A stretch of DNA of 64,000 nt from Thalassobaculum sp. OXR-137 (GTDB lineage Bacteria > Pseudomonadota > Alphaproteobacteria > Thalassobaculales > Thalassobaculaceae): NCBI RefSeq assembly GCF_034377285.1, contig NZ_CP139715.1:1240001-1304000 (forward strand). Reading direction: 5' to 3'. Shown here piece after piece: positions 1 to 64,000 of the stretch; within the stretch, counting starts at the first letter, position 1, and each line of letters begins with the position of its first letter. The notes beneath the pieces were generated by a model, which was not told where the DNA came from, searched no databases, and saw only the letters and a program-made list of their open reading frames with translations. The position numbers and the translations under genes were made by a program.

Positions 1-368
1 GCGCCGGCGGGGGCGGAGGGCAGGGCTCCGATCGAGACCTGGTCGGCCGGAATGTCCACCAGACTGCCGGTCGCCGCGTCGAAGAAATGATGGTGGCCCT
101 GGGTGTTCGTGTCGAAATACGACCGCCCGGCCTCGACCACGACCTCGCGCAGCAGGCCGGCATCGGTGAACTGATGCAGGGTGTTGTAGACCGTGGCCAG
201 GGACACCCGCACGCCGTTGCGCTCCGCCTGGGAGTGCAGCTGCTCGGCCGTCACGTGCCGGTCCTCGCCGTCGAAAAGCAGCCGGGCGAGCGACAGGCGC
301 TGGCGCGTCGGACGCAGGCCGGCCCCACGCAGCGTGTCCACGGCGGCGGCGAACGGTCGTGAAATCAT
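1..368 (-). CDS. irr: Fur-family iron response regulator Irr (C-terminus cut off by window edge)
   Basis: This is a Fur-superfamily winged-helix regulator; Irr proteins sense haem or iron status and control iron, haem and respiratory genes in alphaproteobacteria. The visible 122 residues run through the DNA-binding helix (LRPTRQRLSLARLL near residues 18-31; VSLATVYNTLHQF near 55-67) to a His triplet at residues 92-94 (GHHHF). The Fur-type CxxC zinc motif that normally follows is absent, as is typical of Irr. The ATG at 368 is preceded by an AAGGTG ribosome site. It is divergent from fabA, an arrangement common in alphaproteobacteria. The C-terminus lies beyond base 1. Confidence 0.88.
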   Translation of the reverse strand, partial: MISRPFAAAVDTLRGAGLRPTRQRLSLARLLFDGEDRHVTAEQLHSQAERNGVRVSLATVYNTLHQFTDAGLLREVVVEAGRSYFDTNTQGHHHFFDAATGSLVDIPADQVSIGALPSAPAG

Positions 369-412
369 GGCGCGCACCTTGCGAGTTCTCGCTTGCGGAA
401 CCGATCAATAGA

Positions 413-420
413 GTTCCAAA
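413..420. promoter_or_regulatory. Possible Irr (ICE-like) half-site in the irr-fabA intergenic region
   Basis: GTTCCAAA at 413-420 equals the right half of the iron-control-element consensus (RTTCYAAA), read as TTTGGAAC on the irr strand about 45 bp upstream of the irr start. A GATAAT element of the kind found in Fur boxes lies nearby on the minus strand around 437-442. The other ICE half is poorly matched, so this is a weak candidate for autoregulation. Confidence 0.22.
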
Positions 421-606
421 AGCGTTGAAACAAAACGATTATCATGACGTCCCAGAATTGGCAATCCATGCCCTTTGCAAGCGTGGGTGCGATGTGGTTT
501 GCTGAGCGCCGGTTGGGCCCGGCGGGAGGTCGCGGTTCAATCGCGCCGGGAATGCGGGGAGCGTGTTCCCGGTGGTTTGACGGACCCACGGACGGCGAGG
601 CCGGCA

Positions 607-1134
607 TTGGATTTCAAGAAGCGGAGCAGCTTTTCCTATAAGGATCTGCTTGAATGCGCCCACGGGCGCCTGTTCGGTCCCGGTAACGCGCAGCTGCCGC
701 TGCCGCCGATGCTCATGTTCGACCGCATCACCCACATCTCCGAGTCCGGAGGCGCCAACGGCAAGGGTGAGGTCGAGGCCGAGCTCGACATCAAACCGGA
801 CCTCTGGTTCTTCCCCTGTCATTTCGAGGGCGACCCGGTCATGCCGGGCTGCCTGGGCATGGACGCCCTGTGGCAGCTTCTCGGCTTCACGCTGGGCTGG
901 CTCGGCGGTCCGGGTTCCGGGCGCGCCCTGTCGGTCGGCGAGGTGAAGTTCAGCGGCCAGATTCTGCCGTCGGCGACCAAGGTTCGCTATCATTTGGACA
1001 TCAAACGCGTTATCAGCCGCAAGCTGTTCCTCGGCATCGCCGACGGATGGGTGGATTGCGACGGTGAACGGGTGTTCGAAGCCAAGGACATTCGCGTGGG
1101 TCTGTTCGCCAATCCGGCGGCGGCCCTGGCCTGA
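607..1134 (+). CDS. fabA: 3-hydroxydecanoyl-ACP dehydratase/isomerase FabA
   Basis: FabA dehydrates 3-hydroxyacyl-ACP and isomerises trans-2- to cis-3-decenoyl-ACP, the branch point of anaerobic unsaturated fatty acid synthesis. The hot-dog-fold protein aligns end to end with E. coli FabA (172 aa), with catalytic His72 in [12 protein letters not shown] and Asp86 in [11 protein letters not shown] place the start at TTG 607, giving 175 aa beginning with L(M)[14 protein letters not shown]. The frame is open further upstream, but those residues have no FabA similarity, and a GGCGAGG ribosome site sits just before 607. fabB follows after 11 bp, making an irr-divergent fabABI operon. Confidence 0.93.
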
Positions 1135-1145
1135 CGGAGAATAAA

Positions 1146-2369
1146 ATGCGACGCGTCGTCGTCACCGGTGTCGGTGTCGTTTCCCCGATTGGCAACGACA
1201 AGGCCGAGGTGACCGAATCACTGAAGACCGGCCGCTCGGGCATCACCTTTGCTCCCGAGTATAAGGAAATGGGTTTCCGCAGCCATGTGCACGGCTCGCT
1301 GAAGCTCAACCTCGAGGACCGGATCGACCGCAAGCTGCTGCGCTTCATGGGCGACGGGGCTGCGTACAACTATCTCGCCATGGAAGAGGCGATCGCCGAC
1401 AGCGGCCTGGAGACGTCCGACATCTCCAATCCGCGCACCGGCCTGATCATGGGGTCCGGCGGCCCGTCGACCCGCAACATGATGCAGGCGTTCGACACCG
1501 CGCGGGAGAAGAGCCCGAAGCGCGTCGGCCCCTATATGGTGCCGCGGGTGATGTCCTCGACCAACTCGGCCAACCTGTCGACCATCTACAAGATCAAGGG
1601 ACTGAGCTACTCCATCAGCTCGGCCTGCTCGACCAGCTCCCATTGCATCGGCAACGGCGTCGAGATGATCCAGTACGGCAAGCAGGACATCGTCTTCGCC
1701 GGCGGCGGCGAGGAGCTGCACTGGACCCTGTCCGTCCTGTTCGACGCCATGGGCGCACTGTCCTCCAAGTACAACGAGACGCCGGAGAAGGCCTCGCGCC
1801 CCTACGACACCAGCCGCGACGGCTTCGTGATCGCCGGCGGCGGCGGCGTGGTGGTGCTCGAGGAGCTCGAGCATGCCAAGGCCCGCGGCGCCAAGATCTA
1901 CGGCGAGGTGGTCGGCTACGGGGCGACGTCCGACGGCGCCGACATGGTCGCTCCGTCCGGCGAGGGCGGGCTGCGCGCCATGCAGCTGGCGCTGGCGGAT
2001 GTCCATGACCCGGTCGACTACATCAACACCCACGGCACCTCGACGCCGGTCGGCGACATGGTCGAGCTGACCTCGATCGCCGAGGTGTTCCGCGGCCAGA
2101 ACAAGATCCCCTACATCAGTTCGACCAAGTCGATGACCGGGCACAGCCAGGGCGCGACCGGCGTGCACGAGGCGATCTATACCCTGCTGATGATGCAGGG
2201 CGGCTTCATCGCCCCCTCGATCAACATCGAGTCGATGGAACCGGAAGCCGAGGCCATGCCGATCGTGCGCGAGCCGATGCTGGGCCAGGAGATCAACGTC
2301 GCGATGTCGAACAGTTTCGGCTTCGGCGGAACCAACGCCGTCCTCGCCTTCCGGCGGGCGGACGTCTGA
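1146..2369 (+). CDS. fabB: Beta-ketoacyl-ACP synthase I FabB
   Basis: FabB elongates acyl-ACP with malonyl-ACP and is required to extend the cis-unsaturated product of FabA. The 407-aa length is typical. The thiolase-fold Cys-His-His triad is visible: Cys161 in [16 protein letters not shown], His296 in [11 protein letters not shown] and His333 in [13 protein letters not shown], almost the same numbering as E. coli FabB. The C-terminal FGFGGTNA glycine loop is present. It lies 11 bp after fabA and 90 bp before fabI, all on the same strand. Confidence 0.96.
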
Positions 2370-2459
2370 GCAACCGGGCGGCGCGAGTCCTAACAACGCT
2401 GCCCACGCAAATTCCGTGATCCCGGCAAGCCGCCGGGGCATTTCAGGAACAGGAGCCCG

Positions 2460-3287
2460 ATGTCAGATTCGCCCTCCCCCCAGCCGATCATGGCCGGCAA
2501 GCGCGGGCTCATCATCGGCGTGGCCAATGACCGCTCGATCGCCTGGGGGATCGCGGCCGCGCTCGCAGAGCACGGTGCGGAGCTCGCCTTCACCTATCAG
2601 AACGAGAGCATCGAGCGGCGGGTGAAGCCGCTGGCGGAGTCGGTGGGTGCCGATATCGTCCTGCAGTGCGATGTGACGGACCATGCCTCGCTCGACGCCG
2701 TGGCGGCGCAGATCGAGGCCAAGTGGGGTAAGCTCGACTTCGCCCTGCATGCGGTCGCCTATTCCGACAAGGCCGAGCTGAAGGGCAAGTATTACGACAC
2801 GAGCCGGGCCAATTTCATCAACACGATGGACGTGTCCTGCTACTCGTTCACCGCGATGGCCCAGCGTCTGGCACCGCTGATGAACCCGGGCGGCAGCCTG
2901 CTGACCCTGTCCTATCTCGGGGCCGAGCGCAGCACGCCGAACTACAATGTCATGGGCGTGGCCAAGGCGGCGCTGGAGGCGAGCGTGCGCTATCTGGCCG
3001 CCGATCTGGGGCCGGACGGGATCCGGGTCAACGCCCTGTCGGCCGGCCCGATGCGGACCCTGGCGGGCTCGGCGATCGCCGATGCGCGCTACACCTTCCG
3101 CTTCTCGGAGAACGCCGCTCCGCTCGGCCGCAATGCCGCGCTGGAGGAGGTCGGCCGCACCGGCATGTACCTGCTGTCGCACCTGTCCTCCGGCGTGACC
3201 GGCGAGGTGGTGCATGTGGATGGCGGCTTCCACTCCGTCGCCATCCCGCATCCGAGCCGCCGCGAGGGCAACAAGGGCGAGGGCTGA
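2460..3287 (+). CDS. fabI: Enoyl-ACP reductase (NADH) FabI
   Basis: FabI performs the last reduction of the fatty acid elongation cycle and is the target of triclosan-type inhibitors. The short-chain dehydrogenase fold shows the FabI-specific nucleotide loop (GVANDRSIAWGIA, residues 20-32) and a Tyr152/Tyr162-Lys169 active site in SYLGAERSTPNYNVMGVAK. Its 275 aa include a short C-terminal tail rich in Arg, Lys and Glu. The start has an AGGAG site about 8 bp upstream. It is the third gene of the fabA-fabB-fabI run. Confidence 0.95.
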   Translation: MSDSPSPQPIMAGKRGLIIGVANDRSIAWGIAAALAEHGAELAFTYQNESIERRVKPLAESVGADIVLQCDVTDHASLDAVAAQIEAKWGKLDFALHAVAYSDKAELKGKYYDTSRANFINTMDVSCYSFTAMAQRLAPLMNPGGSLLTLSYLGAERSTPNYNVMGVAKAALEASVRYLAADLGPDGIRVNALSAGPMRTLAGSAIADARYTFRFSENAAPLGRNAALEEVGRTGMYLLSHLSSGVTGEVVHVDGGFHSVAIPHPSRREGNKGEG

Positions 3288-3429
3288 GCGGCCGCGCTCT
3301 CCTCGCTTCCTTCTCTCAAGCCTTGCCATCTCCCCATCCCGGATTGAACCGGTCTCGGGCCGAGGGCCAGCCTTCCGTATGCGGGAGTCTTCTCGGCAAG
3401 TCCGGGGAGTAAGGCTATGAGAGGATACG

Positions 3430-4089
3430 CTAAGACCCCTGTGCCGCGGCGGCTTCCTTCTGGCGGGTTCGCGCCTCTTCCGGCCAGCGGGACTTGATGA
3501 AGGCCAGGATCGCCCAGATATCCGCATCCGCCAGCTCGGAGTCGAAGGCCGGCATGGCGTTGCGGTAGCTCGCCGGCGAGAACGGCTGGCCCCCGTATTT
3601 TGTCACGTCGAACAGGTCGCGGTCGGTCAGGCGCCAGATCGGCGACGTCCCGTCCAACGGCAGCGGCGGCCGGCCACCGTCCGGGTACTCCCCGTCCCAT
3701 CCCGGTTTTCCGGCCAGATCGGCGCCGTGGCAGAAGGCGCAATGCTGGTCGTAGAGCGTGTGGCCGAGGCCGACCAGCGCCGCGTTGGTGTGGTCCGCGG
3801 CGACCGCGTGCTCGTTGGTGTAGCGCTCCCAGTACAAATCGGCGGCGGTGATCAGCCCGCCGATCACGATGGCGGCGGCAAGGAAGCGGCCCTTCGCCCC
3901 GAGCCGGTTCGCGACCCGCCCGATCAGCCCGGGCGGCGCCTGGTCGGGGGCCTCATCCGCCTCTTCGGCCAGCCGGCCGAGCCGGCGGGCCGGGTCGAGG
4001 GTCCGGGCCGGGGTCTTGGGGATACGCCCGCGCAGCCGCTGCTCGAAGCGGGCCCGACGCTCCTGGCGGGCGGTTTTCGGATCGCGCAT
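3430..4089 (-). CDS. Membrane-anchored class I cytochrome c
   Basis: This 219-aa protein carries one haem-binding motif CAFCH (Cys117, Cys120, His121) and a likely axial Met179 in YRNAMPAFDSEL, so it is a mono-haem electron carrier. One transmembrane helix (about residues 69-86, FLAAAIVIGGLITAADLY) would anchor it with the haem domain in the periplasm. Unusually, about 68 basic and acidic residues precede the helix and would sit in the cytoplasm. It converges on fabI, and a RraA-like gene lies upstream on the same strand. The redox partner is not evident from context. Confidence 0.82.
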   Translation of the reverse strand: MRDPKTARQERRARFEQRLRGRIPKTPARTLDPARRLGRLAEEADEAPDQAPPGLIGRVANRLGAKGRFLAAAIVIGGLITAADLYWERYTNEHAVAADHTNAALVGLGHTLYDQHCAFCHGADLAGKPGWDGEYPDGGRPPLPLDGTSPIWRLTDRDLFDVTKYGGQPFSPASYRNAMPAFDSELADADIWAILAFIKSRWPEEARTRQKEAAAAQGS

Positions 4090-4122
4090 GGGCGGGGCCG
4101 GCCTCCTGTCTTGCGGTGCGGG

Positions 4123-4812
4123 TCAGTCTACCTCACGCACCTTGGGCGTGCCGAAAACATCGTCCAGCCAGCTCGGCCGGGCAAGTCCGGCGCGCACCTT
4201 GGCTTCCATCTCCGCCTCGCCGGCACGGACCTGGTCGAGCCTGTCGGCGACCGCGTCGATGCGCGCATGGGGCACGATGACCACGCCGTCTCGGTCGGCC
4301 ACCACGAGGTCGCCGGACGAGACGGCCACGCCGCCGCAGATGATGTCGAGACCCACGGTCCCGGGACCGACCCGGGCGGGCGAGTTCGGGGAGACGCCGG
4401 CATGCCAGACCGGCAGGCCCATGCCTTCGACCCCGTCCTGATCGCGGATCGCCCCGTCGGTGACCACGGCGATGGCGCCGGCGTTGCGCAGCATGCCGCA
4501 CAGCAGGTCCCCGGTCAGGGCGGTCTGGCGGTAGCCGTCGGTGGTGCAGACGATGATGTCGCCCTGCTCCAGCACGTCCAGGCAGGCGGCCAGCGCCAGG
4601 TTGTCGGCCGGATGGGCGAAGGCCGTGAGCACCGGCGCGGCGAGCGACACGCCGGGGGCGATCTGCGGCTTGATCGCGGGGTCCATGGCGCCCCGCCCTT
4701 CCATGGCGTCTACGACCTGGGCGGTGTAGGCGCCGCGGAAGCGGCGGAGCTGGGCCTCGCTCGGGCGCGGGAACTTGCGACGGACGGTGAGGATGGGAGG
4801 ATCTTCGAGCAT
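4123..4812 (-). CDS. RraA-like / 4-hydroxy-4-methyl-2-oxoglutarate aldolase family protein
   Basis: The 229-aa product belongs to the RraA-like fold, which includes the divalent-metal HMG/CHA aldolases and the RNase E inhibitor RraA. Seen are AIAVVTDGAIRDQDGVEGMG (about residues 110-129), with the Asp-(x)n-Arg-Asp substrate and metal site of the family, and an upstream TTDGYRQTALTGDL segment. The ATG at 4812 begins MLEDPPILTVRRKFPRPS; further upstream the frame only runs into the neighbouring hydrolase gene in another frame. Four bases separate it from that hydrolase, so they are likely co-transcribed. Substrate is not predictable. Confidence 0.75.
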   Translation of the reverse strand: MLEDPPILTVRRKFPRPSEAQLRRFRGAYTAQVVDAMEGRGAMDPAIKPQIAPGVSLAAPVLTAFAHPADNLALAACLDVLEQGDIIVCTTDGYRQTALTGDLLCGMLRNAGAIAVVTDGAIRDQDGVEGMGLPVWHAGVSPNSPARVGPGTVGLDIICGGVAVSSGDLVVADRDGVVIVPHARIDAVADRLDQVRAGEAEMEAKVRAGLARPSWLDDVFGTPKVREVD

Positions 4813-4816
4813 CGGG

Positions 4817-5698
4817 TCAGGACTCCGCGCGGGTGAACAGGTCGGCCATCGCCTCGGCGCAGTCGGCGGGCTCCTCCTCCACGAGGAAGTGTCCGCAATC
4901 CAAGCCGATGGCGTCCACATCGTCGGCCCAGCGGCGCCAGACGTCCAGATGCCGCTCGTCCTTTTCCTTCAGATAGCGTGTCCCCCAGATCAGCCGGGTC
5001 GGACAGGCAATCCGGTAGCCTGCTTCCAGGGAGGCTTCGTCCAGGGCGATGTCCACCGTCGCCCCGGCCTGATAGTCCGCGAACATGGCATCGACCACCG
5101 CCGGGTCCCGGTAGGCGTCGCAATATGCCTCGACCGCCGCATCGTCGAGCCGGTCGCGATGGCCGGCCCAGCGGTCGATCAGGTGGCGGACATAGCCGGG
5201 ACCGTCGGATCCCACCATCTGCCGCAGGAACGGATCGTCCTGGGCCAGCAGCAGCCAATGATAGCTGCCGAGCGCCGAGCGCCAGTCCATGCGCCGCCAG
5301 TTCTCCAGGGTCGGCACGATGTCGAGCGGAACGAAGCTGCGGACCATCTGCGGCATGTCCAGCGCTAGGCGGTAGCCGATCCGCCCGCCCCGGTCATGGC
5401 CCGACAGATGGAAGCTGTCGTGGCCGAGCGCCGTCATCAGTCCGGCGCAGAGCTTGGCCAGGCTGCGCTTGGAGAAGATCTCCGGGCTCGGCGCCGGCCC
5501 GCGCGAGGCGCCGTAGCCGGGGGTGTCCGGGATCACCAGGGTGAACCGGTCGGCCAGCAGCGGGGCGATCCGGTGGAAGGCGACATGGGTCTGGGGGAAG
5601 CCGTGCAGCAGCAGCACCGGCGGCCCGGATCCGCCGACCCGGACATGGAACTCCGTCTCGTCCACCGTGATCCGGTCGGTGCTGAACCCTTCGAACAT
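4817..5698 (-). CDS. Alpha/beta hydrolase of the haloacetate dehalogenase type
   Basis: This 293-aa alpha/beta hydrolase resembles fluoroacetate/haloacetate dehalogenases. The nucleophile is Asp102 in GHDRGGR rather than Ser, and the family motifs HGFPQTH (oxyanion loop), SYHWLLLAQ (halide-binding His-Trp region), DYQAGA and LDCGHFL (catalytic His) are all present. Haloacetate dehalogenases hydrolyse the C-halogen bond through an Asp ester, but family members annotated this way include many with unknown substrates. It is followed 4 bp later by the RraA-like gene on the same strand. Confidence 0.78.
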   Translation of the reverse strand: MFEGFSTDRITVDETEFHVRVGGSGPPVLLLHGFPQTHVAFHRIAPLLADRFTLVIPDTPGYGASRGPAPSPEIFSKRSLAKLCAGLMTALGHDSFHLSGHDRGGRIGYRLALDMPQMVRSFVPLDIVPTLENWRRMDWRSALGSYHWLLLAQDDPFLRQMVGSDGPGYVRHLIDRWAGHRDRLDDAAVEAYCDAYRDPAVVDAMFADYQAGATVDIALDEASLEAGYRIACPTRLIWGTRYLKEKDERHLDVWRRWADDVDAIGLDCGHFLVEEEPADCAEAMADLFTRAES

Positions 5699-5786
5699 GC
5701 CACTCTCCCCTCAATTCCGGAACTAACCATGCTACGTCTGGGCGGAGGGTTCCAGTACGCGAATGTCGGCAGACGGGGAGGGTGAA

Positions 5787-6500
5787 ATGGCGCAGGACCG
5801 GAGCAGCGGGCGGCAGGCGGCGCTCGCCCGGGCGATGGACTATCCCTACGCGGCCCATCCCGGACCCTACCTGTTCCGCGGCGGGAAGGCCGAGCCGCTG
5901 CCCGCCGATCTCGACATCGCCCGCCTGACCCCGGTGATCGCCGTCGGCTCCAACCGCGCGCCGGTGCAGCTCGCCCGAAAGTTCGAGCGGATGGAGACGG
6001 CGATCCCGGTCACCCGCCTGGTCGCCCGCCATCTGGACGTGGTCCATGCCGCCCATATGGCGGGCTATGGCGCGGTGCCGGCGACCCTGGCGCCGTCGCC
6101 CGGGACTGAGGTGGAGCTGTGGATCACCTGGCTCGACGCGCCGACCATGCACCGGATGGACGCCACCGAGGCGGTCGGGGTGAACTATGCCCGCGAGGAG
6201 CAGGTGCTGGAGATCGTCGCCGCCGACGGCCCGGCGCCGGAGCGGGCCCTGGTCTACAACGCCCTGCGCGGCTGCCTCAGCTTCGACGGCGCGATGGTGC
6301 CGCTCGCCGCGGTCCCGGCGTCCCGCCGTCGCAGCCCGGCGATGACCCAGCGCGCGGTGCTGGAACGGCTGCATCGGGAGGCCGGGAGCCCGTCGGATTT
6401 CGAGCGCTGGCTGCACGGGCATATCGGGCCGACCGGGCTGCTGCGGCGCACCCGCCTGACCGAGCGGCTGGCGGCGGGGGCGATCCGACCCCGCGGGTGA
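5787..6500 (+). CDS. Hypothetical protein, possibly gamma-glutamylcyclotransferase-like
   Basis: The protein (237 aa from ATG 5787) is not confidently recognised. Its N-terminal half has TPVIAVGSNRAPVQLARKF, which is reminiscent of the Y/V-GSN loop of gamma-glutamylcyclotransferase-like folds, and the middle contains VELWITWLDAPTMHRMDATE. No signal peptide or membrane segment is visible. An ATG at 5763 is in frame, but GGGGAGGG lies directly upstream of 5787, favouring the shorter form. It is divergent from the hydrolase gene and converges on the cyclic-nucleotide-binding protein. Confidence 0.6.
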   Translation: MAQDRSSGRQAALARAMDYPYAAHPGPYLFRGGKAEPLPADLDIARLTPVIAVGSNRAPVQLARKFERMETAIPVTRLVARHLDVVHAAHMAGYGAVPATLAPSPGTEVELWITWLDAPTMHRMDATEAVGVNYAREEQVLEIVAADGPAPERALVYNALRGCLSFDGAMVPLAAVPASRRRSPAMTQRAVLERLHREAGSPSDFERWLHGHIGPTGLLRRTRLTERLAAGAIRPRG

Positions 6501-6536
6501 CGCCTGGAGTATGCGATCGACCGCCAGGCCGTCTCG

Positions 6537-6980
6537 TCAGTTCACGACCGGACGCAGGGGTTCCTCGTCCTCGAACCGGTCGGCCAGCAGCCGGGTCTCC
6601 GCGACCAGGCAGGACTGCGCGCTGACCGTCTCGTTCGCAACGCGCAACCGGCGCAGCAGCACCTTGAGCAGGGCGACCAGACCGGGCTCCGCGTTGGTCA
6701 GCAATCGGCTGAAATTCTGCTCGGTGATCACCTGGACGACCGTCATGCCGAGCGCGCGGGCGGTGGCGCTCCGCGGAGAATTGTCGATCAGCCCCATCTC
6801 GCCGATCAGTTCGCCGGGCCCCACGGTGGCCAGGAGCACCTCGTGGCGCTGGCCGGCGCTGCGCAGGATCTCCACCTCGCCGCTTTCGATCAGGAAGGCG
6901 GCCCAGGCCTGGTCGCCCTCGTGGAACAGGGTCTGGCCCGGCCGGTAGACCCGGCGATCCAGTATCTTGGCCTTGCGCAT
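6537..6980 (-). CDS. Cyclic nucleotide-binding domain protein
   Basis: The 147-aa protein is almost entirely one cNMP-binding domain. The phosphate-binding cassette GELIGEMGLIDNSPRSATAR (about residues 56-75) contains the conserved Glu and Arg that contact the cyclic phosphate. There is no C-terminal helix-turn-helix, so it is not a complete CRP/FNR regulator. Such stand-alone proteins may sense cAMP or cGMP and act through partners. It is a single gene on the minus strand. Confidence 0.82.
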   Translation of the reverse strand: MRKAKILDRRVYRPGQTLFHEGDQAWAAFLIESGEVEILRSAGQRHEVLLATVGPGELIGEMGLIDNSPRSATARALGMTVVQVITEQNFSRLLTNAEPGLVALLKVLLRRLRVANETVSAQSCLVAETRLLADRFEDEEPLRPVVN

Positions 6981-7105
6981 CCGCTTTCTCCCGGCCCGTG
7001 CGGTCCGTCGGCGGGCCTCTCAGGAAAGATACGGATATCGGGACACCGGGAAATGCACGATCGGCGCCCGGCCTGTCACCGTTGCGTGACGGGGCGGTGA
7101 GCCGG

Positions 7106-7780
7106 TCAGGCCGGCTCGACCCGCCACACGATGGTGCGGCGGATGTCGCTGTCCTCCAGGTCGCGCGGGGTCGGGACCATGTATTCGGCGAGCTTGGTGA
7201 GGCCGCTCTCCGGCAGGTAGCTGCGGCCCGGATCGCCCATCAGCACGGTCGCCCCGGCGGCGGCGTGGCGGCGCAGCCAGCCGATGGTGCGGTTCGACAT
7301 GGGCAACTCGTAGCAGACGTCCCCGGCCAGCACGAGATCGAACAGCGGCCCCCCGTCGTCGGCCAGAACCGGCTCGTCCAGCATGTCGCGGCTCACCGTC
7401 TCCAGCCCCCCGGCCACGCCGTTGGCCTCGGCGTTGAGGGTGATCGCGGCGATGGCGAAGGCGTCGATGTCGTTGGCCACCACATGGGCGGCCGAGACCC
7501 ACAGCGCGGCGACGCCGACGAGGCCGCTGCCCGAGGCGAAGTCCAGCACCCGCTTGCCGGCGGCCACGTCCGGATGGTCGATGATGTAGCGCGCAAGCGC
7601 CTGCCCGCCGGCCCAGGCAAAGGCCCAGTAGGGCGGCGGCAGGTCCTTCTCCGCCAGCTCCTCCTCGGTCAGCTCCCACAGCGGCACGGCCTTGTCGGCC
7701 AGGTGCAGCTTCAGTTCGGGGACGAGGCTGGGCGGCTTCAGAAGTGTGTTCTGTCGGACGAACGCGAGCGGATCGCCCAT
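7106..7780 (-). CDS. ETF-beta lysine methyltransferase-like class I SAM methyltransferase
   Basis: The 224-aa product has the SAM-binding motif VLDFASGSGLVGVAAL and, before it, PPYWAFAWAGGQALARYI, which is characteristic of the ETFB lysine methyltransferase (ETFBKMT) family. VVANDIDAFAIAAITLN follows as motif II. In mitochondria and at least some alphaproteobacteria this family trimethylates lysines of the electron transfer flavoprotein beta subunit. The start ATG at 7780 lies 5 bp after the ubiA stop codon, so the two genes are probably co-transcribed. The frame stays open upstream through ubiA, but that part is a shadow. Confidence 0.8.
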   Translation of the reverse strand: MGDPLAFVRQNTLLKPPSLVPELKLHLADKAVPLWELTEEELAEKDLPPPYWAFAWAGGQALARYIIDHPDVAAGKRVLDFASGSGLVGVAALWVSAAHVVANDIDAFAIAAITLNAEANGVAGGLETVSRDMLDEPVLADDGGPLFDLVLAGDVCYELPMSNRTIGWLRRHAAAGATVLMGDPGRSYLPESGLTKLAEYMVPTPRDLEDSDIRRTIVWRVEPA

Positions 7781-7785
7781 CCGGT

Positions 7786-8748
7786 CTAGCCGAGCACGAT
7801 GGCAAGCGCGACCAGCAGGCCGGCGTCGCGGTTCGCCCAGAAGGTGCGCAGGCAGTCCTGTGGGTCGTCGAGATCGGTGACCCAGAGCTGCCGGGCGAAG
7901 TTCAGGCCGGCCAGCGCCAGCCCGGCATAGGCCAGCGGGCCCAGGCCGGCGGTCCAGAAGCTGGCCGCCAGCAGCCCGATGGTGAGGGCGTAGAACACGG
8001 CCAGGGCCGGCTTGGTCCTGTCGCCCAGGGCGAGGGCGGAGGAGCGCACGCCGACGATGGCGTCGTCCTCCTTGTCCTGATGGGCGTAGATCGTGTCGTA
8101 GCCGAGCGTCCAGAAGAACCCGGCGGCATAGGCCAGGATCGCGGGCATGGCGATGGTCTCGGTCACCGCCGCATAGCCGAGCAGGGCGCCCCAGTTGAAG
8201 GTCAGGCCGAGCACCGCCTGGGGCCAGTCGGTGACCCGCTTGGCCGCCGGGTACAGGAACACCAGGACCAGCACCGACGCGCCGATCGCCCAGGAGGTGG
8301 TGTTGAGCTGCAGCAGGATGGCGAGGCCGACGGCAAGCTGGGCGGCGAGGAAGACCAGGGCGGCGAAGGGCGTGACGGCGCCGCTGGCGAGCGGGCGGGT
8401 GGCGGTCCGGGCGATCTTGGTGTCGATCTTGCGGTCCCACAGGTCGTTCACCGTGCAGCCGGCGCCGCGCATGACCAGCGCGCCGACCGTGAACAGGACG
8501 ACGAGCCGCAGCATCTCCAGGGCGGGTCCGGTGGCGGTCGGTGCGCCCAGCGCCTGCCAGCCGAGGCCGAGCCCCCACAGGCAGGGCAGGTACAGCAACC
8601 AGGTGCCGATCGGCCGGTCGAGCCGCGCCAGCCGGGCATAGGGCCGCCAGGACGCGGGCAGCCAGCGGTCCACCCAGTTGCCCTGGGGGATGTCGCTCGC
8701 GCCGCTGACGTTCCGGTCGGGAGTGCTGCCGCTCATGGGGAAAGTCAT
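7786..8748 (-). CDS. ubiA: 4-hydroxybenzoate polyprenyltransferase UbiA
   Basis: UbiA attaches the polyprenyl tail to 4-hydroxybenzoate in ubiquinone synthesis and is an integral membrane protein. Its 320 aa show the two Asp-rich Mg-diphosphate sites, NDLWDRKID (Asn101, Asp105, Asp109) and YDTIYAHQDKEDD, with multiple hydrophobic helices. ATG 8748 is used; ATG 8736 (MSGSTPD) is an equally plausible start. The base composition turns AT-rich immediately upstream of the start, so the native promoter region has probably been replaced by the adjacent islet. Confidence 0.93.
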   Translation of the reverse strand: MTFPMSGSTPDRNVSGASDIPQGNWVDRWLPASWRPYARLARLDRPIGTWLLYLPCLWGLGLGWQALGAPTATGPALEMLRLVVLFTVGALVMRGAGCTVNDLWDRKIDTKIARTATRPLASGAVTPFAALVFLAAQLAVGLAILLQLNTTSWAIGASVLVLVFLYPAAKRVTDWPQAVLGLTFNWGALLGYAAVTETIAMPAILAYAAGFFWTLGYDTIYAHQDKEDDAIVGVRSSALALGDRTKPALAVFYALTIGLLAASFWTAGLGPLAYAGLALAGLNFARQLWVTDLDDPQDCLRTFWANRDAGLLVALAIVLG

Positions 8749-8813
8749 AGAGAATTTAGGCGAGTATTAAAAGCGTTTCTATTGATAAGTATCTTTATTC
8801 TGTTCAAGAATTT

Positions 8814-9977
8814 CTATGTTTTTGTGTAATATATTGACAAAATAGTAGTTAGCATGGTTATGGTTCCTCCGACAATAACTCCGAGAAGGGCCGCCGTAAT
8901 TATGGCGCTCGTAGACTCAGAGTGGCGAAGTTCGTCAGAAATAAATTGATAAAGCTTTTTGTAACGTTCAACGAAACCCATATCGGCGGATTTGATTTCA
9001 AGGTTGGCATATTCGAGTAGCGTGTTGCCAAATACATGGCTCGATAAAAGTTTATTTTGATCGAGCAATTTTGCTTCAACTTCGACAAATATATTTTCAA
9101 TATCAACAAAATAGAATGGAATAGATTTAAACCCTTCATGGTATGATTTCAGCGATTTTATTTTCTTTATGTCACCTTTTGTATTTTCTTCAATAACTTC
9201 TAGTATCTCTGTGATTGAGTCTCTAATATCATATATTTGGTTGGTGGAGTGAACGGTGAAGTAGAATGGTCCTAGTGATCTAACTACGTAACGAAATACA
9301 AAACTTTGAATCTGATCTAAATCAAAATCCGTATCACTAAATTCAAAAAAGCAATCATTATAGCCAGGTTGAGTTACCATTTTCATGGATGGAAGAGAAT
9401 TCTCTTCTATTTTTGAATCATCTTCAATTTTTGAAATGAAAAAATCACAATGAAATGGCGTTGGGCCAACTATATGGAAATCACAATTGAATTCGTTAGA
9501 ATTAAAGCTATCACGAAGGAAGTGCCATAAAGTAGTTACGGCTCCAGAAATATCTGGTTCTATATGTGGGATTTTTGGTCTCAAAATACAGACAGGGTGT
9601 TCAAAATTAAAATATATCGTAACTATAAAATCTGTTGATTTTACTTCTTTCCAATTAAGGGAAAATTTCTCTTGAAGTTCTGAAGATAAAAATATCTCAA
9701 ATCTTAATACTCCCGATGAAAATCTCGGAAATGGGATATCAGATACTAAAATTCTATCAGGAATTTCTAACCAATCGACGCTATCCGGATGTGAGCGAAT
9801 TGAATCTATATCTTCACAAGATATATTAGTTATGTTGGGGATTTTGCGAAGATCTTCAATGATAAAATTTATTGATTCTTCAATTTGTTTATTTTTAGAT
9901 AGCTTAAATAAATTCGAGTTCTTCACTGAAAAAAATACGCATCCCGCTGAAAATGACTGTTCAACCTTGCGCGTCAT
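8814..9977 (-). CDS. Unknown AT-rich gene for a C-terminally membrane-anchored protein
   Basis: This 387-aa protein is not recognised. Its codon use (many AAA, AAT, TTT, ATA) is utterly unlike the GC-rich neighbours, indicating recent acquisition. The first about 350 residues look soluble and rich in Phe, Ile, Asp and Glu, with several aromatic segments (FIVTIYFNFEHPVC, FVFRYVVRSLGPFYFTVH). One hydrophobic helix near residues 357-381 (SAIITAALLGVIVGGTITML onward) followed by YYTKT suggests a tail anchor with a cytoplasmic N-terminal domain. It has its own promoter at 10018-10046. It could be a stress or phage-defence gene, but nothing in the sequence proves a function. Confidence 0.8.
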   Translation of the reverse strand: MTRKVEQSFSAGCVFFSVKNSNLFKLSKNKQIEESINFIIEDLRKIPNITNISCEDIDSIRSHPDSVDWLEIPDRILVSDIPFPRFSSGVLRFEIFLSSELQEKFSLNWKEVKSTDFIVTIYFNFEHPVCILRPKIPHIEPDISGAVTTLWHFLRDSFNSNEFNCDFHIVGPTPFHCDFFISKIEDDSKIEENSLPSMKMVTQPGYNDCFFEFSDTDFDLDQIQSFVFRYVVRSLGPFYFTVHSTNQIYDIRDSITEILEVIEENTKGDIKKIKSLKSYHEGFKSIPFYFVDIENIFVEVEAKLLDQNKLLSSHVFGNTLLEYANLEIKSADMGFVERYKKLYQFISDELRHSESTSAIITAALLGVIVGGTITMLTTILSIYYTKT

Positions 9978-10017
9978 GGTTTTACCTATTTTAAAAAGCT
10001 AATGGCGTAGAAAGTAA

Positions 10018-10046
10018 ATTATATAAAACTTAATTTATCGACACAA
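10018..10046 (-). promoter_or_regulatory. Near-consensus sigma-70 promoter for the AT-rich gene
   Basis: On the minus strand, TTGTGT (10041-10046) and a perfect TATAAT (10018-10023) are separated by exactly 17 bp. Transcription would begin near 10010, about 33 nt before the ATG at 9977. A TAGGT element upstream of the ATG could serve as ribosome site. The perfect -10 in an AT-rich context contrasts with the rest of the window, where no such obvious promoter is seen. Confidence 0.65.
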
Positions 10047-10142
10047 TCGTAAAATGCAATCAGTAATGGTCTACGTATAGACGCAGGTGCCGCTCTTTCA
10101 TTGTACTTCCGCATTCGTATTAGCCAGCGTCTTCGTGCCAGA

Positions 10143-11168
10143 TCAGCTAGGCCTTACCGGATAGGCGCTCGGAACCTTGTCGACCGCGTCCAGAAGGTCC
10201 GGGCGCACGCTTTCCACCCAGTCCTGGATCAGTCGCCGGGCGATGCTGTCGCGGCGCGGCAGGAACTTGCCGAGCGCTTCGAAATCGGCGAGCTGGTCGA
10301 TGGTGAAGAACTGGGCGTCGCCCAGCTCGTCGTCGTTGCGCACGATGTCGAAAGACTTCGCCTCGGCGTGGAAGCCCAGCATCAGCGAGGACGGGAACGG
10401 CCAGGGCTGCGAGGAGTGGTACCGCACGTCGCGGACATGGATTCCGCTCTCCTCCCAGACCTCGCGGGCCACCGCCTCCTCCAGGGTCTCGCCCGGCTCC
10501 ACGAAGCCGGCCAGGGTGGAATACATGCCGTCGGGCCAGATCTTCTGGCGGCCGAGCAGGCAGCGGTCGCCGTCATGCACCAGCATGATCACCGCCGGGT
10601 CGGTGCGCGGGAAATGCGGGGCGCGGCAGTTCTCGTTGGTGCAGCTGCGCTGATGGCCACCCTTCACCGACCGGGTCTCCGAGCCGCAAACGCCGCAGAA
10701 CCGGTGGCGCTGATGCCACCACATCAGGCCGCGGGCATAGGCCAGAACCGACCCCTCGAAGCGGTTCAGCAGCGGGCCGATCTGGCGCAGGTCCTGGAAC
10801 ACGCCATGGGCGGCCAGGATGTTGAGAATGTCCGTCTCCTCCAGCGGCGACAGGTCGATCGCCACATGGGCGATCCCGTCGCGCTCGCCCAGGAAGGCGG
10901 TCATGTCGGCAAAGCGCATCAGCCCCCTGTGCTCCGCCGCCGACAGCATCCCGGCGCGCGGCAAGTCGCCCGGCGCGACCAGCGATCGGCTGCGCCAGAC
11001 CGGCACGATCACCGTATCGGGCCGCTCCAGCAGCTCGTCGAGCCAGCCTTCGCGCTCGCGGATATGGGCTGAACGGTCGAGACCACCGAAGCCGTAGACG
11101 TTCGGGCGCTTGGTGATCAGGTCGGTGGCGGGGACGGAGTCATCCGTCCCGGGAGGATGTAGGTTCAT
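10143..11168 (-). CDS. nudC: NADH pyrophosphatase / NAD-capped RNA hydrolase NudC
   Basis: NudC hydrolyses NADH to NMNH and AMP and can remove NAD caps from RNA. The 341-aa product has the zinc ribbon CGVCGSETRSVKGG..C..C, the Nudix box GFVEPGETLEEAVAREVWEE and the NudC-specific SQPWPFPSSLM motif. The longer frame starts at GTG 11186; ATG 11168 (MNLHPPGTDD) is preferred, although neither has a clear ribosome site. Its stop lies at the right edge of the AT-rich islet, so the islet sits between nudC and ubiA. Confidence 0.92.
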   Translation of the reverse strand: MNLHPPGTDDSVPATDLITKRPNVYGFGGLDRSAHIREREGWLDELLERPDTVIVPVWRSRSLVAPGDLPRAGMLSAAEHRGLMRFADMTAFLGERDGIAHVAIDLSPLEETDILNILAAHGVFQDLRQIGPLLNRFEGSVLAYARGLMWWHQRHRFCGVCGSETRSVKGGHQRSCTNENCRAPHFPRTDPAVIMLVHDGDRCLLGRQKIWPDGMYSTLAGFVEPGETLEEAVAREVWEESGIHVRDVRYHSSQPWPFPSSLMLGFHAEAKSFDIVRNDDELGDAQFFTIDQLADFEALGKFLPRRDSIARRLIQDWVESVRPDLLDAVDKVPSAYPVRPS

Positions 11169-11242
11169 GGCGGCGCGAGTGTACACGCCTGGAGGAGGGA
11201 GGCAACGGGCCCTGATCGGGTCAGGGCCCGGCCGGCACGCCC

Positions 11243-12700
11243 CTACCCGGCCCGGACCCGGGTGCAGAAGTCGGTGATCGCGCGCTGCAGGCTGTCGGCG
11301 TTGACGGCGAGATCCTGGCTGGCGTTCAGCACGTCCGTGGCGGCCTTGCTGCCGTCGCGGGCCTGGTCCGCCATCTCGGTGACGCCGCTGGCGGCCTGGC
11401 TGGCGCTCAGGGACATGGCTTCCACCTCGTCGCCGAGTTCGCGGGCGGTGGCTTCCTGCTCGCCGATGGCGTCGGCGATGGTGCGGGCGACCTCGTCGAT
11501 CCGGCCGACGGTCTCGCCGATGCCGCGGATCGCGTCGACCGCGCCCCGGGATTCGGCCTGGATCGAGGAGATCTCGCCGGCGATGGTCTCCGTCGCCTTG
11601 GCCGTCTGCCCGGCCAGGTTCTTCACTTCCGAGGCGACCACCGCGAAGCCCTTGCCGGCGTCCCCGGCGCGGGCCGCCTCGATGGTGGCGTTCAGGGCCA
11701 GCAGGTTGGTCTGCTCGGCGATGTCCTGGATCAGGGTCAGCACCTCGCCGATGCGGTCGGTGGCCTGGGCCAGGCCGGCGACGGTCCGGTCGGTATCGGC
11801 GGCGCGCTGCACCGCCTCGCCGGTGATCCGGCTGGACAGGCTCACCTGCTCGGTGATCCGGGCGATCGACTGGGAGACACGGTCCAGGGCGTCGGCCGCC
11901 GCCTGGGCGCGGCTCTGGTTCTCGGTCGCGTCGCGGGCGACGAGGCCGGCGTGATCGCCGACCCGACTGGTCGTCTCGGTCAGGCTGGTGGCGGTCCGGC
12001 TCAGCTCTTCCGAGGCGGCGGCGACCGTATCGGCGATGCCCCCGACCGTCTGTTGCAGGGAATCCGACAGCGAGATCAGCGCCGCCGCCTTCTCGGTGGC
12101 GGCCTGGCGGTCGCGCTCGCGCGCCTCGTCGGCCATGCGGGTCTGTTCAGCCTGGGCCAGCTCGACCTCCTTCAGCGCGCGTGCCGATGCGTCGAAGGCG
12201 CGCTGGATGCTGTGGGTGACCCAGAGCAGGGCGCCCGCCTCCAACACCACGATGACGGCGTGCAGGATCACGCGGCCGAGCGAGGCGTCGTCGGGGAAGA
12301 CGGCGGCCGGCAGCAGGAAGCTGAGCGTCAGGTGATGCACCGCGACGACCACCGCCGCCACCAGGATCGACACCGTGCAGACCATCGGCGCCAGGATCGC
12401 CAGTGCGGCGAAGTAGTACATGTGCATGTCGATCTGCCAGGAATTGCCCCAGAACAGGGCGACCATCATCGACACGATCCCCATCATCACCGCCGCGATC
12501 AGATAGCGCGTGGCCGGCGCGTCCGGCTGCAGCCGGGCCATGGCGACCACGATGGCGGCGGCGACGGCGGTCGCCAGGGTCGGCCAGAGCGCCTCGCGCC
12601 CCAGCAGGAAGGCGGTCGCGCCGACCACCGGCACATGGGCGAGAATGAACATCGAAAGCGCGAAGGTGGCGCGGCGGCGAATGCTCAGAATGTCGGACAT
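11243..12700 (-). CDS. Methyl-accepting chemotaxis protein
   Basis: This 485-aa protein is a chemoreceptor. The N-terminal about 190 residues form five to six hydrophobic helices with only short loops, so it lacks a large periplasmic ligand domain and may sense a membrane-borne or redox-type cue. The cytoplasmic half is a long coiled coil with the kinase-control hairpin tip [20 protein letters not shown], diagnostic of MCPs. No other chemotaxis gene is nearby. The start is ATG 12700 ([13 protein letters not shown]), and the frame open beyond it is not coding. Confidence 0.93.
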
Positions 12701-12726
12701 GGCAGATTCCCGGTTTTGGCGGCGGA

Positions 12727-13143
12727 TCAACCGCGGGCGGTCGAGGAAGACAGGCCGAGGCAGCCGGCGGCGGCCTGGGGGTCGATGACGAGGAGGGCGC
12801 CGGCGGCGCGCAGACGCGCCGGCAGGCCGGGCGTCGGGCTGGCGAGCAGCAGGACCGTGGGGGCGATGCCGTCGCGCAGGATCTCGGTGTCGCTGCCGGA
12901 GAGGCTCGCCATCACGTCCTGGGCGGTCCACCACGGCGGGAAGATCGCGGCCACGCGGGCGTCGCGCTCGCCCGCCGGCGCGAGCAGCCCGAACAGGGCG
13001 ACGGCCAGCATGGCGATGCCGGCGATGGCGGCTGGGAGGAAATTCAGCAAGATCGGGTCCGATCGGATGGTCAGGATCGTCTGCGTCGGTCGGAAGTCGC
13101 CGCCCGCTCTGACGAGCGACAGCGACGTACCCTTACACCCCAA
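12727..13143 (-). CDS. Small single-pass membrane protein, unknown function
   Basis: No family is recognised. The longest frame (138 aa) starts at TTG 13143 inside an AT-rich stretch (AAATATT) that looks more like a promoter, so the true start may be a downstream TTG near [11 protein letters not shown]. One hydrophobic helix (about residues 32-54, [20 protein letters not shown]) is followed by a roughly 80-residue domain with [20 protein letters not shown]. It lies 26 bp upstream of the chemoreceptor on the same strand and could be co-expressed with it. Confidence 0.5.
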
Positions 13144-13294
13144 TATTTAAAGGGCCGTTAAGGTAAACCAGCAAACGTCCTACGATTCGGACGAGGCCTT
13201 GGATCAAGGACTTGGATCGGAGACTTGGATAACGGCAGGTCTTGGACCGGCAAAGGCGTCCGGCGGCCGGGCTGACCCGGCCGCCGGGCACGGG

Positions 13295-14755
13295 TCAGGC
13301 GGCGGTGCCGCCGACGGCGATGGTCATCTTCAGGGTCGGCTGGCCGACGCCCACGGGCACGCCCTGGCCGTCCTTGCCGCAGGTGCCGACGCCGTCGTCG
13401 AGCTTCATGTCGTTGCCGATCATGGTGATCTTGCCCATGGCGTCGGGGCCGTTGCCGATCAGGGTCGCACCCTTCACCGCCGGGCCGATCTTGCCGTTCT
13501 CCACCAGATAGGCCTCGTTCATGGAGAACACGAACTTGCCCGAGGTGATGTCCACCGACCCGCCGGCGAAGTTCACGGCATAGAGTCCGCGCTTCACCGA
13601 CTTCAGGATCTCCTCCGGATCGGCGGTGCCGGCGGCCATGTAGGTGTTGGTCATGCGCGGCATCGGATGGTGGGCATGGGACTGGCGCCGGCCGTTGCCG
13701 GTCGGCGAAACCCCCATCAGGCGGGCGTTCTGGCGGTCCTGCATGTAGCCCACCAGGATGCCGTCCTCGATCAGCACGTTGCGGCTCGACGGGGTGCCCT
13801 CGTCGTCGACGGTGATCGAGCCGCGCCGGTCGGGCAGGGTGCCGTCATCGATGACGGTGACGCCCTTGGCGGCGACCTGCTGGCCGATCATGCCGGAATA
13901 GGTCGATGTGAGCTTGCGGTTGAAGTCGCCCTCCAGGCCGTGGCCGACGGCCTCGTGCAGCATGACGCCGGGCCATCCCGGGCCGAGCACCACTTCCATC
14001 TCGCCGGCCGGGGCGTCCACCGCGCCGAGGTTGACCAGGGCGATGCGCAACGCTTCGTCCGTCGCGTGCTGCCAGGTCTCGGGATCGACGTAGCGGTCGA
14101 AGGTGACCCGGGCGCCGCAGCCGTAATAGCCGGCCTCCATCTTGTCGCCGTCGCCGACCACGACCTGGACGTTCAGGCGGACCAGGGGGCGGACATCGGC
14201 GACGCGCTGGCCGCCGGCGCGCAGGATCTGCACCGCCTGCCAGGAGCCGATCAGGGTGGCGGAAACCTGCCGCACCCGCGGATCCTTCGCCCGGGCATAG
14301 GCGTCGATCTCCTTCAGCACGCCGATCTTCGCCTCGGTGGTGAAGCCCTGTAGCGGGTTCTCGGCGGTGTAGAGCGCGCTGTTGGTGCCCTTGGGGCCGA
14401 GGTCCATCTTGCCGTTATGGCCGGCATGGACGGCGCGCACGGTGTCGGCGGCGCGCCGGATCGCGTCCTCGGACAGGTCGGCGGCATGGGCGAAGCCGCG
14501 GGCCTCGCCGGCGATGGCGCGCAGGCCGAAGCCCTGGGTGGTGTCGAAACTCGCCGTCTTCAGGCGGCCGTCATCGAAGGCCAGGCTTTCGCTCTGGCTG
14601 TATTCCAGGAACAGCTCGCCGTCGTCGGCGCCGTTCAGGGCGTCGTCGACGATGGCTTCCGTGCGGCCCTTGTCCAGGCCGGCTCGGTCGAAGAAAAGCT
14701 CGTCAGTGAGGGCCAGATTGGACACGGGGCGGCTCCGTCGCGATAGGGTGGACAT
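13295..14755 (-). CDS. tldD: Metalloprotease TldD
   Basis: TldD forms the active half of the TldD/TldE (PmbA) zinc protease, which degrades unfolded peptides and processes RiPP precursors such as microcin B17. The family motif HEAVGHGLEGD (His267 and His272 from this start) provides zinc ligands, and the whole about 486-aa length matches the family. A GTG at 14776 would add seven residues; neither start has a good ribosome site. The partner tldE/pmbA is not in the window. It is divergent from coxB. Confidence 0.92.
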   Translation of the reverse strand: MSTLSRRSRPVSNLALTDELFFDRAGLDKGRTEAIVDDALNGADDGELFLEYSQSESLAFDDGRLKTASFDTTQGFGLRAIAGEARGFAHAADLSEDAIRRAADTVRAVHAGHNGKMDLGPKGTNSALYTAENPLQGFTTEAKIGVLKEIDAYARAKDPRVRQVSATLIGSWQAVQILRAGGQRVADVRPLVRLNVQVVVGDGDKMEAGYYGCGARVTFDRYVDPETWQHATDEALRIALVNLGAVDAPAGEMEVVLGPGWPGVMLHEAVGHGLEGDFNRKLTSTYSGMIGQQVAAKGVTVIDDGTLPDRRGSITVDDEGTPSSRNVLIEDGILVGYMQDRQNARLMGVSPTGNGRRQSHAHHPMPRMTNTYMAAGTADPEEILKSVKRGLYAVNFAGGSVDITSGKFVFSMNEAYLVENGKIGPAVKGATLIGNGPDAMGKITMIGNDMKLDDGVGTCGKDGQGVPVGVGQPTLKMTIAVGGTAA

Positions 14756-15068
14756 CAGTCGGTCGATCAGCTTCACATAGGCGCGCCGCCCACGGAAGTC
14801 GAGGCGGTCGCCGCCGAACCCGCCGTTTGTGCCGCTGGTTGTTCCCCTGGGATCCGGGATGCCGGTCGTCGGGGCGCGGCGGCAGCGACGGGTTTACGCG
14901 ACCGAATGCCGCGTCCCCCGCGCTTGTCCGGGGCGGGGCGGGCATTTAGCCTTGCTCCGGTGTGCTGAAGGGTCGCGTTGCACGGTTGAGCGGATGGTGC
15001 CATAAGGGCGTCGCTGCAATCCGGGGGACTGTGGCTCAGGGACCAACGACGACGGGAATGACCGAGTG

Positions 15069-15923
15069 ATGGAGCGGATCCTCAAGCGGGTTACCGGCGC
15101 CACTTTGCGCGGCGGGGCCGCGATTTTGGCGGCGGTGGCGATCCTTGCGGTGGCGGCGTTTGACGCGTCCGCCGCCCAGCCTCAGCCCTGGCAATTGGGC
15201 ATGCAGGAACATGTCACGCCGGTGGGCCACGATGTGGACCAACTGCACGACATCCTGCTGGTGATCATCACGCTGATCAGCCTCTTCGTGCTGGCGCTGC
15301 TGGTCTATGTGTGCATCCGCTTCAAGCGAAGCAATAACCCGACCCCGTCGAAGACGACCCACAACACCCTGTTGGAGGTTGCCTGGACGGGTCTGCCGGC
15401 GTTGATCCTGGTGGTGATCGCGTTCTACTCCTTCCCGCTTCTGTACAAGCAGGACAAGGCGGTCGATCCCGACATGACGATCAAGGTCGAGGCGCATCAG
15501 TGGTACTGGAACTACACGTATCCGGACCAGGAGATCGCCTTCGACAGCTATCTGATCCCGGACGAGGAGATCAAAGAGGGCCAGACGCGGCTGCTCGACG
15601 TGGACAACCGTCTGGTGGTCCCGGTCGGCGCCACGGTCCAGGTTCTGGTCACGACCTATGACGTGATGCACTCCTTCTTCGTTCCGGCCCTGACGGTGCA
15701 GGTCTACGGCACGCCGGGCCGGATCAACGAGACCTGGTTCCAGATCGAGAAGCCCGGCGTCTATTACGGCCAGTGCAACCAGATCTGCGGCATTGACCAT
15801 TCCCGGATGCCGATCGTGGTTGAGGCCATGGAACAGGCGGACTACGACGCCTGGCTCGTGAAGGCCAAGGAACAGTTCGCGATGAACCCGAGCGCGACCA
15901 AGGTCGCGTCGATCGCCGACTAA
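15069..15923 (+). CDS. coxB: Cytochrome c oxidase subunit II
   Basis: Subunit II accepts electrons from cytochrome c through its binuclear CuA centre. The 284-aa precursor has a signal-like hydrophobic N-terminus ending in FDASAAQ, two membrane helices (about 61-82 and 105-125) and a cupredoxin domain. CuA ligands visible are His201, Cys236, Cys240, His244 and Met247. The intervening residue, Glu in most orthologues (CSELC), is Gln238 here (CNQIC). The start is ATG 15069, directly after an in-frame GTG. It is followed by coxA with a small gap. Confidence 0.95.
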   Translation: MERILKRVTGATLRGGAAILAAVAILAVAAFDASAAQPQPWQLGMQEHVTPVGHDVDQLHDILLVIITLISLFVLALLVYVCIRFKRSNNPTPSKTTHNTLLEVAWTGLPALILVVIAFYSFPLLYKQDKAVDPDMTIKVEAHQWYWNYTYPDQEIAFDSYLIPDEEIKEGQTRLLDVDNRLVVPVGATVQVLVTTYDVMHSFFVPALTVQVYGTPGRINETWFQIEKPGVYYGQCNQICGIDHSRMPIVVEAMEQADYDAWLVKAKEQFAMNPSATKVASIAD

Positions 15924-17573
<1,650 letters not shown>

Positions 17574-17585
17574 GCGGAGCGTTCG

Positions 17586-18506
17586 GTGACTGACCTGACG
17601 GCTCAGACGCTTGCGGCCGAGGCCGTTCCCAGTTCGGGAACGGCCTCGGTCCGCGACTACATCGCGCTGCTCAAGCCGCGCGTGATGTCGCTCGTCGTCT
17701 TCACCGGCTATGTCGGCCTGGCCATCGCGCCGGGCGACATCCATCCGGTGCTGGCGATGATCGCGGTCCTGTGCATCGCCGTCGGGGCGGGCGCCTCGGG
17801 CGCCATCAACATGTGGTATGACCGCGACATCGACGCGGTCATGGGCCGCACCGACAAGCGGCCGATCCCGTCCGGCAAGGTCGACGCCGACGAGGCGCTG
17901 GCCTTCGGCGTCGTGCTCGCCGGGTTCTCCGTGCTGGTGATGGCGCTGGCCGTGAACATCCTGGCGGCCGTCCTGCTGGCCGCGACCATCGGGTTCTACG
18001 TCTTCGTCTACACCATGTGGCTGAAGCGCCGCACGCCGCAGAACATCGTCATCGGCGGTGCCGCCGGCGCGGTTCCGCCGGTCATCGGCTGGGCGGCGGC
18101 CACCGGCGACGTGTCGTGGCTCTCCGTCGTCCTGTTCGCCATCATCTTCGTGTGGACCCCGCCGCATTTCTGGGCGCTGGCGCTGTGGAAGCGCGGCGAG
18201 TACGCCGCCGCCGGCGTGCCGATGCTGCCCGTCGTCTCCGGCGAGCTGTCCACCAAGCGCCAGATCCTGTCCTATTCGCTCGTGCTCGGCGTCCTCGGCC
18301 TGGTGCCCTGGGCCATGGGTGCTGCCGGTGCGGTCTACGGCGTCGCCGCGATCGTGCTGGGCGGGCTGTTCATCCTCGGCGCGGTGCAGGTGCTGCGCGC
18401 CGGGACGGACGACATGAAGCCGGCGAAGCTGTTGTTCGGCTATTCCATCCTGTATCTGTTCGCCCTGTTCGGCGCCTTGCTGGCCGACTACTGGATCGTG
18501 GGATGA
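17586..18506 (+). CDS. ctaB: Protohaem IX farnesyltransferase (haem O synthase)
   Basis: CtaB converts haem B to haem O, the precursor of the haem A used by the oxidase encoded upstream. The 306-aa UbiA-superfamily membrane protein has the N-x3-D-x3-D motif NMWYDRDID (Asn75, Asp79, Asp83) and the second Asp region within the membrane helices. It starts with GTG 17586 after a GCGGAGC ribosome site, 12 bp past coxA. Its stop overlaps the start of the small downstream gene. Haem A synthase (ctaA) is not in this window. Confidence 0.94.
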
Positions 18507-18664
18507 CGGCGATGAGCGATCCCCGCACCGACCAGGACCAGACGGCGCCGACCAAGTCCGAGGACCTCTGGGCGCAGCGCCGCGGCAAGAATATCGCGAT
18601 CCTGGCCACCATCCTGGGCCTTGCGGTGCTGTTCTTCGTTGTCACCATCCTGCGGATGAGCTGA
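18503..18664 (+). CDS. Small single-helix membrane protein of the cox cluster (CoxF-like)
   Basis: A 53-aa frame beginning at an ATGA overlap with the ctaB stop encodes a hydrophilic N-terminus ([13 protein letters not shown]) and one C-terminal helix ([20 protein letters not shown]). Proteins of this shape are regularly found between ctaB and ctaG in alphaproteobacterial cox clusters, where they are thought to be oxidase assembly or accessory factors. A second ATG at 18512 would give 50 aa. It ends 3 bp before ctaG. The position and conserved layout make it a likely real gene. Confidence 0.78.
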
Positions 18665-18667
18665 GCG

Positions 18668-19282
18668 ATGTCCGAACCGACCGACACCAACGACACCTCC
18701 AGGAGCGCCCGCTCCGCGCGGTCCAACCTGCGCGTCGGCCTGGGTCTGGCCGGCCTCGTGGCCGGCATGGTCGGCGTGTCCTACGCCGCCGTCCCGCTCT
18801 ACACCCTGTTCTGCCAGGTCACCGGTTTCGGCGGCACCACCCAGGTGGCCGACGCCGCGCCCGGCGCCTCGGCCGAGCACCGGACCTTCACCGTGCGCTT
18901 CGACAGCAATGTGCGCGACGGGCTGGACTGGAAATTCGTGCCGGCGGCGCGGACCACGAAGGTCGAGGTCGGGGTCGAGAACCTCGCCTTCTATCGGGCG
19001 ACCAATACCGGCGACACGCCGATCGTCGGCACCGCCGCCTTCAACGTGACACCGCACAAGGCGGGGCCGTATTTCATGAAGATCGCCTGCTTCTGCTTCA
19101 CCGAACAGGTGCTTAAGCCGGGCGAGACGGTCGACATGCCGGTGCAGTTTTTTCTCGATCCGGAGCTCCTGAAGGATCCGAAGATGGACGGGGTGACCAC
19201 GGTCACGCTGTCCTACACCTTCTATCCGGCTGAGGATCAATCGAAGGCCCAGCAACTCGCGCTGGCGCCGTCCGTAGAGTAA
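18668..19282 (+). CDS. ctaG: Cytochrome c oxidase assembly protein CtaG/Cox11
   Basis: Cox11-type CtaG delivers copper to the CuB site of subunit I. This 204-aa protein has one N-terminal helix (about residues 23-47, [20 protein letters not shown]), the conserved [13 protein letters not shown] and the copper-binding [10 protein letters not shown], with the paired Cys essential in the family. The periplasmic domain is an immunoglobulin-like fold. It lies between the small CoxF-like gene and coxC, co-oriented. Confidence 0.95.
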
Positions 19283-19325
19283 CATACCGCCAGTTCCGGC
19301 GGAGGGTCTGAAGACGAGGGGACCG

Positions 19326-20111
19326 ATGGCACACGAACAGCAACATCCCTACCACCTGGTGGAACCGAGCCCCTGGCCGTTCATGGGAGCCGCGTCCGGC
19401 TTCGTGCTCGCGGTCGGCGGGGTCATGTACATGCACGACCTGCAGTTCGCCGTTCCGATCATGGTCGTCGGCCTGGCGCTGATCCTCGCGACCATGTTCT
19501 TCTGGTGGCGCGACATCATCCGCGAGGCCCAGTGGCAGGGGCACCACACCCCGGTCGTGCAGATCGGCATGCGCTACGGCATGGCGCTGTTCATCACCTC
19601 CGAAGTGTTCTTCTTCCTGGCGTTCTTCTGGGCGTTCTTCGACATGGCGCTGTATCCGCGCACCGGCGTCTGGCCGCCGGAGGGGATCCAGACCTTCGAT
19701 CCGTTCGACCTGCCGCTGATCAACACCCTGATCCTGCTGCTGTCCGGCACCACGGTCACCTGGGCGCATGCGGCCCTGCTGCAGAACAACCGCAAGGAGC
19801 TGCTCTGGGGCCTTGGCATCACCGTGATCCTCGGCTTCCTGTTCACCTGCCTGCAGGCGTACGAGTACAGCCACGCGGCCTTCGGCTTCACCGACACGGT
19901 CTATGCCTCGACCTTCTACATGGCGACCGGCTTCCACGGCTTCCACGTGCTCGTCGGCACCATCTTCCTGGCGGTGTGCTGGGTCCGTGCCTACAAGGGC
20001 CACTTCACCCCGGAGCACCATTTCGGCTTCGAGGCGGCGGCCTGGTACTGGCACTTCGTCGACGTGGTCTGGCTGTTCCTGTTCATCTGCGTCTACTGGT
20101 GGGGCGGCTGA
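19326..20111 (+). CDS. coxC: Cytochrome c oxidase subunit III
   Basis: This is the 261-aa, seven-helix subunit III, which stabilises subunit I and supports proton uptake. It starts with [16 protein letters not shown], and contains the family signature [13 protein letters not shown] and the C-terminal [20 protein letters not shown]. It starts 43 bp after ctaG, with a GGCGGAGG stretch between the two genes. Confidence 0.96.
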
Positions 20112-20138
20112 GGCCGTTCCCCGAAGGGGAGCGCAGCG

Positions 20139-20489
20139 ATGGACTCCGGCCCGTCTCCGATCTCGACCGGGCTGTCCTGCAAATGCCCGGCCTGCGGTAA
20201 GGGCCGACTGTTCGACGGGTATCTGACCGTCGTCGAAAAATGCGAGGCCTGCGGCGAGCCGCTGCGGGCCCGCAGCTCCGGAGACGGCCCGGCCGTCTTC
20301 GTGATCTTCGCCCTCGGAGCGATCCTGTCGGTGCTGGCCTGGATCGTCGAAGCGGCGTTTTCGCCACCGATGTGGGTCCATGCGGCCCTGTGGCCCGTCG
20401 CCGTGATCGTCGGCACCGTCCTGCTTCTGAGACCGTTCAAGGGCGTCGTCGTCGCGCTGGAATACCGGCACGGCACGCCTGACCAATAG
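20139..20489 (+). CDS. DUF983 membrane protein
   Basis: The 116-aa protein has an N-terminal zinc-ribbon-like pair of CxxC motifs (CKCPACGKG and CEACGEP) and two membrane helices. DUF983 proteins are characteristically located between coxC and SURF1 in alphaproteobacteria, so a role in oxidase biogenesis is inferred, although no biochemical function is established. GGGGAG lies 8 bp ahead of the ATG. It begins 27 bp after coxC. Confidence 0.85.
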   Translation: MDSGPSPISTGLSCKCPACGKGRLFDGYLTVVEKCEACGEPLRARSSGDGPAVFVIFALGAILSVLAWIVEAAFSPPMWVHAALWPVAVIVGTVLLLRPFKGVVVALEYRHGTPDQ

Positions 20490-20521
20490 CCGCCGCGGCA
20501 CCCCCGCGGCCTGGGGATATC

Positions 20522-21274
20522 ATGGCCTTTCGTCCGCGCCTCTGGCCGACCCTCATCACCGTTCCCGCCGTCGTCCTGATGGTGGCCCTGGGCGTGTGGC
20601 AACTGCAGCGCCTCGCCTGGAAGACCGAGCTGATCGACGCGTTCGAGTCCCGGGTCTCGGCCGAGCCGACGGATCCGCCGCCGGCGCTGACCCCGGCCGA
20701 CATGGGCGACTGGCGCTACCGTCGGGTGACCGCGACGGGCCGCTTCCTGCACGACAAGGAACTGCAGATCACCGGCAAGCCCTACAAGGGCACGGCCGGA
20801 TTTCACGTCATCACCCCGTTCGTGACCGATGGCGGCTTGACCGTGTTCGTGAACCGGGGGTGGGTCCCGGAGGATAAGCGCCGGCCGGCCGACCGCCCCG
20901 ACACCCTGCTCCCGGCGCCCGCCGCCATCGACGGGGTGATCGTACAATCCGGGATCAAGGGCACCTTCGTGCCGGAGAACGAGCCGCAGAACGACGTCTG
21001 GTTCACGGTCCGGCCGGAAGCCATGGCCGCCCATCTGGGCCTCCAGGGCCCGGTCGCAACCGGCTACTATATTGACCAGCTCGCCGAGCAGCCCAAGCTG
21101 ACGGTCCTTCCCTTCGGGGCGGAGCGGCATGTGACGGTGCGTAACGAGCACCTGCAATACGCCCTCACCTGGTTCATGCTCGCCGCCACCCTGATCGGCG
21201 TCTACATCGTCTGGCACCGCCAGGCGGACAAGGCCGAGCGCGACGGGGCCGAGCGGGATGGAGAGGGCGCATGA
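20522..21274 (+). CDS. SURF1-family oxidase assembly protein
   Basis: SURF1 (Shy1) proteins help insert haem a3 into subunit I. The 250-aa protein has the expected two-helix layout, one near residues 8-24 (LWPTLITVPAVVLMVALGVW) and one near the C-terminus (ALTWFMLAATLIGVYIVW), with a periplasmic domain between containing GDWRYRRVTATGRF and VFVNRGWVP. The ATG is preceded by GGGGAT. The stop overlaps the start of the M32 peptidase by 4 bp. Confidence 0.92.
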   Translation: MAFRPRLWPTLITVPAVVLMVALGVWQLQRLAWKTELIDAFESRVSAEPTDPPPALTPADMGDWRYRRVTATGRFLHDKELQITGKPYKGTAGFHVITPFVTDGGLTVFVNRGWVPEDKRRPADRPDTLLPAPAAIDGVIVQSGIKGTFVPENEPQNDVWFTVRPEAMAAHLGLQGPVATGYYIDQLAEQPKLTVLPFGAERHVTVRNEHLQYALTWFMLAATLIGVYIVWHRQADKAERDGAERDGEGA

Positions 21275-22767
21275 GCGCCACCCCCGCGACCGACGCCCTT
21301 GAGACCCGCTTCCGCCGGCTCTCCGCCCTGTCGGGTGCCGCCGGGATGCTCGGCTGGGACCAGCACGTGCTGATGCCGTCCGGGGGCGCCCAGGCGCGGG
21401 CCGAACAGCTCGCCACCCTCTCCGTGCTGCGCCACGAGCTGCTGACCGCTCCGGCGGTGGTCGACGACCTGGCCGCGGCGCAGGGCGAGCGCGTCGACGG
21501 CTGGCGCGCGGCCAACCTGGCCGAAATGCGCCGTACCCATGCCCATGCAACGGCCCTGTCCTCCGACCTTGTGGAGGCCCTGTCGCGGGCCGGTTCGCGC
21601 TGCGAGGCGCTCTGGCGCGAGGCCCGGGCCAAGGCCGACTTCTCCCTCGTCCGCGACGCCATGGCCGACCAGATCCGGCTGATCCGCGAGGAGGCGGCCG
21701 CCAAGGCCGACGCCCTTGGAACCACGCCCTACGAGGCGCTGCTGGACGGGTACGAGCCGGGCGGATCGATCTCGAAGATCGAGGCGCTGTTCGCCGAGCT
21801 GGAGGCCGAGCTGCCGCCGCTGCTCGAGGCGGTGCTCGAGCGCCAGGCGCGCGAGGGCGATCCGGTGCAGCCGGAGGGGCCGTTCCCCGTCGCGACCCAG
21901 CGCATCCTGTCGCGCCGGGTGATGGAGACCCTGGGCTTCGACTTCAACCACGGCCGTCTGGACGAGACGCTGCACCCGTTCTGCGGCGGCGTGCCGGATG
22001 ACGTGCGCGTCACCACCCGCTACGACGAGACCGGCTTCATCAACGGCATCATGGGCGTGATCCACGAGACCGGCCACGCCCTGTATGAGCGCGGCCTGCC
22101 CGCCGACTGGCGCGGCCAGCCGGTCGGCGAGGCCCGCGGCATGGTGATGCACGAGAGCCAGTCCCTGCTGATGGAAATGCAGGCCTGCCGGTCGCCCGCC
22201 TTCCTAGGCCTGCTCTCGGGCTGGGCGCGGACGGCGTTCGGCGCCGACGGTCCGGCCTGGGAGCCGGAGAACCTGCGCCGGATCTACACCCGGGTCGCGC
22301 GCAGCTTCATCCGCGTGGAAGCCGACGAGGTGACCTATCCGCTGCATGTGATCCTGCGCACCCGGCTGGAGCGCGCCATGCTCTCGGGCGATCTGGAGGT
22401 CGCGGACCTGCCCGGGGCGTGGAACGCAGGCATGCGGGACCTGCTCGGCGTGACCCCGCCGGACGACGCGCGGGGCTGCCTGCAGGATATCCACTGGTAC
22501 GACGGCGCGGTCGGGTATTTCCCGACCTATACGCTCGGAGCGATGGCGGCGGCCCAGCTCTTCCAGGCGGCGGTGCGGGCCGAGCCCGGCATCCCCGAGG
22601 CAATCGGCCGGGGCGACTTCACGCCGCTGGTCGGCTGGCTGCGGCAGACCGTGCACGGCGTGGCCAGCTCGAAGGGCACCGAAGAGATCCTGACGGCCGC
22701 CACCGGCGCGGAACTGAGCGCCGCCCCGTTCCTGGCGCATCTGAAGGCGCGGTACCTGGAGGGGTAG
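21271..22767 (+). CDS. M32 family carboxypeptidase (Taq type)
   Basis: This 498-aa cytoplasmic zinc carboxypeptidase removes C-terminal residues from peptides. The family zinc motif HETGH is at His265-Glu266-His269, followed by the conserved GEARGMVMHESQSLLMEMQ, which supplies the third ligand Glu. The length matches the family (about 500 aa). The ATGA overlap with SURF1 implies translational coupling, although a functional link to the oxidase is not obvious. Confidence 0.93.
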   Translation: MSATPATDALETRFRRLSALSGAAGMLGWDQHVLMPSGGAQARAEQLATLSVLRHELLTAPAVVDDLAAAQGERVDGWRAANLAEMRRTHAHATALSSDLVEALSRAGSRCEALWREARAKADFSLVRDAMADQIRLIREEAAAKADALGTTPYEALLDGYEPGGSISKIEALFAELEAELPPLLEAVLERQAREGDPVQPEGPFPVATQRILSRRVMETLGFDFNHGRLDETLHPFCGGVPDDVRVTTRYDETGFINGIMGVIHETGHALYERGLPADWRGQPVGEARGMVMHESQSLLMEMQACRSPAFLGLLSGWARTAFGADGPAWEPENLRRIYTRVARSFIRVEADEVTYPLHVILRTRLERAMLSGDLEVADLPGAWNAGMRDLLGVTPPDDARGCLQDIHWYDGAVGYFPTYTLGAMAAAQLFQAAVRAEPGIPEAIGRGDFTPLVGWLRQTVHGVASSKGTEEILTAATGAELSAAPFLAHLKARYLEG

Positions 22768-22784
22768 GGCGCTTTGTACGGCCC

Positions 22785-22917
22785 GGCCCTTCGACACGCC
22801 CCGAATGTTATCCGGGGCTGCTCAGGGCGAGGTCATCACAAAGATCAACTCTCTCTGACTTCGCCCTAACCCTCCGACCTCGCCCTGAGCAGGAGCGCAG
22901 CGACGTGTCGAAGGGCC
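22785..22917. repeat. Family A palindromic repeat, copy 1
   Basis: The outer arms are GGCCCTTCGACACG at 22785-22798 and its complement CGTGTCGAAGGGCC at the right end. The inner arms are GCTGCTCAGGGCGAGGTC (from about 22817) and GACCTCGCCCTGAGCAG (from about 22876). The element fills the gap between two convergent genes and could fold into a long nested hairpin, serving as a bidirectional terminator. Three further copies occur at 45096, 46182 and 55383. Confidence 0.85.
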
Positions 22918-22942
22918 GAACGCGACCGCCGCTCCCCCAACC

Positions 22943-23857
22943 TCACTCCCCGCTTTGCGGCAGCCCCGCCTCCAGCGCGCCGGCGATGATCTCGGACACC
23001 TCGTCGGCGGTGAAGCCGATGGTGCGGCGCTCCGGCACCTCCTTGCCGAGCTGGGTCCCCGCCACCAGCCGATACGTCTCCGCCGCGCCCATGAAGATCC
23101 GCGGGTCGAGGCCCACGTCGTTGAAGGTGCGGGCGATCTCCTCCATCTCGCCGACCCAGCGATAGGCCTTCGGCGCCATGTCCGGCAGCGAGCGGTCGAA
23201 GCGCTCGCGCAGCATCCGCAGGCTCGCCACCATCTCGGCGTCGAGTTCCTTGTCCACCCCGTAGGCCTTGGCCGAGGCGAGCGACTGGACCGCCAGCGCG
23301 GTCAGCCCCTTGGTGACCGCCGCATAGCTCATCTTCAGGGCGGACGCGGCACCCACGCCGCCCGGCACCGCACGCATGTCGAGCCCGAAATTCCGCAGCT
23401 CCAGCACCCGCGTGACGTCGTCCTCATGGCCGGAGACATAGAGCCGCGGGCCCATGCCGCTGGCGCTCTTCGGCGGGCCGCCGATGATCCCGCCGTCGAC
23501 GAAGGGCACGCCGATCCCCTCGATCACCTCGCCCACCTCCACGGCCGAGGCCGGGGCGATGGCGTTCAGGTCCACATAGATCGGCTTCGAGCGGGCCAGG
23601 GCCAGGGAGGAGGCCAGGCGCTGCGCCAGTTCCAGCGCCAGGGACGGCGGCAGGATCGAGAACAGCACGTCGGCGCCGTCCACCGCCTCCACGTCGTCCT
23701 CGGTATCGGTGATGCCGGCGGCCCGGGCCAGCGCACGGGTGCGGTCCGACCGGTCGGCGAGATTGGTCGTCACCGTCAAGCCCTTGGCGACCAGCACGCG
23801 GGCGAGGGCATGACCCATGTCGCCCGGCGCGAAGATGGCAACTCTCTCGATTGTCAT
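22943..23857 (-). CDS. NAD(P)-dependent oxidoreductase, 6-phosphogluconate/hydroxyisobutyrate dehydrogenase-like (DUF1932)
   Basis: The 304-aa protein has an N-terminal Rossmann domain (VAIFAPGDMGHALARVL, residues 6-22) and a helical C-terminal domain of the DUF1932 type found in beta-hydroxyacid dehydrogenase relatives. VPFVDGGIIGGPPK is a conserved substrate-side segment, and Lys in ALKMSYAAVTKG could be catalytic. The substrate is unknown. It is divergent from thrC across a 126-bp gap. Confidence 0.78.
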   Translation of the reverse strand: MTIERVAIFAPGDMGHALARVLVAKGLTVTTNLADRSDRTRALARAAGITDTEDDVEAVDGADVLFSILPPSLALELAQRLASSLALARSKPIYVDLNAIAPASAVEVGEVIEGIGVPFVDGGIIGGPPKSASGMGPRLYVSGHEDDVTRVLELRNFGLDMRAVPGGVGAASALKMSYAAVTKGLTALAVQSLASAKAYGVDKELDAEMVASLRMLRERFDRSLPDMAPKAYRWVGEMEEIARTFNDVGLDPRIFMGAAETYRLVAGTQLGKEVPERRTIGFTADEVSEIIAGALEAGLPQSGE

Positions 23858-23983
23858 GCCGATCCGTTCCTAACCATCGGTGGAGGCCAAAATGGTGCTG
23901 CGAGGCGCCGTATGATCGCAAGGTTGCACACGGCCCGCACCAAGCATAGGTTACCGCGTCAACGCTCGGGGATATACAGGTCC

Positions 23984-25399
23984 GTGCAATACGTTAGCAC
24001 CCGCGGGCAGGCGCCCGCTCTCGCCTTCGACGATGTTCTGCTCACCGGACTGGCCCGTGACGGCGGTTTGTACGTCCCGGCGGTCTGGCCGCTGTTCTCG
24101 AAGGACGACATCCGAAGTCTTCGCGGCCTCTCCTATGCGGAGGTGGCCACGCGGGTCATGGCGCCGTTTGTCGGCGGTACCATCCCCGAGGACGTCCTGC
24201 GCAAGATCGCCGAGGACGCCTATGGCGGTTTCGGCCATACCGCCGTCGCTCCCCTCAAGCAGCTCGACGGCAATCTCTGGATGATGGAGCTGTTCCACGG
24301 CCCGACGCTGGCGTTTAAGGACTACGCCATGCAGATCCTGGGGCGGCTGTTCGACCACGTGCTGGCCCAGCGCGGCGACCGGGTGACCATCGTCGGCGCC
24401 ACCTCCGGCGATACCGGCTCGGCCGCCATCGAAGCCTGCCGCGACCGCGACAACATCGACTGCTTCATCCTGTTCCCGCACGGAAGGGTCTCGCCGGTGC
24501 AGCGCCGGCAGATGACCACGGTCGACGCGCCGAACGTCCACGCCATCGCCGTGGAAGGCACCTTCGACGACTGCCAGGACCTGGTGAAGGCGGCGTTCGG
24601 CGATACCGAGTTCCGCGACGAGATGACCCTGTCGGCGGTCAACTCGATCAACTGGGCGCGGATCATGCCGCAGATCGCCTATTACTTCTGGGCCGCGGTG
24701 GCGCTCGGCGCGCCGGAGCGCACGGTGTCCTTCTCGGTGCCCAGCGGCAATTTCGGTAACGTCTACTCGGCCTATGCCGCCCGCAACATGGGCCTGCCGA
24801 TCGAGACCCTGGTGGTCGGCACCAACTCCAACGACATCCTCTACCGCTACCTGGAGAGCGGCACGATGGAGATCACTGGCGTGGCGCCGACCCTGTCGCC
24901 GTCGATGGACATCCAGGTCTCCAGCAATTTCGAGCGGCTGCTGTTCGACCTGCTCGACCGGGACGGCGATGCGGTCCAGCGCACCATGAACGGCTTCCGC
25001 CAGTCCGGCTCCTACACGGTCGAGCCCGAGCGCCACGCCCGGGCCACCGCGCTGTTCCGCGGCGCGCGGGCGGATGACGACGAGATCGTCGCCACCATCC
25101 GCGCCATCGCCGAGGAGACCGGCGAGGTGATCGACCCGCACACCGCCGTCGGCATCGCCGCCGCCCGCCGGACCCGTGCCGGCCGCGACGGGTCGATCCC
25201 GATGGTATCGCTGGCCTGCGCCCACCCGGCCAAGTTCGCCGAGGCGGTGGAGCGGGCCGTGGGTGCCGCCGCCCGGTTGCCGGAGCGGATGGCCGACCTG
25301 ATGGACCGGCCGGAGCGCCAGACCGTGATGCCGAACGACCTTTCCGCCCTGAAGACACTGGTGCGCGACCGCGCGGCGCGGCGGGGAGCGGCAGCTTGA
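23984..25399 (+). CDS. thrC: Threonine synthase
   Basis: ThrC converts O-phosphohomoserine to threonine using PLP. The 471-aa product is of the long (E. coli/yeast-like) class with the N-terminal YVSTRG signature. The PLP lysine is Lys112 in HGPTLAFKDYAMQ, and the phosphate-binding loop is VGATSGDTGSAAIEA. GTG 23984 is chosen because orthologues begin with (M)QYVSTRG. An in-frame ATG at 23911 would add a basic 24-residue leader with no similarity. The stop codon overlaps the start of the M16 peptidase gene. Confidence 0.94.
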   Translation: MQYVSTRGQAPALAFDDVLLTGLARDGGLYVPAVWPLFSKDDIRSLRGLSYAEVATRVMAPFVGGTIPEDVLRKIAEDAYGGFGHTAVAPLKQLDGNLWMMELFHGPTLAFKDYAMQILGRLFDHVLAQRGDRVTIVGATSGDTGSAAIEACRDRDNIDCFILFPHGRVSPVQRRQMTTVDAPNVHAIAVEGTFDDCQDLVKAAFGDTEFRDEMTLSAVNSINWARIMPQIAYYFWAAVALGAPERTVSFSVPSGNFGNVYSAYAARNMGLPIETLVVGTNSNDILYRYLESGTMEITGVAPTLSPSMDIQVSSNFERLLFDLLDRDGDAVQRTMNGFRQSGSYTVEPERHARATALFRGARADDDEIVATIRAIAEETGEVIDPHTAVGIAAARRTRAGRDGSIPMVSLACAHPAKFAEAVERAVGAAARLPERMADLMDRPERQTVMPNDLSALKTLVRDRAARRGAAA

Positions 25400-26670
25400 C
25401 CGCACCAGCGCTCCCCGGGATGCGTCTGACCACCCTGGATAACGGGCTGACCGTCGCCACCGACGCCATGCCGTCGGTGGAATCCGCCTCCGTCGGCCTG
25501 TGGGTCGGGGTCGGCACCCGCCATGAGAAGCCGTCCGAGAACGGGCTCGCCCATCTGATCGAGCACATGGTGTTCAAGGGCACCGCCAAGCGCGATGCCG
25601 CCGCCATCGCCCGCGAGATCGAGGATGTCGGCGGTCACATGAACGCCTATACCTCGCGCGAGCAGACTGCCTATTACGCCAAGGTCCTGGCCGACGACGT
25701 GCCGGTGGCGATCGACCTGATCTCCGACATCGTGCAGAACTCGGTGTTCGATCCGGCCGAACTCGACCGCGAGCGGGCGGTGATCGTGCAGGAGATCGCC
25801 CAGGTCAACGACACGCCGGACGACGTGATCTTCGACCATTTCCAGACCGCCGCCTTCCCCGACCAGGGGCTCGGCCGGCCGGTACTGGGCACGGCCGAGG
25901 TGGTCCGCTCGGTGCCGCGCCAGTCGCTGGTCGACTACGTGGCGCAGAGCTACGGCGCCGATTCCTGCATCCTGTCGGTCGCCGGTCGGGTGGACCACGA
26001 CCGGGTGGTCGAGCTGGCCGCCGAGCGCTTCTCGGCGATGCCGTCCAAGACCACCAAGACGACCGATCTCGGCCAGTATGCCGGTGGCGAGATCCGGGTG
26101 GAGCGCGAGCTGGAGCAGCTTCACGTGATCCTCGGCTTCCGCGGCACCTCGTTCGACGACCCGGATTTCTACACCCTGCAGGTCCTGTCGATGATCTATG
26201 GCGGCGGCATGTCCTCCCGCCTGTTCCAGGAAGTGCGCGAGAAGCGCGGGCTGGCCTATTCGATCTACTCCTTCACCTCGGCCTATCTGGATGACGGGCT
26301 GCTCGGCGTCTATGCGGGCACCGGGGCCGACGAGGTGGGCGAGGTGATGCCGGTGATCTGCGATCAGCTCCGGGCGATTCCGGACGAGCTGGACGAGAGC
26401 GAGCTGGCGCGGGCCAAGATCCAGCTCAAGTCCTCCCTGCTGATGAGCCGGGAGAGCACCAGCGCGCGCTGCGAGCAGCTCGCCAACCACTTCCTGGTGC
26501 ATGGCCGCCTGCCGGACCTGGCGGATATCATCGAGAACGTGGAGAAGGTCGACCCGGCCGCGATCCGCGCGATGGTGGAGCGCCTGCTGAGCGCGCCGCC
26601 GACCCTGACCGCGGTGGGACCGACCGGCACTCTGGAAAGCTACGACGCCATCCGCGCGCGCCTGAGCTGA
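25396..26670 (+). CDS. M16 zinc peptidase (mitochondrial processing peptidase-like)
   Basis: This 424-aa peptidase has the inverted zinc motif HxxEH at residues 53-57 (HLIEHMVFKGT) and the downstream Glu-rich segment FDPAELDRERAVIVQEI of the M16B class, which includes bacterial relatives of mitochondrial processing peptidase. The TTG at 25396 overlaps the thrC stop (TTGA) and has GGGGAG 7 bp upstream, whereas the internal ATG at 25420 has no ribosome site. Coupling to thrC is typical of alphaproteobacteria. The physiological substrate is unknown. Confidence 0.91.
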   Translation: MTAPALPGMRLTTLDNGLTVATDAMPSVESASVGLWVGVGTRHEKPSENGLAHLIEHMVFKGTAKRDAAAIAREIEDVGGHMNAYTSREQTAYYAKVLADDVPVAIDLISDIVQNSVFDPAELDRERAVIVQEIAQVNDTPDDVIFDHFQTAAFPDQGLGRPVLGTAEVVRSVPRQSLVDYVAQSYGADSCILSVAGRVDHDRVVELAAERFSAMPSKTTKTTDLGQYAGGEIRVERELEQLHVILGFRGTSFDDPDFYTLQVLSMIYGGGMSSRLFQEVREKRGLAYSIYSFTSAYLDDGLLGVYAGTGADEVGEVMPVICDQLRAIPDELDESELARAKIQLKSSLLMSRESTSARCEQLANHFLVHGRLPDLADIIENVEKVDPAAIRAMVERLLSAPPTLTAVGPTGTLESYDAIRARLS

Positions 26671-27214
26671 CTTTTCAATTCAGCCCATTTCCCGGCATCG
26701 TGCCGGGACCCACGGGCCAGGCGCCACGCGCGCCGGAAGCAGAATGCTGAGCTTCCGGGCACGCTCCAGCGTGGACCCCGGAACAGGTCCGGGGAGTGAG
26801 TGTGGTTGCCGATCAGGGTGGTCCCTCGAGGGTCGGCCGCTTTCGCCGCACTGTCTGGAAACAACCACCCGTCTCCCGCTATCCCGTTCCCCACCACCAC
26901 AATCACAGTTCCCGGTCTTGTGCCGGGACCCACGGTCGGGCGGCACGAACGCCGGAAGCAGGGCGCCGAGCTTTGGGCGCGCTCTGACGTGGACCCCGGA
27001 CCAGGCCCAGGAGTGTGTGGGGTTGCTGGAGGTGCTGCTTTCCCTGCTCTCCCTCCAAACAACGACGCCCCCAGCATCACAACCACACTTCCCGGCCTTG
27101 TGCCGGGACAATCCGGTCCGCTGGGACGGGCGTTCGAGGGTACAGTCTCGATCGCGCGAGTTCCCCCGGCCTTGCCCCGGAACAAGTCCGGGGAGTAGAT
27201 GGAGTCGAAAGGCC
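26671..27214. repeat. 544-bp intergenic block with three tandem Family B repeat units
   Basis: There is no credible gene here. Three diverged units of about 110 bp start with TTCCCGG-(5-6 bp)-TGCCGGGAC hairpins at about 26688, 26909 and 27089, and end with a second hairpin of the form CCCCGGA-ACAGG-TCCGGGGAGT at about 26775-26800, 26993-27013 and 27175-27197. Both units 1 and 2 share a GCCGGAAGCAG core. Spacers between units (about 26800-26908 and 27017-27088) are unrelated GC-moderate DNA. The block separates an M16 peptidase gene from a convergent GNAT gene. Confidence 0.8.
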
Positions 27215-27802
27215 CTACAGCGCCCGCAGCAGGAGCAGCACCCCGCCCTCATGGGGCAGGCGGGGAAGGGACGGGATGTCGACCGCGTCCACCTCCCGGA
27301 ACCCGCATCTTCGATACAGGCCGAGCGCCGGCGCGTTATCGGCGAACACCCGCAGCGTCAGCTCCGAGAACCCCGCCGCGCGGGCCCTCTCGGCGACAGC
27401 CTCGATCAGCGCCCGGCCGACGCCGTGGCCGCTTGCCCTGGCCCCGACCGCCAGCATGTTGATGAACCAGGAGCCCGGACGTCCCATGGCCTGGATCGGC
27501 GCCACATGGGCGGCGCGGTCTTCGGGGACGCTCGCCTCCAGGCCGGAGGGCGGCTGGTCGTCGAAGGGCTGGCTGGTGATCGCGCCGACCGGCTCGCCGT
27601 CCAGCTCCGCGATCAGGACGCGGCTCCAGGACAGGGCGGTGTCGGCCGACAGCACCGCCTGCAGCATGAGCTGGGCGGCGCCCGGCTCGTCCGGACGGTC
27701 ATCGTAGATGAATTCGTAGACCCCGCCGCCGGCGAGGATATCGAGGGCGGCGACGACCGGCGCGTCGGTGGGACGCGCCGGCCGGATGCTCAGATCAGGC
27801 AA
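27215..27802 (-). CDS. GNAT N-acetyltransferase
   Basis: The 195-aa protein has the GNAT fold with the acetyl-CoA loop ASGHGVGRALIEAVAERA (about residues 130-147) and the C-terminal NAPALGLYRRCGFREVD, the conserved motif B. Its frame begins at TTG 27802; no ATG or clear ribosome site is visible nearby, so the start is uncertain. It follows asd after 21 bp on the same strand and is probably co-transcribed with it. The acceptor substrate is not predictable. Confidence 0.8.
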   Translation of the reverse strand: MPDLSIRPARPTDAPVVAALDILAGGGVYEFIYDDRPDEPGAAQLMLQAVLSADTALSWSRVLIAELDGEPVGAITSQPFDDQPPSGLEASVPEDRAAHVAPIQAMGRPGSWFINMLAVGARASGHGVGRALIEAVAERARAAGFSELTLRVFADNAPALGLYRRCGFREVDAVDIPSLPRLPHEGGVLLLLRAL

Positions 27803-27823
27803 GAGACTGCAGCAGGCCGGGCG

Positions 27824-28849
27824 TCAGGCCGCCTTCTTCAGGTGCTTGGCGACCAGTTCCTCGGCGATCTGCACCGCGTTCAGGGCGGCACCCTTGCGCA
27901 GGTTGTCGCTGACGCACCAGAACACCAGGCCGTTCTTCACGGTCGGATCGACCCGGATGCGGCTGACATAGACCGCGTCCTCGCCCGCACTCTCCACCGG
28001 GGTGACGTAGCCCTCGTCGGCGCGGTGGTCGAGCACGATCAGCCCAGGGAAGCCGTGCATCGCCTTGCGGGCGGTCTCGGCGTCGATCGGCTTCTTGGTC
28101 TCGATGAACACCGCCTCGGAATGGCCGATGAACACCGGGACGCGGACGCACTGGGCGACCACGTCGATGTCCGGGTCGAGGATCTTCTTGGTCTCGACCG
28201 TCATCTTCCACTCTTCCTTGGTGAACCCGTCATCCATGAACTTGTCTATGTGCGGGATCACGTTGAAGGCGATCTGCTTGGTGAAATTCTCGCGCTCGAT
28301 CGGGTCGTTCACGTAGACCGCACGGGTCTGATTGAACAGCTCGTCCATGCCTTCCTTGCCGGCACCGGAGACCGACTGGTAGGTCGAGACGACCACCCGC
28401 TTGACGCCGAACGCGTCGTGCAGCGGCTTCAGCGCGACCACGAGCTGCGCGGTGGAGCAGTTCGGGTTGGCGATGATGTTCTTCTTGCCGTAGCGGGCCA
28501 GCGCGCCGGGGTTCACCTCCGGCACGATCAGCGGCACGTCCGGGTCCATGCGGAAGGCGGAGCTGTTGTCGATGACGACGCAGCCCGCCTGGCCGGCCTT
28601 CGGCGCGTATTCCAGCGAGACGTCGCCGCCGGCGGAGAACAGGGCGATATCGGCCTTGGAGAAATCGAAGGTCGCGAGGTCCTGAACGGTGAGCGTGCCC
28701 TTCTCGCCGAAGGACACTTCGTTCCCGGCGGAACGGCCCGAGGCGAGGGCAATGACCTCGTCGGCGGGGAAGTTGCGCTCGGCCAGCGTGGTCAGCATCT
28801 CGCGTCCCACCGCACCCGTGGCGCCGACAACGGCAACTCTGTAGCCCAT
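27824..28849 (-). CDS. asd: Aspartate-semialdehyde dehydrogenase
   Basis: Asd reduces aspartyl phosphate to aspartate semialdehyde, the common precursor of Lys, Thr, Met and diaminopimelate. The 341-aa protein shows the NADP loop VAVVGATGAVGREML (5-19), the nucleophile Cys131 in NPNCSTAQLVVAL and the later VPVFIGHSEAVFIET region. AAAGGAG precedes ATG 28849, fixing the start. A short Thr-rich reading frame lies about 94 bp upstream and may regulate it. leuB lies further upstream on the same strand. Confidence 0.95.
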   Translation of the reverse strand: MGYRVAVVGATGAVGREMLTTLAERNFPADEVIALASGRSAGNEVSFGEKGTLTVQDLATFDFSKADIALFSAGGDVSLEYAPKAGQAGCVVIDNSSAFRMDPDVPLIVPEVNPGALARYGKKNIIANPNCSTAQLVVALKPLHDAFGVKRVVVSTYQSVSGAGKEGMDELFNQTRAVYVNDPIERENFTKQIAFNVIPHIDKFMDDGFTKEEWKMTVETKKILDPDIDVVAQCVRVPVFIGHSEAVFIETKKPIDAETARKAMHGFPGLIVLDHRADEGYVTPVESAGEDAVYVSRIRVDPTVKNGLVFWCVSDNLRKGAALNAVQIAEELVAKHLKKAA

Positions 28850-28942
28850 TTCTTTCTCCTTTCGCGATACGCGCGACAGTCGGCCGGGGTTTACGCCCCC
28901 CGGTCCTGCATCGCAAGCACGCAAACGGAAGGGCGGAAGCCG

Positions 28943-29056
28943 CTAGCCGGTGGTCTTGGTGGTGGTTTTCGGGGTGGCGAACGCGCAGACGCCGACGCCG
29001 GCCGCTTTCGGAGCGGAGCGCAGGAGAAGGTCAGCCAGGGTAGCCATCGCGTTCAT
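28943..29056 (-). CDS. Candidate Thr/Lys-rich leader peptide upstream of asd (37 aa)
   Basis: A 37-codon frame starting at ATG 29056 (or ATG 29047) ends in ATPKTTTKTTG, with six ACC threonine codons and two lysine codons in the last ten positions, then TAG 28943. Threonine and lysine are end products of the pathway served by asd, whose start is 93 bp downstream. This is the layout of an attenuation leader. There is no clear ribosome site, and a classical U-tract terminator is not seen. The stem CCGGGG/CCCCGG at about 28887-28904 lies between the two. The call is inference from codon content and location. Confidence 0.4.
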   Translation of the reverse strand: MNAMATLADLLLRSAPKAAGVGVCAFATPKTTTKTTG

Positions 29057-29140
29057 GGGAAGGACGTATAAGCGATTTTAGGGGTGTGGGGAAGTAGACT
29101 TCTGGTGTGGGGTCCGTCCTGTCCTACACCAACCCCCATC

Positions 29141-29222
29141 CGTCATCCTGATGCAAATCAGGATCAAGCCTCAGGCGGCTTTCGCGCCGGAGGCAGGGTC
29201 CTGAAACAAGCTCAGGACGACG
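29141..29222. repeat. Palindromic repeat related to Family B
   Basis: The element has CGTCATCCTGA..TCAGGATC at its left and GGTCCTGA..TCAGGACGACG at its right, each a small hairpin, flanking a GGCGGCTTTCGCGCCGGAGGC centre. It lies just beyond the leuB stop codon and could terminate leuB transcription. Confidence 0.65.
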
Positions 29223-29250
29223 GGAAGGGTGGGAGGATAGGGGCGCCGGA

Positions 29251-30363
29251 TCAGACCAGCTTGTCCAACTCCTTGAGGATGCTGTCGGTCATGGTCGCGG
29301 TGGAGACCTTGGCCTTGCCCGGGGCCATGATGTCGGCGGTGCGCATGCCGCCGGCCAGCACGTTGTCGATCGCCTTCTCCAGCAGATCGGCGTCCTCGGC
29401 CATGTCGAAGCTGTAGCGCAGCAGCATGGCGAAGCTCAGCATCTCGGCGATCGGGTTGGCCATGCCCTTGCCGGCGATGTCCGGGGCGGAGCCGTGGACC
29501 GGCTCGTACAGGGCGTGGCGCTTGCCGGTGGTCGGATCCTCCGCACCGAGCGACGCCGACGGCAGCATGCCGAGCGAGCCGGTCAGCATCGCCGCACAGT
29601 CGGACAGGATGTCGCCGAACAGGTTGTCGGTGACGATCACGTCGAACTGCTTCGGCGTGCGGACGAGCTGCATGGCGCAGTTGTCGGCGAACATGTTCTC
29701 GTATTCGAGACCCTCGCCCTCGGCCTTGTGCAGGGCGGTCATGACCTGGCGCCAGAGCACGCCGGACATCATGACGTTGGCCTTCTCCACCGAGGTCACC
29801 TTGCCGCGGCGCTTGCGGGCGAGGTCGAAGGCGACCCGGCCGATGCGCTCGATTTCCGGCGTGGTGTAGGCCTGGGTGTCGAAGCCGCGCTTGCTGCCGT
29901 CGGGCAGGTCCTCGATGCCGCGCGGCTCGCAGAAATACACGCCACCGGTCAGCTCGCGCAGGATCATGATGTCGAGACCCGACACCAGCTCCGGCTTCAG
30001 CGAGGAGTTCTCGACCATGGACGGGAAGACCATCGCCGGACGCAGGTTGGCGAACAGGTCCATTTCCTTGCGCAGGCGCAGCAGGCCGCGCTCCGGCTTC
30101 AGCTCGAACGGCAAGTCGTCGTATTTCGGGCCGCCGACCGCGCCGAACAGGACGGCGTCGGCATGGGTGGCGTCGGTCATGGTCTCGTCGGTCAGCGCCG
30201 TGCCGTGCGCGTCGTAGGCCGCTCCGCCGACCAGGCCTTCCTCGATGTCGAAGGACACACTGCGCTTCTTCGCCATCCAGTCGACGATGCGCAGAGTCTC
30301 GCCCACGACCTCGGGGCCGATGCCGTCACCCGGCAGCACCAGCAGTTTCTTGTTCGACGCCAT
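29251..30363 (-). CDS. leuB: 3-isopropylmalate dehydrogenase
   Basis: LeuB oxidatively decarboxylates 3-isopropylmalate in leucine synthesis. The 370-aa protein starts with [15 protein letters not shown], contains [14 protein letters not shown] and the C-terminal [19 protein letters not shown] signature of the isocitrate/isopropylmalate dehydrogenase family. ATG 30363 is preferred over ATG 30372 because GGAGGA lies about 9 bp from the former but abuts the latter. leuD is 153 bp upstream on the same strand. Confidence 0.95.
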
Positions 30364-30486
30364 AACCCGCATTCCTCCAGAAGACCCTCTTCTCCCCGCG
30401 CAGTTCCTTAAACAAAGGGGCGAGGCGAAGCAAACCGGTTGTTTTTCTCGACCGGCGGGATCTGCCCCGCCGGCCGGTATCGTGAC

Positions 30487-30538
30487 ATTACGCCCAGGGC
30501 GTCGCCGCCCGGCAAATTACGCCCAGGGCGTCGCCGCC
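30487..30538. repeat. Tandem duplication of the leuD 3' end
   Basis: A perfect 23-bp direct repeat (ATTACGCCCAGGGCGTCGCC plus three bases) occurs at 30487-30509 and 30516-30538. The second copy contains the leuD stop and last codons (AATPWA). The first lies just outside the gene, 29 bp away, and is a non-coding echo of the same tail. Confidence 0.85.
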
Positions 30539-31122
30539 TTGCGCTTCTCCTCGAAGCTGTCGATCTTCGAGGCCTGCTGCAGGGTCTGGCCGATATCGTC
30601 CAGGCCGTTGATCAGGCAGTGCTTGCGGTGGGCGTCGATCTCGAACGACACGGTCTCGCCGTTCGGGCGGCCGATGGTCTGGTTCTCCAGATCGATCTCC
30701 AGCACCGCGTTGGAGCCCTTGCCGGCGTCGTCCATCAGCTCGCGCAGCTGCTCGTGGGTCACCTGAATGGGCAGGATCCCGTTCTTGAAGCAGTTGTTGT
30801 AGAAGATGTCCGCAAAGCTGGTGGAGATCACGCATTTGATGCCGAAATCGAGCAGCGCCCAGGGGGCGTGCTCGCGGCTCGACCCGCAGCCGAAATTGTC
30901 TTCCGCCACGATGACCTGGGCGTTGCGGTACTGCGGCTTGTTCAGCACGAAGTCCGGCTTCTCGCTGCCGTCCTCGTTGTAGCGCATCTCGGCGAAGGCG
31001 TGCTTGCCGAGGCCGGTCCGCTTGATGGTCTTCAGGTACTGCTTGGGAATGATCATATCGGTGTCGATGTTGATCATGTCCATCGGTGCGGCGGTGCCGC
31101 GCAGCTGGGTGAATTTCTCCAT
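30517..31122 (-). CDS. leuD: 3-isopropylmalate dehydratase small subunit
   Basis: LeuD is the swivelling small subunit that pairs with LeuC to isomerise 2- to 3-isopropylmalate. The 201-aa protein has the family motif [16 protein letters not shown] and [17 protein letters not shown] near the N-terminus. The last codons are duplicated just downstream of the stop. Upstream on the same strand are the GFA gene (36 bp away) and leuC. Confidence 0.94.
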
Positions 31123-31158
31123 CGGTGTTCTCCTCCCGGATGGGGCGTTCTTGTCAGA

Positions 31159-31590
31159 TCAGGACGGCGTGGACGGAGCGACATCCTCGGTCCGCTCCCC
31201 CGGCAGTCCGTCGTCGATTTTCGGCCAGGACAGGCGGCTCTCCACACCCCAATGGGCTTGCGGCGGGATCGCGTCGGGTCGGTCGAGACTGGGAATGGTG
31301 ACCGACACATGCGCCGCTCCCTCCCGCTCGTAGGTCAGGGGCGTGCCGCATTCCCCGCAGAAGCCGCGCTGGGCGAGGGACGAGGAGCGGTAGCGCTTGG
31401 GCTCCGCCCCCGTCCATTCGAAACTGCCCCGGTCGAACCCGACCAGGGCGGCAAACGGACCGCCGGTCGCCTGCTGGCACATACGGCAATGGCAGTAGTG
31501 CGGCCGCAGCGGCGTTCCGGTCGTGCGGTAGCGCACATGGCCGCACAGGCAGCCACCCGTCCATACCGCAGCCCCGGTGTCCGCCGCCAT
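31159..31590 (-). CDS. GFA (Mss4-like) zinc protein
   Basis: The 143-aa protein matches the glutathione-dependent formaldehyde-activating enzyme family. It has the zinc ligands CLCGHVRY (near residue 14), HYCHCRMCQQATGGPF (near 33) and CGECGTPLTY (near 90). GFA-family members bind zinc and sometimes glutathione, but most have no proven activity. It sits between leuC (10 bp upstream) and leuD (36 bp downstream) on the same strand, inside what is normally a contiguous leuCD pair. Confidence 0.85.
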   Translation of the reverse strand: MAADTGAAVWTGGCLCGHVRYRTTGTPLRPHYCHCRMCQQATGGPFAALVGFDRGSFEWTGAEPKRYRSSSLAQRGFCGECGTPLTYEREGAAHVSVTIPSLDRPDAIPPQAHWGVESRLSWPKIDDGLPGERTEDVAPSTPS

Positions 31591-31600
31591 CGCCCCGGCC

Positions 31601-33010
31601 TCAGTTCGCCAGGGTCCGCACGTCGGCCAGATGGCCGGTGACGGCGGCGGCGGCGGCCATGGAGGGGCTCACCAGATGGGTGCGCCCGCCCGGACCCTGC
31701 CGGCCCTGGAAGTTCCGGTTGGAGGTGGACGCGCAGCGCTCGCCCGGCTCCAGCTTGTCGGCGTTCATCGCCAGGCACATGGAGCAGCCCGGCTCGCGCC
31801 AGTCGAAGCCGGCCTCCTTCAGGATGACGTCGAGGCCTTCCCGCTCGGCCTGCTCCTTCACCAGGCCGGAGCCCGGAACCACCAGCGCGTGGACATTGGC
31901 GGCGACCTTGCGGCCCTTGGCGATCGCGGCGGCGGCGCGGATGTCCTCGATGCGGCCGTTGGTGCAGGAGCCGATGAAGACCTTGTCGATCTTCACCTCG
32001 GTCATCGGCGTGTTCGGCGCCAGGCCCATATAGGCGAGCGAGCGCTCGATGGCGGCCTTCTTGCCCGGATCGCTTTCGGCGGCCGGGTCCGGCGTGTGGC
32101 CGGTGACCGGGACGACGTCCTGCGGGCTTGTGCCCCAGGTGACCTGCGGGATGATGTCCTCGGCCTTCAGCACCACTTCCTTGTCGTAGGTGGCACCCTC
32201 GTCCGACGGCAGGGTCTTCCAGTACTCGACGGCCAGCTCCCACTCGCCGCCCTTCGGCGCCATCGGACGGCCCTTCAGGTACTCGAAGGTGGTCTCGTCC
32301 GGCGCGATCATGCCGGCGCGCGCACCCGCCTCGATCGCCATGTTGCAGACCGTCATGCGGGCTTCCATGGACATGTTGCGGATCGCCTCGCCGGCGAACT
32401 CCACCACATGGCCGGTGCCGCCGGCGGTGCCGATCTTGCCGATGATGGCCAGGACCACGTCCTTGGAGGCCACGCCCTCGGGCAGCACGCCGTCGACGGT
32501 GATGCGCATGTTCTTGGCCGGCGCCTGGGGCAGGGTCTGGGTGGCGAGCACATGCTCGACCTCGGAGGTGCCGATGCCGAAGGCGAGCGAGCCGAACGCG
32601 CCGTGGGTGGCGGTGTGGCTGTCGCCGCAGACGATGGTCATGCCCGGCAGGGTGAAGCCCTGCTCCGGGCCGATGATGTGCACGATGCCCTGGCGGACAT
32701 CCATCACCGGGAAATACGGGACGCCGAAATCCTTGACGTTCTTTTCCAGGGTTTCGACCTGGATGCGGCTTTCCTCGTCCTCGATCCCCTTGGTGCGGTC
32801 GGTGGTCGGGACGTTGTGGTCGGCGACCGCCAGGGTCAGGTCGGGCCGGCGCACCTTGCGGCCGGCGAGCTTCAGGCCCTCGAAGGCCTGCGGGCTGGTG
32901 ACCTCATGGACCAGGTGGCGGTCGATATAGATGAGACAGCTTCCGTCCTCCTGGACGTCAACCAGGTGGCTTTGCCAGATCTTGTCGAACAGCGTGCGGG
33001 GCGTCGCCAT
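31601..33010 (-). CDS. leuC: 3-isopropylmalate dehydratase large subunit
   Basis: LeuC carries the [4Fe-4S] cluster of isopropylmalate isomerase. The 469-aa protein has the aconitase-family motifs [37 protein letters not shown] and [11 protein letters not shown], which contain the three cluster cysteines. The start [15 protein letters not shown] at 33010 is standard, with AGGAGG immediately upstream on the coding strand. It heads the leuC-GFA-leuD-leuB run. Confidence 0.95.
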
Positions 33011-33269
33011 GGCTGCCGGTTCCTCCTAAAGTATGGGGGCCGCGGGGGCCTGGAGCGGGCTGGGCTCCGGCGGCGGCCGGTCTCTCTCTCAAGTCTTCTC
33101 GCGTTCCGTTGGCCGGAACGGCGTGTTTCGAGCGCCGGACTGTACAAGGACGTGGGTTGCAGGCAAACGGTGAAACGCGCAAGAACGCTTTGCACGAGGG
33201 CTGCTTCACGCCCGAATCGTGCTTCGCCCGCCTTCTGACCGATCCCCGACGACCATTCGAGCCGCCCCC

Positions 33270-34013
33270 ATGACGGAAATGCTGTCCGACCTCGACGCGA
33301 CGATGCTGGTTCTCACCATCTGCGCCGCCTTTCTCGCCGGCGCGGTGCGCGGCTTCGCCGGGTTCGGGTCGGCGCTCGTGCTGGCCCCGGTGCTGGCCCT
33401 GGCCTACGGGCCGACGGTGGCGGTGCCGGTCATGTCGGTGCTGCAGGTGCCGATCCTGTACCAGGTCACCAAGATCGCCATGCGGGAGACCAACTGGAAG
33501 CGCACCGCGCCGATGGCGGCGACCGCGCTGGTGTCGATCCCGCTCGGGGCTCTGGTGCTGAAGAGCCTGGATCCGGAGATGCTGCGCATCGGCATCTCGG
33601 TGATCGTGCTGTCCCTGGCGGCGGTCATGGCGGTCGGCGGCCTGCCCCGGGTCGGGCGCACCCGCACCCGCGATCTGGTGGCGGCGTCGACGGCGGGGGC
33701 GATGGGCGGGGCGACCGGCATCGGCGGGCCGCCGCTGGTGCTGTATTTCCTGGCGACCGCCGAGCCGGCGCGGCAGGTGCGCGGCGACCTGTCGGGCTAT
33801 TTCCTGGTCACCGGGATCGTCGGCCTGGCGACATACTTCTTCTACGGCCTGATCACCCTGAAGGCGCTGACGATCGGCGGCATCCTGGCGGTGCCGCATT
33901 TCGCCGGCATGTCCTTCGGCGGCTTCCTGTTCCCCCGGGCCAGCGAGAAGACTTTCCGCTGGATCGCCCTGACGATCCTCGCCTGTGTCGGGGTGGGGAC
34001 GTTGCTGAAGTAG
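33270..34013 (+). CDS. TauE/SafE-family membrane permease
   Basis: The 247-aa protein is predicted to have about eight helices and belongs to the sulfite exporter TauE/SafE family, proposed to move sulfur-containing or organic anions. Signature glycine-rich segments are AGAVRGFAGFGSALVLAP near the N-terminus and GAMGGATGIGGPPLVLYFL in the second half. ATG 33270 is chosen over GTG 33219, whose extra residues look non-coding; neither has a good ribosome site. It is divergent from leuC. The transported solute is unknown. Confidence 0.85.
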   Translation: MTEMLSDLDATMLVLTICAAFLAGAVRGFAGFGSALVLAPVLALAYGPTVAVPVMSVLQVPILYQVTKIAMRETNWKRTAPMAATALVSIPLGALVLKSLDPEMLRIGISVIVLSLAAVMAVGGLPRVGRTRTRDLVAASTAGAMGGATGIGGPPLVLYFLATAEPARQVRGDLSGYFLVTGIVGLATYFFYGLITLKALTIGGILAVPHFAGMSFGGFLFPRASEKTFRWIALTILACVGVGTLLK

Positions 34014-34040
34014 AGGCGTTCTACGCTCACCCACCTCATA

Positions 34041-34139
34041 CACTCCCCGGACTTGTTCCGGGGCAACGCATGCGTCCGCGCCTGGCGCCCCCGTCGACGC
34101 CCGTTGATGGGATTGCCCCGGAATGAATCCGGGGAGTGT
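34041..34139. repeat. Family B-like palindromic repeat, reversed copy
   Basis: CACTCCCCGG-ACTTGT-TCCGGGGCAA at the left and TTGCCCCGGA-ATGAA-TCCGGGGAGTG at the right make two hairpins that are also inverted repeats of each other around a roughly 50-bp centre. It matches the closing hairpin of the units at 26.7-27.2 kb. It lies between the convergent TauE and rplS genes. Confidence 0.75.
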
Positions 34140-34168
34140 GAGAAGAGGAAACCGGAGAGCCCTCAAAC

Positions 34169-34201
34169 GGAAAACGCCGCGACCCTGGGGATCGCGGCGT
34201 T
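34169..34201 (-). terminator. Rho-independent terminator of the rpsP-rplS operon
   Basis: A perfect 10-bp inverted repeat AACGCCGCGA / TCGCGGCGTT (34173-34182 and 34192-34201) with a 9-base loop is followed on the minus strand by TTCCGTTTG. It lies 32 bp after the rplS stop codon and is the best intrinsic terminator seen in the window. Confidence 0.8.
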
Positions 34202-34232
34202 CCGTGTTCTTGAACCCGATGGCGCGGGAGGC

Positions 34233-34712
34233 TTACGCCTCGGCGTTGCTCTCGGCGGCCTTCGCCTCGCGGGCGGCAGCCTGGGCGGCCTTGTTGGCGG
34301 CTTTCGCCTCGGCGGCGTTGGCGCGCTCGTTGGCGGCCAGCTTGCCGGCGTAGCCGGTGGTCTTCTCGGCGATACGGGCCGACTTACCGGTGCGGCCGCG
34401 CAGGTAGTACAGCTTCGCGCGACGGACCTTGCCACGGCGCATCACCTCGATGGCGGCGATCCGCGGGGAGTACAGCGGGAACACGCGCTCCACGCCCTCG
34501 CCGTAGGAGATCTTGCGGACCGTGAAGGAGGAGTTCAGGCCGTCGTTGCTGCGGCCGATGCAGACGCCTTCGAAGGCCTGGATACGCTCACGCGTGCCTT
34601 CGACCACCTTCACGTCGACGCGGACGGTGTCGCCCGGGGCGAACTCGGGGATGTCGCGGTCCGCGCTCAGCTTCTCGACCTGCTCTTTGTTGAGCTGCTC
34701 GATGATGTTCAT
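34233..34712 (-). CDS. rplS: Ribosomal protein bL19
   Basis: bL19 lies at the subunit interface of the 50S subunit. The core (residues 1-115) starts [11 protein letters not shown] and contains [20 protein letters not shown] and [13 protein letters not shown]. The protein is 159 aa against about 115 in E. coli; the extra 40 residues are an Ala/Lys/Glu-rich tail. ATG 34712 starts the conserved N-terminus, and the open frame before it is not conserved. It is the last gene of the rpsP-rimM-trmD-rplS operon. Confidence 0.96.
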
Positions 34713-34784
34713 GGCTTCGTCTCCGTCTCGAGGCCGGCTCGAACTCGTTCCGGCGGTTGGTCCCGTTGTCGTCGGCCGCATGGT

Positions 34785-35561
34785 CTATCGACCGTCGGCC
34801 TGGTCCTTGCTCTTGCGGTAGCGCGCCCAGAGGTCCGGTCGCCGCTCCCGCGTGATGGTCTCCGCTTCCCGGCGCCGCCATGCCTTCACATTGGCGTGGT
34901 GTCCGCTGGTCAGCACCTCGGGGACGGCCATGCCGTTCCAGTCCCGAGGCTGCGTGTAGAGGGGATACTCAAGCAGCCCCTCCTCGAAACTCTCCTCGGC
35001 CAATCCGTCGGCCGCACCCATGACGCCGGGCAGCAGGCGGATCACCGCATCCATCATCGCCAGCGCCGCCGGCTCGCCGCCGGACAACACGAAATCCCCG
35101 AGGCTCACTTCCTCAAGGTTGCGGGCGGCGATCACCCGCTCGTCCAGTCCCTCGTAGCGCCCGCAGACGATCACCGCACCCGGTTCCGCCGCCAACGCCT
35201 TCGCCCGCGCCTGATCGAAGCGCCGTCCACGCGGGCTGAGGTAGAGCCGCGGACCCGGTCTGTCCTCCACCGCCGCCAATGCCGCATCCACGACATCCGG
35301 GCGCATGACCATACCGGTACCCCCGCCAAACGGGGTATCGTCCACGGAGCGGTGCTTATCTCGCGCGAAGTCCCGGATGTCCAGCGTTTTCAGACTCCAT
35401 ACGCCGGAATTCAGGGCCTTTCCCGCGAGCGACAGACCGAGCGGCCCCGGAAACATCTCCGGGAACAGCGTCAGTACCGTGGCCTGCCACCCGGCGGCAT
35501 TGCCGTCGGGCGAAAGGGCCGCGGACCGCTGATCGACCTGCGGCTCGATCCGCTCGTCCAC
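34785..35561 (-). CDS. trmD: tRNA (guanine-37-N1) methyltransferase TrmD
   Basis: TrmD methylates G37 next to the anticodon to prevent frameshifting. The 258-aa SPOUT-fold enzyme has [16 protein letters not shown], the knot segment [29 protein letters not shown] and [16 protein letters not shown], which make up the SAM-binding trefoil knot. About 25 residues precede the usual N-terminus ([20 protein letters not shown]), slightly longer than in E. coli. It lies between rimM and rplS. Confidence 0.95.
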
Positions 35562-35570
35562 ACCGTACTC

Positions 35571-36119
35571 CTATTCTTCGTCGCCCCGGTCCTCCCGAGG
35601 CGACTTGTCCGGCCCGTCGTCCAGCGCGCCTTCCGGCGGATCGACCACCATGCGGCGCGCCGTCAGGTCGACCGTCGGGACGACCTGCTCGGTGAAGGGC
35701 AGCATCCGCGCCTTGCCGTCCTCGCCCCGGAATTCCAGCACGTCGCCCGCGCCGAAATCGTAGAGGGCGGAGACCCGGCCGAGCAGGGTGCCGTCGAGGC
35801 CGACCACCTCCATGCCGATCAGGTCGGCATGGTAGAAGCTGCCGTCGTCCGGTTCGGGCAGTGCCTCGCGCGCCACATACAGCCGCTGCCCCTTCAGGGC
35901 CTCGGCGGCATTGCGGTCGCCGACCCCCTCCAGGGCGACGATCACCTGTCCCTTGGCCTCGCCGGTAACCTGCAGGGTGAACCGCCGCGTCCCGGTCTCG
36001 TCCTCGACGGGACCGTAGGCGGCGATATCGGCCGGCACCTCGGTGAAGGGTTTCACCTTCACCAGGCCCCGGACCCCGTGCGGGCCGGTGATGGCCCCGA
36101 GACAGACGCGTGCGCTCAT
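35571..36119 (-). CDS. rimM: Ribosome maturation factor RimM
   Basis: RimM assists 30S assembly through binding uS19. The 182-aa protein has the N-terminal GAITGPHGVRGLVKVKPFTE signature and the PRC-barrel C-terminal half (YHADLIGMEVVGLDGTLLGR, MLPFTEQVVPTVDL). ATG 36119 begins MSARVCLG; the upstream ATG at 36140 would add seven weak residues. It lies between rpsP and trmD with short gaps. Confidence 0.94.
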   Translation of the reverse strand: MSARVCLGAITGPHGVRGLVKVKPFTEVPADIAAYGPVEDETGTRRFTLQVTGEAKGQVIVALEGVGDRNAAEALKGQRLYVAREALPEPDDGSFYHADLIGMEVVGLDGTLLGRVSALYDFGAGDVLEFRGEDGKARMLPFTEQVVPTVDLTARRMVVDPPEGALDDGPDKSPREDRGDEE

Positions 36120-36148
36120 GGCGGCGGCCTCTGCGAGCATGGAAGGGC

Positions 36149-36571
36149 TCAGGCCTCGGCCTTCTCTTCCTCGGCCGGAGCCTCTTCGGCGGCCGGCTCA
36201 GCGGCGGCGGCGGCAGCAGCCTCGGCGGCTTCGGCGGCCTTCGCGGCTTCCTCGGCCTCGCGCTCGGCGCGCTTCTTGCCCGGCGCGGCCTTCTTGGTCT
36301 GCTCGTTCCACACGAAGGCATCCATCACGCCGGCCTTGCCCAGCAGCTTGTGGACGCGGTCGGTGGCCTGCGCGCCGACGGAGAGCCAATGCTTGATCCG
36401 GTCTTCCTTGACGATCAGGCGGTGCTCATGGTCCTGCGGCAGCATCGGGTTGTAGGTGCCCAGCTTCTCGACGAAGCGGCCGTCGCGCGGGGAGGTCGCC
36501 TCGGCGACGACGATCCGGTAGAACGGGCGCTTCTTGGCGCCGCCGCGGGACAGGCGGATACGAAGTGACAT
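36149..36571 (-). CDS. rpsP: Ribosomal protein bS16
   Basis: bS16 is an early-binding 30S protein. Residues 1-82 ([20 protein letters not shown], then GTYNPMLPQ and [11 protein letters not shown]) are the conserved fold. The 140-aa length is well over the E. coli 82; the surplus is an Ala/Glu-rich tail ([21 protein letters not shown]-like, low complexity), a known tendency in alphaproteobacteria. An AAAGGA ribosome site precedes ATG 36571. Confidence 0.95.
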
Positions 36572-36632
36572 TGTGGTTCCTTTCTCAGTACATTCTTTAG
36601 TTTGTTCAGTGCGTTAGTCGTGCTCCGGCAGG

Positions 36633-38123
36633 CTATTTGCGCTTGCCGGGAAATCCTGGAGGCAGGCCGCCGAGGCCGGGAAGACGGGGGCCGCCGAGAC
36701 CGGGCATGCCGCCCATCCCGCCGCCGAGGCCGCCACCCATGCCGCCGGACGGCATCTTCGGCATTTCGCCCGGGGCCGGCATGCCGCCGCCGCCCATCAG
36801 GCCCTTCATCATGCCCTTGCCGCCCATCTTGCCGACCTTCTTCATCATCTTGGCCATCTCCAGATGGCTCTTCAGAAGGCGGTTGATGTCCTGCACCTCG
36901 GTGCCCGATCCGGCGGCGACGCGGCGCTTGCGCGAGGCGTTCATGACCCGCGGATTGACCCGCTCGGCCTTGGTCATCGAGGAGATGATGGCTTCCTGGC
37001 GCTTCAGCTGGCTGTCGTCGATATTCGCGCCGGCCAGTTGCTTCTGCAGCTTGCCCACGCCCGGCAGCATGCCGAGCACGCCGCCCAGGCCGCCGAGATT
37101 GCGGAGCTGCTTGAGCTGAGCGGCCATGTCGTCGAGCGTGAAGGTGCCCTTCATCATCCGCTCGGCCATCTTCTCGGCCTCTTCGGCCTCGATGGTCTGG
37201 GCGGCCTTCTCGACCAGGGACACCACGTCGCCCATGCCGAGGATGCGGCCGGCGATGCGCTCGGGGTGGAAGTCTTCGAGGTCGGAGACCTTCTCGCCGA
37301 CGCCCAGCGCCTTGATCGGCTTGCCGGTGACGCCGCGCATGGACAGCGCCGCACCGCCGCGGCTGTCGCCGTCCACGCGGGTCAGGATGATGCCGGTGAT
37401 GCCGACGCGTTCGTCGAAATTGGTGGCGGTGGTGACCGCGTCCTGGCCGGTCAGCGCATCGGCGACCAGCAGCACTTCGTGCGGATTGACCGCGTCGCGC
37501 ACCGCGCGGGCCTCGGCCATCAGCCCTTCGTCGATGGACGTGCGGCCGGCGGTGTCGAGCATGACCACGTCGTAGCCCTGCAGGCGGCCGGCGGTCATCG
37601 CCCGCTTGGCGATGGTCAGCGCGGTTTCGCCCTGGACGATCGGCAGGGTGTCGACGCCGACCTGCTCGCCCAGGGTGCGGAGCTGCTCGCGCGCCGCCGG
37701 GCGGGTCACGTCGAGCGAGGCCATCAGGACCTTCTTGCGGTCGCGCTCGGCGAGACGCTTGGCCAGCTTGGCGGTGGTGGTGGTCTTACCGCCGCCCTGC
37801 AGGCCGACCATCAGGATCGGCACCGGGGCCGCGGCGTTCAGGTTCACCGCCTGGCTGTCGGAGCCCAGCATGGCGACCAGCTCGTCGTGGACGATCTTGA
37901 CGACCATCTGCCCCGGGGTGACCGACTTGATCACCTCCTGGCCGACGGCGCGTTCGCGCACCCGGTCGATGAAGGACTTCACCACCGGCAGGGCGACGTC
38001 GGCCTCGAGCAGCGCCACGCGCACTTCGCGCATGGCGGTCGACACGTCGCTTTCGCTCAGTGCGCCGCGTTTCTTCAGGCGGTCGAAGACCGACCCAAGA
38101 CGCTCGCTCAATCCCTCGAACAC
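36633..38123 (-). CDS. ffh: Signal recognition particle protein Ffh
   Basis: Ffh binds 4.5S RNA and signal peptides to target membrane proteins to FtsY. The 496-aa protein has the NG GTPase domain (G1 loop VGLQGGGKTTTTAKLA near residues 107-122, then DTAGR and TRVDGDSRGG) and the Met-rich M domain from about 300. After it comes a roughly 55-residue Gly/Met/Pro-rich tail (GGMGGGLGGGMGGMPGLGG). It lies 61 bp upstream of rpsP in the same operon direction. No 4.5S RNA gene was recognised nearby. Confidence 0.96.
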   Translation of the reverse strand: MFEGLSERLGSVFDRLKKRGALSESDVSTAMREVRVALLEADVALPVVKSFIDRVRERAVGQEVIKSVTPGQMVVKIVHDELVAMLGSDSQAVNLNAAAPVPILMVGLQGGGKTTTTAKLAKRLAERDRKKVLMASLDVTRPAAREQLRTLGEQVGVDTLPIVQGETALTIAKRAMTAGRLQGYDVVMLDTAGRTSIDEGLMAEARAVRDAVNPHEVLLVADALTGQDAVTTATNFDERVGITGIILTRVDGDSRGGAALSMRGVTGKPIKALGVGEKVSDLEDFHPERIAGRILGMGDVVSLVEKAAQTIEAEEAEKMAERMMKGTFTLDDMAAQLKQLRNLGGLGGVLGMLPGVGKLQKQLAGANIDDSQLKRQEAIISSMTKAERVNPRVMNASRKRRVAAGSGTEVQDINRLLKSHLEMAKMMKKVGKMGGKGMMKGLMGGGGMPAPGEMPKMPSGGMGGGLGGGMGGMPGLGGPRLPGLGGLPPGFPGKRK

Positions 38124-38305
38124 GTCGTCACCCGTGGTGCGTTACGGTCGAACCCAAATGGTCTTGCGTTGTCCCAAACGGAAACGCGCCCGTGCTCGAA
38201 CCCTCGAGGACGGACGGAACCCGTTAAGGTCTCGGCGGCCGAAGCTGTGCCAAGAAGCGCGCTGTGTACGGGCAACCGCCCGCGGAGTCAAGTTTACCGG
38301 CTGAA

Positions 38306-38321
38306 AGCCGCCTCAGCGGCT
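38306..38321 (-). terminator. Hairpin overlapping the stop of the TM2 gene
   Basis: AGCCGC / GCGGCT (38306-38311 and 38316-38321) form a 6-bp stem with a 4-base loop. On the minus strand it is followed by TTTC. It overlaps the TGA of the TM2-domain gene and is a modest intrinsic terminator candidate. Confidence 0.4.
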
Positions 38322-38657
38322 CAGCATCAGGATCAGCTCGTTGTTCTTGTCGCGGGCGATGCCGGGGATCAGGAACAGGTCGAGGAACCACCAGATCGCC
38401 GGGATCAGCAGCAGGAAGCCGAAGATGCCGAAGGTGATGCCGGAGAGCGCGCCGAAGATCACCCACATGGCGAGCATGACCAGCGCACTCTTATGGGCGC
38501 CGAGATAGAAGCGGTGCACCGCAAAGGTGCCGAGAAAGAACCAGAGCAGATAGGCGATCAGCACCGACTTCTTGTTAGCGTCGTACTGCATCATCCGCTC
38601 TGCTTCGCCGGAATGGCCGTACCGGCCGGAAGCGTGGTCCGGCGATGTGTCCGTCAT
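38313..38657 (-). CDS. TM2 domain protein
   Basis: The 114-aa protein has a polar N-terminus and a TM2 domain, two or three hydrophobic helices (SVLIAYLLWFFLGTFAVHRF, ALVMLAMWVIFGALSGITFG and FLLLIPAIWWFLDLFL) joined by the signature AVHRFYLG loop. TM2 proteins are widespread membrane proteins of unclear role. GAGGA at 8 bp favours ATG 38657 over ATG 38672. It stands upstream of ffh on the same strand, separated by about 190 bp. Confidence 0.82.
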   Translation of the reverse strand: MTDTSPDHASGRYGHSGEAERMMQYDANKKSVLIAYLLWFFLGTFAVHRFYLGAHKSALVMLAMWVIFGALSGITFGIFGFLLLIPAIWWFLDLFLIPGIARDKNNELILMLSR

Positions 38658-38889
38658 GTCGTGAATCCTCATACCTTTCGCGTTGCGTCATCCCTGATAT
38701 GGGGACGCCGGACAAATCTGCAAAACCGGCATGGCCGGCCCGCGTTTTGTGCATGGGTTCCCCTCTTTCAAGACCGCGCATTGCAGAGGATATTCCGCAC
38801 CGCGATCTGGGGAGCCCGGCGACTGTGTCCGGCGATAACCGGGGCGCGCCGCGCCGCACGCGCGATCGGGCCGGGAGGCCTCTCCACCC

Positions 38890-39189
38890 ATGTTTTTCAC
38901 CGCCCTCCGCACCGCTCTTTTCGCGGCGCTTGCGCTTGCCTCCGTCTCCACCGCCGCCTCCGCCGCCGGCAACGCCAACCGCGGCATTGCGCCGGCGACC
39001 GACGCCAAGACCTGCGGTCAGCTCGTCAAAGACACCCGTGAGATGCTGAACGAGACCGAGGTCACCGAGGATGTCGACAAGCAGGTCGAGGCGATGATCA
39101 AAGAGGCCTCGGCCCAGTGCAAGGCCAGCGACTTCGGCAAGGCGACCGACACCGTCGTCCAGGCCCGGGCCCTGCTGACCAAGGAATAA
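38890..39189 (+). CDS. Small secreted protein, unknown function
   Basis: The 99-aa product has a textbook signal peptide (MFFTALRTALFAALALASVS, likely cleaved after ASA at about residue 25). The mature part is about 74 residues, mostly helical and charged, with two cysteines (Cys42 and Cys77, in KTCGQLVKD and AQCKASDF) that could form a disulfide in the periplasm. GGGAGG lies upstream. No family is recognised. Confidence 0.72.
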   Translation: MFFTALRTALFAALALASVSTAASAAGNANRGIAPATDAKTCGQLVKDTREMLNETEVTEDVDKQVEAMIKEASAQCKASDFGKATDTVVQARALLTKE

Positions 39190-39269
39190 GTCCGGTCCGG
39201 GATCAGCATCGCCCAAGGAATAACCGTATCGGCCGTCGGCCGGCCTGACTTGCTTGCCCCAGCCCCCGG

Positions 39270-40529
39270 TCAGGCCGCCGCTTCCGGCACGATGGGCGGC
39301 CGCGCGTTGAGAGCGTCCTTGTCGAACCCGGCAAGGCGCTTGTAAGCCGCGGCCGTCCCCTCTCTCTCCTCCGCGCTCAGCACGTCGTCGATCCGCTCGA
39401 ACCCGTTCGGCGCGCGCTCCTCCACCATCTGCATCACCTGCTCCGGCCCGTTGCCCCGATTGGCGGTGACGATCTTCGCCGTCGCCGGCAGCCGCTCGGC
39501 CTCGTAGGCCTGCAGCGCGGCCGGGGTGAGGCCCTTGGCCAGCAGCTCCCTTGTCAGCACCCGCGCATCCAGGATCGCCTGGCTCGCCCCGTTCGAGCCG
39601 ATCGGGTACATCGGATGGGCCGCGTCGCCGAGCAGGGTCAGCCGCCCGTGGCTCCAGGCGTCCAGCGGATCGCGGTCGACCATCGGATATTCGTAGACCT
39701 TCTCCGCCGCCCGGATCAGGCCGGGCACGTCCAGCCAGTCGAACCGCCAGGTCTCGAAGGGCGGCAGGTAGTCCTCCACCCGGCCGGCCCGGTTCCAGTC
39801 CTCGCGCCGCCAGGGCTGGTCGGCGCTGAACTTGCGCTCGGCGATGAGGTTGATGAGCTGGCGGCCGTCCGGCAGGTCGCGCAGCGGGTAGCACACGAAT
39901 TTCTGATACTCGTGGCCGGCCATGATCATGGTGCGCCCGCCGAGGAACGGCTGCGACACCGCCGTGCCGCGCCAAAGGATGGCGCCGTTCCAGATCGGCG
40001 GTCCCTCGTCCGGGTGCAGGGCGGCGCGGGCGGTGGAATGGATGCCGTCGGCGGCGATCAGGACATCGCCCTCCACCTCGGCGATCTCTGCGCCGTTCCG
40101 GTCGGCGAAGCGGGCGACGATGCGGTCGCCGCGATCCTCCCAGGCGGTCAGCACATGGCCGGTGGCGATGGTGTCGGCACCCAGCCGCTGCAGCACGGTG
40201 CGGGTCAGCAGCATCTGCAGCTCGCCGCGATGGATGGAAATCTGGGGCCAGCCATAGCCGGCGTCGCGGCCGCGCGGCTCCGACCAGATCTCCTGGCCGC
40301 GGCGCGAGTAGTAGGCCAGCCGGGCCGTGGGGATGCCGAGGCCCAGCAGCTCCTCCTGCAGGCCGAGCTCGGTCAGCTCGCGCACCGCATGGGGCAGCAC
40401 GTTGATGCCGACGCCCAGGGGCGCCAGGGTTTCCACCGCCTCGAACAACCGGCACCGGATGTCGACCTGGTGCAGGCTGAGCGCCAGGGTCAACCCGCCG
40501 ATCCCGCCGCCGGCGATCAGGACTGTCAT
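39270..40529 (-). CDS. FAD-dependent monooxygenase of the salicylate/phenazine hydroxylase type
   Basis: The 419-aa protein is a class A flavoprotein monooxygenase. FAD motifs are GGGIGGLTLALSL at residues 6-18, ADGIHSTARAAL (DG motif) and LTLLGDAAHPMYPIGSNGAS (GD motif). Overall order and length resemble PhzS-like and 3-hydroxybenzoate/salicylate hydroxylases, which hydroxylate aromatic rings using NAD(P)H and oxygen. ATG 40529 is used; a longer open frame upstream is antisense to the next gene. The substrate is unknown, and it is divergent from an alpha/beta hydrolase. Confidence 0.87.
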   Translation of the reverse strand: MTVLIAGGGIGGLTLALSLHQVDIRCRLFEAVETLAPLGVGINVLPHAVRELTELGLQEELLGLGIPTARLAYYSRRGQEIWSEPRGRDAGYGWPQISIHRGELQMLLTRTVLQRLGADTIATGHVLTAWEDRGDRIVARFADRNGAEIAEVEGDVLIAADGIHSTARAALHPDEGPPIWNGAILWRGTAVSQPFLGGRTMIMAGHEYQKFVCYPLRDLPDGRQLINLIAERKFSADQPWRREDWNRAGRVEDYLPPFETWRFDWLDVPGLIRAAEKVYEYPMVDRDPLDAWSHGRLTLLGDAAHPMYPIGSNGASQAILDARVLTRELLAKGLTPAALQAYEAERLPATAKIVTANRGNGPEQVMQMVEERAPNGFERIDDVLSAEEREGTAAAYKRLAGFDKDALNARPPIVPEAAA

Positions 40530-40609
40530 GGCCGTCCCCTCCTTTCCCGTCTTTTCCCGCGATGATAGGGAGAGCGCGGTGGGTCGCACAAGCGAGGCGT
40601 AGAGGCAGG

Positions 40610-41422
40610 ATGACGGCGAGACAGAGCGAGATCGTGCAGACCGGCTTCGGCCAGGTGGAGGTGCATCGCTGGGGGCCCGGCGGTCGGCCGCTGGTGCTGC
40701 TGCATGCCGCCGCCACCGGACCGAAGGCCTATGCGCCGCTGGCCGAGCGCCTGGCGGCGGCGGGATGGCAATGTCTCGCGCCGGCCCTGCACGGCTACGG
40801 CAACAGCCAGGTACCGGGGGCGGCCTCGGCGGTGGACGCCCATGTGGCGATCGCCGCCTGGCTGGCCGAGGTGAGCGGCGCCCGCACCCTGGTCGGCCAT
40901 TCCATGGGCGGGCTGGCGGCCCTGCTGGCGGCACCCTCGGTGGGGCTCGACCGGCTGGTGCTGTTCGAGCCGATTCTGTTCGACGCGCTGGATGCGGAGG
41001 CGGATGCCGGCCTGATCGCCGCCGAGGCGGAGATGGCGGCGGCGATGCGGCGCCATCTGGCCGAGGGCCGGGACGAGGATGCCATCCGGGTCTTCGTGGA
41101 GGTCTGGAACGACACCGCCTGGGGCGACCTGCCGGCACCGGCCCGCGCCCGGCTGACCGCGCAGGCGGCCGGCGTGGTGGCCGATACCCGGGCGACCGGC
41201 AGCGTGAAGATAGCCCCGGAGGTCTGGCAAGCGGCGCCGCCGACCACGCTGATCCACGGCGACCGCTCCCCGGAGATCGCCCGGCGGATGGTGGCGGGCG
41301 CGGTCCGGCACCTGGCGCAGGCGGAAGTGGTCAGCCTGACGGGCATCGGCCATATGGCCCCGCTGATGCAGCCGGAGACGGTGGCGCAGGCCCTGGTGCA
41401 GGCGCTGGGCTCGGGTGACTAG
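40610..41422 (+). CDS. Alpha/beta hydrolase
   Basis: The 270-aa protein has the nucleophile elbow GHSMGG (Ser near residue 99), an acid candidate in LIHGDRSPEI and the catalytic His in LTGIGHMAPLMQPE, the standard serine hydrolase triad. ATG 40610 has GAGGCAGG upstream. Divergence from the flavin monooxygenase gene suggests the pair may share regulation and act in one aromatic or ester degradation route, but no substrate signature is visible. Confidence 0.83.
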   Translation: MTARQSEIVQTGFGQVEVHRWGPGGRPLVLLHAAATGPKAYAPLAERLAAAGWQCLAPALHGYGNSQVPGAASAVDAHVAIAAWLAEVSGARTLVGHSMGGLAALLAAPSVGLDRLVLFEPILFDALDAEADAGLIAAEAEMAAAMRRHLAEGRDEDAIRVFVEVWNDTAWGDLPAPARARLTAQAAGVVADTRATGSVKIAPEVWQAAPPTTLIHGDRSPEIARRMVAGAVRHLAQAEVVSLTGIGHMAPLMQPETVAQALVQALGSGD

Positions 41423-41789
41423 GCGCTTCCCACCTCCTTAATCCAACTCATACCCCCTGCATACCCAACCCGACTTCCTGGACGACCGTCAGGGAGATCC
41501 AGGATCGTGCCCCGGACCGGTCCGCATACCGGTCCCGGCTCGACCTGACGGTCGTCCGGGAAGTCGGTTGGGGGGGAGAGATGAGCGAGAGAGGGCACAG
41601 AGTCCCCGCTCCTCCCCTCGATCGACTTCCTGGACGGACACCCGGCCCCGGCCTCGTGCCGGGGTGAGCCGGGGGCCGATCCAGGACCGTGCCTCGGGCG
41701 GGTCCGCATACCGGTCCTGGATCTCCCTGACGGTCGTCCAGGAAGTCGGTCTTGGGGGAAGGCGCCCAAGCGCCAACCGCCACCCGCCC
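41423..41789. repeat. 367-bp intergenic block with two Family C palindromic repeats
   Basis: Copy 1 (41471-41566) and copy 2 (41623-41748) both open with CGACTTCCTGGACG and close with CGTCCRGGAAGTCG, and share the core GTCCGCATACCGGTCC near their right halves. Each can fold into a long hairpin; copy 2 is interrupted by a second GC-rich palindrome around GGCCCCGG. The copies are in the same orientation between two convergent genes. No gene is seen. Confidence 0.8.
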
Positions 41790-43178
41790 CTACATGAATG
41801 CCCGGTCTTCCATCGGCCCATGCCGCAGGGTTTCGGCCACCAGTTCCAGGCCGGCGACCGCGTCCTCGTGGGTGCGGGGACGGCCGAGCGCCAGGCGGAT
41901 CCGGTTGCGGCCCGCACCCGGGACGGTGGCGAACACGTCCCCGGCGGTGGTCACCACGCCCCGCTCCAGCAGGGCGGCGGCTACGTCGCTGCCCTCCCAG
42001 CTGTCCGGCGCGCGCAGCCAGCCGTGCGGGCTCGCCTCCGCCTCGATGGCGAGCAGCGAGCCGAGGAGCTGGCGGGCCATGTCGGCGCGGCGGGTCTGGG
42101 CCCGGCGCTTGCCCGCCCGGAGCCGATCGGCCGTCCCGTCGGTCAGCCAGCGGGTGACCACCTCCGCGCCCAGCGGGGCGGCCATCCAGACCGAATCCCG
42201 GATCGCCGCCCGGCCGCGCGTCCGCATCCGCGGCGGCATGTGCAGCGCGCCGATGCGCAGCCCCGGCGACAGGTGCTTGGAAGCGCTGGTGAGGTAGATC
42301 ACGTGATCCGGCGCCAGGGCGGCGATCGGCGGCGGCACGTCGATATCGGCATAGGCCCGGTACAGGTCGTCCTCCACCACCGGCAGGCCGTGGCGCTCGA
42401 TCACCCGGGCCAGCTCCCGCCGCCGCGGCGCCGCGACGGTCTTGGAGGTCGGGTTATGCACCGTCGGGATCAGGAACAGCGCCTTGGGCCGATGGTGGCG
42501 GATCGCGGCGTCCAGCGCCTCAGGCGCCATGCCCTCGGCATCCCAGTCCACGCCCACCACGCGCAGCCGCAGGGTGGAGGCGACGCCGATGAAGCCCGGA
42601 TGGGTCAGCGGATCGCACAGGACCACGTCGCCCGGCTCTGTCAGGGCCTGGAGCGCGGAGGAGATCGCGTGCTGGGCGCCGGCGGTGATCAGCGTGGTGT
42701 CGGCGGACGCGTCGACGCCGAAGCCGGAGATCCAGTCGGCCATCACCGCCCGATGCTCCCGCCGCCCGCCGTTGGTGTCGTAATCCGCCAGCCGCAGGTC
42801 GCGCGGGTCGGCGACGATCTGCGCCAGGGTCGCCCTGAGCGCCGCCTCGGACTCCGCCATCTCGGTGGGGAAGTTCAGGCCCATGTCGACTGGCGCCGCC
42901 TCGCCCTCGCCGGAGCGGCCCCAGCCATGGGTGCGGGGGTCGCGCACGAAGGTGCCGCGGCCGATCTCCCCGTCCACCAGGCCGCGGGCGGTGACCTCCT
43001 TGTAGGCGCGGGTGACCGTGCCCACCGTCACGCCCAGGCGCCAGGCCAGGTCGCGATGGGTCGGCAGCCGGGTGCCCACCGCGAGCCTGCCGGCCTGGAT
43101 GTCGTCGGCGATGGCCTCGGCGATGGCCCGGTAGCGCGGACCGGTGCGCCGATCGATGTCGGGAAGCCAATGCGTCAT
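41790..43178 (-). CDS. MocR-type GntR/aminotransferase transcriptional regulator
   Basis: The 462-aa protein fuses an N-terminal GntR winged helix (about residues 12-80, THRDLAWRLGVTVGTVTRAY) to an aspartate-aminotransferase-fold domain. That domain keeps the PLP lysine Lys301 in SASKHLSPGLRIG and the HNPTSKT segment. MocR regulators usually respond to PLP, amino acids or amines and control the divergent gene. ATG 43178 is preferred over the frame start at 43229, which lies inside the operator array. It is divergent from a PLP ammonia-lyase. Confidence 0.9.
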   Translation of the reverse strand: MTHWLPDIDRRTGPRYRAIAEAIADDIQAGRLAVGTRLPTHRDLAWRLGVTVGTVTRAYKEVTARGLVDGEIGRGTFVRDPRTHGWGRSGEGEAAPVDMGLNFPTEMAESEAALRATLAQIVADPRDLRLADYDTNGGRREHRAVMADWISGFGVDASADTTLITAGAQHAISSALQALTEPGDVVLCDPLTHPGFIGVASTLRLRVVGVDWDAEGMAPEALDAAIRHHRPKALFLIPTVHNPTSKTVAAPRRRELARVIERHGLPVVEDDLYRAYADIDVPPPIAALAPDHVIYLTSASKHLSPGLRIGALHMPPRMRTRGRAAIRDSVWMAAPLGAEVVTRWLTDGTADRLRAGKRRAQTRRADMARQLLGSLLAIEAEASPHGWLRAPDSWEGSDVAAALLERGVVTTAGDVFATVPGAGRNRIRLALGRPRTHEDAVAGLELVAETLRHGPMEDRAFM

Positions 43179-43181
43179 GGT

Positions 43182-43254
43182 GACAATGTTCCGCTTGAAC
43201 CGAATTAAGGGAGACAATATGCCGGACAATCATAAAGACAATCGTAACATTGTC
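43182..43254. promoter_or_regulatory. Phased GACAAT operator between mocR-like gene and PLP lyase gene
   Basis: GACAAT occurs at 43182, 43213, 43225 and 43237, and in reverse (ATTGTC) at 43249. The last four are spaced exactly 12 bp apart. The array lies between two divergent genes and ends just upstream of the lyase gene, so it is a strong candidate for the binding site of the encoded MocR regulator, controlling both genes. Confidence 0.65.
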
Positions 43255-43301
43255 CCCGTGACAGACGGATCGCGGACGATGCAGAGACGAGGACCGGACC
43301 C

Positions 43302-44276
43302 ATGACCCAGAGCGATGCCCTCGACCGCCTGAACGCCGCCGCCGAGATCGTGTATTCGGTCATGGGGCCGACGCCGCAATACGCCTGGCCGCTGCTGTGC
43401 GAGCGCGTGGGTGCCGAGGTCTGGGTCAAGCACGAGAACCACACGCCGGCCGGCGCCTTCAAGATCCGCGGCGGGTCGGTCTATGTGGACCACCTGCGCC
43501 GCACCCAGCCGGAGGTGACCGGCGTGATCGCCGCCACGCGCGGCAATCACGGCCAGTCGGTGGCGATCGCCGCCCGCCGGGCCGGGCTCTCGGCCACCGT
43601 CGTCGTGCCGGAAGGCAATTCGGTGGAGAAGAACGCCGCCATGCAGGCCTGGGGCGGCGAGCTGCTGGTCCATGGCCGCGACTTCCAGGAGAGCTTCGAA
43701 TACGCCCAGGACCTCGCCGCCGAGCGCGACCTGCACATGTTCGCCAGCTTCCACGACCGGCTGGTGGACGGGGTGGCGACCTACGGCATGGAACTGTTCG
43801 AGGCGGCGCCGGACCTGGAGGCGGTGTTCGTGCCGATCGGCCTCGGCTCCGGCATCTGCGCGGTGATGCAGGCGCGCGACGCGGTCGGCTCCAAGGCCGA
43901 GGTCTGGGGCGTGGTGTCGGAGACCGCCCCCGCCTACGCGCTCAGCTTCGCCGCCGGCCATCCGGTCTCCACCAACGCCTCAAGCGCCCCGACCATCGCC
44001 GACGGTGTCGACTGCCGGGTGCCGAACGCCGCGGCCTTCGAGCGGATCAAGGCGGGCGCGGCCGGGATCATCAAGGTCTCCGACGCCGAGATCAAAGACG
44101 CCATGCGGGCCTATTACACCGATACCCACAACATCGCCGAAGGCGCGGGGGCGGTGCCGCTGGCCGGGCTGATGCAGGTGCGCGACCGCTGGCAGGGACG
44201 CAAGGTTGGCGTGATCTTGTCCGGTGGTAATGTGGACATGGACGTCTACCGGGAGGTCCTGGCCGGGGCGTCCTGA
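43302..44276 (+). CDS. PLP-dependent threonine/serine dehydratase-like ammonia-lyase
   Basis: The 324-aa fold-type II PLP enzyme resembles threonine dehydratase and hydroxyamino-acid ammonia-lyases. Lys54 in NHTPAGAFKIRGG binds PLP, and the phosphate loop is the glycine-rich GLGSGICAVMQ. There is no regulatory ACT domain, so it is a catabolic type. Substrates of relatives include Thr, Ser, hydroxyaspartate and diaminobutyrate; none can be picked out here. The MocR divergent partner suggests induction by its substrate. Confidence 0.8.
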   Translation: MTQSDALDRLNAAAEIVYSVMGPTPQYAWPLLCERVGAEVWVKHENHTPAGAFKIRGGSVYVDHLRRTQPEVTGVIAATRGNHGQSVAIAARRAGLSATVVVPEGNSVEKNAAMQAWGGELLVHGRDFQESFEYAQDLAAERDLHMFASFHDRLVDGVATYGMELFEAAPDLEAVFVPIGLGSGICAVMQARDAVGSKAEVWGVVSETAPAYALSFAAGHPVSTNASSAPTIADGVDCRVPNAAAFERIKAGAAGIIKVSDAEIKDAMRAYYTDTHNIAEGAGAVPLAGLMQVRDRWQGRKVGVILSGGNVDMDVYREVLAGAS

Positions 44277-44314
44277 CATCGAGACCCGGACGAACGCGAC
44301 GTGAAAGGTGGATC

Positions 44315-45031
44315 ATGACCGAGGAGCTGTTCCGCGAGGACTCCTACCTCACATCCTGCGAGGCCACGGTGGTGGCGGTGAGCGAGGAGGGGATCGTCCT
44401 CGACCGCACCGTCTTCTATCCGACCGGCGGCGGCCAGCCGGGCGATGTGGGGACGCTGACCACCGCCGATGGGCGCAGCGTGCCGGTGGCCGATACCCGC
44501 AAGGGCAAGACGGTCTCCGGCATCGTCCATGTGCCGGGCGAGGGGGCCGCGGCCCTGGCCGAGGGCGATACCGTGACGGCCACCATCGACTGGGACCGCC
44601 GCCACCGGCTGATGCGCATGCACACGGCGATGCACATCCTGTGCTCGCTGGTCGATGGCGGGGTCACCGGCGGCCAGGTCGGCGATCCCAAGAGCCGGCT
44701 GGACTTCAACCTGGAGCCGGAGAACGTGCCGGACAAGGACGCCCTGACCGAGAAGCTGAACGCCGTCATCGCCGGCGGCCATGACGTGACGATTGGCTCG
44801 ATCACCGATGCCGAGCTGGAGAGCAATCCGGATCTGGTGCGCACCATGTCGGTGAAGCCGCCGACCGGAGCCGGCACGGTGCGGATGATCCGGATCGGCG
44901 ACGCTGTGGACTACCAGCCCTGCGGCGGGACGCATGTGAAGAACACCGGCGAGATCGGCCGGCTGGAAGTCACCAAGATCGAGAACAAGGGAAAACAGAA
45001 CCGTCGGATCAACATCGCCCTGGTCGACTGA
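44315..45031 (+). CDS. Alanyl-tRNA editing protein AlaX
   Basis: AlaX hydrolyses mischarged Ser-/Gly-tRNA(Ala) in trans. The 238-aa protein contains the AlaRS editing-domain zinc motif His103-x3-His107 (HTAMH) and Cys203-x3-His207 (CGGTH), and the FYPTGGGQPGDVG start of the domain. GGTGG precedes the ATG. It begins 38 bp after the PLP lyase; editing of serine mischarging beside an amino-acid lyase suggests the two may respond to the same amino acid. Confidence 0.88.
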   Translation: MTEELFREDSYLTSCEATVVAVSEEGIVLDRTVFYPTGGGQPGDVGTLTTADGRSVPVADTRKGKTVSGIVHVPGEGAAALAEGDTVTATIDWDRRHRLMRMHTAMHILCSLVDGGVTGGQVGDPKSRLDFNLEPENVPDKDALTEKLNAVIAGGHDVTIGSITDAELESNPDLVRTMSVKPPTGAGTVRMIRIGDAVDYQPCGGTHVKNTGEIGRLEVTKIENKGKQNRRINIALVD

Positions 45032-45095
45032 GGGCGGTCCATCGGCGGGAGGCACGACGTGCCGGGGTGCCGGCGCGGACGGGTGAGGTGCGTGC

Positions 45096-45240
45096 GGCCC
45101 TTCGACCCTTCGACACGCCCCGGATCAATCCCGGATTAAATCCGGGACGGGGCTGCTCAGGGCGAGGTCTTTCAATGTTTAGAACGTTGACCTCGCCCTG
45201 AGCAGGACCCCGGCCGCGCCGGGGGCCGTGTCGAAGGGCC
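45096..45240. repeat. Family A palindromic repeat, copy 2
   Basis: The outer arm GGCCCTTCGAC is partly duplicated (CCCTTCGACCCTTCGACACG), and the right arm is CCGTGTCGAAGGGCC. Inner arms are GGCTGCTCAGGGCGAGGTC (from about 45150) and TTGACCTCGCCCTGAGCAGG. The spacer holds extra palindromes (ATCCCGGATTAAATCCGGGA). It lies between alaX and the first phzF gene. Confidence 0.85.
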
Positions 45241-45271
45241 GTTTGCCCAGGCATATGTGAGGGAACAGGAA

Positions 45272-46171
45272 ATGACCCTGAGTTTCGAGACCGTCGACGT
45301 GTTCACCGACACCCGCTACGGCGGCAACCCGCTGGCCGTCGTGTTCGGGGCCGAGGGGCTGCCGACCGAACGCCTGCAGCAGATCGCCCGCGAGTTCAAT
45401 TACTCGGAAACCACCTTCGTGCTGCCGCCGGAGGATCCGGCCAACACCGCGCGGGTGCGGATCTTCTCCACCAAGCGCGAGATGCCCTTCGCCGGCCATC
45501 CGAATGTGGGCACCGCCGCCGTGGTCGGCTGGCGCGGGGAGCTGTTCGGCAAACCGCTCGGTGACACCGTCCTGTTCGAGGAGATCGCCGGCGTGGTCCC
45601 GGTGGCGCTGACCCGCGAGGGCGGAGGGGTGACGGCCACCACCCTGACCGCGCCGGAAGCCTTCTCCCGGCACGCGGAAATTCCGGTGGACCAGGTCGCC
45701 GCCTGCCTCGGCTTGGCGCCCGAGGCGGTGACCACCGCCCGCCACGCCCCGGTGATCGGCTCGGTCGGCCTGCCCTTCATCCTGGCCGAACTGACCGATG
45801 CCGAGGCGATCCGAACGGCCCGGCCGGTCGCGGCCCGCTTCGCCGACCAGCCCGACGTCGCCGCCAATGGGGCGATCCTGTGCTACGCCCGGGTGGCGGA
45901 GCCGGAACTCGACATCCGCGCGCGCATGTTCGCGCCGATCCGCAACGTCGCCGAGGACCCGGCCACGGGCAGCGCCTGCGGCGCGCTGATGGGCCTGCTC
46001 GGCACGTTGGAGGCGGGCAGCGGCACCCTTAAGCAGCGCATCGCCCAGGGGGTGGAGATGGGGCGTCCGTCGCTGATCCAGGGAGCCGTCGACCACGCGG
46101 GCGGCACCAGCACCGCCGTGCGGATCGGCGGCCGCTCCGTGCGGGTGATGCGCGGGAGCATCGAGGGGTGA
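45272..46171 (+). CDS. PhzF-family isomerase/epimerase, copy 1
   Basis: PhzF-fold enzymes catalyse proton shifts like that of DHHA isomerase or diaminopimelate epimerase relatives. This 299-aa protein has the active-site Glu46 in FNYSETTFVLP, the PFAGHPNVGTAAVV motif and the C-terminal ATGSACGALMGLLG. ATG 45272 follows a GAGGG site; the GTG at 45257 is not favoured. A close paralogue follows 160 bp later, with a Family A repeat between. The physiological reaction is unknown. Confidence 0.87.
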   Translation: MTLSFETVDVFTDTRYGGNPLAVVFGAEGLPTERLQQIAREFNYSETTFVLPPEDPANTARVRIFSTKREMPFAGHPNVGTAAVVGWRGELFGKPLGDTVLFEEIAGVVPVALTREGGGVTATTLTAPEAFSRHAEIPVDQVAACLGLAPEAVTTARHAPVIGSVGLPFILAELTDAEAIRTARPVAARFADQPDVAANGAILCYARVAEPELDIRARMFAPIRNVAEDPATGSACGALMGLLGTLEAGSGTLKQRIAQGVEMGRPSLIQGAVDHAGGTSTAVRIGGRSVRVMRGSIEG

Positions 46172-46181
46172 GATGGCGGCA

Positions 46182-46303
46182 GGCCCTTCGACACGGCCCC
46201 CGGCTGATCGCCGGGGTCCTGCTCAGGGCGAGGTCATCTAACTGATTTTCCTTCGACCTCGCCCTGAGCAGCCCCGGATTGATCCGGGGCGTGTCGAAGG
46301 GCC
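46182..46303. repeat. Family A palindromic repeat, copy 3
   Basis: GGCCCTTCGACACGG (46182) and CGTGTCGAAGGGCC (ending 46303) form the outer arms. Inner arms are CTGCTCAGGGCGAGGTC and GACCTCGCCCTGAGCAG. It lies between the two phzF paralogues. Confidence 0.85.
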
Positions 46304-46331
46304 GGGGCAACGACAACCAGGAGCACCGGAC

Positions 46332-47240
46332 ATGACCCTGACATACGAAACCGTGGACGTGTTCACCGAGACCCCGTTCGGCGGCAATCCGCTGGCGGTG
46401 GTGTTCGGCGGCGAGGACCTCGCCACCGAGCGGATGCAGGCGATCGCCATCGAGTTCGCCTATTCGGAGACAACCTTTGTGCTGCCGCCGAAGGACCCGG
46501 CGAACACCGCCCAGGTGCGGATCTTCACGCCCAGCCGCGAGGTTCCCTTCGCCGGGCATCCGAATGTCGGCACCGCCACGGTGGTCGCCCGGCGCGGCAC
46601 CCTGTTCGGCAAGCCGGTCGGCGACGCGGTCCGTTTCGAGGAGGGGGCAGGGCTGGTGCCGGTCGCCATCCTGAGCGAGGGCGGGACACCCGTCGGTGCC
46701 CAGCTCACCGTGCCGCAGCCGTTCCGGCGCGGTGCGCAGGTGCCGGTAGCCGATATCGCCGCCTGCCTGGGCTTGGCCGAGAGCGCCATCCGCACCGACC
46801 GCCACGCGCCGGTCGGCGGCACGGTCGGGCTGGAGTTCATCCTGGTCGAACTGGCGGATCGCGCGGCGCTGGAGGCGGCCCGGCCAATCCGGGCGGAGTT
46901 CGAGAACCGCCTGGCCGCCCTGCCGGTCTTCGACATCCATTGCTATGTCCGCACCGGCGGCACGGACGAGGTGGACGTGCGCACCCGCATGTTCGCCCCC
47001 CTGGACAATATCGACGAGGACCCGGCCACCGGCAGCGCCAACGGCGCCCTTTTGGGCCTGCTGGCGGAGCTCGACGGACCGGACGAGGGCACCATGGCCC
47101 TGCGCATCGCCCAGGGGGTGGAGATGGGCCGCCCGTCGCTGCTTCTGGGCGAGGTCGACCGGGCCGGCGGGGCTTCCACGGCGATCCGCGTCGGGGGCCG
47201 CTGCGTGCCCATGATGCGCGGCGAGCTGGTGATGCCATGA
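46332..47240 (+). CDS. PhzF-family isomerase/epimerase, copy 2
   Basis: The 302-aa protein is a close paralogue of the preceding PhzF, sharing MTL-[ST]-[FY]-ETVDVFT, YSETTFVLPP (Glu46), PFAGHPNVGTA and EDPATGSANGALLG. AGGAG lies 9 bp upstream of the ATG. The two copies differ mostly in the central hinge and mid-C-terminal stretches. The stop codon overlaps the start of the GNAT gene (ATGA), so they are coupled. A tandem pair could give a heterodimer, or two substrate forms. Confidence 0.88.
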   Translation: MTLTYETVDVFTETPFGGNPLAVVFGGEDLATERMQAIAIEFAYSETTFVLPPKDPANTAQVRIFTPSREVPFAGHPNVGTATVVARRGTLFGKPVGDAVRFEEGAGLVPVAILSEGGTPVGAQLTVPQPFRRGAQVPVADIAACLGLAESAIRTDRHAPVGGTVGLEFILVELADRAALEAARPIRAEFENRLAALPVFDIHCYVRTGGTDEVDVRTRMFAPLDNIDEDPATGSANGALLGLLAELDGPDEGTMALRIAQGVEMGRPSLLLGEVDRAGGASTAIRVGGRCVPMMRGELVMP

Positions 47241-47734
47241 CCGAGCCGGCGGCCCAGGCTGTCGCCATCGGCCCGGCGGTCACCGACGCGGACCGGACCG
47301 ATTTCGCCGCGCTGGTGCGCGAGTATGTGGGCTGGCTGGCGATCGATCTCGGCTATCAGGGGCTGGAGGCCGAGCTGGCGGCGCTGGAGCGGGTCTACGG
47401 CGAGCCCGGCGGCATCCTGCTGGCCCGGGGTGCGGACGGTACGGCGCTCGGCGGGGTGGCGGTCAAGCCGCTGCCGGCGCTGGGCTCCGGCATCTGCGAG
47501 ATGAAGCGGCTCTACGTGCGGCCGGCGGGGCGTGGGCTGGGGCTCGGCCGGCGGCTGGCGGAGGCGGCGATGGCGCATGGCCGGTCGGCCGGGTTCAGCG
47601 CCATGGTGCTGGACACCCTGCCAAGCCGGATGGGCGACGCGGTGGCGATGTATGCCCGGCTCGGCTTCACCCCTCGGGCCGCCTATTACGACACGCCGAT
47701 CACCGAGACGATCTTCCTGGAGCGGCTGCTCTAA
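47237..47734 (+). CDS. GNAT N-acetyltransferase
   Basis: The 165-aa protein has the acetyl-CoA loop RPAGRGLGLGRRLAEAAM (about residues 95-112) and the GNAT C-terminus AMYARLGFTPRAAYYDTP. It begins at an ATGA overlap with the second phzF gene, implying coupled translation. It likely acetylates a small amine or amino-acid-like compound related to the PhzF or lyase step, but the acceptor is unknown. It converges on the His-tailed MFS gene with a 5-bp gap. Confidence 0.83.
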   Translation: MTEPAAQAVAIGPAVTDADRTDFAALVREYVGWLAIDLGYQGLEAELAALERVYGEPGGILLARGADGTALGGVAVKPLPALGSGICEMKRLYVRPAGRGLGLGRRLAEAAMAHGRSAGFSAMVLDTLPSRMGDAVAMYARLGFTPRAAYYDTPITETIFLERLL

Positions 47735-47739
47735 CCCGC

Positions 47740-49110
47740 TCAGCCCCGCGGCCAGGCCGGGTGGTGGTCGTCGATCACGAAGGCATGGGCGTGGCGCAGC
47801 GGGCCGTGGCGATGCGGGTGGCTGTGCGGCTCCGGCCCCTCCCAGCCTTCGTGGTCGTGCTGGTGATGGGCGTCGTGCACATGCTCGTGGGTATGGTGCT
47901 GCTCCGGATGGTCGTGGGTCAGGGACGACCGGTCCTCCGACGGCCAGAACGCCGCCGCGGCCGCCGTGCCGGCCGCCGCCAGCGCCGCCAGGACGGCGAA
48001 GGCGATCCAGGATTCGTCCAGCCGGCCGAGCAGGCCGGCCAGCGGATAGGCGACCAGCCAGCAGGCATGGCTCAAGGCGAACTGGGCGGTGAAGACGGCC
48101 GGGCGGGACTCCTCGTCAGACGAGCGGGTGATGACCCGGCCCGCCGGGGTGCCGATCAGCGAGCCGGCGAAGCCGATGACGGCCCAGATCGCGGCCAGGA
48201 CCGCGAAGCCCGATCCGGCCAGTCCGGCCAGGAGCGCGCCGACCATCAGGGCGCCGCCGGTCAGCATGACCCTGCGTTCGGACACATGCTCCAGCAGCCG
48301 CGGCAGGGCCAGGGCGGCCAGCATGGAGCCGCCGCCCAGCACCGCCATCAGCACGGCCACGTCGCTTTCGCCGCCGCCGAGCCGGTCGCGGACCAGGACC
48401 ACGGTGTTGACGATCGCCATCGCCCCGCCGGCCGACACGGCGAAATACAGGGCGAACAGGCCGCGCAGCCGCGGGGTGGCGAGGAAGACACGCAGTCCCT
48501 GGGTCGCGCGGTCGCGGAAGCGGCGCGCCTGCTGCGCCGCGGGCCGGGGCAGGCGGCAGGAGACGATCAGCAGCGCCGAGAGACAGAAGGTGGCGGCATT
48601 GGCGGCGAACAGCGCGTCGTAGGACAGCACCGTCAGGGCCACGGCGGCGAGGCCCGGGCTCGCCAGGTTCTCGATGTCGTAGGCCAGCCGGGAGAGGGCC
48701 AATGCTCGGGTATACTCCTCGGTGTCCGGCAGCACGTCCGGCACCGTCGCCTGGAACGCCGGGGTGAAGCCGGCGGCGCAGAGATGCAGGGCGAGGAACA
48801 GGGCGTAGACCTGCCAGATCTCGGTGACGAAGGGCAGGCCGAGCACGATGGCGGCGCGGGCGATGTCGAGGACGACCAGCATCCGGCGGCGGTCGAACCG
48901 GGCGACGGCTGCGCCGATCACCGGCGCCAGGGCGACATAGATCACCATCTTCAGCGCCAGCATGAGACCCAGCACCAGCCCGGCATCGCCGCCCGCGAGG
49001 TCGTAGGCCAGCAGGGCCAGCGCCACCGTGGTCAGGCCGGTGCCGACCAGGCTGGTCACCTGGGCGGCGAACAGATGCCGGAACGTGCGGTTGGCGAGGG
49101 GCGCGAGCAT
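47740..49110 (-). CDS. MFS transporter with a His-rich C-terminal tail (NreB-like)
   Basis: The 456-aa protein has twelve predicted helices (first LFAAQVTSLVGTGLTTVALA) and the MFS loop PVIGAAVARFDRRRMLV. About 55 residues follow the last helix, with roughly twenty His mixed with Asp/Glu (HHTHEHVHDAHHQHDHEG, then HSHPHRHGPLRHAHAF). That tail type is known from nickel exporters such as NreB. A metal-efflux role is inferred. ATG 49110 is used; a GTG six bases upstream is possible. It is divergent from the YHS gene. Confidence 0.82.
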   Translation of the reverse strand: MLAPLANRTFRHLFAAQVTSLVGTGLTTVALALLAYDLAGGDAGLVLGLMLALKMVIYVALAPVIGAAVARFDRRRMLVVLDIARAAIVLGLPFVTEIWQVYALFLALHLCAAGFTPAFQATVPDVLPDTEEYTRALALSRLAYDIENLASPGLAAVALTVLSYDALFAANAATFCLSALLIVSCRLPRPAAQQARRFRDRATQGLRVFLATPRLRGLFALYFAVSAGGAMAIVNTVVLVRDRLGGGESDVAVLMAVLGGGSMLAALALPRLLEHVSERRVMLTGGALMVGALLAGLAGSGFAVLAAIWAVIGFAGSLIGTPAGRVITRSSDEESRPAVFTAQFALSHACWLVAYPLAGLLGRLDESWIAFAVLAALAAAGTAAAAAFWPSEDRSSLTHDHPEQHHTHEHVHDAHHQHDHEGWEGPEPHSHPHRHGPLRHAHAFVIDDHHPAWPRG

Positions 49111-49260
49111 AGCCACAGAGATGGGGCTTCCCGTCGAAGGTCAAGGCTGACGCGCGTTCCGCCCCGTTCCGGGCGCAGCGGCGTTCCGTATTGGCGCCGG
49201 GCACCGTCTGCCCTATCCTCCCGCCATGGTCGTGGGGGCCATCGCATATCGAGAAACACG

Positions 49261-49773
49261 ATGCAGAGTGGATTCATAAGGGGCCTGTCGTGGCTGGGGG
49301 GCCCGATTCTCTGGATCGCCCTGTTGGTCGTCGACGGGGCGACGGAGGCCACCTCCGACTCCGCCGTCGAGATCAACCTGGTCCAGAACCGCCTGGCCGT
49401 GAACGGCTACGATCCGGTGGCGTATTTCACCGACGGCGTGCCGGTCCCGGGCAGACCGGCGCTGGAGCACGAGGTCGGCGGTGCGGTCTACCGGTTCGCC
49501 AGCGAGGAGAACCGCCGGCGCTTCATGTCGGACCCCCAGCGCTTCACCCCGGCCTATGGCGGTTTCTGCGCCTACGGCGTGCGGGCGGGCCGCAAGCTGC
49601 CGGCCGATCCGATGGCCTGGCGCATCGTCGACGGCCGGCTGTTCCTGCTGCTGAACCCGGGCACCAAGACGATCTGGGAGCTGAACCTGGGGGAGAACAT
49701 CGTGAGCGCCGACGCGATCTGGCCGAAGATCCTCACCCTGACCGACGCCGAACTGCAGAGCCGCGTGCCCTGA
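49261..49773 (+). CDS. YHS domain protein with N-terminal membrane/signal segment
   Basis: The 170-aa protein has a hydrophobic N-terminus (about residues 8-25, GLSWLGGPILWIALLVVDG), then a YHS-like domain starting LAVNGYDPVAYFTDG and containing YRFASEENRRRFMSDPQRFT and PAYGGFCAYGV. YHS domains are associated with metal handling. An exported YHS protein next to a His-tailed MFS exporter is suggestive of metal homeostasis. No ribosome site is clear upstream of ATG 49261. Confidence 0.82.
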   Translation: MQSGFIRGLSWLGGPILWIALLVVDGATEATSDSAVEINLVQNRLAVNGYDPVAYFTDGVPVPGRPALEHEVGGAVYRFASEENRRRFMSDPQRFTPAYGGFCAYGVRAGRKLPADPMAWRIVDGRLFLLLNPGTKTIWELNLGENIVSADAIWPKILTLTDAELQSRVP

Positions 49774-49790
49774 GGGCGTCGCGGCGGGCG

Positions 49791-51365
49791 TCACACGCCC
49801 GCGGCGGCCGTGTCGTTGGGCGGCAGGGCGCGCCAGGGCGGCAGGGAGACGGTGATCCGGGTGCCGACGCCGAACTCGCTGTCGATCACGAGCTGACCGC
49901 CATGGGCCTGGGCGATGGCCCGGCACAGGGGCAGGCCGAGACCGGCGCCGCGATGTTCGCGGTGCAGGCGGGTGTCGAGCTGGGTGAACGGCTCCAGCAC
50001 CTTGTCGATCTGGTCCTGGGGGATGCCGATGCCGGTGTCCTGGACGTAGAGCGAGACCGAGCGGCGCTGGTCGATCGAGGCGCCGATGGTGATCGTGCCG
50101 CCCTCGCGCGTGAACTTGACCGCGTTGGTGATCAGGTTCGACAGAAGCTGCAGGATCAGCCGCGCGTCGGCCCGCAACGGCGGGACCTCGTCCGGCACCG
50201 CGACCTCGATCGTCAGCCCGGAGGCATCGATCTCGGGCCGGCTCATGTCGATGGCGCGGCGGATCTGGGCGTCCGCCGCGATGGTCGAATCCGCCGGGAT
50301 CAGCCCGCCGGCCTCTGCCCGCGACAGGTCCAGCAGGTCGTTGATCAGGTCGAGCAGATGGGTGCCGCTGGTCCGCACGATCTCGGCGTAGCTGCTGTAG
50401 CGTTCGTCGCCCAGGGGGCCGAACTTCTGGTTCTTCAGCACCTCGGCGAAGCCGATGATCGCGTTCAGCGGCGTGCGCAGCTCGTGGCTCATATTGGCCA
50501 GGAAGGCGCTCTTCGCCCGGTTGGCGGCCCGCGCCTCGTCGCGGGCGCGCTTCAGCTCGGCGGTGCGCTCCTCGACTCGGTGTTCCAGGTCGATCCGCGC
50601 TTCGTCGAGAGCCGTCTCGTAGGCCGTGTGCCGCCGCTGCATGCGGTTGAAGGCTTCGATCACCTGGGCGACCTCGTCGGTCCCGCTCCACGGCACCTCC
50701 TCGCGCGGCGCGCCGAGGCGGGTGCTGTCGATCGCCTTCTGCAGCTCCCGCAGCGGCCGGCCGATCACGAAATCGAAGGCGGCCTGGGCGGCGAAGACGA
50801 CGGCGGCGGTCAACAGGACGGCGAAGGCCACCAGCATCAGGATCCGGGACCGCGCGGAGGCACGGATGCCCGCGTCCGTCATCACCAGAACGAGCTGACC
50901 GGCATACTGCAGGTCGGAGCCGACGGCGTAGCTGATCGGGGCGTCGCGGGTGATGGACTTTCCCTGCGGCGTGGAATGGGTGCCGAACTCGGCCAGCACA
51001 TGGCCATCGCGGTCGTAGATGAAGATGCCGATCAGGTCCGGGTCGATCAGCGCCGGGGCGGCATGGGTGGCGATCAGGACGTCGTTGCGCTCCCAGACCG
51101 CCCGGGCCAGCATGACCGTGTTGCTGGCGAGCATCCGGTCGAGCTTGCTTTCCAGCCGCTCGACCGCCTCGTTGTAGACCTCGCGTTCCAGCAGGACGAA
51201 GAACCCGCCGACTACGACGATCACCAGCGGCAGGGTGACCGCGAGGAAGGCCATCCTGACCGACCTGAACCGGTAGAACCTGTTCAGGCCGCCGCGCGAC
51301 GTCCCGGCGCCGTCTGTGGACGCGGTTCGGGCCGTCTTATCGTCGGTTTCCGTGGGATGCCCCAC
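49791..51365 (-). CDS. Sensor histidine kinase
   Basis: The 524-aa protein has two N-terminal helices (about residues 37-58 and 172-197) flanking a roughly 110-residue periplasmic sensor domain, then a HAMP-like region (FVIGRPLRELQKAI) and coiled coil. HisKA follows with phosphorylated His294 (LANMSHELRTPLNAIIGF), then HATPase (NLITNAVKFT, DTGIGIP, GAGLGLPLCRAI). No response regulator gene is adjacent. It lies 25 bp downstream of rpoD on the same strand. The signal is unknown. Confidence 0.9.
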   Translation of the reverse strand: MGHPTETDDKTARTASTDGAGTSRGGLNRFYRFRSVRMAFLAVTLPLVIVVVGGFFVLLEREVYNEAVERLESKLDRMLASNTVMLARAVWERNDVLIATHAAPALIDPDLIGIFIYDRDGHVLAEFGTHSTPQGKSITRDAPISYAVGSDLQYAGQLVLVMTDAGIRASARSRILMLVAFAVLLTAAVVFAAQAAFDFVIGRPLRELQKAIDSTRLGAPREEVPWSGTDEVAQVIEAFNRMQRRHTAYETALDEARIDLEHRVEERTAELKRARDEARAANRAKSAFLANMSHELRTPLNAIIGFAEVLKNQKFGPLGDERYSSYAEIVRTSGTHLLDLINDLLDLSRAEAGGLIPADSTIAADAQIRRAIDMSRPEIDASGLTIEVAVPDEVPPLRADARLILQLLSNLITNAVKFTREGGTITIGASIDQRRSVSLYVQDTGIGIPQDQIDKVLEPFTQLDTRLHREHRGAGLGLPLCRAIAQAHGGQLVIDSEFGVGTRITVSLPPWRALPPNDTAAAGV

Positions 51366-51390
51366 TCCATGCCGTCCGCAGGCAACGGGA

Positions 51391-53346
<1,956 letters not shown>

Positions 53347-53394
53347 GAGCCTTCGACCTCATCGTTGTCGCCGGTGTCGACGCCGGCTCCGTTC

Positions 53395-55305
53395 TCAGTT
53401 CGCGTCTTCCAGCGCCGACGCGGAGGTAATCGCTTGAAGAGTGCTTTGCAGGCTCAGCATGCGCTGCCAGCTTGCCTCGCTAAATGTCTGTTCATATTCC
53501 CGCTGCGCATCGAACAGTTGCTCTCGTAGCAGAGGGCCGGCGAATCGTCCAAGCAGTTCCGCCAATCCCTGCCGCGCATCGGAATGGCTTGCACCCTTCC
53601 GCGCGAACCCCGCGTGGTGCAGAGCCTCGTCGGACAGCAATCCATCCACCGTTTCCGAATAGCCTAACGCCATGAGGTGGTCGCGAAGACCGTCGGCGTC
53701 AAGTCCAGTGTCCTCAGCGTTGATCTCTAGAATTTGACGGCGAAGGTTGTCAAGGAACGGGTCGTCCAGCGCCAGGGTCGCCAGGACCTCGCCCAATTCG
53801 TCCAGCAGGCCGGGATGGTGCAGGAAGGTGGCCAGGATGACCTGCTGCTGGCGCCGGGGCAGCACGGCATCGACCAGGGCTCGGGCGGTGCGGCTGCCCG
53901 CCGGTTCCGGCGGGGTCGGCGGGGTCCAGCGGCCGCCGCGCTGGCGGTCGTTGCCCCGGCCGCGCGCGGCACCGCCGCGTTCCTGGTTCCGGCCGAAATC
54001 GCGACCGCCATAGCCGCTTCCGGCGCGTCCCTGGGGCCGGCGCATTTCGTCGATGCGCGCCTCCATGTGGTCCTTGTAGGCGATCTGCACGCCCTGATCG
54101 GCGACCTCGCGCACCAGATCGCGCATCCGCTTGAAGAAGGCCGCCTTGCGTTCCGGCGTGTCGGTCGGGGTCGCCAGCAGCTCGCTCGCCCACAGGAAAT
54201 CGGCCAGGCCGATGGCGGTGTTCAGGATCGCCCGCAGCGCCTTCTTGCCGTCGCGCTGGATCAGGTCGTCCGGGTCCTGGCCTTCGGGCAGGGTGACGAA
54301 GCGCAGGGAATGGCCGGGCTTCAGCAGCGGCAGGGCGCGGTCGCAGGCGCGCCGCGCGGCCCGCTGGCCGGCGGTGTCGCCGTCGAAGCACAGGATCGGC
54401 TCCGGGGTGATCCGCCACAGCTCGACGATCTGGTCCTCGGTCAGCGCGGTGCCGAGCGGGGCGACCGCCGGGAAGCCGGCCTGGGCCAGGGCGATCACGT
54501 CCATATAGCCCTCGGCGACCATCAGCTCGCCGGATTTATGGGCCGGCTCGCGCGCCTGGGCGAGGCCGTAGAGGATGCGGCCCTTGTGGAACAGCGGGGT
54601 GTCCGGCGAGTTCAGGTATTTCGGCTGGCCGTCGCCCAAGACCCGGCCGCCGAAGGCGATGACCTTGCCGCGCCGGTCGGTGATCGGGAACAACACCCGG
54701 CCGCGCATATAGTCGACGGTCTCGCCCGAGCGTTCGCCCTCCTCGTAGCGTTTGACCAGACCGGCTTCCACCAGCACGTCGGTCTCCACGCCCTCGGCCT
54801 TCATGGCGCGCTGCAGCGCCTTGCGGTCGTCCGGCGCCCAGCCCAGGCGGAAGGTCTTGATCGTGTCGTCGCTGAGCCCGCGCTCCTTCAGGTAGCGCAG
54901 CCCGGCCTCGCCGGCCGAGGTGTGGAGCTGGCGCTCGTACCAGCGGCAGGCGAGGTCCACCACCTCCTGCAGCGAGCGGCGGCGTTCGGCCCGCTGCTGC
55001 TCTTCGGGGCTTTCCTTCGGCACTTCCAGTCCGGCCAGAGACGCGACCTGCTCCACCGCCTCCATGAACTTGAGGCCGTCGTTTTCCATCAGGAACTTGA
55101 AGACGTCCCCGTGCGCGCCGCAGGCGAAGCAGTGGTAGAAGCCCTTGTCGTCCACGATGGAGAGCGACGGCTTGGTGTCGTTATGGAACGGGCAGACCGC
55201 CAGGAACTCCCGGCCCTTGCGCTCCAGCTTGTACTTCCGCCCGATCACGCTGGAGACCGTCACGCGGTCGCGCAGCTCGTCGAGAAAGTGCGGGGGAAGC
55301 GACAT
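53395..55305 (-). CDS. dnaG: DNA primase DnaG
   Basis: DnaG makes RNA primers at the replication fork. The 636-aa protein begins MSLPPHFLDELRDRV and has the zinc-binding CPFHNDTKPSLSIVD with FYHCFACGAHGDV (residues about 38-70), the Toprim catalytic site VAEGYMDVIALAQAG and CFDGDTAGQRAARRA, and a C-terminal helicase-interaction domain. A Gly/Arg-rich linker (RGGAARGRGNDRQRGG) joins the core and the C-terminal domain. ATG 55305 matches orthologues; the longer frame starts upstream at 55326. Confidence 0.96.
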   Translation of the reverse strand: MSLPPHFLDELRDRVTVSSVIGRKYKLERKGREFLAVCPFHNDTKPSLSIVDDKGFYHCFACGAHGDVFKFLMENDGLKFMEAVEQVASLAGLEVPKESPEEQQRAERRRSLQEVVDLACRWYERQLHTSAGEAGLRYLKERGLSDDTIKTFRLGWAPDDRKALQRAMKAEGVETDVLVEAGLVKRYEEGERSGETVDYMRGRVLFPITDRRGKVIAFGGRVLGDGQPKYLNSPDTPLFHKGRILYGLAQAREPAHKSGELMVAEGYMDVIALAQAGFPAVAPLGTALTEDQIVELWRITPEPILCFDGDTAGQRAARRACDRALPLLKPGHSLRFVTLPEGQDPDDLIQRDGKKALRAILNTAIGLADFLWASELLATPTDTPERKAAFFKRMRDLVREVADQGVQIAYKDHMEARIDEMRRPQGRAGSGYGGRDFGRNQERGGAARGRGNDRQRGGRWTPPTPPEPAGSRTARALVDAVLPRRQQQVILATFLHHPGLLDELGEVLATLALDDPFLDNLRRQILEINAEDTGLDADGLRDHLMALGYSETVDGLLSDEALHHAGFARKGASHSDARQGLAELLGRFAGPLLREQLFDAQREYEQTFSEASWQRMLSLQSTLQAITSASALEDAN

Positions 55306-55382
55306 GGGCGGGGGTACTCGGTACATCGGGGCGCGGGGCCGCGATCATACGCCTGTTGGCTGGGAGAGTCATTGCGGCGAGC

Positions 55383-55497
55383 GGCCCTTCGACACGCGCC
55401 CGGCGGGCGCTGCTCAGGGCGAGGTCAATGGGTAGGGATTTTGACCTCGCCCTGAGCAGGACCCCGGATGTCAATCCGGGGGACGTGTCGAAGGGCC
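55383..55497. repeat. Family A palindromic repeat, copy 4
   Basis: GGCCCTTCGACACGCGC (55383) and ACGTGTCGAAGGGCC (ending 55497) form the outer arms. The inner arms are GCTGCTCAGGGCGAGGTCA and TTGACCTCGCCCTGAGCAGG, separated by only about 11 bp of spacer, so this is the tightest of the four copies. It lies between dnaG and a hydrolase gene. Confidence 0.85.
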
Positions 55498-55513
55498 GGG
55501 CGGCCGCACGGCG

Positions 55514-56668
55514 TTACACCCCCTGCAGAAACCCCAGCAGCTTCTCCACCACCGCCTCCGGCTGCTCCTGCTGCACCCAGTGGCCGGCCCCGTCGATCAG
55601 GTGCGTCCCGCGCCAGTCCGGACAGACGGCATCGCTGGCCATCGCCTCGATCGCGCCGGGGAACTGGTAGATGCCCCAGTCCTGGGCGCCGGCGATGAAG
55701 GTGGCCGGCACGTCGATGGTGCGGCCGGAGAACACCTCCTGCTCGGACAGGAAGGCGCCGGTGGTGTTGCACCGGTACCATTGCAGCCCGCCCTGGAAGC
55801 CGGTGCGGCCGTATTCGCCGGCATAGACCGCCATCTCGCGCTCCGGCAGCCAGGTATTGGCCGCGATCTCGGCGTCCGACGGCATCTCCTTGGCCACGGT
55901 CTGCGCCATCGTCTCGTTCAGGTCCATGATGTAGTAGGTCGGCATCTGCGCCAGCGCGTCGGCGGTCCAGCCCGCCAGCCGGAACGGCCTGTTGCCGGGC
56001 CAGTCGGCGCTCTTGTGGTGGTAATAGGCGCGCAGGAAGGCGTGGAGGCCCTGGGGGCACTCGGTCATGTCCGTGTTGGCCGGGCGGGTGGCGTAGTACC
56101 ACTGGTAATGCTTGCGCGGCCGGGCCAGGGCGGCGAGATCGGCATGGACGTCCGCCTTGGGGTCCGGCGTCTCGAACGGCGTCTTCGGCGGGCCGGGGAA
56201 GGGCGAGCTCATCATCGCCAGGGCGCGGAACACGTCGGGGCGCACCAGGGCGCAGGTGGCGGCGATGGGCGAGCCGAAATCGTGGCCGATCACCGCCTCC
56301 ACATGGCGCCGGCCCAGCGCGGCCAGGAGGCCCAGGATGTCGCGCAGCAGGTTGAGCGGCCGGAACGGCGTCAGCGGCCCGTCGTAGTCGGCATCCCAGC
56401 CGGTCGTCCGGCCGTAGCCGCGCTGGTCCGGGGCGATGACGTGGTAGCCCGCCTCGGCCAGGGCCGGCATCACCTTGCGCCAGCTATAGGCCAGTTCCGG
56501 GAAGCCGTGCAGCAGCAGCAGGCAGGGCCTGTCCGCCGCCTTTTCCCATCCGGCCTCCAGCAGATGCATCCGCAACCCGTTGACGTTCTCCACGAAGCGC
56601 GAGCGCACTCCGGCGGGCAGAAGGGCGGAGTCCAGCGGGTCCTGGGGCGTGAGGGAAGGGTGGCTCAT
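55514..56668 (-). CDS. Alpha/beta hydrolase, soluble epoxide hydrolase type
   Basis: The 384-aa hydrolase has the oxyanion HGFPE motif (LLLHGFPELAYSWR, about residues 52-65), DQRGYGRT, the nucleophile Asp in GHDFGSPIAA (about residue 129) and the C-terminal HWVQQEQPE His. Asp in the elbow rather than Ser points to epoxide-hydrolase or dehalogenase chemistry. Cap-domain aromatics (YYATRP, YYHHKSADW) fit epoxide hydrolases. It stands alone upstream of dnaG. Confidence 0.83.
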   Translation of the reverse strand: MSHPSLTPQDPLDSALLPAGVRSRFVENVNGLRMHLLEAGWEKAADRPCLLLLHGFPELAYSWRKVMPALAEAGYHVIAPDQRGYGRTTGWDADYDGPLTPFRPLNLLRDILGLLAALGRRHVEAVIGHDFGSPIAATCALVRPDVFRALAMMSSPFPGPPKTPFETPDPKADVHADLAALARPRKHYQWYYATRPANTDMTECPQGLHAFLRAYYHHKSADWPGNRPFRLAGWTADALAQMPTYYIMDLNETMAQTVAKEMPSDAEIAANTWLPEREMAVYAGEYGRTGFQGGLQWYRCNTTGAFLSEQEVFSGRTIDVPATFIAGAQDWGIYQFPGAIEAMASDAVCPDWRGTHLIDGAGHWVQQEQPEAVVEKLLGFLQGV

Positions 56669-56768
56669 GGCGCGTCTCCGGGTGTCCCGGGCTGTTCATT
56701 TGCCCGGTGTGTCGTTGAACCCCTATCCTAGTCCGGCCGTTCCTTTCCGCGATAGCGCCCGGGATCTC

Positions 56769-58043
56769 ATGATCGCTTCCGTCTCCGCCCTGCTGACCAG
56801 TCTCGCCCTGCTGCTTGCCGGCAACGGGCTGCTGACCCTGCTGCTGCCGACGCGGGCGGCGATGGACGGGATGTCGACCGGGGCCATCGGCCTCGCCATG
56901 TCCGGCTATTTCGTCGGCTACGTGATCGGCTGCCTGATGACGCCGCGGATCGTGCAGCGGGTCGGCCATATCCGCAGCTTCTCCGCCCTGGCCGCGCTCG
57001 CGGCGGCGACAGCGTTGGCCTATGCCCTGGCCGGCGACCCGACCGCCTGGTTCCTGCTGCGCGCCCTCTCCGGCATCGCCATGTCCGGCCTGACCATGAT
57101 CGTGGAGAGCTGGCTGAACGACCGGGCGACCGACGAGACGCGGGGTAAGATCATCTCGGTCTACCGCATCGTCGACCTGAGTGCCGTCTCCGTCGGCCAG
57201 CTCCTGCTGAGCGTTGCCCCGCCGGCGGGTTTCGAGCTGTTCAGCTTGTCCGCCATCCTGATCGTGCTCGCCCTGGTGCCGACGGCGATGTCGACCGCCC
57301 AGGCCCCGGCGCCGATCCAGAACGTGAAGATTCGGCTGTTCTATCTCTGGCGGGTCTCCCCCCTCGGTCTCGCCGCCGCCCTGGCGGTGGGTGTCGGCAA
57401 TGGGGCGTTCTGGTCGCTCGGCGCGGTGTTCGGGCAGAAGACCGGGCTCGATACGGTCGGCATCTCCCTGTTCATGACGGCCACGGTGATCGGCGGCGCG
57501 GTGATGCAGGTCCCCATCGCCGCGCTGGACCGGGTGTTCGACCGCCGCCTGATCCTCATCGGCGCCGCCTTCGCCACCTCCATCGTCAGCGCGGGGGCCG
57601 CCTTCCTGGCGCCGATCTCGGTCACCTGGGCAGTGATCTCCGGCTTCGCCCTGGGCGGGCTGTTCCTGCCGATATACGGGCTGGCGCTGGCCCATGCCAA
57701 CGACCGGCTGGAGGCCGGCGACTTCGTGGTGATGAGCGGCGGGTTGCTGCTGACCTACGGCATGGGCGCGATCGTCGGCCCGCCGATCGCCTCGCTGCTG
57801 ATGGAGGAGGTGGGGCCGCGCGCCCTGTTCCTGCACGTGTCGGCGGTGTGGATGCTGCTGGTCCTGTTCGGCCTGTGGCGCCTGAAGGCCCGCCCGCCGG
57901 TGGCGCTGGAGGAACAGGCGGAGCTGGTGGCCACCCCGCGCGGCGGCACCATCATGTTCGAACTCGATCCCCGCACCGAAGATCCGCAGCCGGAGGACGG
58001 AGAGGCGGAGAAACCGAAACCCGCCGCCGAGGGCGGCCCTTAG
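56769..58043 (+). CDS. MFS transporter (YcaD-like)
   Basis: The 424-aa protein has about twelve helices, the MFS loop MTPRIVQRVGHIR and RALSGIAMSGLTMIVESWLN near helix 4-5, a signature of the YcaD/UMF2-type MFS branch. A polar tail with Asp/Glu-rich segments (EDPQPEDGEAEK) follows the last helix. ATG 56769 is chosen because the frame upstream is antisense to the hydrolase gene. It is divergent from that hydrolase and converges on the ABC permease. Substrate unknown. Confidence 0.82.
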   Translation: MIASVSALLTSLALLLAGNGLLTLLLPTRAAMDGMSTGAIGLAMSGYFVGYVIGCLMTPRIVQRVGHIRSFSALAALAAATALAYALAGDPTAWFLLRALSGIAMSGLTMIVESWLNDRATDETRGKIISVYRIVDLSAVSVGQLLLSVAPPAGFELFSLSAILIVLALVPTAMSTAQAPAPIQNVKIRLFYLWRVSPLGLAAALAVGVGNGAFWSLGAVFGQKTGLDTVGISLFMTATVIGGAVMQVPIAALDRVFDRRLILIGAAFATSIVSAGAAFLAPISVTWAVISGFALGGLFLPIYGLALAHANDRLEAGDFVVMSGGLLLTYGMGAIVGPPIASLLMEEVGPRALFLHVSAVWMLLVLFGLWRLKARPPVALEEQAELVATPRGGTIMFELDPRTEDPQPEDGEAEKPKPAAEGGP

Positions 58044-58054
58044 GTCGCTGTCGG

Positions 58055-58852
58055 CTACCGCCGCCAGTCGAGAAGCGCCCGCTCCGCCCGGCCGATCAGC
58101 CAGTTCACCACCAGGCCGATGGTCGACAGGATGGCGACGCCGGCCAGCAGCTCGTCGGTCGCCATCAGACTGCCGGCCAGCAGGATATAGGCGCCGATGC
58201 CGTATTCGGCGCCGATCATCTCGGCGGCAACCAGCAGCACGATGGCGATGGCGGCGGAGATCCGGAACCCCGGCAGGATCGCCGGCAGCGCGCCGGGCAG
58301 GATGATCTTGCGGACGATGGAGAACCAGGACAGGCCGAAGGACTGGCCCATGCGGATCAGGGTGCGGTCCACATTGTCCACCCCGCCATAGGTGGCGACC
58401 ACCGTGGGAAAGAAGGTGCCGAACAGGATGGTGGCGACCTTCGACCCCTCGCCGATGCCGAACCAGATGACGAACAGTGGTAGCAGCGCGATCTTCGGGA
58501 CCGGGAAGATCGCGGCGACGATGGGGGCGAGCCCGGCGCGGGCGAGCGAGAACAGGCCGATGCTGAGCCCGACCGCGATGCCGAGCACCGTACCCAGGGT
58601 CCACCCGACCGCCAGCCGGCTCAGCGAGGCGCCGAGATGGTCCCAGATCAGCCCGGTCTCCACCAGGCGGGCGAGCGCGGCATAGATCTCCGACGGCGCC
58701 GGCAGCACCAGCGGCGGGATCGCGCCGGTGCGGCAGCCGATCTCCCACAGGGCGAGGATCACGACGAAGACCAGAGGGCCAACGATCCCGAGCTTGCGGG
58801 TGGCGAAACCGCCGCCGCGGAACGGCACGGGCCGGATCTCTCTGTCAGCCAT
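58055..58852 (-). CDS. ABC transporter permease (SsuC/TauC-type)
   Basis: The 265-aa permease has about six helices and the EAA-type loop (MGQSFGLSWFSIVRKIILPG, about residues 168-187) that contacts the ATPase. It belongs to the nitrate/sulfonate/taurine family of type I ABC importers, whose substrates range from sulfonates to thiamine precursors. The start overlaps the ATPase stop by 8 bp, so translation is coupled. It is the last gene of the SBP-ATPase-permease operon. Confidence 0.88.
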   Translation of the reverse strand: MADREIRPVPFRGGGFATRKLGIVGPLVFVVILALWEIGCRTGAIPPLVLPAPSEIYAALARLVETGLIWDHLGASLSRLAVGWTLGTVLGIAVGLSIGLFSLARAGLAPIVAAIFPVPKIALLPLFVIWFGIGEGSKVATILFGTFFPTVVATYGGVDNVDRTLIRMGQSFGLSWFSIVRKIILPGALPAILPGFRISAAIAIVLLVAAEMIGAEYGIGAYILLAGSLMATDELLAGVAILSTIGLVVNWLIGRAERALLDWRR

Positions 58853-59612
58853 CCACCAGTTCCTTCTCCGCCGCCTCGGCCTCGTCGCGGATCAGCCCCC
58901 AGAGCCGGGACTGATGCGCTTCCAGCTCGGTCATGCGGTCGGCGCGCTCGCCCAGGGGCATGTCGATATCGACGATCTCGCGGATCCGGCCGGGCCGGCG
59001 GGACAGCACGATCACCCGGTGCCCCAGCCGCACCGCCTCGCCGAGATTGTGGGTGACGTAGACGGCGGAGAACCGCTCGCGCTCCCACAGATCGACCAGA
59101 TCGGCCATCAGCAGCTCGCGGGTCTGGGCGTCCAGCGCCGAGAGCGGTTCGTCCATCAGCATGACGGCCGGCGACACCGCCAGGGCCCGGGCGATGGCGA
59201 CCCGCTGGCGCATGCCGCCGGAAAGCTGGCGCGGCCACGCCTTGCGGAACTCGCTCAGGGTGGTGCGGGCGAGCACGTCGGCGACGATCCGCTCCGTCTC
59301 CGGAGCACCCAGGCGGTGGTCCTCCAATACCAGGCGGATATTGCCCTCAACGCTGCGCCAGGGCAGCAGGGCGAAGTCCTGGAAGATGAAGGTCAGCGGG
59401 TTGATGCTGGCGGCGGGCGGCGAGCCCACCTGCAGGATCTCGCCGCTATCGGGCCGTTCCAGCCCGCCGATCATCCGCAGCAGGGTGGATTTCCCGCAGC
59501 CGGACGGGCCGACGATGCAGACGATGCGGCCTTCCGGGACCGCGAAATCGATCCCGTCCAGCACGGTGAGCGGGCCATAGGCGTGGCAGACGCCCCGGAT
59601 GTTCAGCTCCAC
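58845..59612 (-). CDS. ABC transporter ATPase (SsuB/TauB-type)
   Basis: The 255-aa ATPase shows Walker A GPSGCGKST (about residues 36-44), Q-loop FIFQDFALLPWRS, signature LSGGMRQRVAIARALA and Walker B VMLMDEPLSALDAQT with the D-loop, then H-loop VYVTHNLGEAV. It energises the permease that follows, with which it overlaps by 8 bp. The genes form an operon with the upstream substrate-binding protein, 19 bp away. Confidence 0.91.
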   Translation of the reverse strand: MELNIRGVCHAYGPLTVLDGIDFAVPEGRIVCIVGPSGCGKSTLLRMIGGLERPDSGEILQVGSPPAASINPLTFIFQDFALLPWRSVEGNIRLVLEDHRLGAPETERIVADVLARTTLSEFRKAWPRQLSGGMRQRVAIARALAVSPAVMLMDEPLSALDAQTRELLMADLVDLWERERFSAVYVTHNLGEAVRLGHRVIVLSRRPGRIREIVDIDMPLGERADRMTELEAHQSRLWGLIRDEAEAAEKELVDG

Positions 59613-59631
59613 GGCCCGCTCTCCAGGCTGG

Positions 59632-60675
59632 TCAGTAGGTCTCGACGTAGCTCGCGTCGACCAGGCCGTCGATGCCGATGTCGCTCTTCACCAGGCCCTC
59701 CTTCTTGAACCAGGCGAGCTGGTCGGCGACGTTGGTCACGTTCAGCTTCGCCCCCTCGTTCAGGCGGATCGCACCGTCGCGGATCGACACCGAGGCCTTC
59801 TCGTAGGGCTGGGTGGTGTACACGTATTTGTGGATCAGCTTGGTCACCGCTTCGGCCTCTTCCTCGCCGGCGGTCTTGTCCACCAGCGCGGCGTTGAAGT
59901 CGGCGGCACCCCGGGCAAAGGCCTTCAGGAACCGCTCGGTCTGGTCGCGCTTGTTGGCGGCGATGTCGGCCGACGTGAAGACGGTGGTCACCTGATAGTC
60001 GGGGGCGTAGTCGTTGACCCAGCCGATGATGTGCACCGCGCCGCCGCCGGCCAGCGCCTTGGCGATATGCGGGACGATGGCCCAGGCATCGACCTGACCC
60101 GACTTCAGGGCGGCGATGATGTTCGGCACCTTCTGCAGCGGGGTGAGCTTCAGGTCCTCGACGCCGAAGCCTTCCTTCTCGGCGATGCGGGCCGCCATGT
60201 AGTGGAAGGAGGAGCCCGCCTGGGTGATGGCGAAGCTGTGGCCCTTGAGCTTGTCCGGCGAGGTCAGCCCGGCCTGATAGGCGGCGTCGGACACCACGAT
60301 GGCCGAGCCGTCGATGCCCTTCTCCTCGTGCATCACGCCGCCGATCACCTTGATCGCGCCCTTGTCGGCCAGGTTGATCAGGCCGCCGGTGATCGAGGTG
60401 ATGCCGTAGTCGATATCGCCCGAGGCGATGGCGACGGCCATCGGCTGTGCCGCCTGGAAGAACTCGAACTCGACGTCGAGCCCGGCCTCCTTGAAGTAGC
60501 CGCGCTCGAAGGCGATGAAGCTGGCCGCGTGGGAGGCGAAGCGCAGGGCGCCGACCTTGATGGTGTCGGCCGCCGAGGCGAGGTCGGCGCCTGCGGTCAG
60601 GGCCGGTACGGCGACCAGGGCCGCGAGAAGGGCGCGGCGCGCGACGGCGCCGAGAGCTGTACGGGTTGCCCGCAT
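59632..60675 (-). CDS. ABC transporter substrate-binding protein (NMT1/SsuA-like)
   Basis: The 347-aa precursor has a signal peptide (MRATRTALGAVARRALLAAL onward, likely cleaved after SAA near residue 37) and a periplasmic binding protein type II fold. The N-terminal KVGALRFASHAASFIAFERG and VAIASGDIDYGITSITGG segments match NMT1/SsuA/TauA-like proteins. The ligand cannot be deduced; a sulfonate, taurine or pyrimidine-type precursor are typical. It heads the SBP-ATPase-permease operon. Confidence 0.88.
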   Translation of the reverse strand: MRATRTALGAVARRALLAALVAVPALTAGADLASAADTIKVGALRFASHAASFIAFERGYFKEAGLDVEFEFFQAAQPMAVAIASGDIDYGITSITGGLINLADKGAIKVIGGVMHEEKGIDGSAIVVSDAAYQAGLTSPDKLKGHSFAITQAGSSFHYMAARIAEKEGFGVEDLKLTPLQKVPNIIAALKSGQVDAWAIVPHIAKALAGGGAVHIIGWVNDYAPDYQVTTVFTSADIAANKRDQTERFLKAFARGAADFNAALVDKTAGEEEAEAVTKLIHKYVYTTQPYEKASVSIRDGAIRLNEGAKLNVTNVADQLAWFKKEGLVKSDIGIDGLVDASYVETY

Positions 60676-60774
60676 GGTTCGTTTCCTCCGCTGAATGGCT
60701 CCGCCGCTGCTCGGCGGGCGTTTGGCGCGATAATAGCCGGATCAGCCCCGGCCGCCAGACCTAGGGGGCGAGGG

Positions 60775-62139
60775 TCAGTCGCCCGCCCCGGTGGCGTCCG
60801 TATGCCGCTCGATCGCCGGGATGATTCCGAGATCGACCATGCCGACCAGGCTGTCGTCGGTATCGGGGAGCACCTGGAACATCAGGGCGTCGAGGATGCG
60901 GTGCAGGGATTCCCGCTCGCCGTTGACCAGGCCGTTGACGCCGGTATTGGCGAAATAGGTGCCCGGCGCCAGGGCGCAGGTGAATTCGAAGGAGACGGAG
61001 ATCCGGTCGCCCGGCTCGAAGTCCGGCAGATCCTCGGCCAGCCGCTGGGTGGCGCGGCCGCCCAGTTCAATGCCCGTCTTGGTCTTGAACAGGGTGGCGA
61101 AGCGGACCTTGCGGCACGGGGCGTCGAACGAAACCTCGTAGCGCAGGACGTAGGAGCGGCCGCGGACCAGCAGGTTGACCCGCTGGCCGTTCACCGTCTC
61201 GATCCGGGGATCGCAGATGATCGCGCCGAGGCCGCCGTGCTCGACCCGGCTCTCGCTGACGAAGGTGAGGTCCATGCCGGACTCCACCTCCCGCGCGGCG
61301 GGCGCGGCCTCGATGGCGTGGCCGCGGTTGAGGATCTCGTTGCGGATCCGCTCGCGGTCGTTCCCCGGCGCGTGGGTCAGCCGGTAGTAGTTGGAGGCGA
61401 CTTCCTTGGGGTCGCCGTCGATCAGTACCTCGCCCCGGTCCATCAGCACCGCCCGGTCGCAGAGCTGGGTGACCATGCCCATGGCGTGGCTGACGAACAG
61501 GATGGTGGCGCCGGCATCGCGCATCGCCTCGATGCGGGCCAGGCATTTGCGCTGGAACGCCTCGTCGCCGACCGCCAACGCTTCGTCGACGATCAGGATG
61601 TCCGGATCGACGCTGACCGCGATCGAGAAGGCGAGGCGGACATACATGCCGCTGGAATAGGTGTTCACCGCCCGGTCGATGAAGGGCTCCAGGCCGGAGA
61701 ACGCCACGATGCTGTCGAAGCGGTCGTCGATCTCCTGCTGGGTCAGGCCCAGGATGGCGGCGTTCAGGTAGATGTTCTCGCGCCCGGTGAATTCCGGATT
61801 GAAGCCGGCGCCGAGCTCGAGCAGGGCGGCGGGGCGGCCGTGGACGGTCACCGAGCCGCCGTTCGGCTGCAGCAGCCCGGCGATGACCTGCAGCAGGGTG
61901 GACTTGCCAGAGCCGTTGGAGCCGACGATGCCCACAGTCTCGCCCCGGTTGACGGTCAGCGAGACGTTGGTCAGCGCCATGAACACGTCGTAGTACCGGC
62001 CCATGCCCATGGAGACCATCTGCAGCAGGCGGTCGGCCGGGCGCTTGAAGATCGAGAAGGCCTTGGAGACGTTCTCGATGACGATGGCCGGCTCGCCGGC
62101 CCGCCGCTCGGCGCCGGACGGGGATGCGTCAGACGACAT
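60775..62139 (-). CDS. Polysaccharide ABC exporter ATPase with carbohydrate-binding C-terminal domain (Wzt-like)
   Basis: The 454-aa protein has an ABC-ATPase domain (about residues 18-260; Walker A GSNGSGKSTLLQVIAG, signature TYSSGMYVRLAFSIA, Walker B ILIVDEALAVGD) and a roughly 150-residue Wzt_C-like C-terminal domain (from about 300). In O-antigen export, that domain recognises the modified polysaccharide end. It overlaps the permease gene by 11 bp, so the pair is one operon. No glycosyltransferase genes are in this window. Confidence 0.9.
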   Translation of the reverse strand: MSSDASPSGAERRAGEPAIVIENVSKAFSIFKRPADRLLQMVSMGMGRYYDVFMALTNVSLTVNRGETVGIVGSNGSGKSTLLQVIAGLLQPNGGSVTVHGRPAALLELGAGFNPEFTGRENIYLNAAILGLTQQEIDDRFDSIVAFSGLEPFIDRAVNTYSSGMYVRLAFSIAVSVDPDILIVDEALAVGDEAFQRKCLARIEAMRDAGATILFVSHAMGMVTQLCDRAVLMDRGEVLIDGDPKEVASNYYRLTHAPGNDRERIRNEILNRGHAIEAAPAAREVESGMDLTFVSESRVEHGGLGAIICDPRIETVNGQRVNLLVRGRSYVLRYEVSFDAPCRKVRFATLFKTKTGIELGGRATQRLAEDLPDFEPGDRISVSFEFTCALAPGTYFANTGVNGLVNGERESLHRILDALMFQVLPDTDDSLVGMVDLGIIPAIERHTDATGAGD

Positions 62140-62959
62140 CGGCGAAGCCCTTCTTGGTGCGCTGGAACCAGAACGCGCCGAGCCACAGGAAGACCGCCGA
62201 CACCGCGGTGTAGATGCCGAGATGCTCCAGGTCGGGGGTCACGCCCCACAGGGCGAGGTCGCGGGTGGCGTGAACCGGCACCGACAGCGGGTTGAACCAG
62301 ATCAGGGTCTTCAGGAAATCCGGCAGGGTCTCGGGCGGAAACAGGATCGGGCTGCCGAACAGCAGGACCGTCGACAGGATGCCGACCACGTGGCCGATAT
62401 CCCGCAGGAACACGCCCAGCGAGGCCAGAATCCAGGAAATGCCGACGACCACGGCGAAGAACGGGATCCACACCAGCGGCACCAGCAGGACCGTCGGCGG
62501 GACGGTGCCGTTGTAGAACAGGATCGCCGCGACCAGGATCACGAAGTTGAAGCCCAGGGTCACCGCCGCCGATCCGGTCGCCACCAGCGACAGCATCTCC
62601 AGCGGAAAGACCACCTTCTTCACGAAGTTCACGTTCTCCAGCACCAGCACGGGCGAGCGCGTGATCACCTCGGTGATGAAGAAATGCAGCATCAGGCCGG
62701 AAAACAGGATGATGCCGTAATTGTACTCCACGTCCGGCACCCGGGAGGGGAAGCGGACCTTCAGGATCGTGCTGAACACATAGGCGTAGATCACGAAGGT
62801 CATCAGCGGGGTCAGCAGCGCCCAGACCATGCCCAGGGCCGACTTCCGGTAGCGCGACAGGATATCGCGGCGCACCAGTTGGCGCAGGATCAGGCGGTGG
62901 GTGGCCAGGGAGCGGCAGATATCCGCGGGCGTGGTGAGGAATCGGGGAGTTGGCGTCAT
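62129..62959 (-). CDS. Polysaccharide ABC exporter permease (Wzm-like)
   Basis: The 276-aa ABC-2 type permease has about six helices after an amphipathic N-terminus (LILRQLVRRDILSRYRKSAL, then GMVWALLTPLMTFVIYAYVF). The gene is directly coupled with the Wzt-like ATPase, so the pair exports a lipid-linked surface polysaccharide. The Arg/Lys-rich RRDILSRYRKS element before the first helix is typical of Wzm/KpsM-type permeases. Confidence 0.9.
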   Translation of the reverse strand: MTPTPRFLTTPADICRSLATHRLILRQLVRRDILSRYRKSALGMVWALLTPLMTFVIYAYVFSTILKVRFPSRVPDVEYNYGIILFSGLMLHFFITEVITRSPVLVLENVNFVKKVVFPLEMLSLVATGSAAVTLGFNFVILVAAILFYNGTVPPTVLLVPLVWIPFFAVVVGISWILASLGVFLRDIGHVVGILSTVLLFGSPILFPPETLPDFLKTLIWFNPLSVPVHATRDLALWGVTPDLEHLGIYTAVSAVFLWLGAFWFQRTKKGFADVV

Positions 62960-63096
62960 CGAGTTCGCGTCACGGGCTCCGGCCGGTCAGCCGGCGGCTG
63001 CGCGAGCGGGCCGTCGACACTGCGCGCGGTTTAACCGATCGGTCGGGGGATGGCAATTGCGGCCCATGCCCGCGCCCTGCCGGCCGACGGTTCCGG

Positions 63097-63966
63097 TTAC
63101 CGCGTGGGGACCGGCTTTTCGGAATGGTAGTCGTAGAAGCCGCGCAGGGTCTTGCGACCGAGCCAGCCGGCCTCGACGTATTTCACCAGCAGCGGACAGG
63201 GCTGGTACTTCGAGTCCGCCAGGCCCGTGTGCAGCGAATGCATGATCGCGAGGCAGGTATCCAGTCCGATGAAGTCGGCCAGTTCCAGCGGCCCCATCGG
63301 GTGGTTGGCGCCGAGCTTCATGGCGGTGTCGATGCCCTCCACCGAGCCGACGCCGGCATACAGCGTGTAGATCGCCTCGTTGATCATTGGCATCAGGATG
63401 CGGTTCACGATGAAGGCGGGGAAATCCTCCGCCACGCTGACCGTCTTGCCGAGGGACAGGGCAAGCTTGCGGACCGCGTCGAAGGTCGGCTGCTCGGTCT
63501 GGATCGCCCGGATCAGCTCGACGAGCTGCATCACCGGGACCGGATTCATGAAATGCATGCCGACGAACTTGCCGGGCCGGTCGGTGGCGGCGGCGAGCCG
63601 GGTGATGGAGATCGACGAGGTGTTGGTGGCGATGATCGCGTCGGGCGAGAGGTGCGGGACCAGGGACTTCAGGACGTCGCGCTTGACCTCCTCGTCCTCA
63701 CTGGCGGCCTCGATCACCAGGTCGCAGTCGCCGAACAGGGCGAAGTCGTTGCCGGTCACGATGCGCTGCTGCGCGATCTCCGCCGCCTCGACGGACAGGC
63801 GGCCGCGGGCGACCTGACGGGCGATGTTGTTCTCGATGGTCTCCAGGGACGCGGCGATGACCTCGTCCTTGACGTCGATCATGCGCACGTCATACCCGGC
63901 CACCGCGCAGATCTGCGCGATCCCGGTACCCATCTGACCAGCACCTATGATGCCGATCCGTTCCAT
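63097..63966 (-). CDS. hbd: 3-hydroxybutyryl-CoA dehydrogenase
   Basis: This enzyme interconverts acetoacetyl-CoA and 3-hydroxybutyryl-CoA using NAD(P)H in butanoate and PHB metabolism. The 289-aa length is typical. The N-terminal Rossmann loop GIIGAGQMGTGIAQICAVAG, the catalytic His-Glu pair in GMHFMNPVPVMQLVELIRA and the C-terminal LGANHPMGPLELADFIGLD are visible. The start is ATG 63966, close to the window edge. In related genomes this gene often follows etfBA, which would lie outside the window. Confidence 0.93.
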   Translation of the reverse strand: MERIGIIGAGQMGTGIAQICAVAGYDVRMIDVKDEVIAASLETIENNIARQVARGRLSVEAAEIAQQRIVTGNDFALFGDCDLVIEAASEDEEVKRDVLKSLVPHLSPDAIIATNTSSISITRLAAATDRPGKFVGMHFMNPVPVMQLVELIRAIQTEQPTFDAVRKLALSLGKTVSVAEDFPAFIVNRILMPMINEAIYTLYAGVGSVEGIDTAMKLGANHPMGPLELADFIGLDTCLAIMHSLHTGLADSKYQPCPLLVKYVEAGWLGRKTLRGFYDYHSEKPVPTR

Positions 63967-64000
63967 GACCCCTCCGGGCGCCCCATCGGGCGTATCCGGC

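Follow-up and report, generated by a model that had tools for sequence, protein, structure and literature searches.

Between ubiA and a nudC-like gene of Thalassobaculum sp. OXR-137 lies an AT-rich islet with a single gene, and the locus raises the question of where this DNA came from and what its product may do for the host. We analysed a window of 64 kb, meaning the whole stretch of DNA studied here, from a genome of 5,646,840 bases in 3 contigs. The published description of this strain likewise gives 3 contigs, 5.65 Mb and 67.0% GC, and reports that the chromosome carries 19 genomic islands (PMC12016528). When followed in 500-bp windows, GC content dropped from about 70% to 32-34% between ubiA and the nudC-like gene, and it was 33.6% over the islet (8749-10142) as against 67.9% across the window, thereby confirming the abrupt shift described in the first-pass annotation. 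In 300-bp windows, the islet was the sole stretch of the 64 kb to fall below 52% GC. Blocks that could be aligned with congeneric genomes stopped at 8749 (at 8719, 30 bp inside ubiA, for the congener G004) on one side and at 10140-10141 on the other. A second copy of the stretch 9978-10146 was looked for in the host genome and none was found, and Rfam gave three matches, each well under its gathering score. The features discussed are collected in Table 1.

Table 1. Features of the ubiA-nudC islet and other low-GC segments of the host chromosome. Positions refer to the window, or, for L091 to L101, to the 20-kb stretch of that name.
Feature	Position	Strand	Remarks
ubiA, flanking gene	7786..8748	-	PF01040, E 3.3e-56
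AT-rich islet, whole ubiA-nudC spacer	8749..10142	.	33.6% GC; end of congener-alignable blocks
Orphan gene, 387 aa	8814..9977	-	ORF; stop-free length; no homologue at useful score
Putative C-terminal membrane helix, about residues 356-383	8829..8912	-	Hydropathy only
Possible promoter TTGTGT-17-TATAAT	10018..10046	-	Read in sequence; 40 nt before ATG
Intermediate-composition islet edge	10041..10142	.	46.1% GC
nudC-like NADH pyrophosphatase, flanking gene	10143..11186	-	PF00293, PF09297, PF09296
L091	2086-3236		Two small AT-rich orphan ORFs together
L092	6176-7471		431-aa AAA ATPase-like; weak AAA_16, NACHT and mad8 scores
L093	13999-14952		DUF2806 protein; ORF 49.5% GC, mildly AT-rich
L095	14863-15927 (contig ~1134863-1135927)		232-aa orphan ORF, 31.9% GC
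L101	12566-13516		Methyltransferase-like protein; TRM5 score under cut-off

The genus sample comprised six genomes including the host. Three of the five congeners (G002, G003 and G004) were full-size; the other two, of 1.5 Mb and lacking a nudC match, were uninformative on the site. The flanks were collinear in all three full-size congeners, with 78-88% identity in the blocks adjoining the islet, and the spacer between ubiA and nudC measured 285 bp in G002, 195 bp in G003 and 2362 bp in G004 (68.4%, 73.3% and 69.1% GC, respectively). The junction comparison that the first-pass annotation had proposed thus returned a short, GC-rich, empty-like spacer in two of the three and a swapped cargo in the third. 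In a Pfam scan, the G004 spacer gave a chromate transporter (PF02417, E 1.2e-71) together with a rhodanese domain and, as a partial match, ChrB_C; on the G004 contig C48 (L082, 6149-8336), these last two matches fell on separate ORFs. Two different cargoes between ubiA and nudC among four usable genomes are too few for the site to be called a hotspot. Beyond the genus, both ubiA and nudC were strongly matched in 25 of 30 family genomes. In four of these the two genes shared a contig at a distance of 73-117 kb; in the other 21 they were on separate contigs and may still be adjacent at contig ends. As a separate observation, the G002 spacer (L080, about 4060-4210) contains near-complementary stretches around CCGGATTTATTCCGGGG and CCCCGGAATAAATCCGGGG, resembling a palindromic repeat. 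G003 has about 1.7 kb of unaligned extra DNA (L081, 1094-2793) opposite window positions 6488-6630, about 2 kb from the islet.

The frame within the islet was far longer than shuffled sequence permits, and we therefore regard it as a real gene: the longest run without a stop spanned 394 codons, and none of 1000 dinucleotide-shuffled versions of the islet exceeded 161. GC content at its three codon positions was 41.5, 30.9 and 27.8%. None of the 35 other family genomes matched the 387-aa protein, at E 10 or at 0.05, and its single match in the host genome was itself; an AT-rich orthologue conserved throughout the genus, which the first-pass annotation had named as an outcome that would refute its reading, was thus not found. 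By absence in relatives alone, gain is inseparable from loss, and an ancestral gene of the genus, since lost by its relatives, has to be considered. Its absence from every one of these 35 genomes, together with a third-position GC of 27.8% against 67.9-71.8% GC in the flanking genes, makes such a history highly improbable. Collinear flanks, congener spacers that are short or otherwise filled and the lack of any match in the 35 genomes mark the islet as an insert peculiar to this species, lying in a spacer that varies, and the foreign single-gene insert that had been proposed is well supported. The best explanation overall, which we consider likely, is that this species alone recently acquired one foreign, AT-rich gene in a ubiA-nudC spacer that tolerates insertions. 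Set against it are the sample of only six genus genomes, the lack of a mobility gene or scar, and the lack of a PADLOC match for a role in conflict.

Since the islet has no integrase or transposase, no clear terminal repeats and no tRNA attachment site, it does not qualify as an integrative or transposable element. The ORF listing held no second frame of integrase or transposase size inside the islet, and no tRNA gene was present in the 64-kb window. Comparison of 8300-8850 with 9950-10600 for terminal repeats gave at best a 10-bp direct match and a 14-bp inverted match of 93%, in keeping with the earlier reading that mobility genes and clear repeats are missing. The donor would have been AT-rich and was probably a mobile element with little representation in databases. 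Recombination within the neighbouring genes or illegitimate joining may have brought the DNA in, and either could leave no repeats. The three congeners resemble one another over about 25 bp immediately 5' of ubiA, and the window shows no recognisable counterpart of this stretch. The islet thus extends as far as the start codon of ubiA, so that transcription of ubiA probably begins in the islet or passes through it.

The first-pass annotation had credited the gene with a near-ideal, strong sigma-70 promoter of its own, which proved to be overstated. The -10 element TATAAT is perfect, and the -35 element TTGTGT agrees with the consensus (TTGACA) at three of six positions, which is why the pair was missing from the list produced by our consensus scan. 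That scan returned six promoter-like sites over 8700-10200, as compared to 5.5 ± 2.5 in shuffled sequence. AT-rich DNA readily yields sites resembling a -10 element: when the 165-bp leader was shuffled 2000 times, 16.7% of the shuffles contained TATAAT and 1.85% contained TTGNNN-16-18-TATAAT, the latter pattern having been picked after the site was seen. A working promoter at this position is plausible, and the gene may be transcribed from this modest promoter within the islet.

The protein has one hydrophobic stretch, at its C-terminus, where 19-residue windows starting at residues 353-367 of 387 averaged 1.39-2.20 in hydropathy. Before residue 340 the best such window reached 0.94, and no hydrophobic segment was found near the N-terminus. 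By hydropathy, the protein thus has the single putative membrane segment close to the C-terminus that marks a tail anchor, in agreement with the one C-terminal helix noticed at first reading. With this predicted helix and a body of about 350 residues on the cytosolic side, the product would most likely reside in the inner membrane. AlphaFold single-sequence models, built without homologues, failed to give a confident fold, with a mean pLDDT of 37.0 (whole protein) and 46.9 (residues 83-251), and Foldseek with the model of residues 83-251 returned no match at E ≤ 0.001. The top Foldseek match, a pilin (E 4.9e-3, TM 0.39, rmsd 11.9), is meaningless at this model confidence.

Profile searches against Pfam, NCBIfam, PADLOC and PHROGs assigned the 387-aa protein to no family at a useful score; the earlier description of a single ORF without a recognisable family therefore held, and homology to a housekeeping family, which would have argued against it, did not appear in these profiles. 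PADLOC gave no match to the protein even at E 10 and none for its pieces. Sequences in the PDB yielded no convincing relative (best E 0.076), and 72,556 plasmid records and 50,697 phage records gave no match at E 1. Seed-based scans of GTDB contigs and of viral contigs confirmed no relative, such scans requiring an exact short peptide and letting distant relatives escape. HMMER-scored searches of whole genomes, in overlapping sets of 61, 398, 385, 78, 369 and 36 genomes, recovered the window's own copy and otherwise only matches at E 0.0166-0.808. Outside the phylum, coverage came from the seed-based scans and the plasmid, phage and viral records.

Several weak candidates were set aside. Antirestrict matched at E 0.049 with 14.3 bits (cut-off 25), and the C-terminal piece at E 0.0097 with 16.5 bits; EssA (E 0.029) and PDDEXK_10 (E 0.064) matched pieces of the protein; MORC3 (E 0.076 and 0.2) and a glutathione S-transferase (E 0.3) came from the PDB sequences. 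All were treated as chance. Among the weak matches listed as L002-L019, several appeared upon re-alignment to be unrelated proteins or frames antisense to genes, presumably including a TetR-type regulator and a glycyl-tRNA synthetase, both named by eye. Of L086-L089, L088 was the one inspected, and by eye it looked like a histidine kinase.

AT-rich ORFans are known from E. coli (PMC2275313), and the islet alone is of this familiar kind. Like ORFans and other recently gained AT-rich single genes, as these are described in PMC2275313 and PMC2718499, the orphan gene is AT-rich, confined to one lineage and of foreign base composition (33.6% vs 67.9% GC), and it has no detectable homologue, with seed-based or plasmid, phage and viral scans covering the world outside the phylum. 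ORFans are characteristically short according to PMC2275313, whereas the islet protein is long.

The islet is also one of a recurring kind in the host chromosome and not exceptional. A sample of 400 kb from the same 5.46-Mb contig, taken as twenty stretches of 20 kb, contained five low-GC segments, defined by 600-bp windows below 50%, two of which dipped below 35% (Table 1, where an orphan among these five is an ORF that neither Pfam nor PADLOC matched at E 0.01). Each resembles the islet in having one or two low-GC ORFs amid GC-rich DNA. Judged on the 600 bp richest in AT, the ubiA-nudC islet has the lowest GC of the six (30.8%). Comparison with congeners covered L095 and L092 of the five. 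On either side of L095 stands a 49-bp direct repeat of 90% identity, a feature absent from the ubiA-nudC islet. The L095 site was empty in all three full-size congeners, with a single copy of 58 bp in G002 and G003; the flanks of L092 were scattered among the congeners and its site was not clearly empty. Near L092 (about 4693-4825) we also came across a dispersed repeat of about 130 bp with many diverged copies on the chromosome, one of them in the window at about 41621-41691.

Given such an insert, the gene may be a captured passenger that has acquired no selected role as yet and is heading for loss. The unmatched composition, a protein confined to one species of those compared and the mixed cargo of the other AT-rich segments all agree with this, as does the statement in PMC7229825 that the AT-rich DNA of acquired genes is prone to chance promoters. 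Against it stand the intact frame of 387 codons and the account in PMC2275313 that ORFans outlast other acquired genes in E. coli. On balance a passenger is a serious contender, a little short of an even chance.

If the gene works for the host, it might do so in the envelope or under stress and apart from phages, for example as a membrane-bound sensor or scaffold gained with the islet. The single C-terminal hydrophobic segment would suit such a function, and the cargo in the G004 spacer is metal-related, but the protein matched no stress family, and we hold this reading to be unlikely.

Alternatively, a phage-defence role of the islet gene is possible, although the analysis turned up no evidence for the defence or stress role suggested in the first-pass annotation. 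In the specific form of a lone anti-phage gene, the cytosolic body would sense infection and the C-terminal helix would act on the membrane or dock at it. We scanned ten genes, about 6 kb either side of the islet, against PADLOC, and seven gave nothing at E 0.01. The other three gave partial matches: gene 6540-6980 to Pycsar-type effectors and cyclase (best 2.4e-12), gene 7109-7780 to mad2 (3.8e-13) and nudC to PDC-S07 (7.1e-4). These matches we take to be cyclic-nucleotide-binding, methyltransferase and NUDIX stretches common in ordinary proteins, and all three genes lie outside the islet, within blocks aligned with congeners. As the only hint of a defence neighbourhood, the three apparently generic domains were not counted, and they speak against the lone anti-phage gene, as do the missing PADLOC match for the protein and its pieces and the chromate transport cargo at the same site in G004. 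No recognised defence gene was found at the site by PADLOC for the islet protein or by a Pfam scan for the G004 cargo, and a literature search on tail-anchored anti-phage proteins found no paper. In its favour are a single foreign gene between core genes, the AAA ATPase-like protein of L092 with its weak mad8 score, and the core defence hotspots of P. aeruginosa, which are described as having fixed core flanks, variable content and lower GC than the host (PMC10250203). The same source gives the cDHS1 regions, more than 1600 in number, as 1-224 kb long (median 26 kb) with many immune systems, whereas at the ubiA-nudC site there is a single gene, the comparison draws on four usable genomes and the spacer holds no recognised defence gene. 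Overall, we think a lone anti-phage gene improbable.

Taken more broadly, the most likely working role would be a selected one in conflict with phages or mobile elements, where the protein may act as an accessory at the cytosolic face of the membrane by sensing or interference; we put this forward tentatively, as somewhat doubtful. The ranking is grounded in general knowledge of such inserts. A gene that so far serves no selected role is no less likely. It is quite improbable, though conceivable, that the protein is the first representative of a family of tail-anchored proteins new to science, acting alone in immunity or interference and spread on single-gene AT-rich islets, for which ubiA-nudC would be one of several landing sites in this genome.

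What is documented here is a foreign insert of a single gene at a site where relatives have a short spacer; it lacks an integrase, shows no scar and encodes a 387-aa protein that these searches related to nothing. The same chromosome holds further low-GC islets, with a clean empty site for one of the two compared with congeners. Together, these islets would offer one organism in which the entry of single genes without machinery of their own, and the roles of long orphan genes, can be tested.
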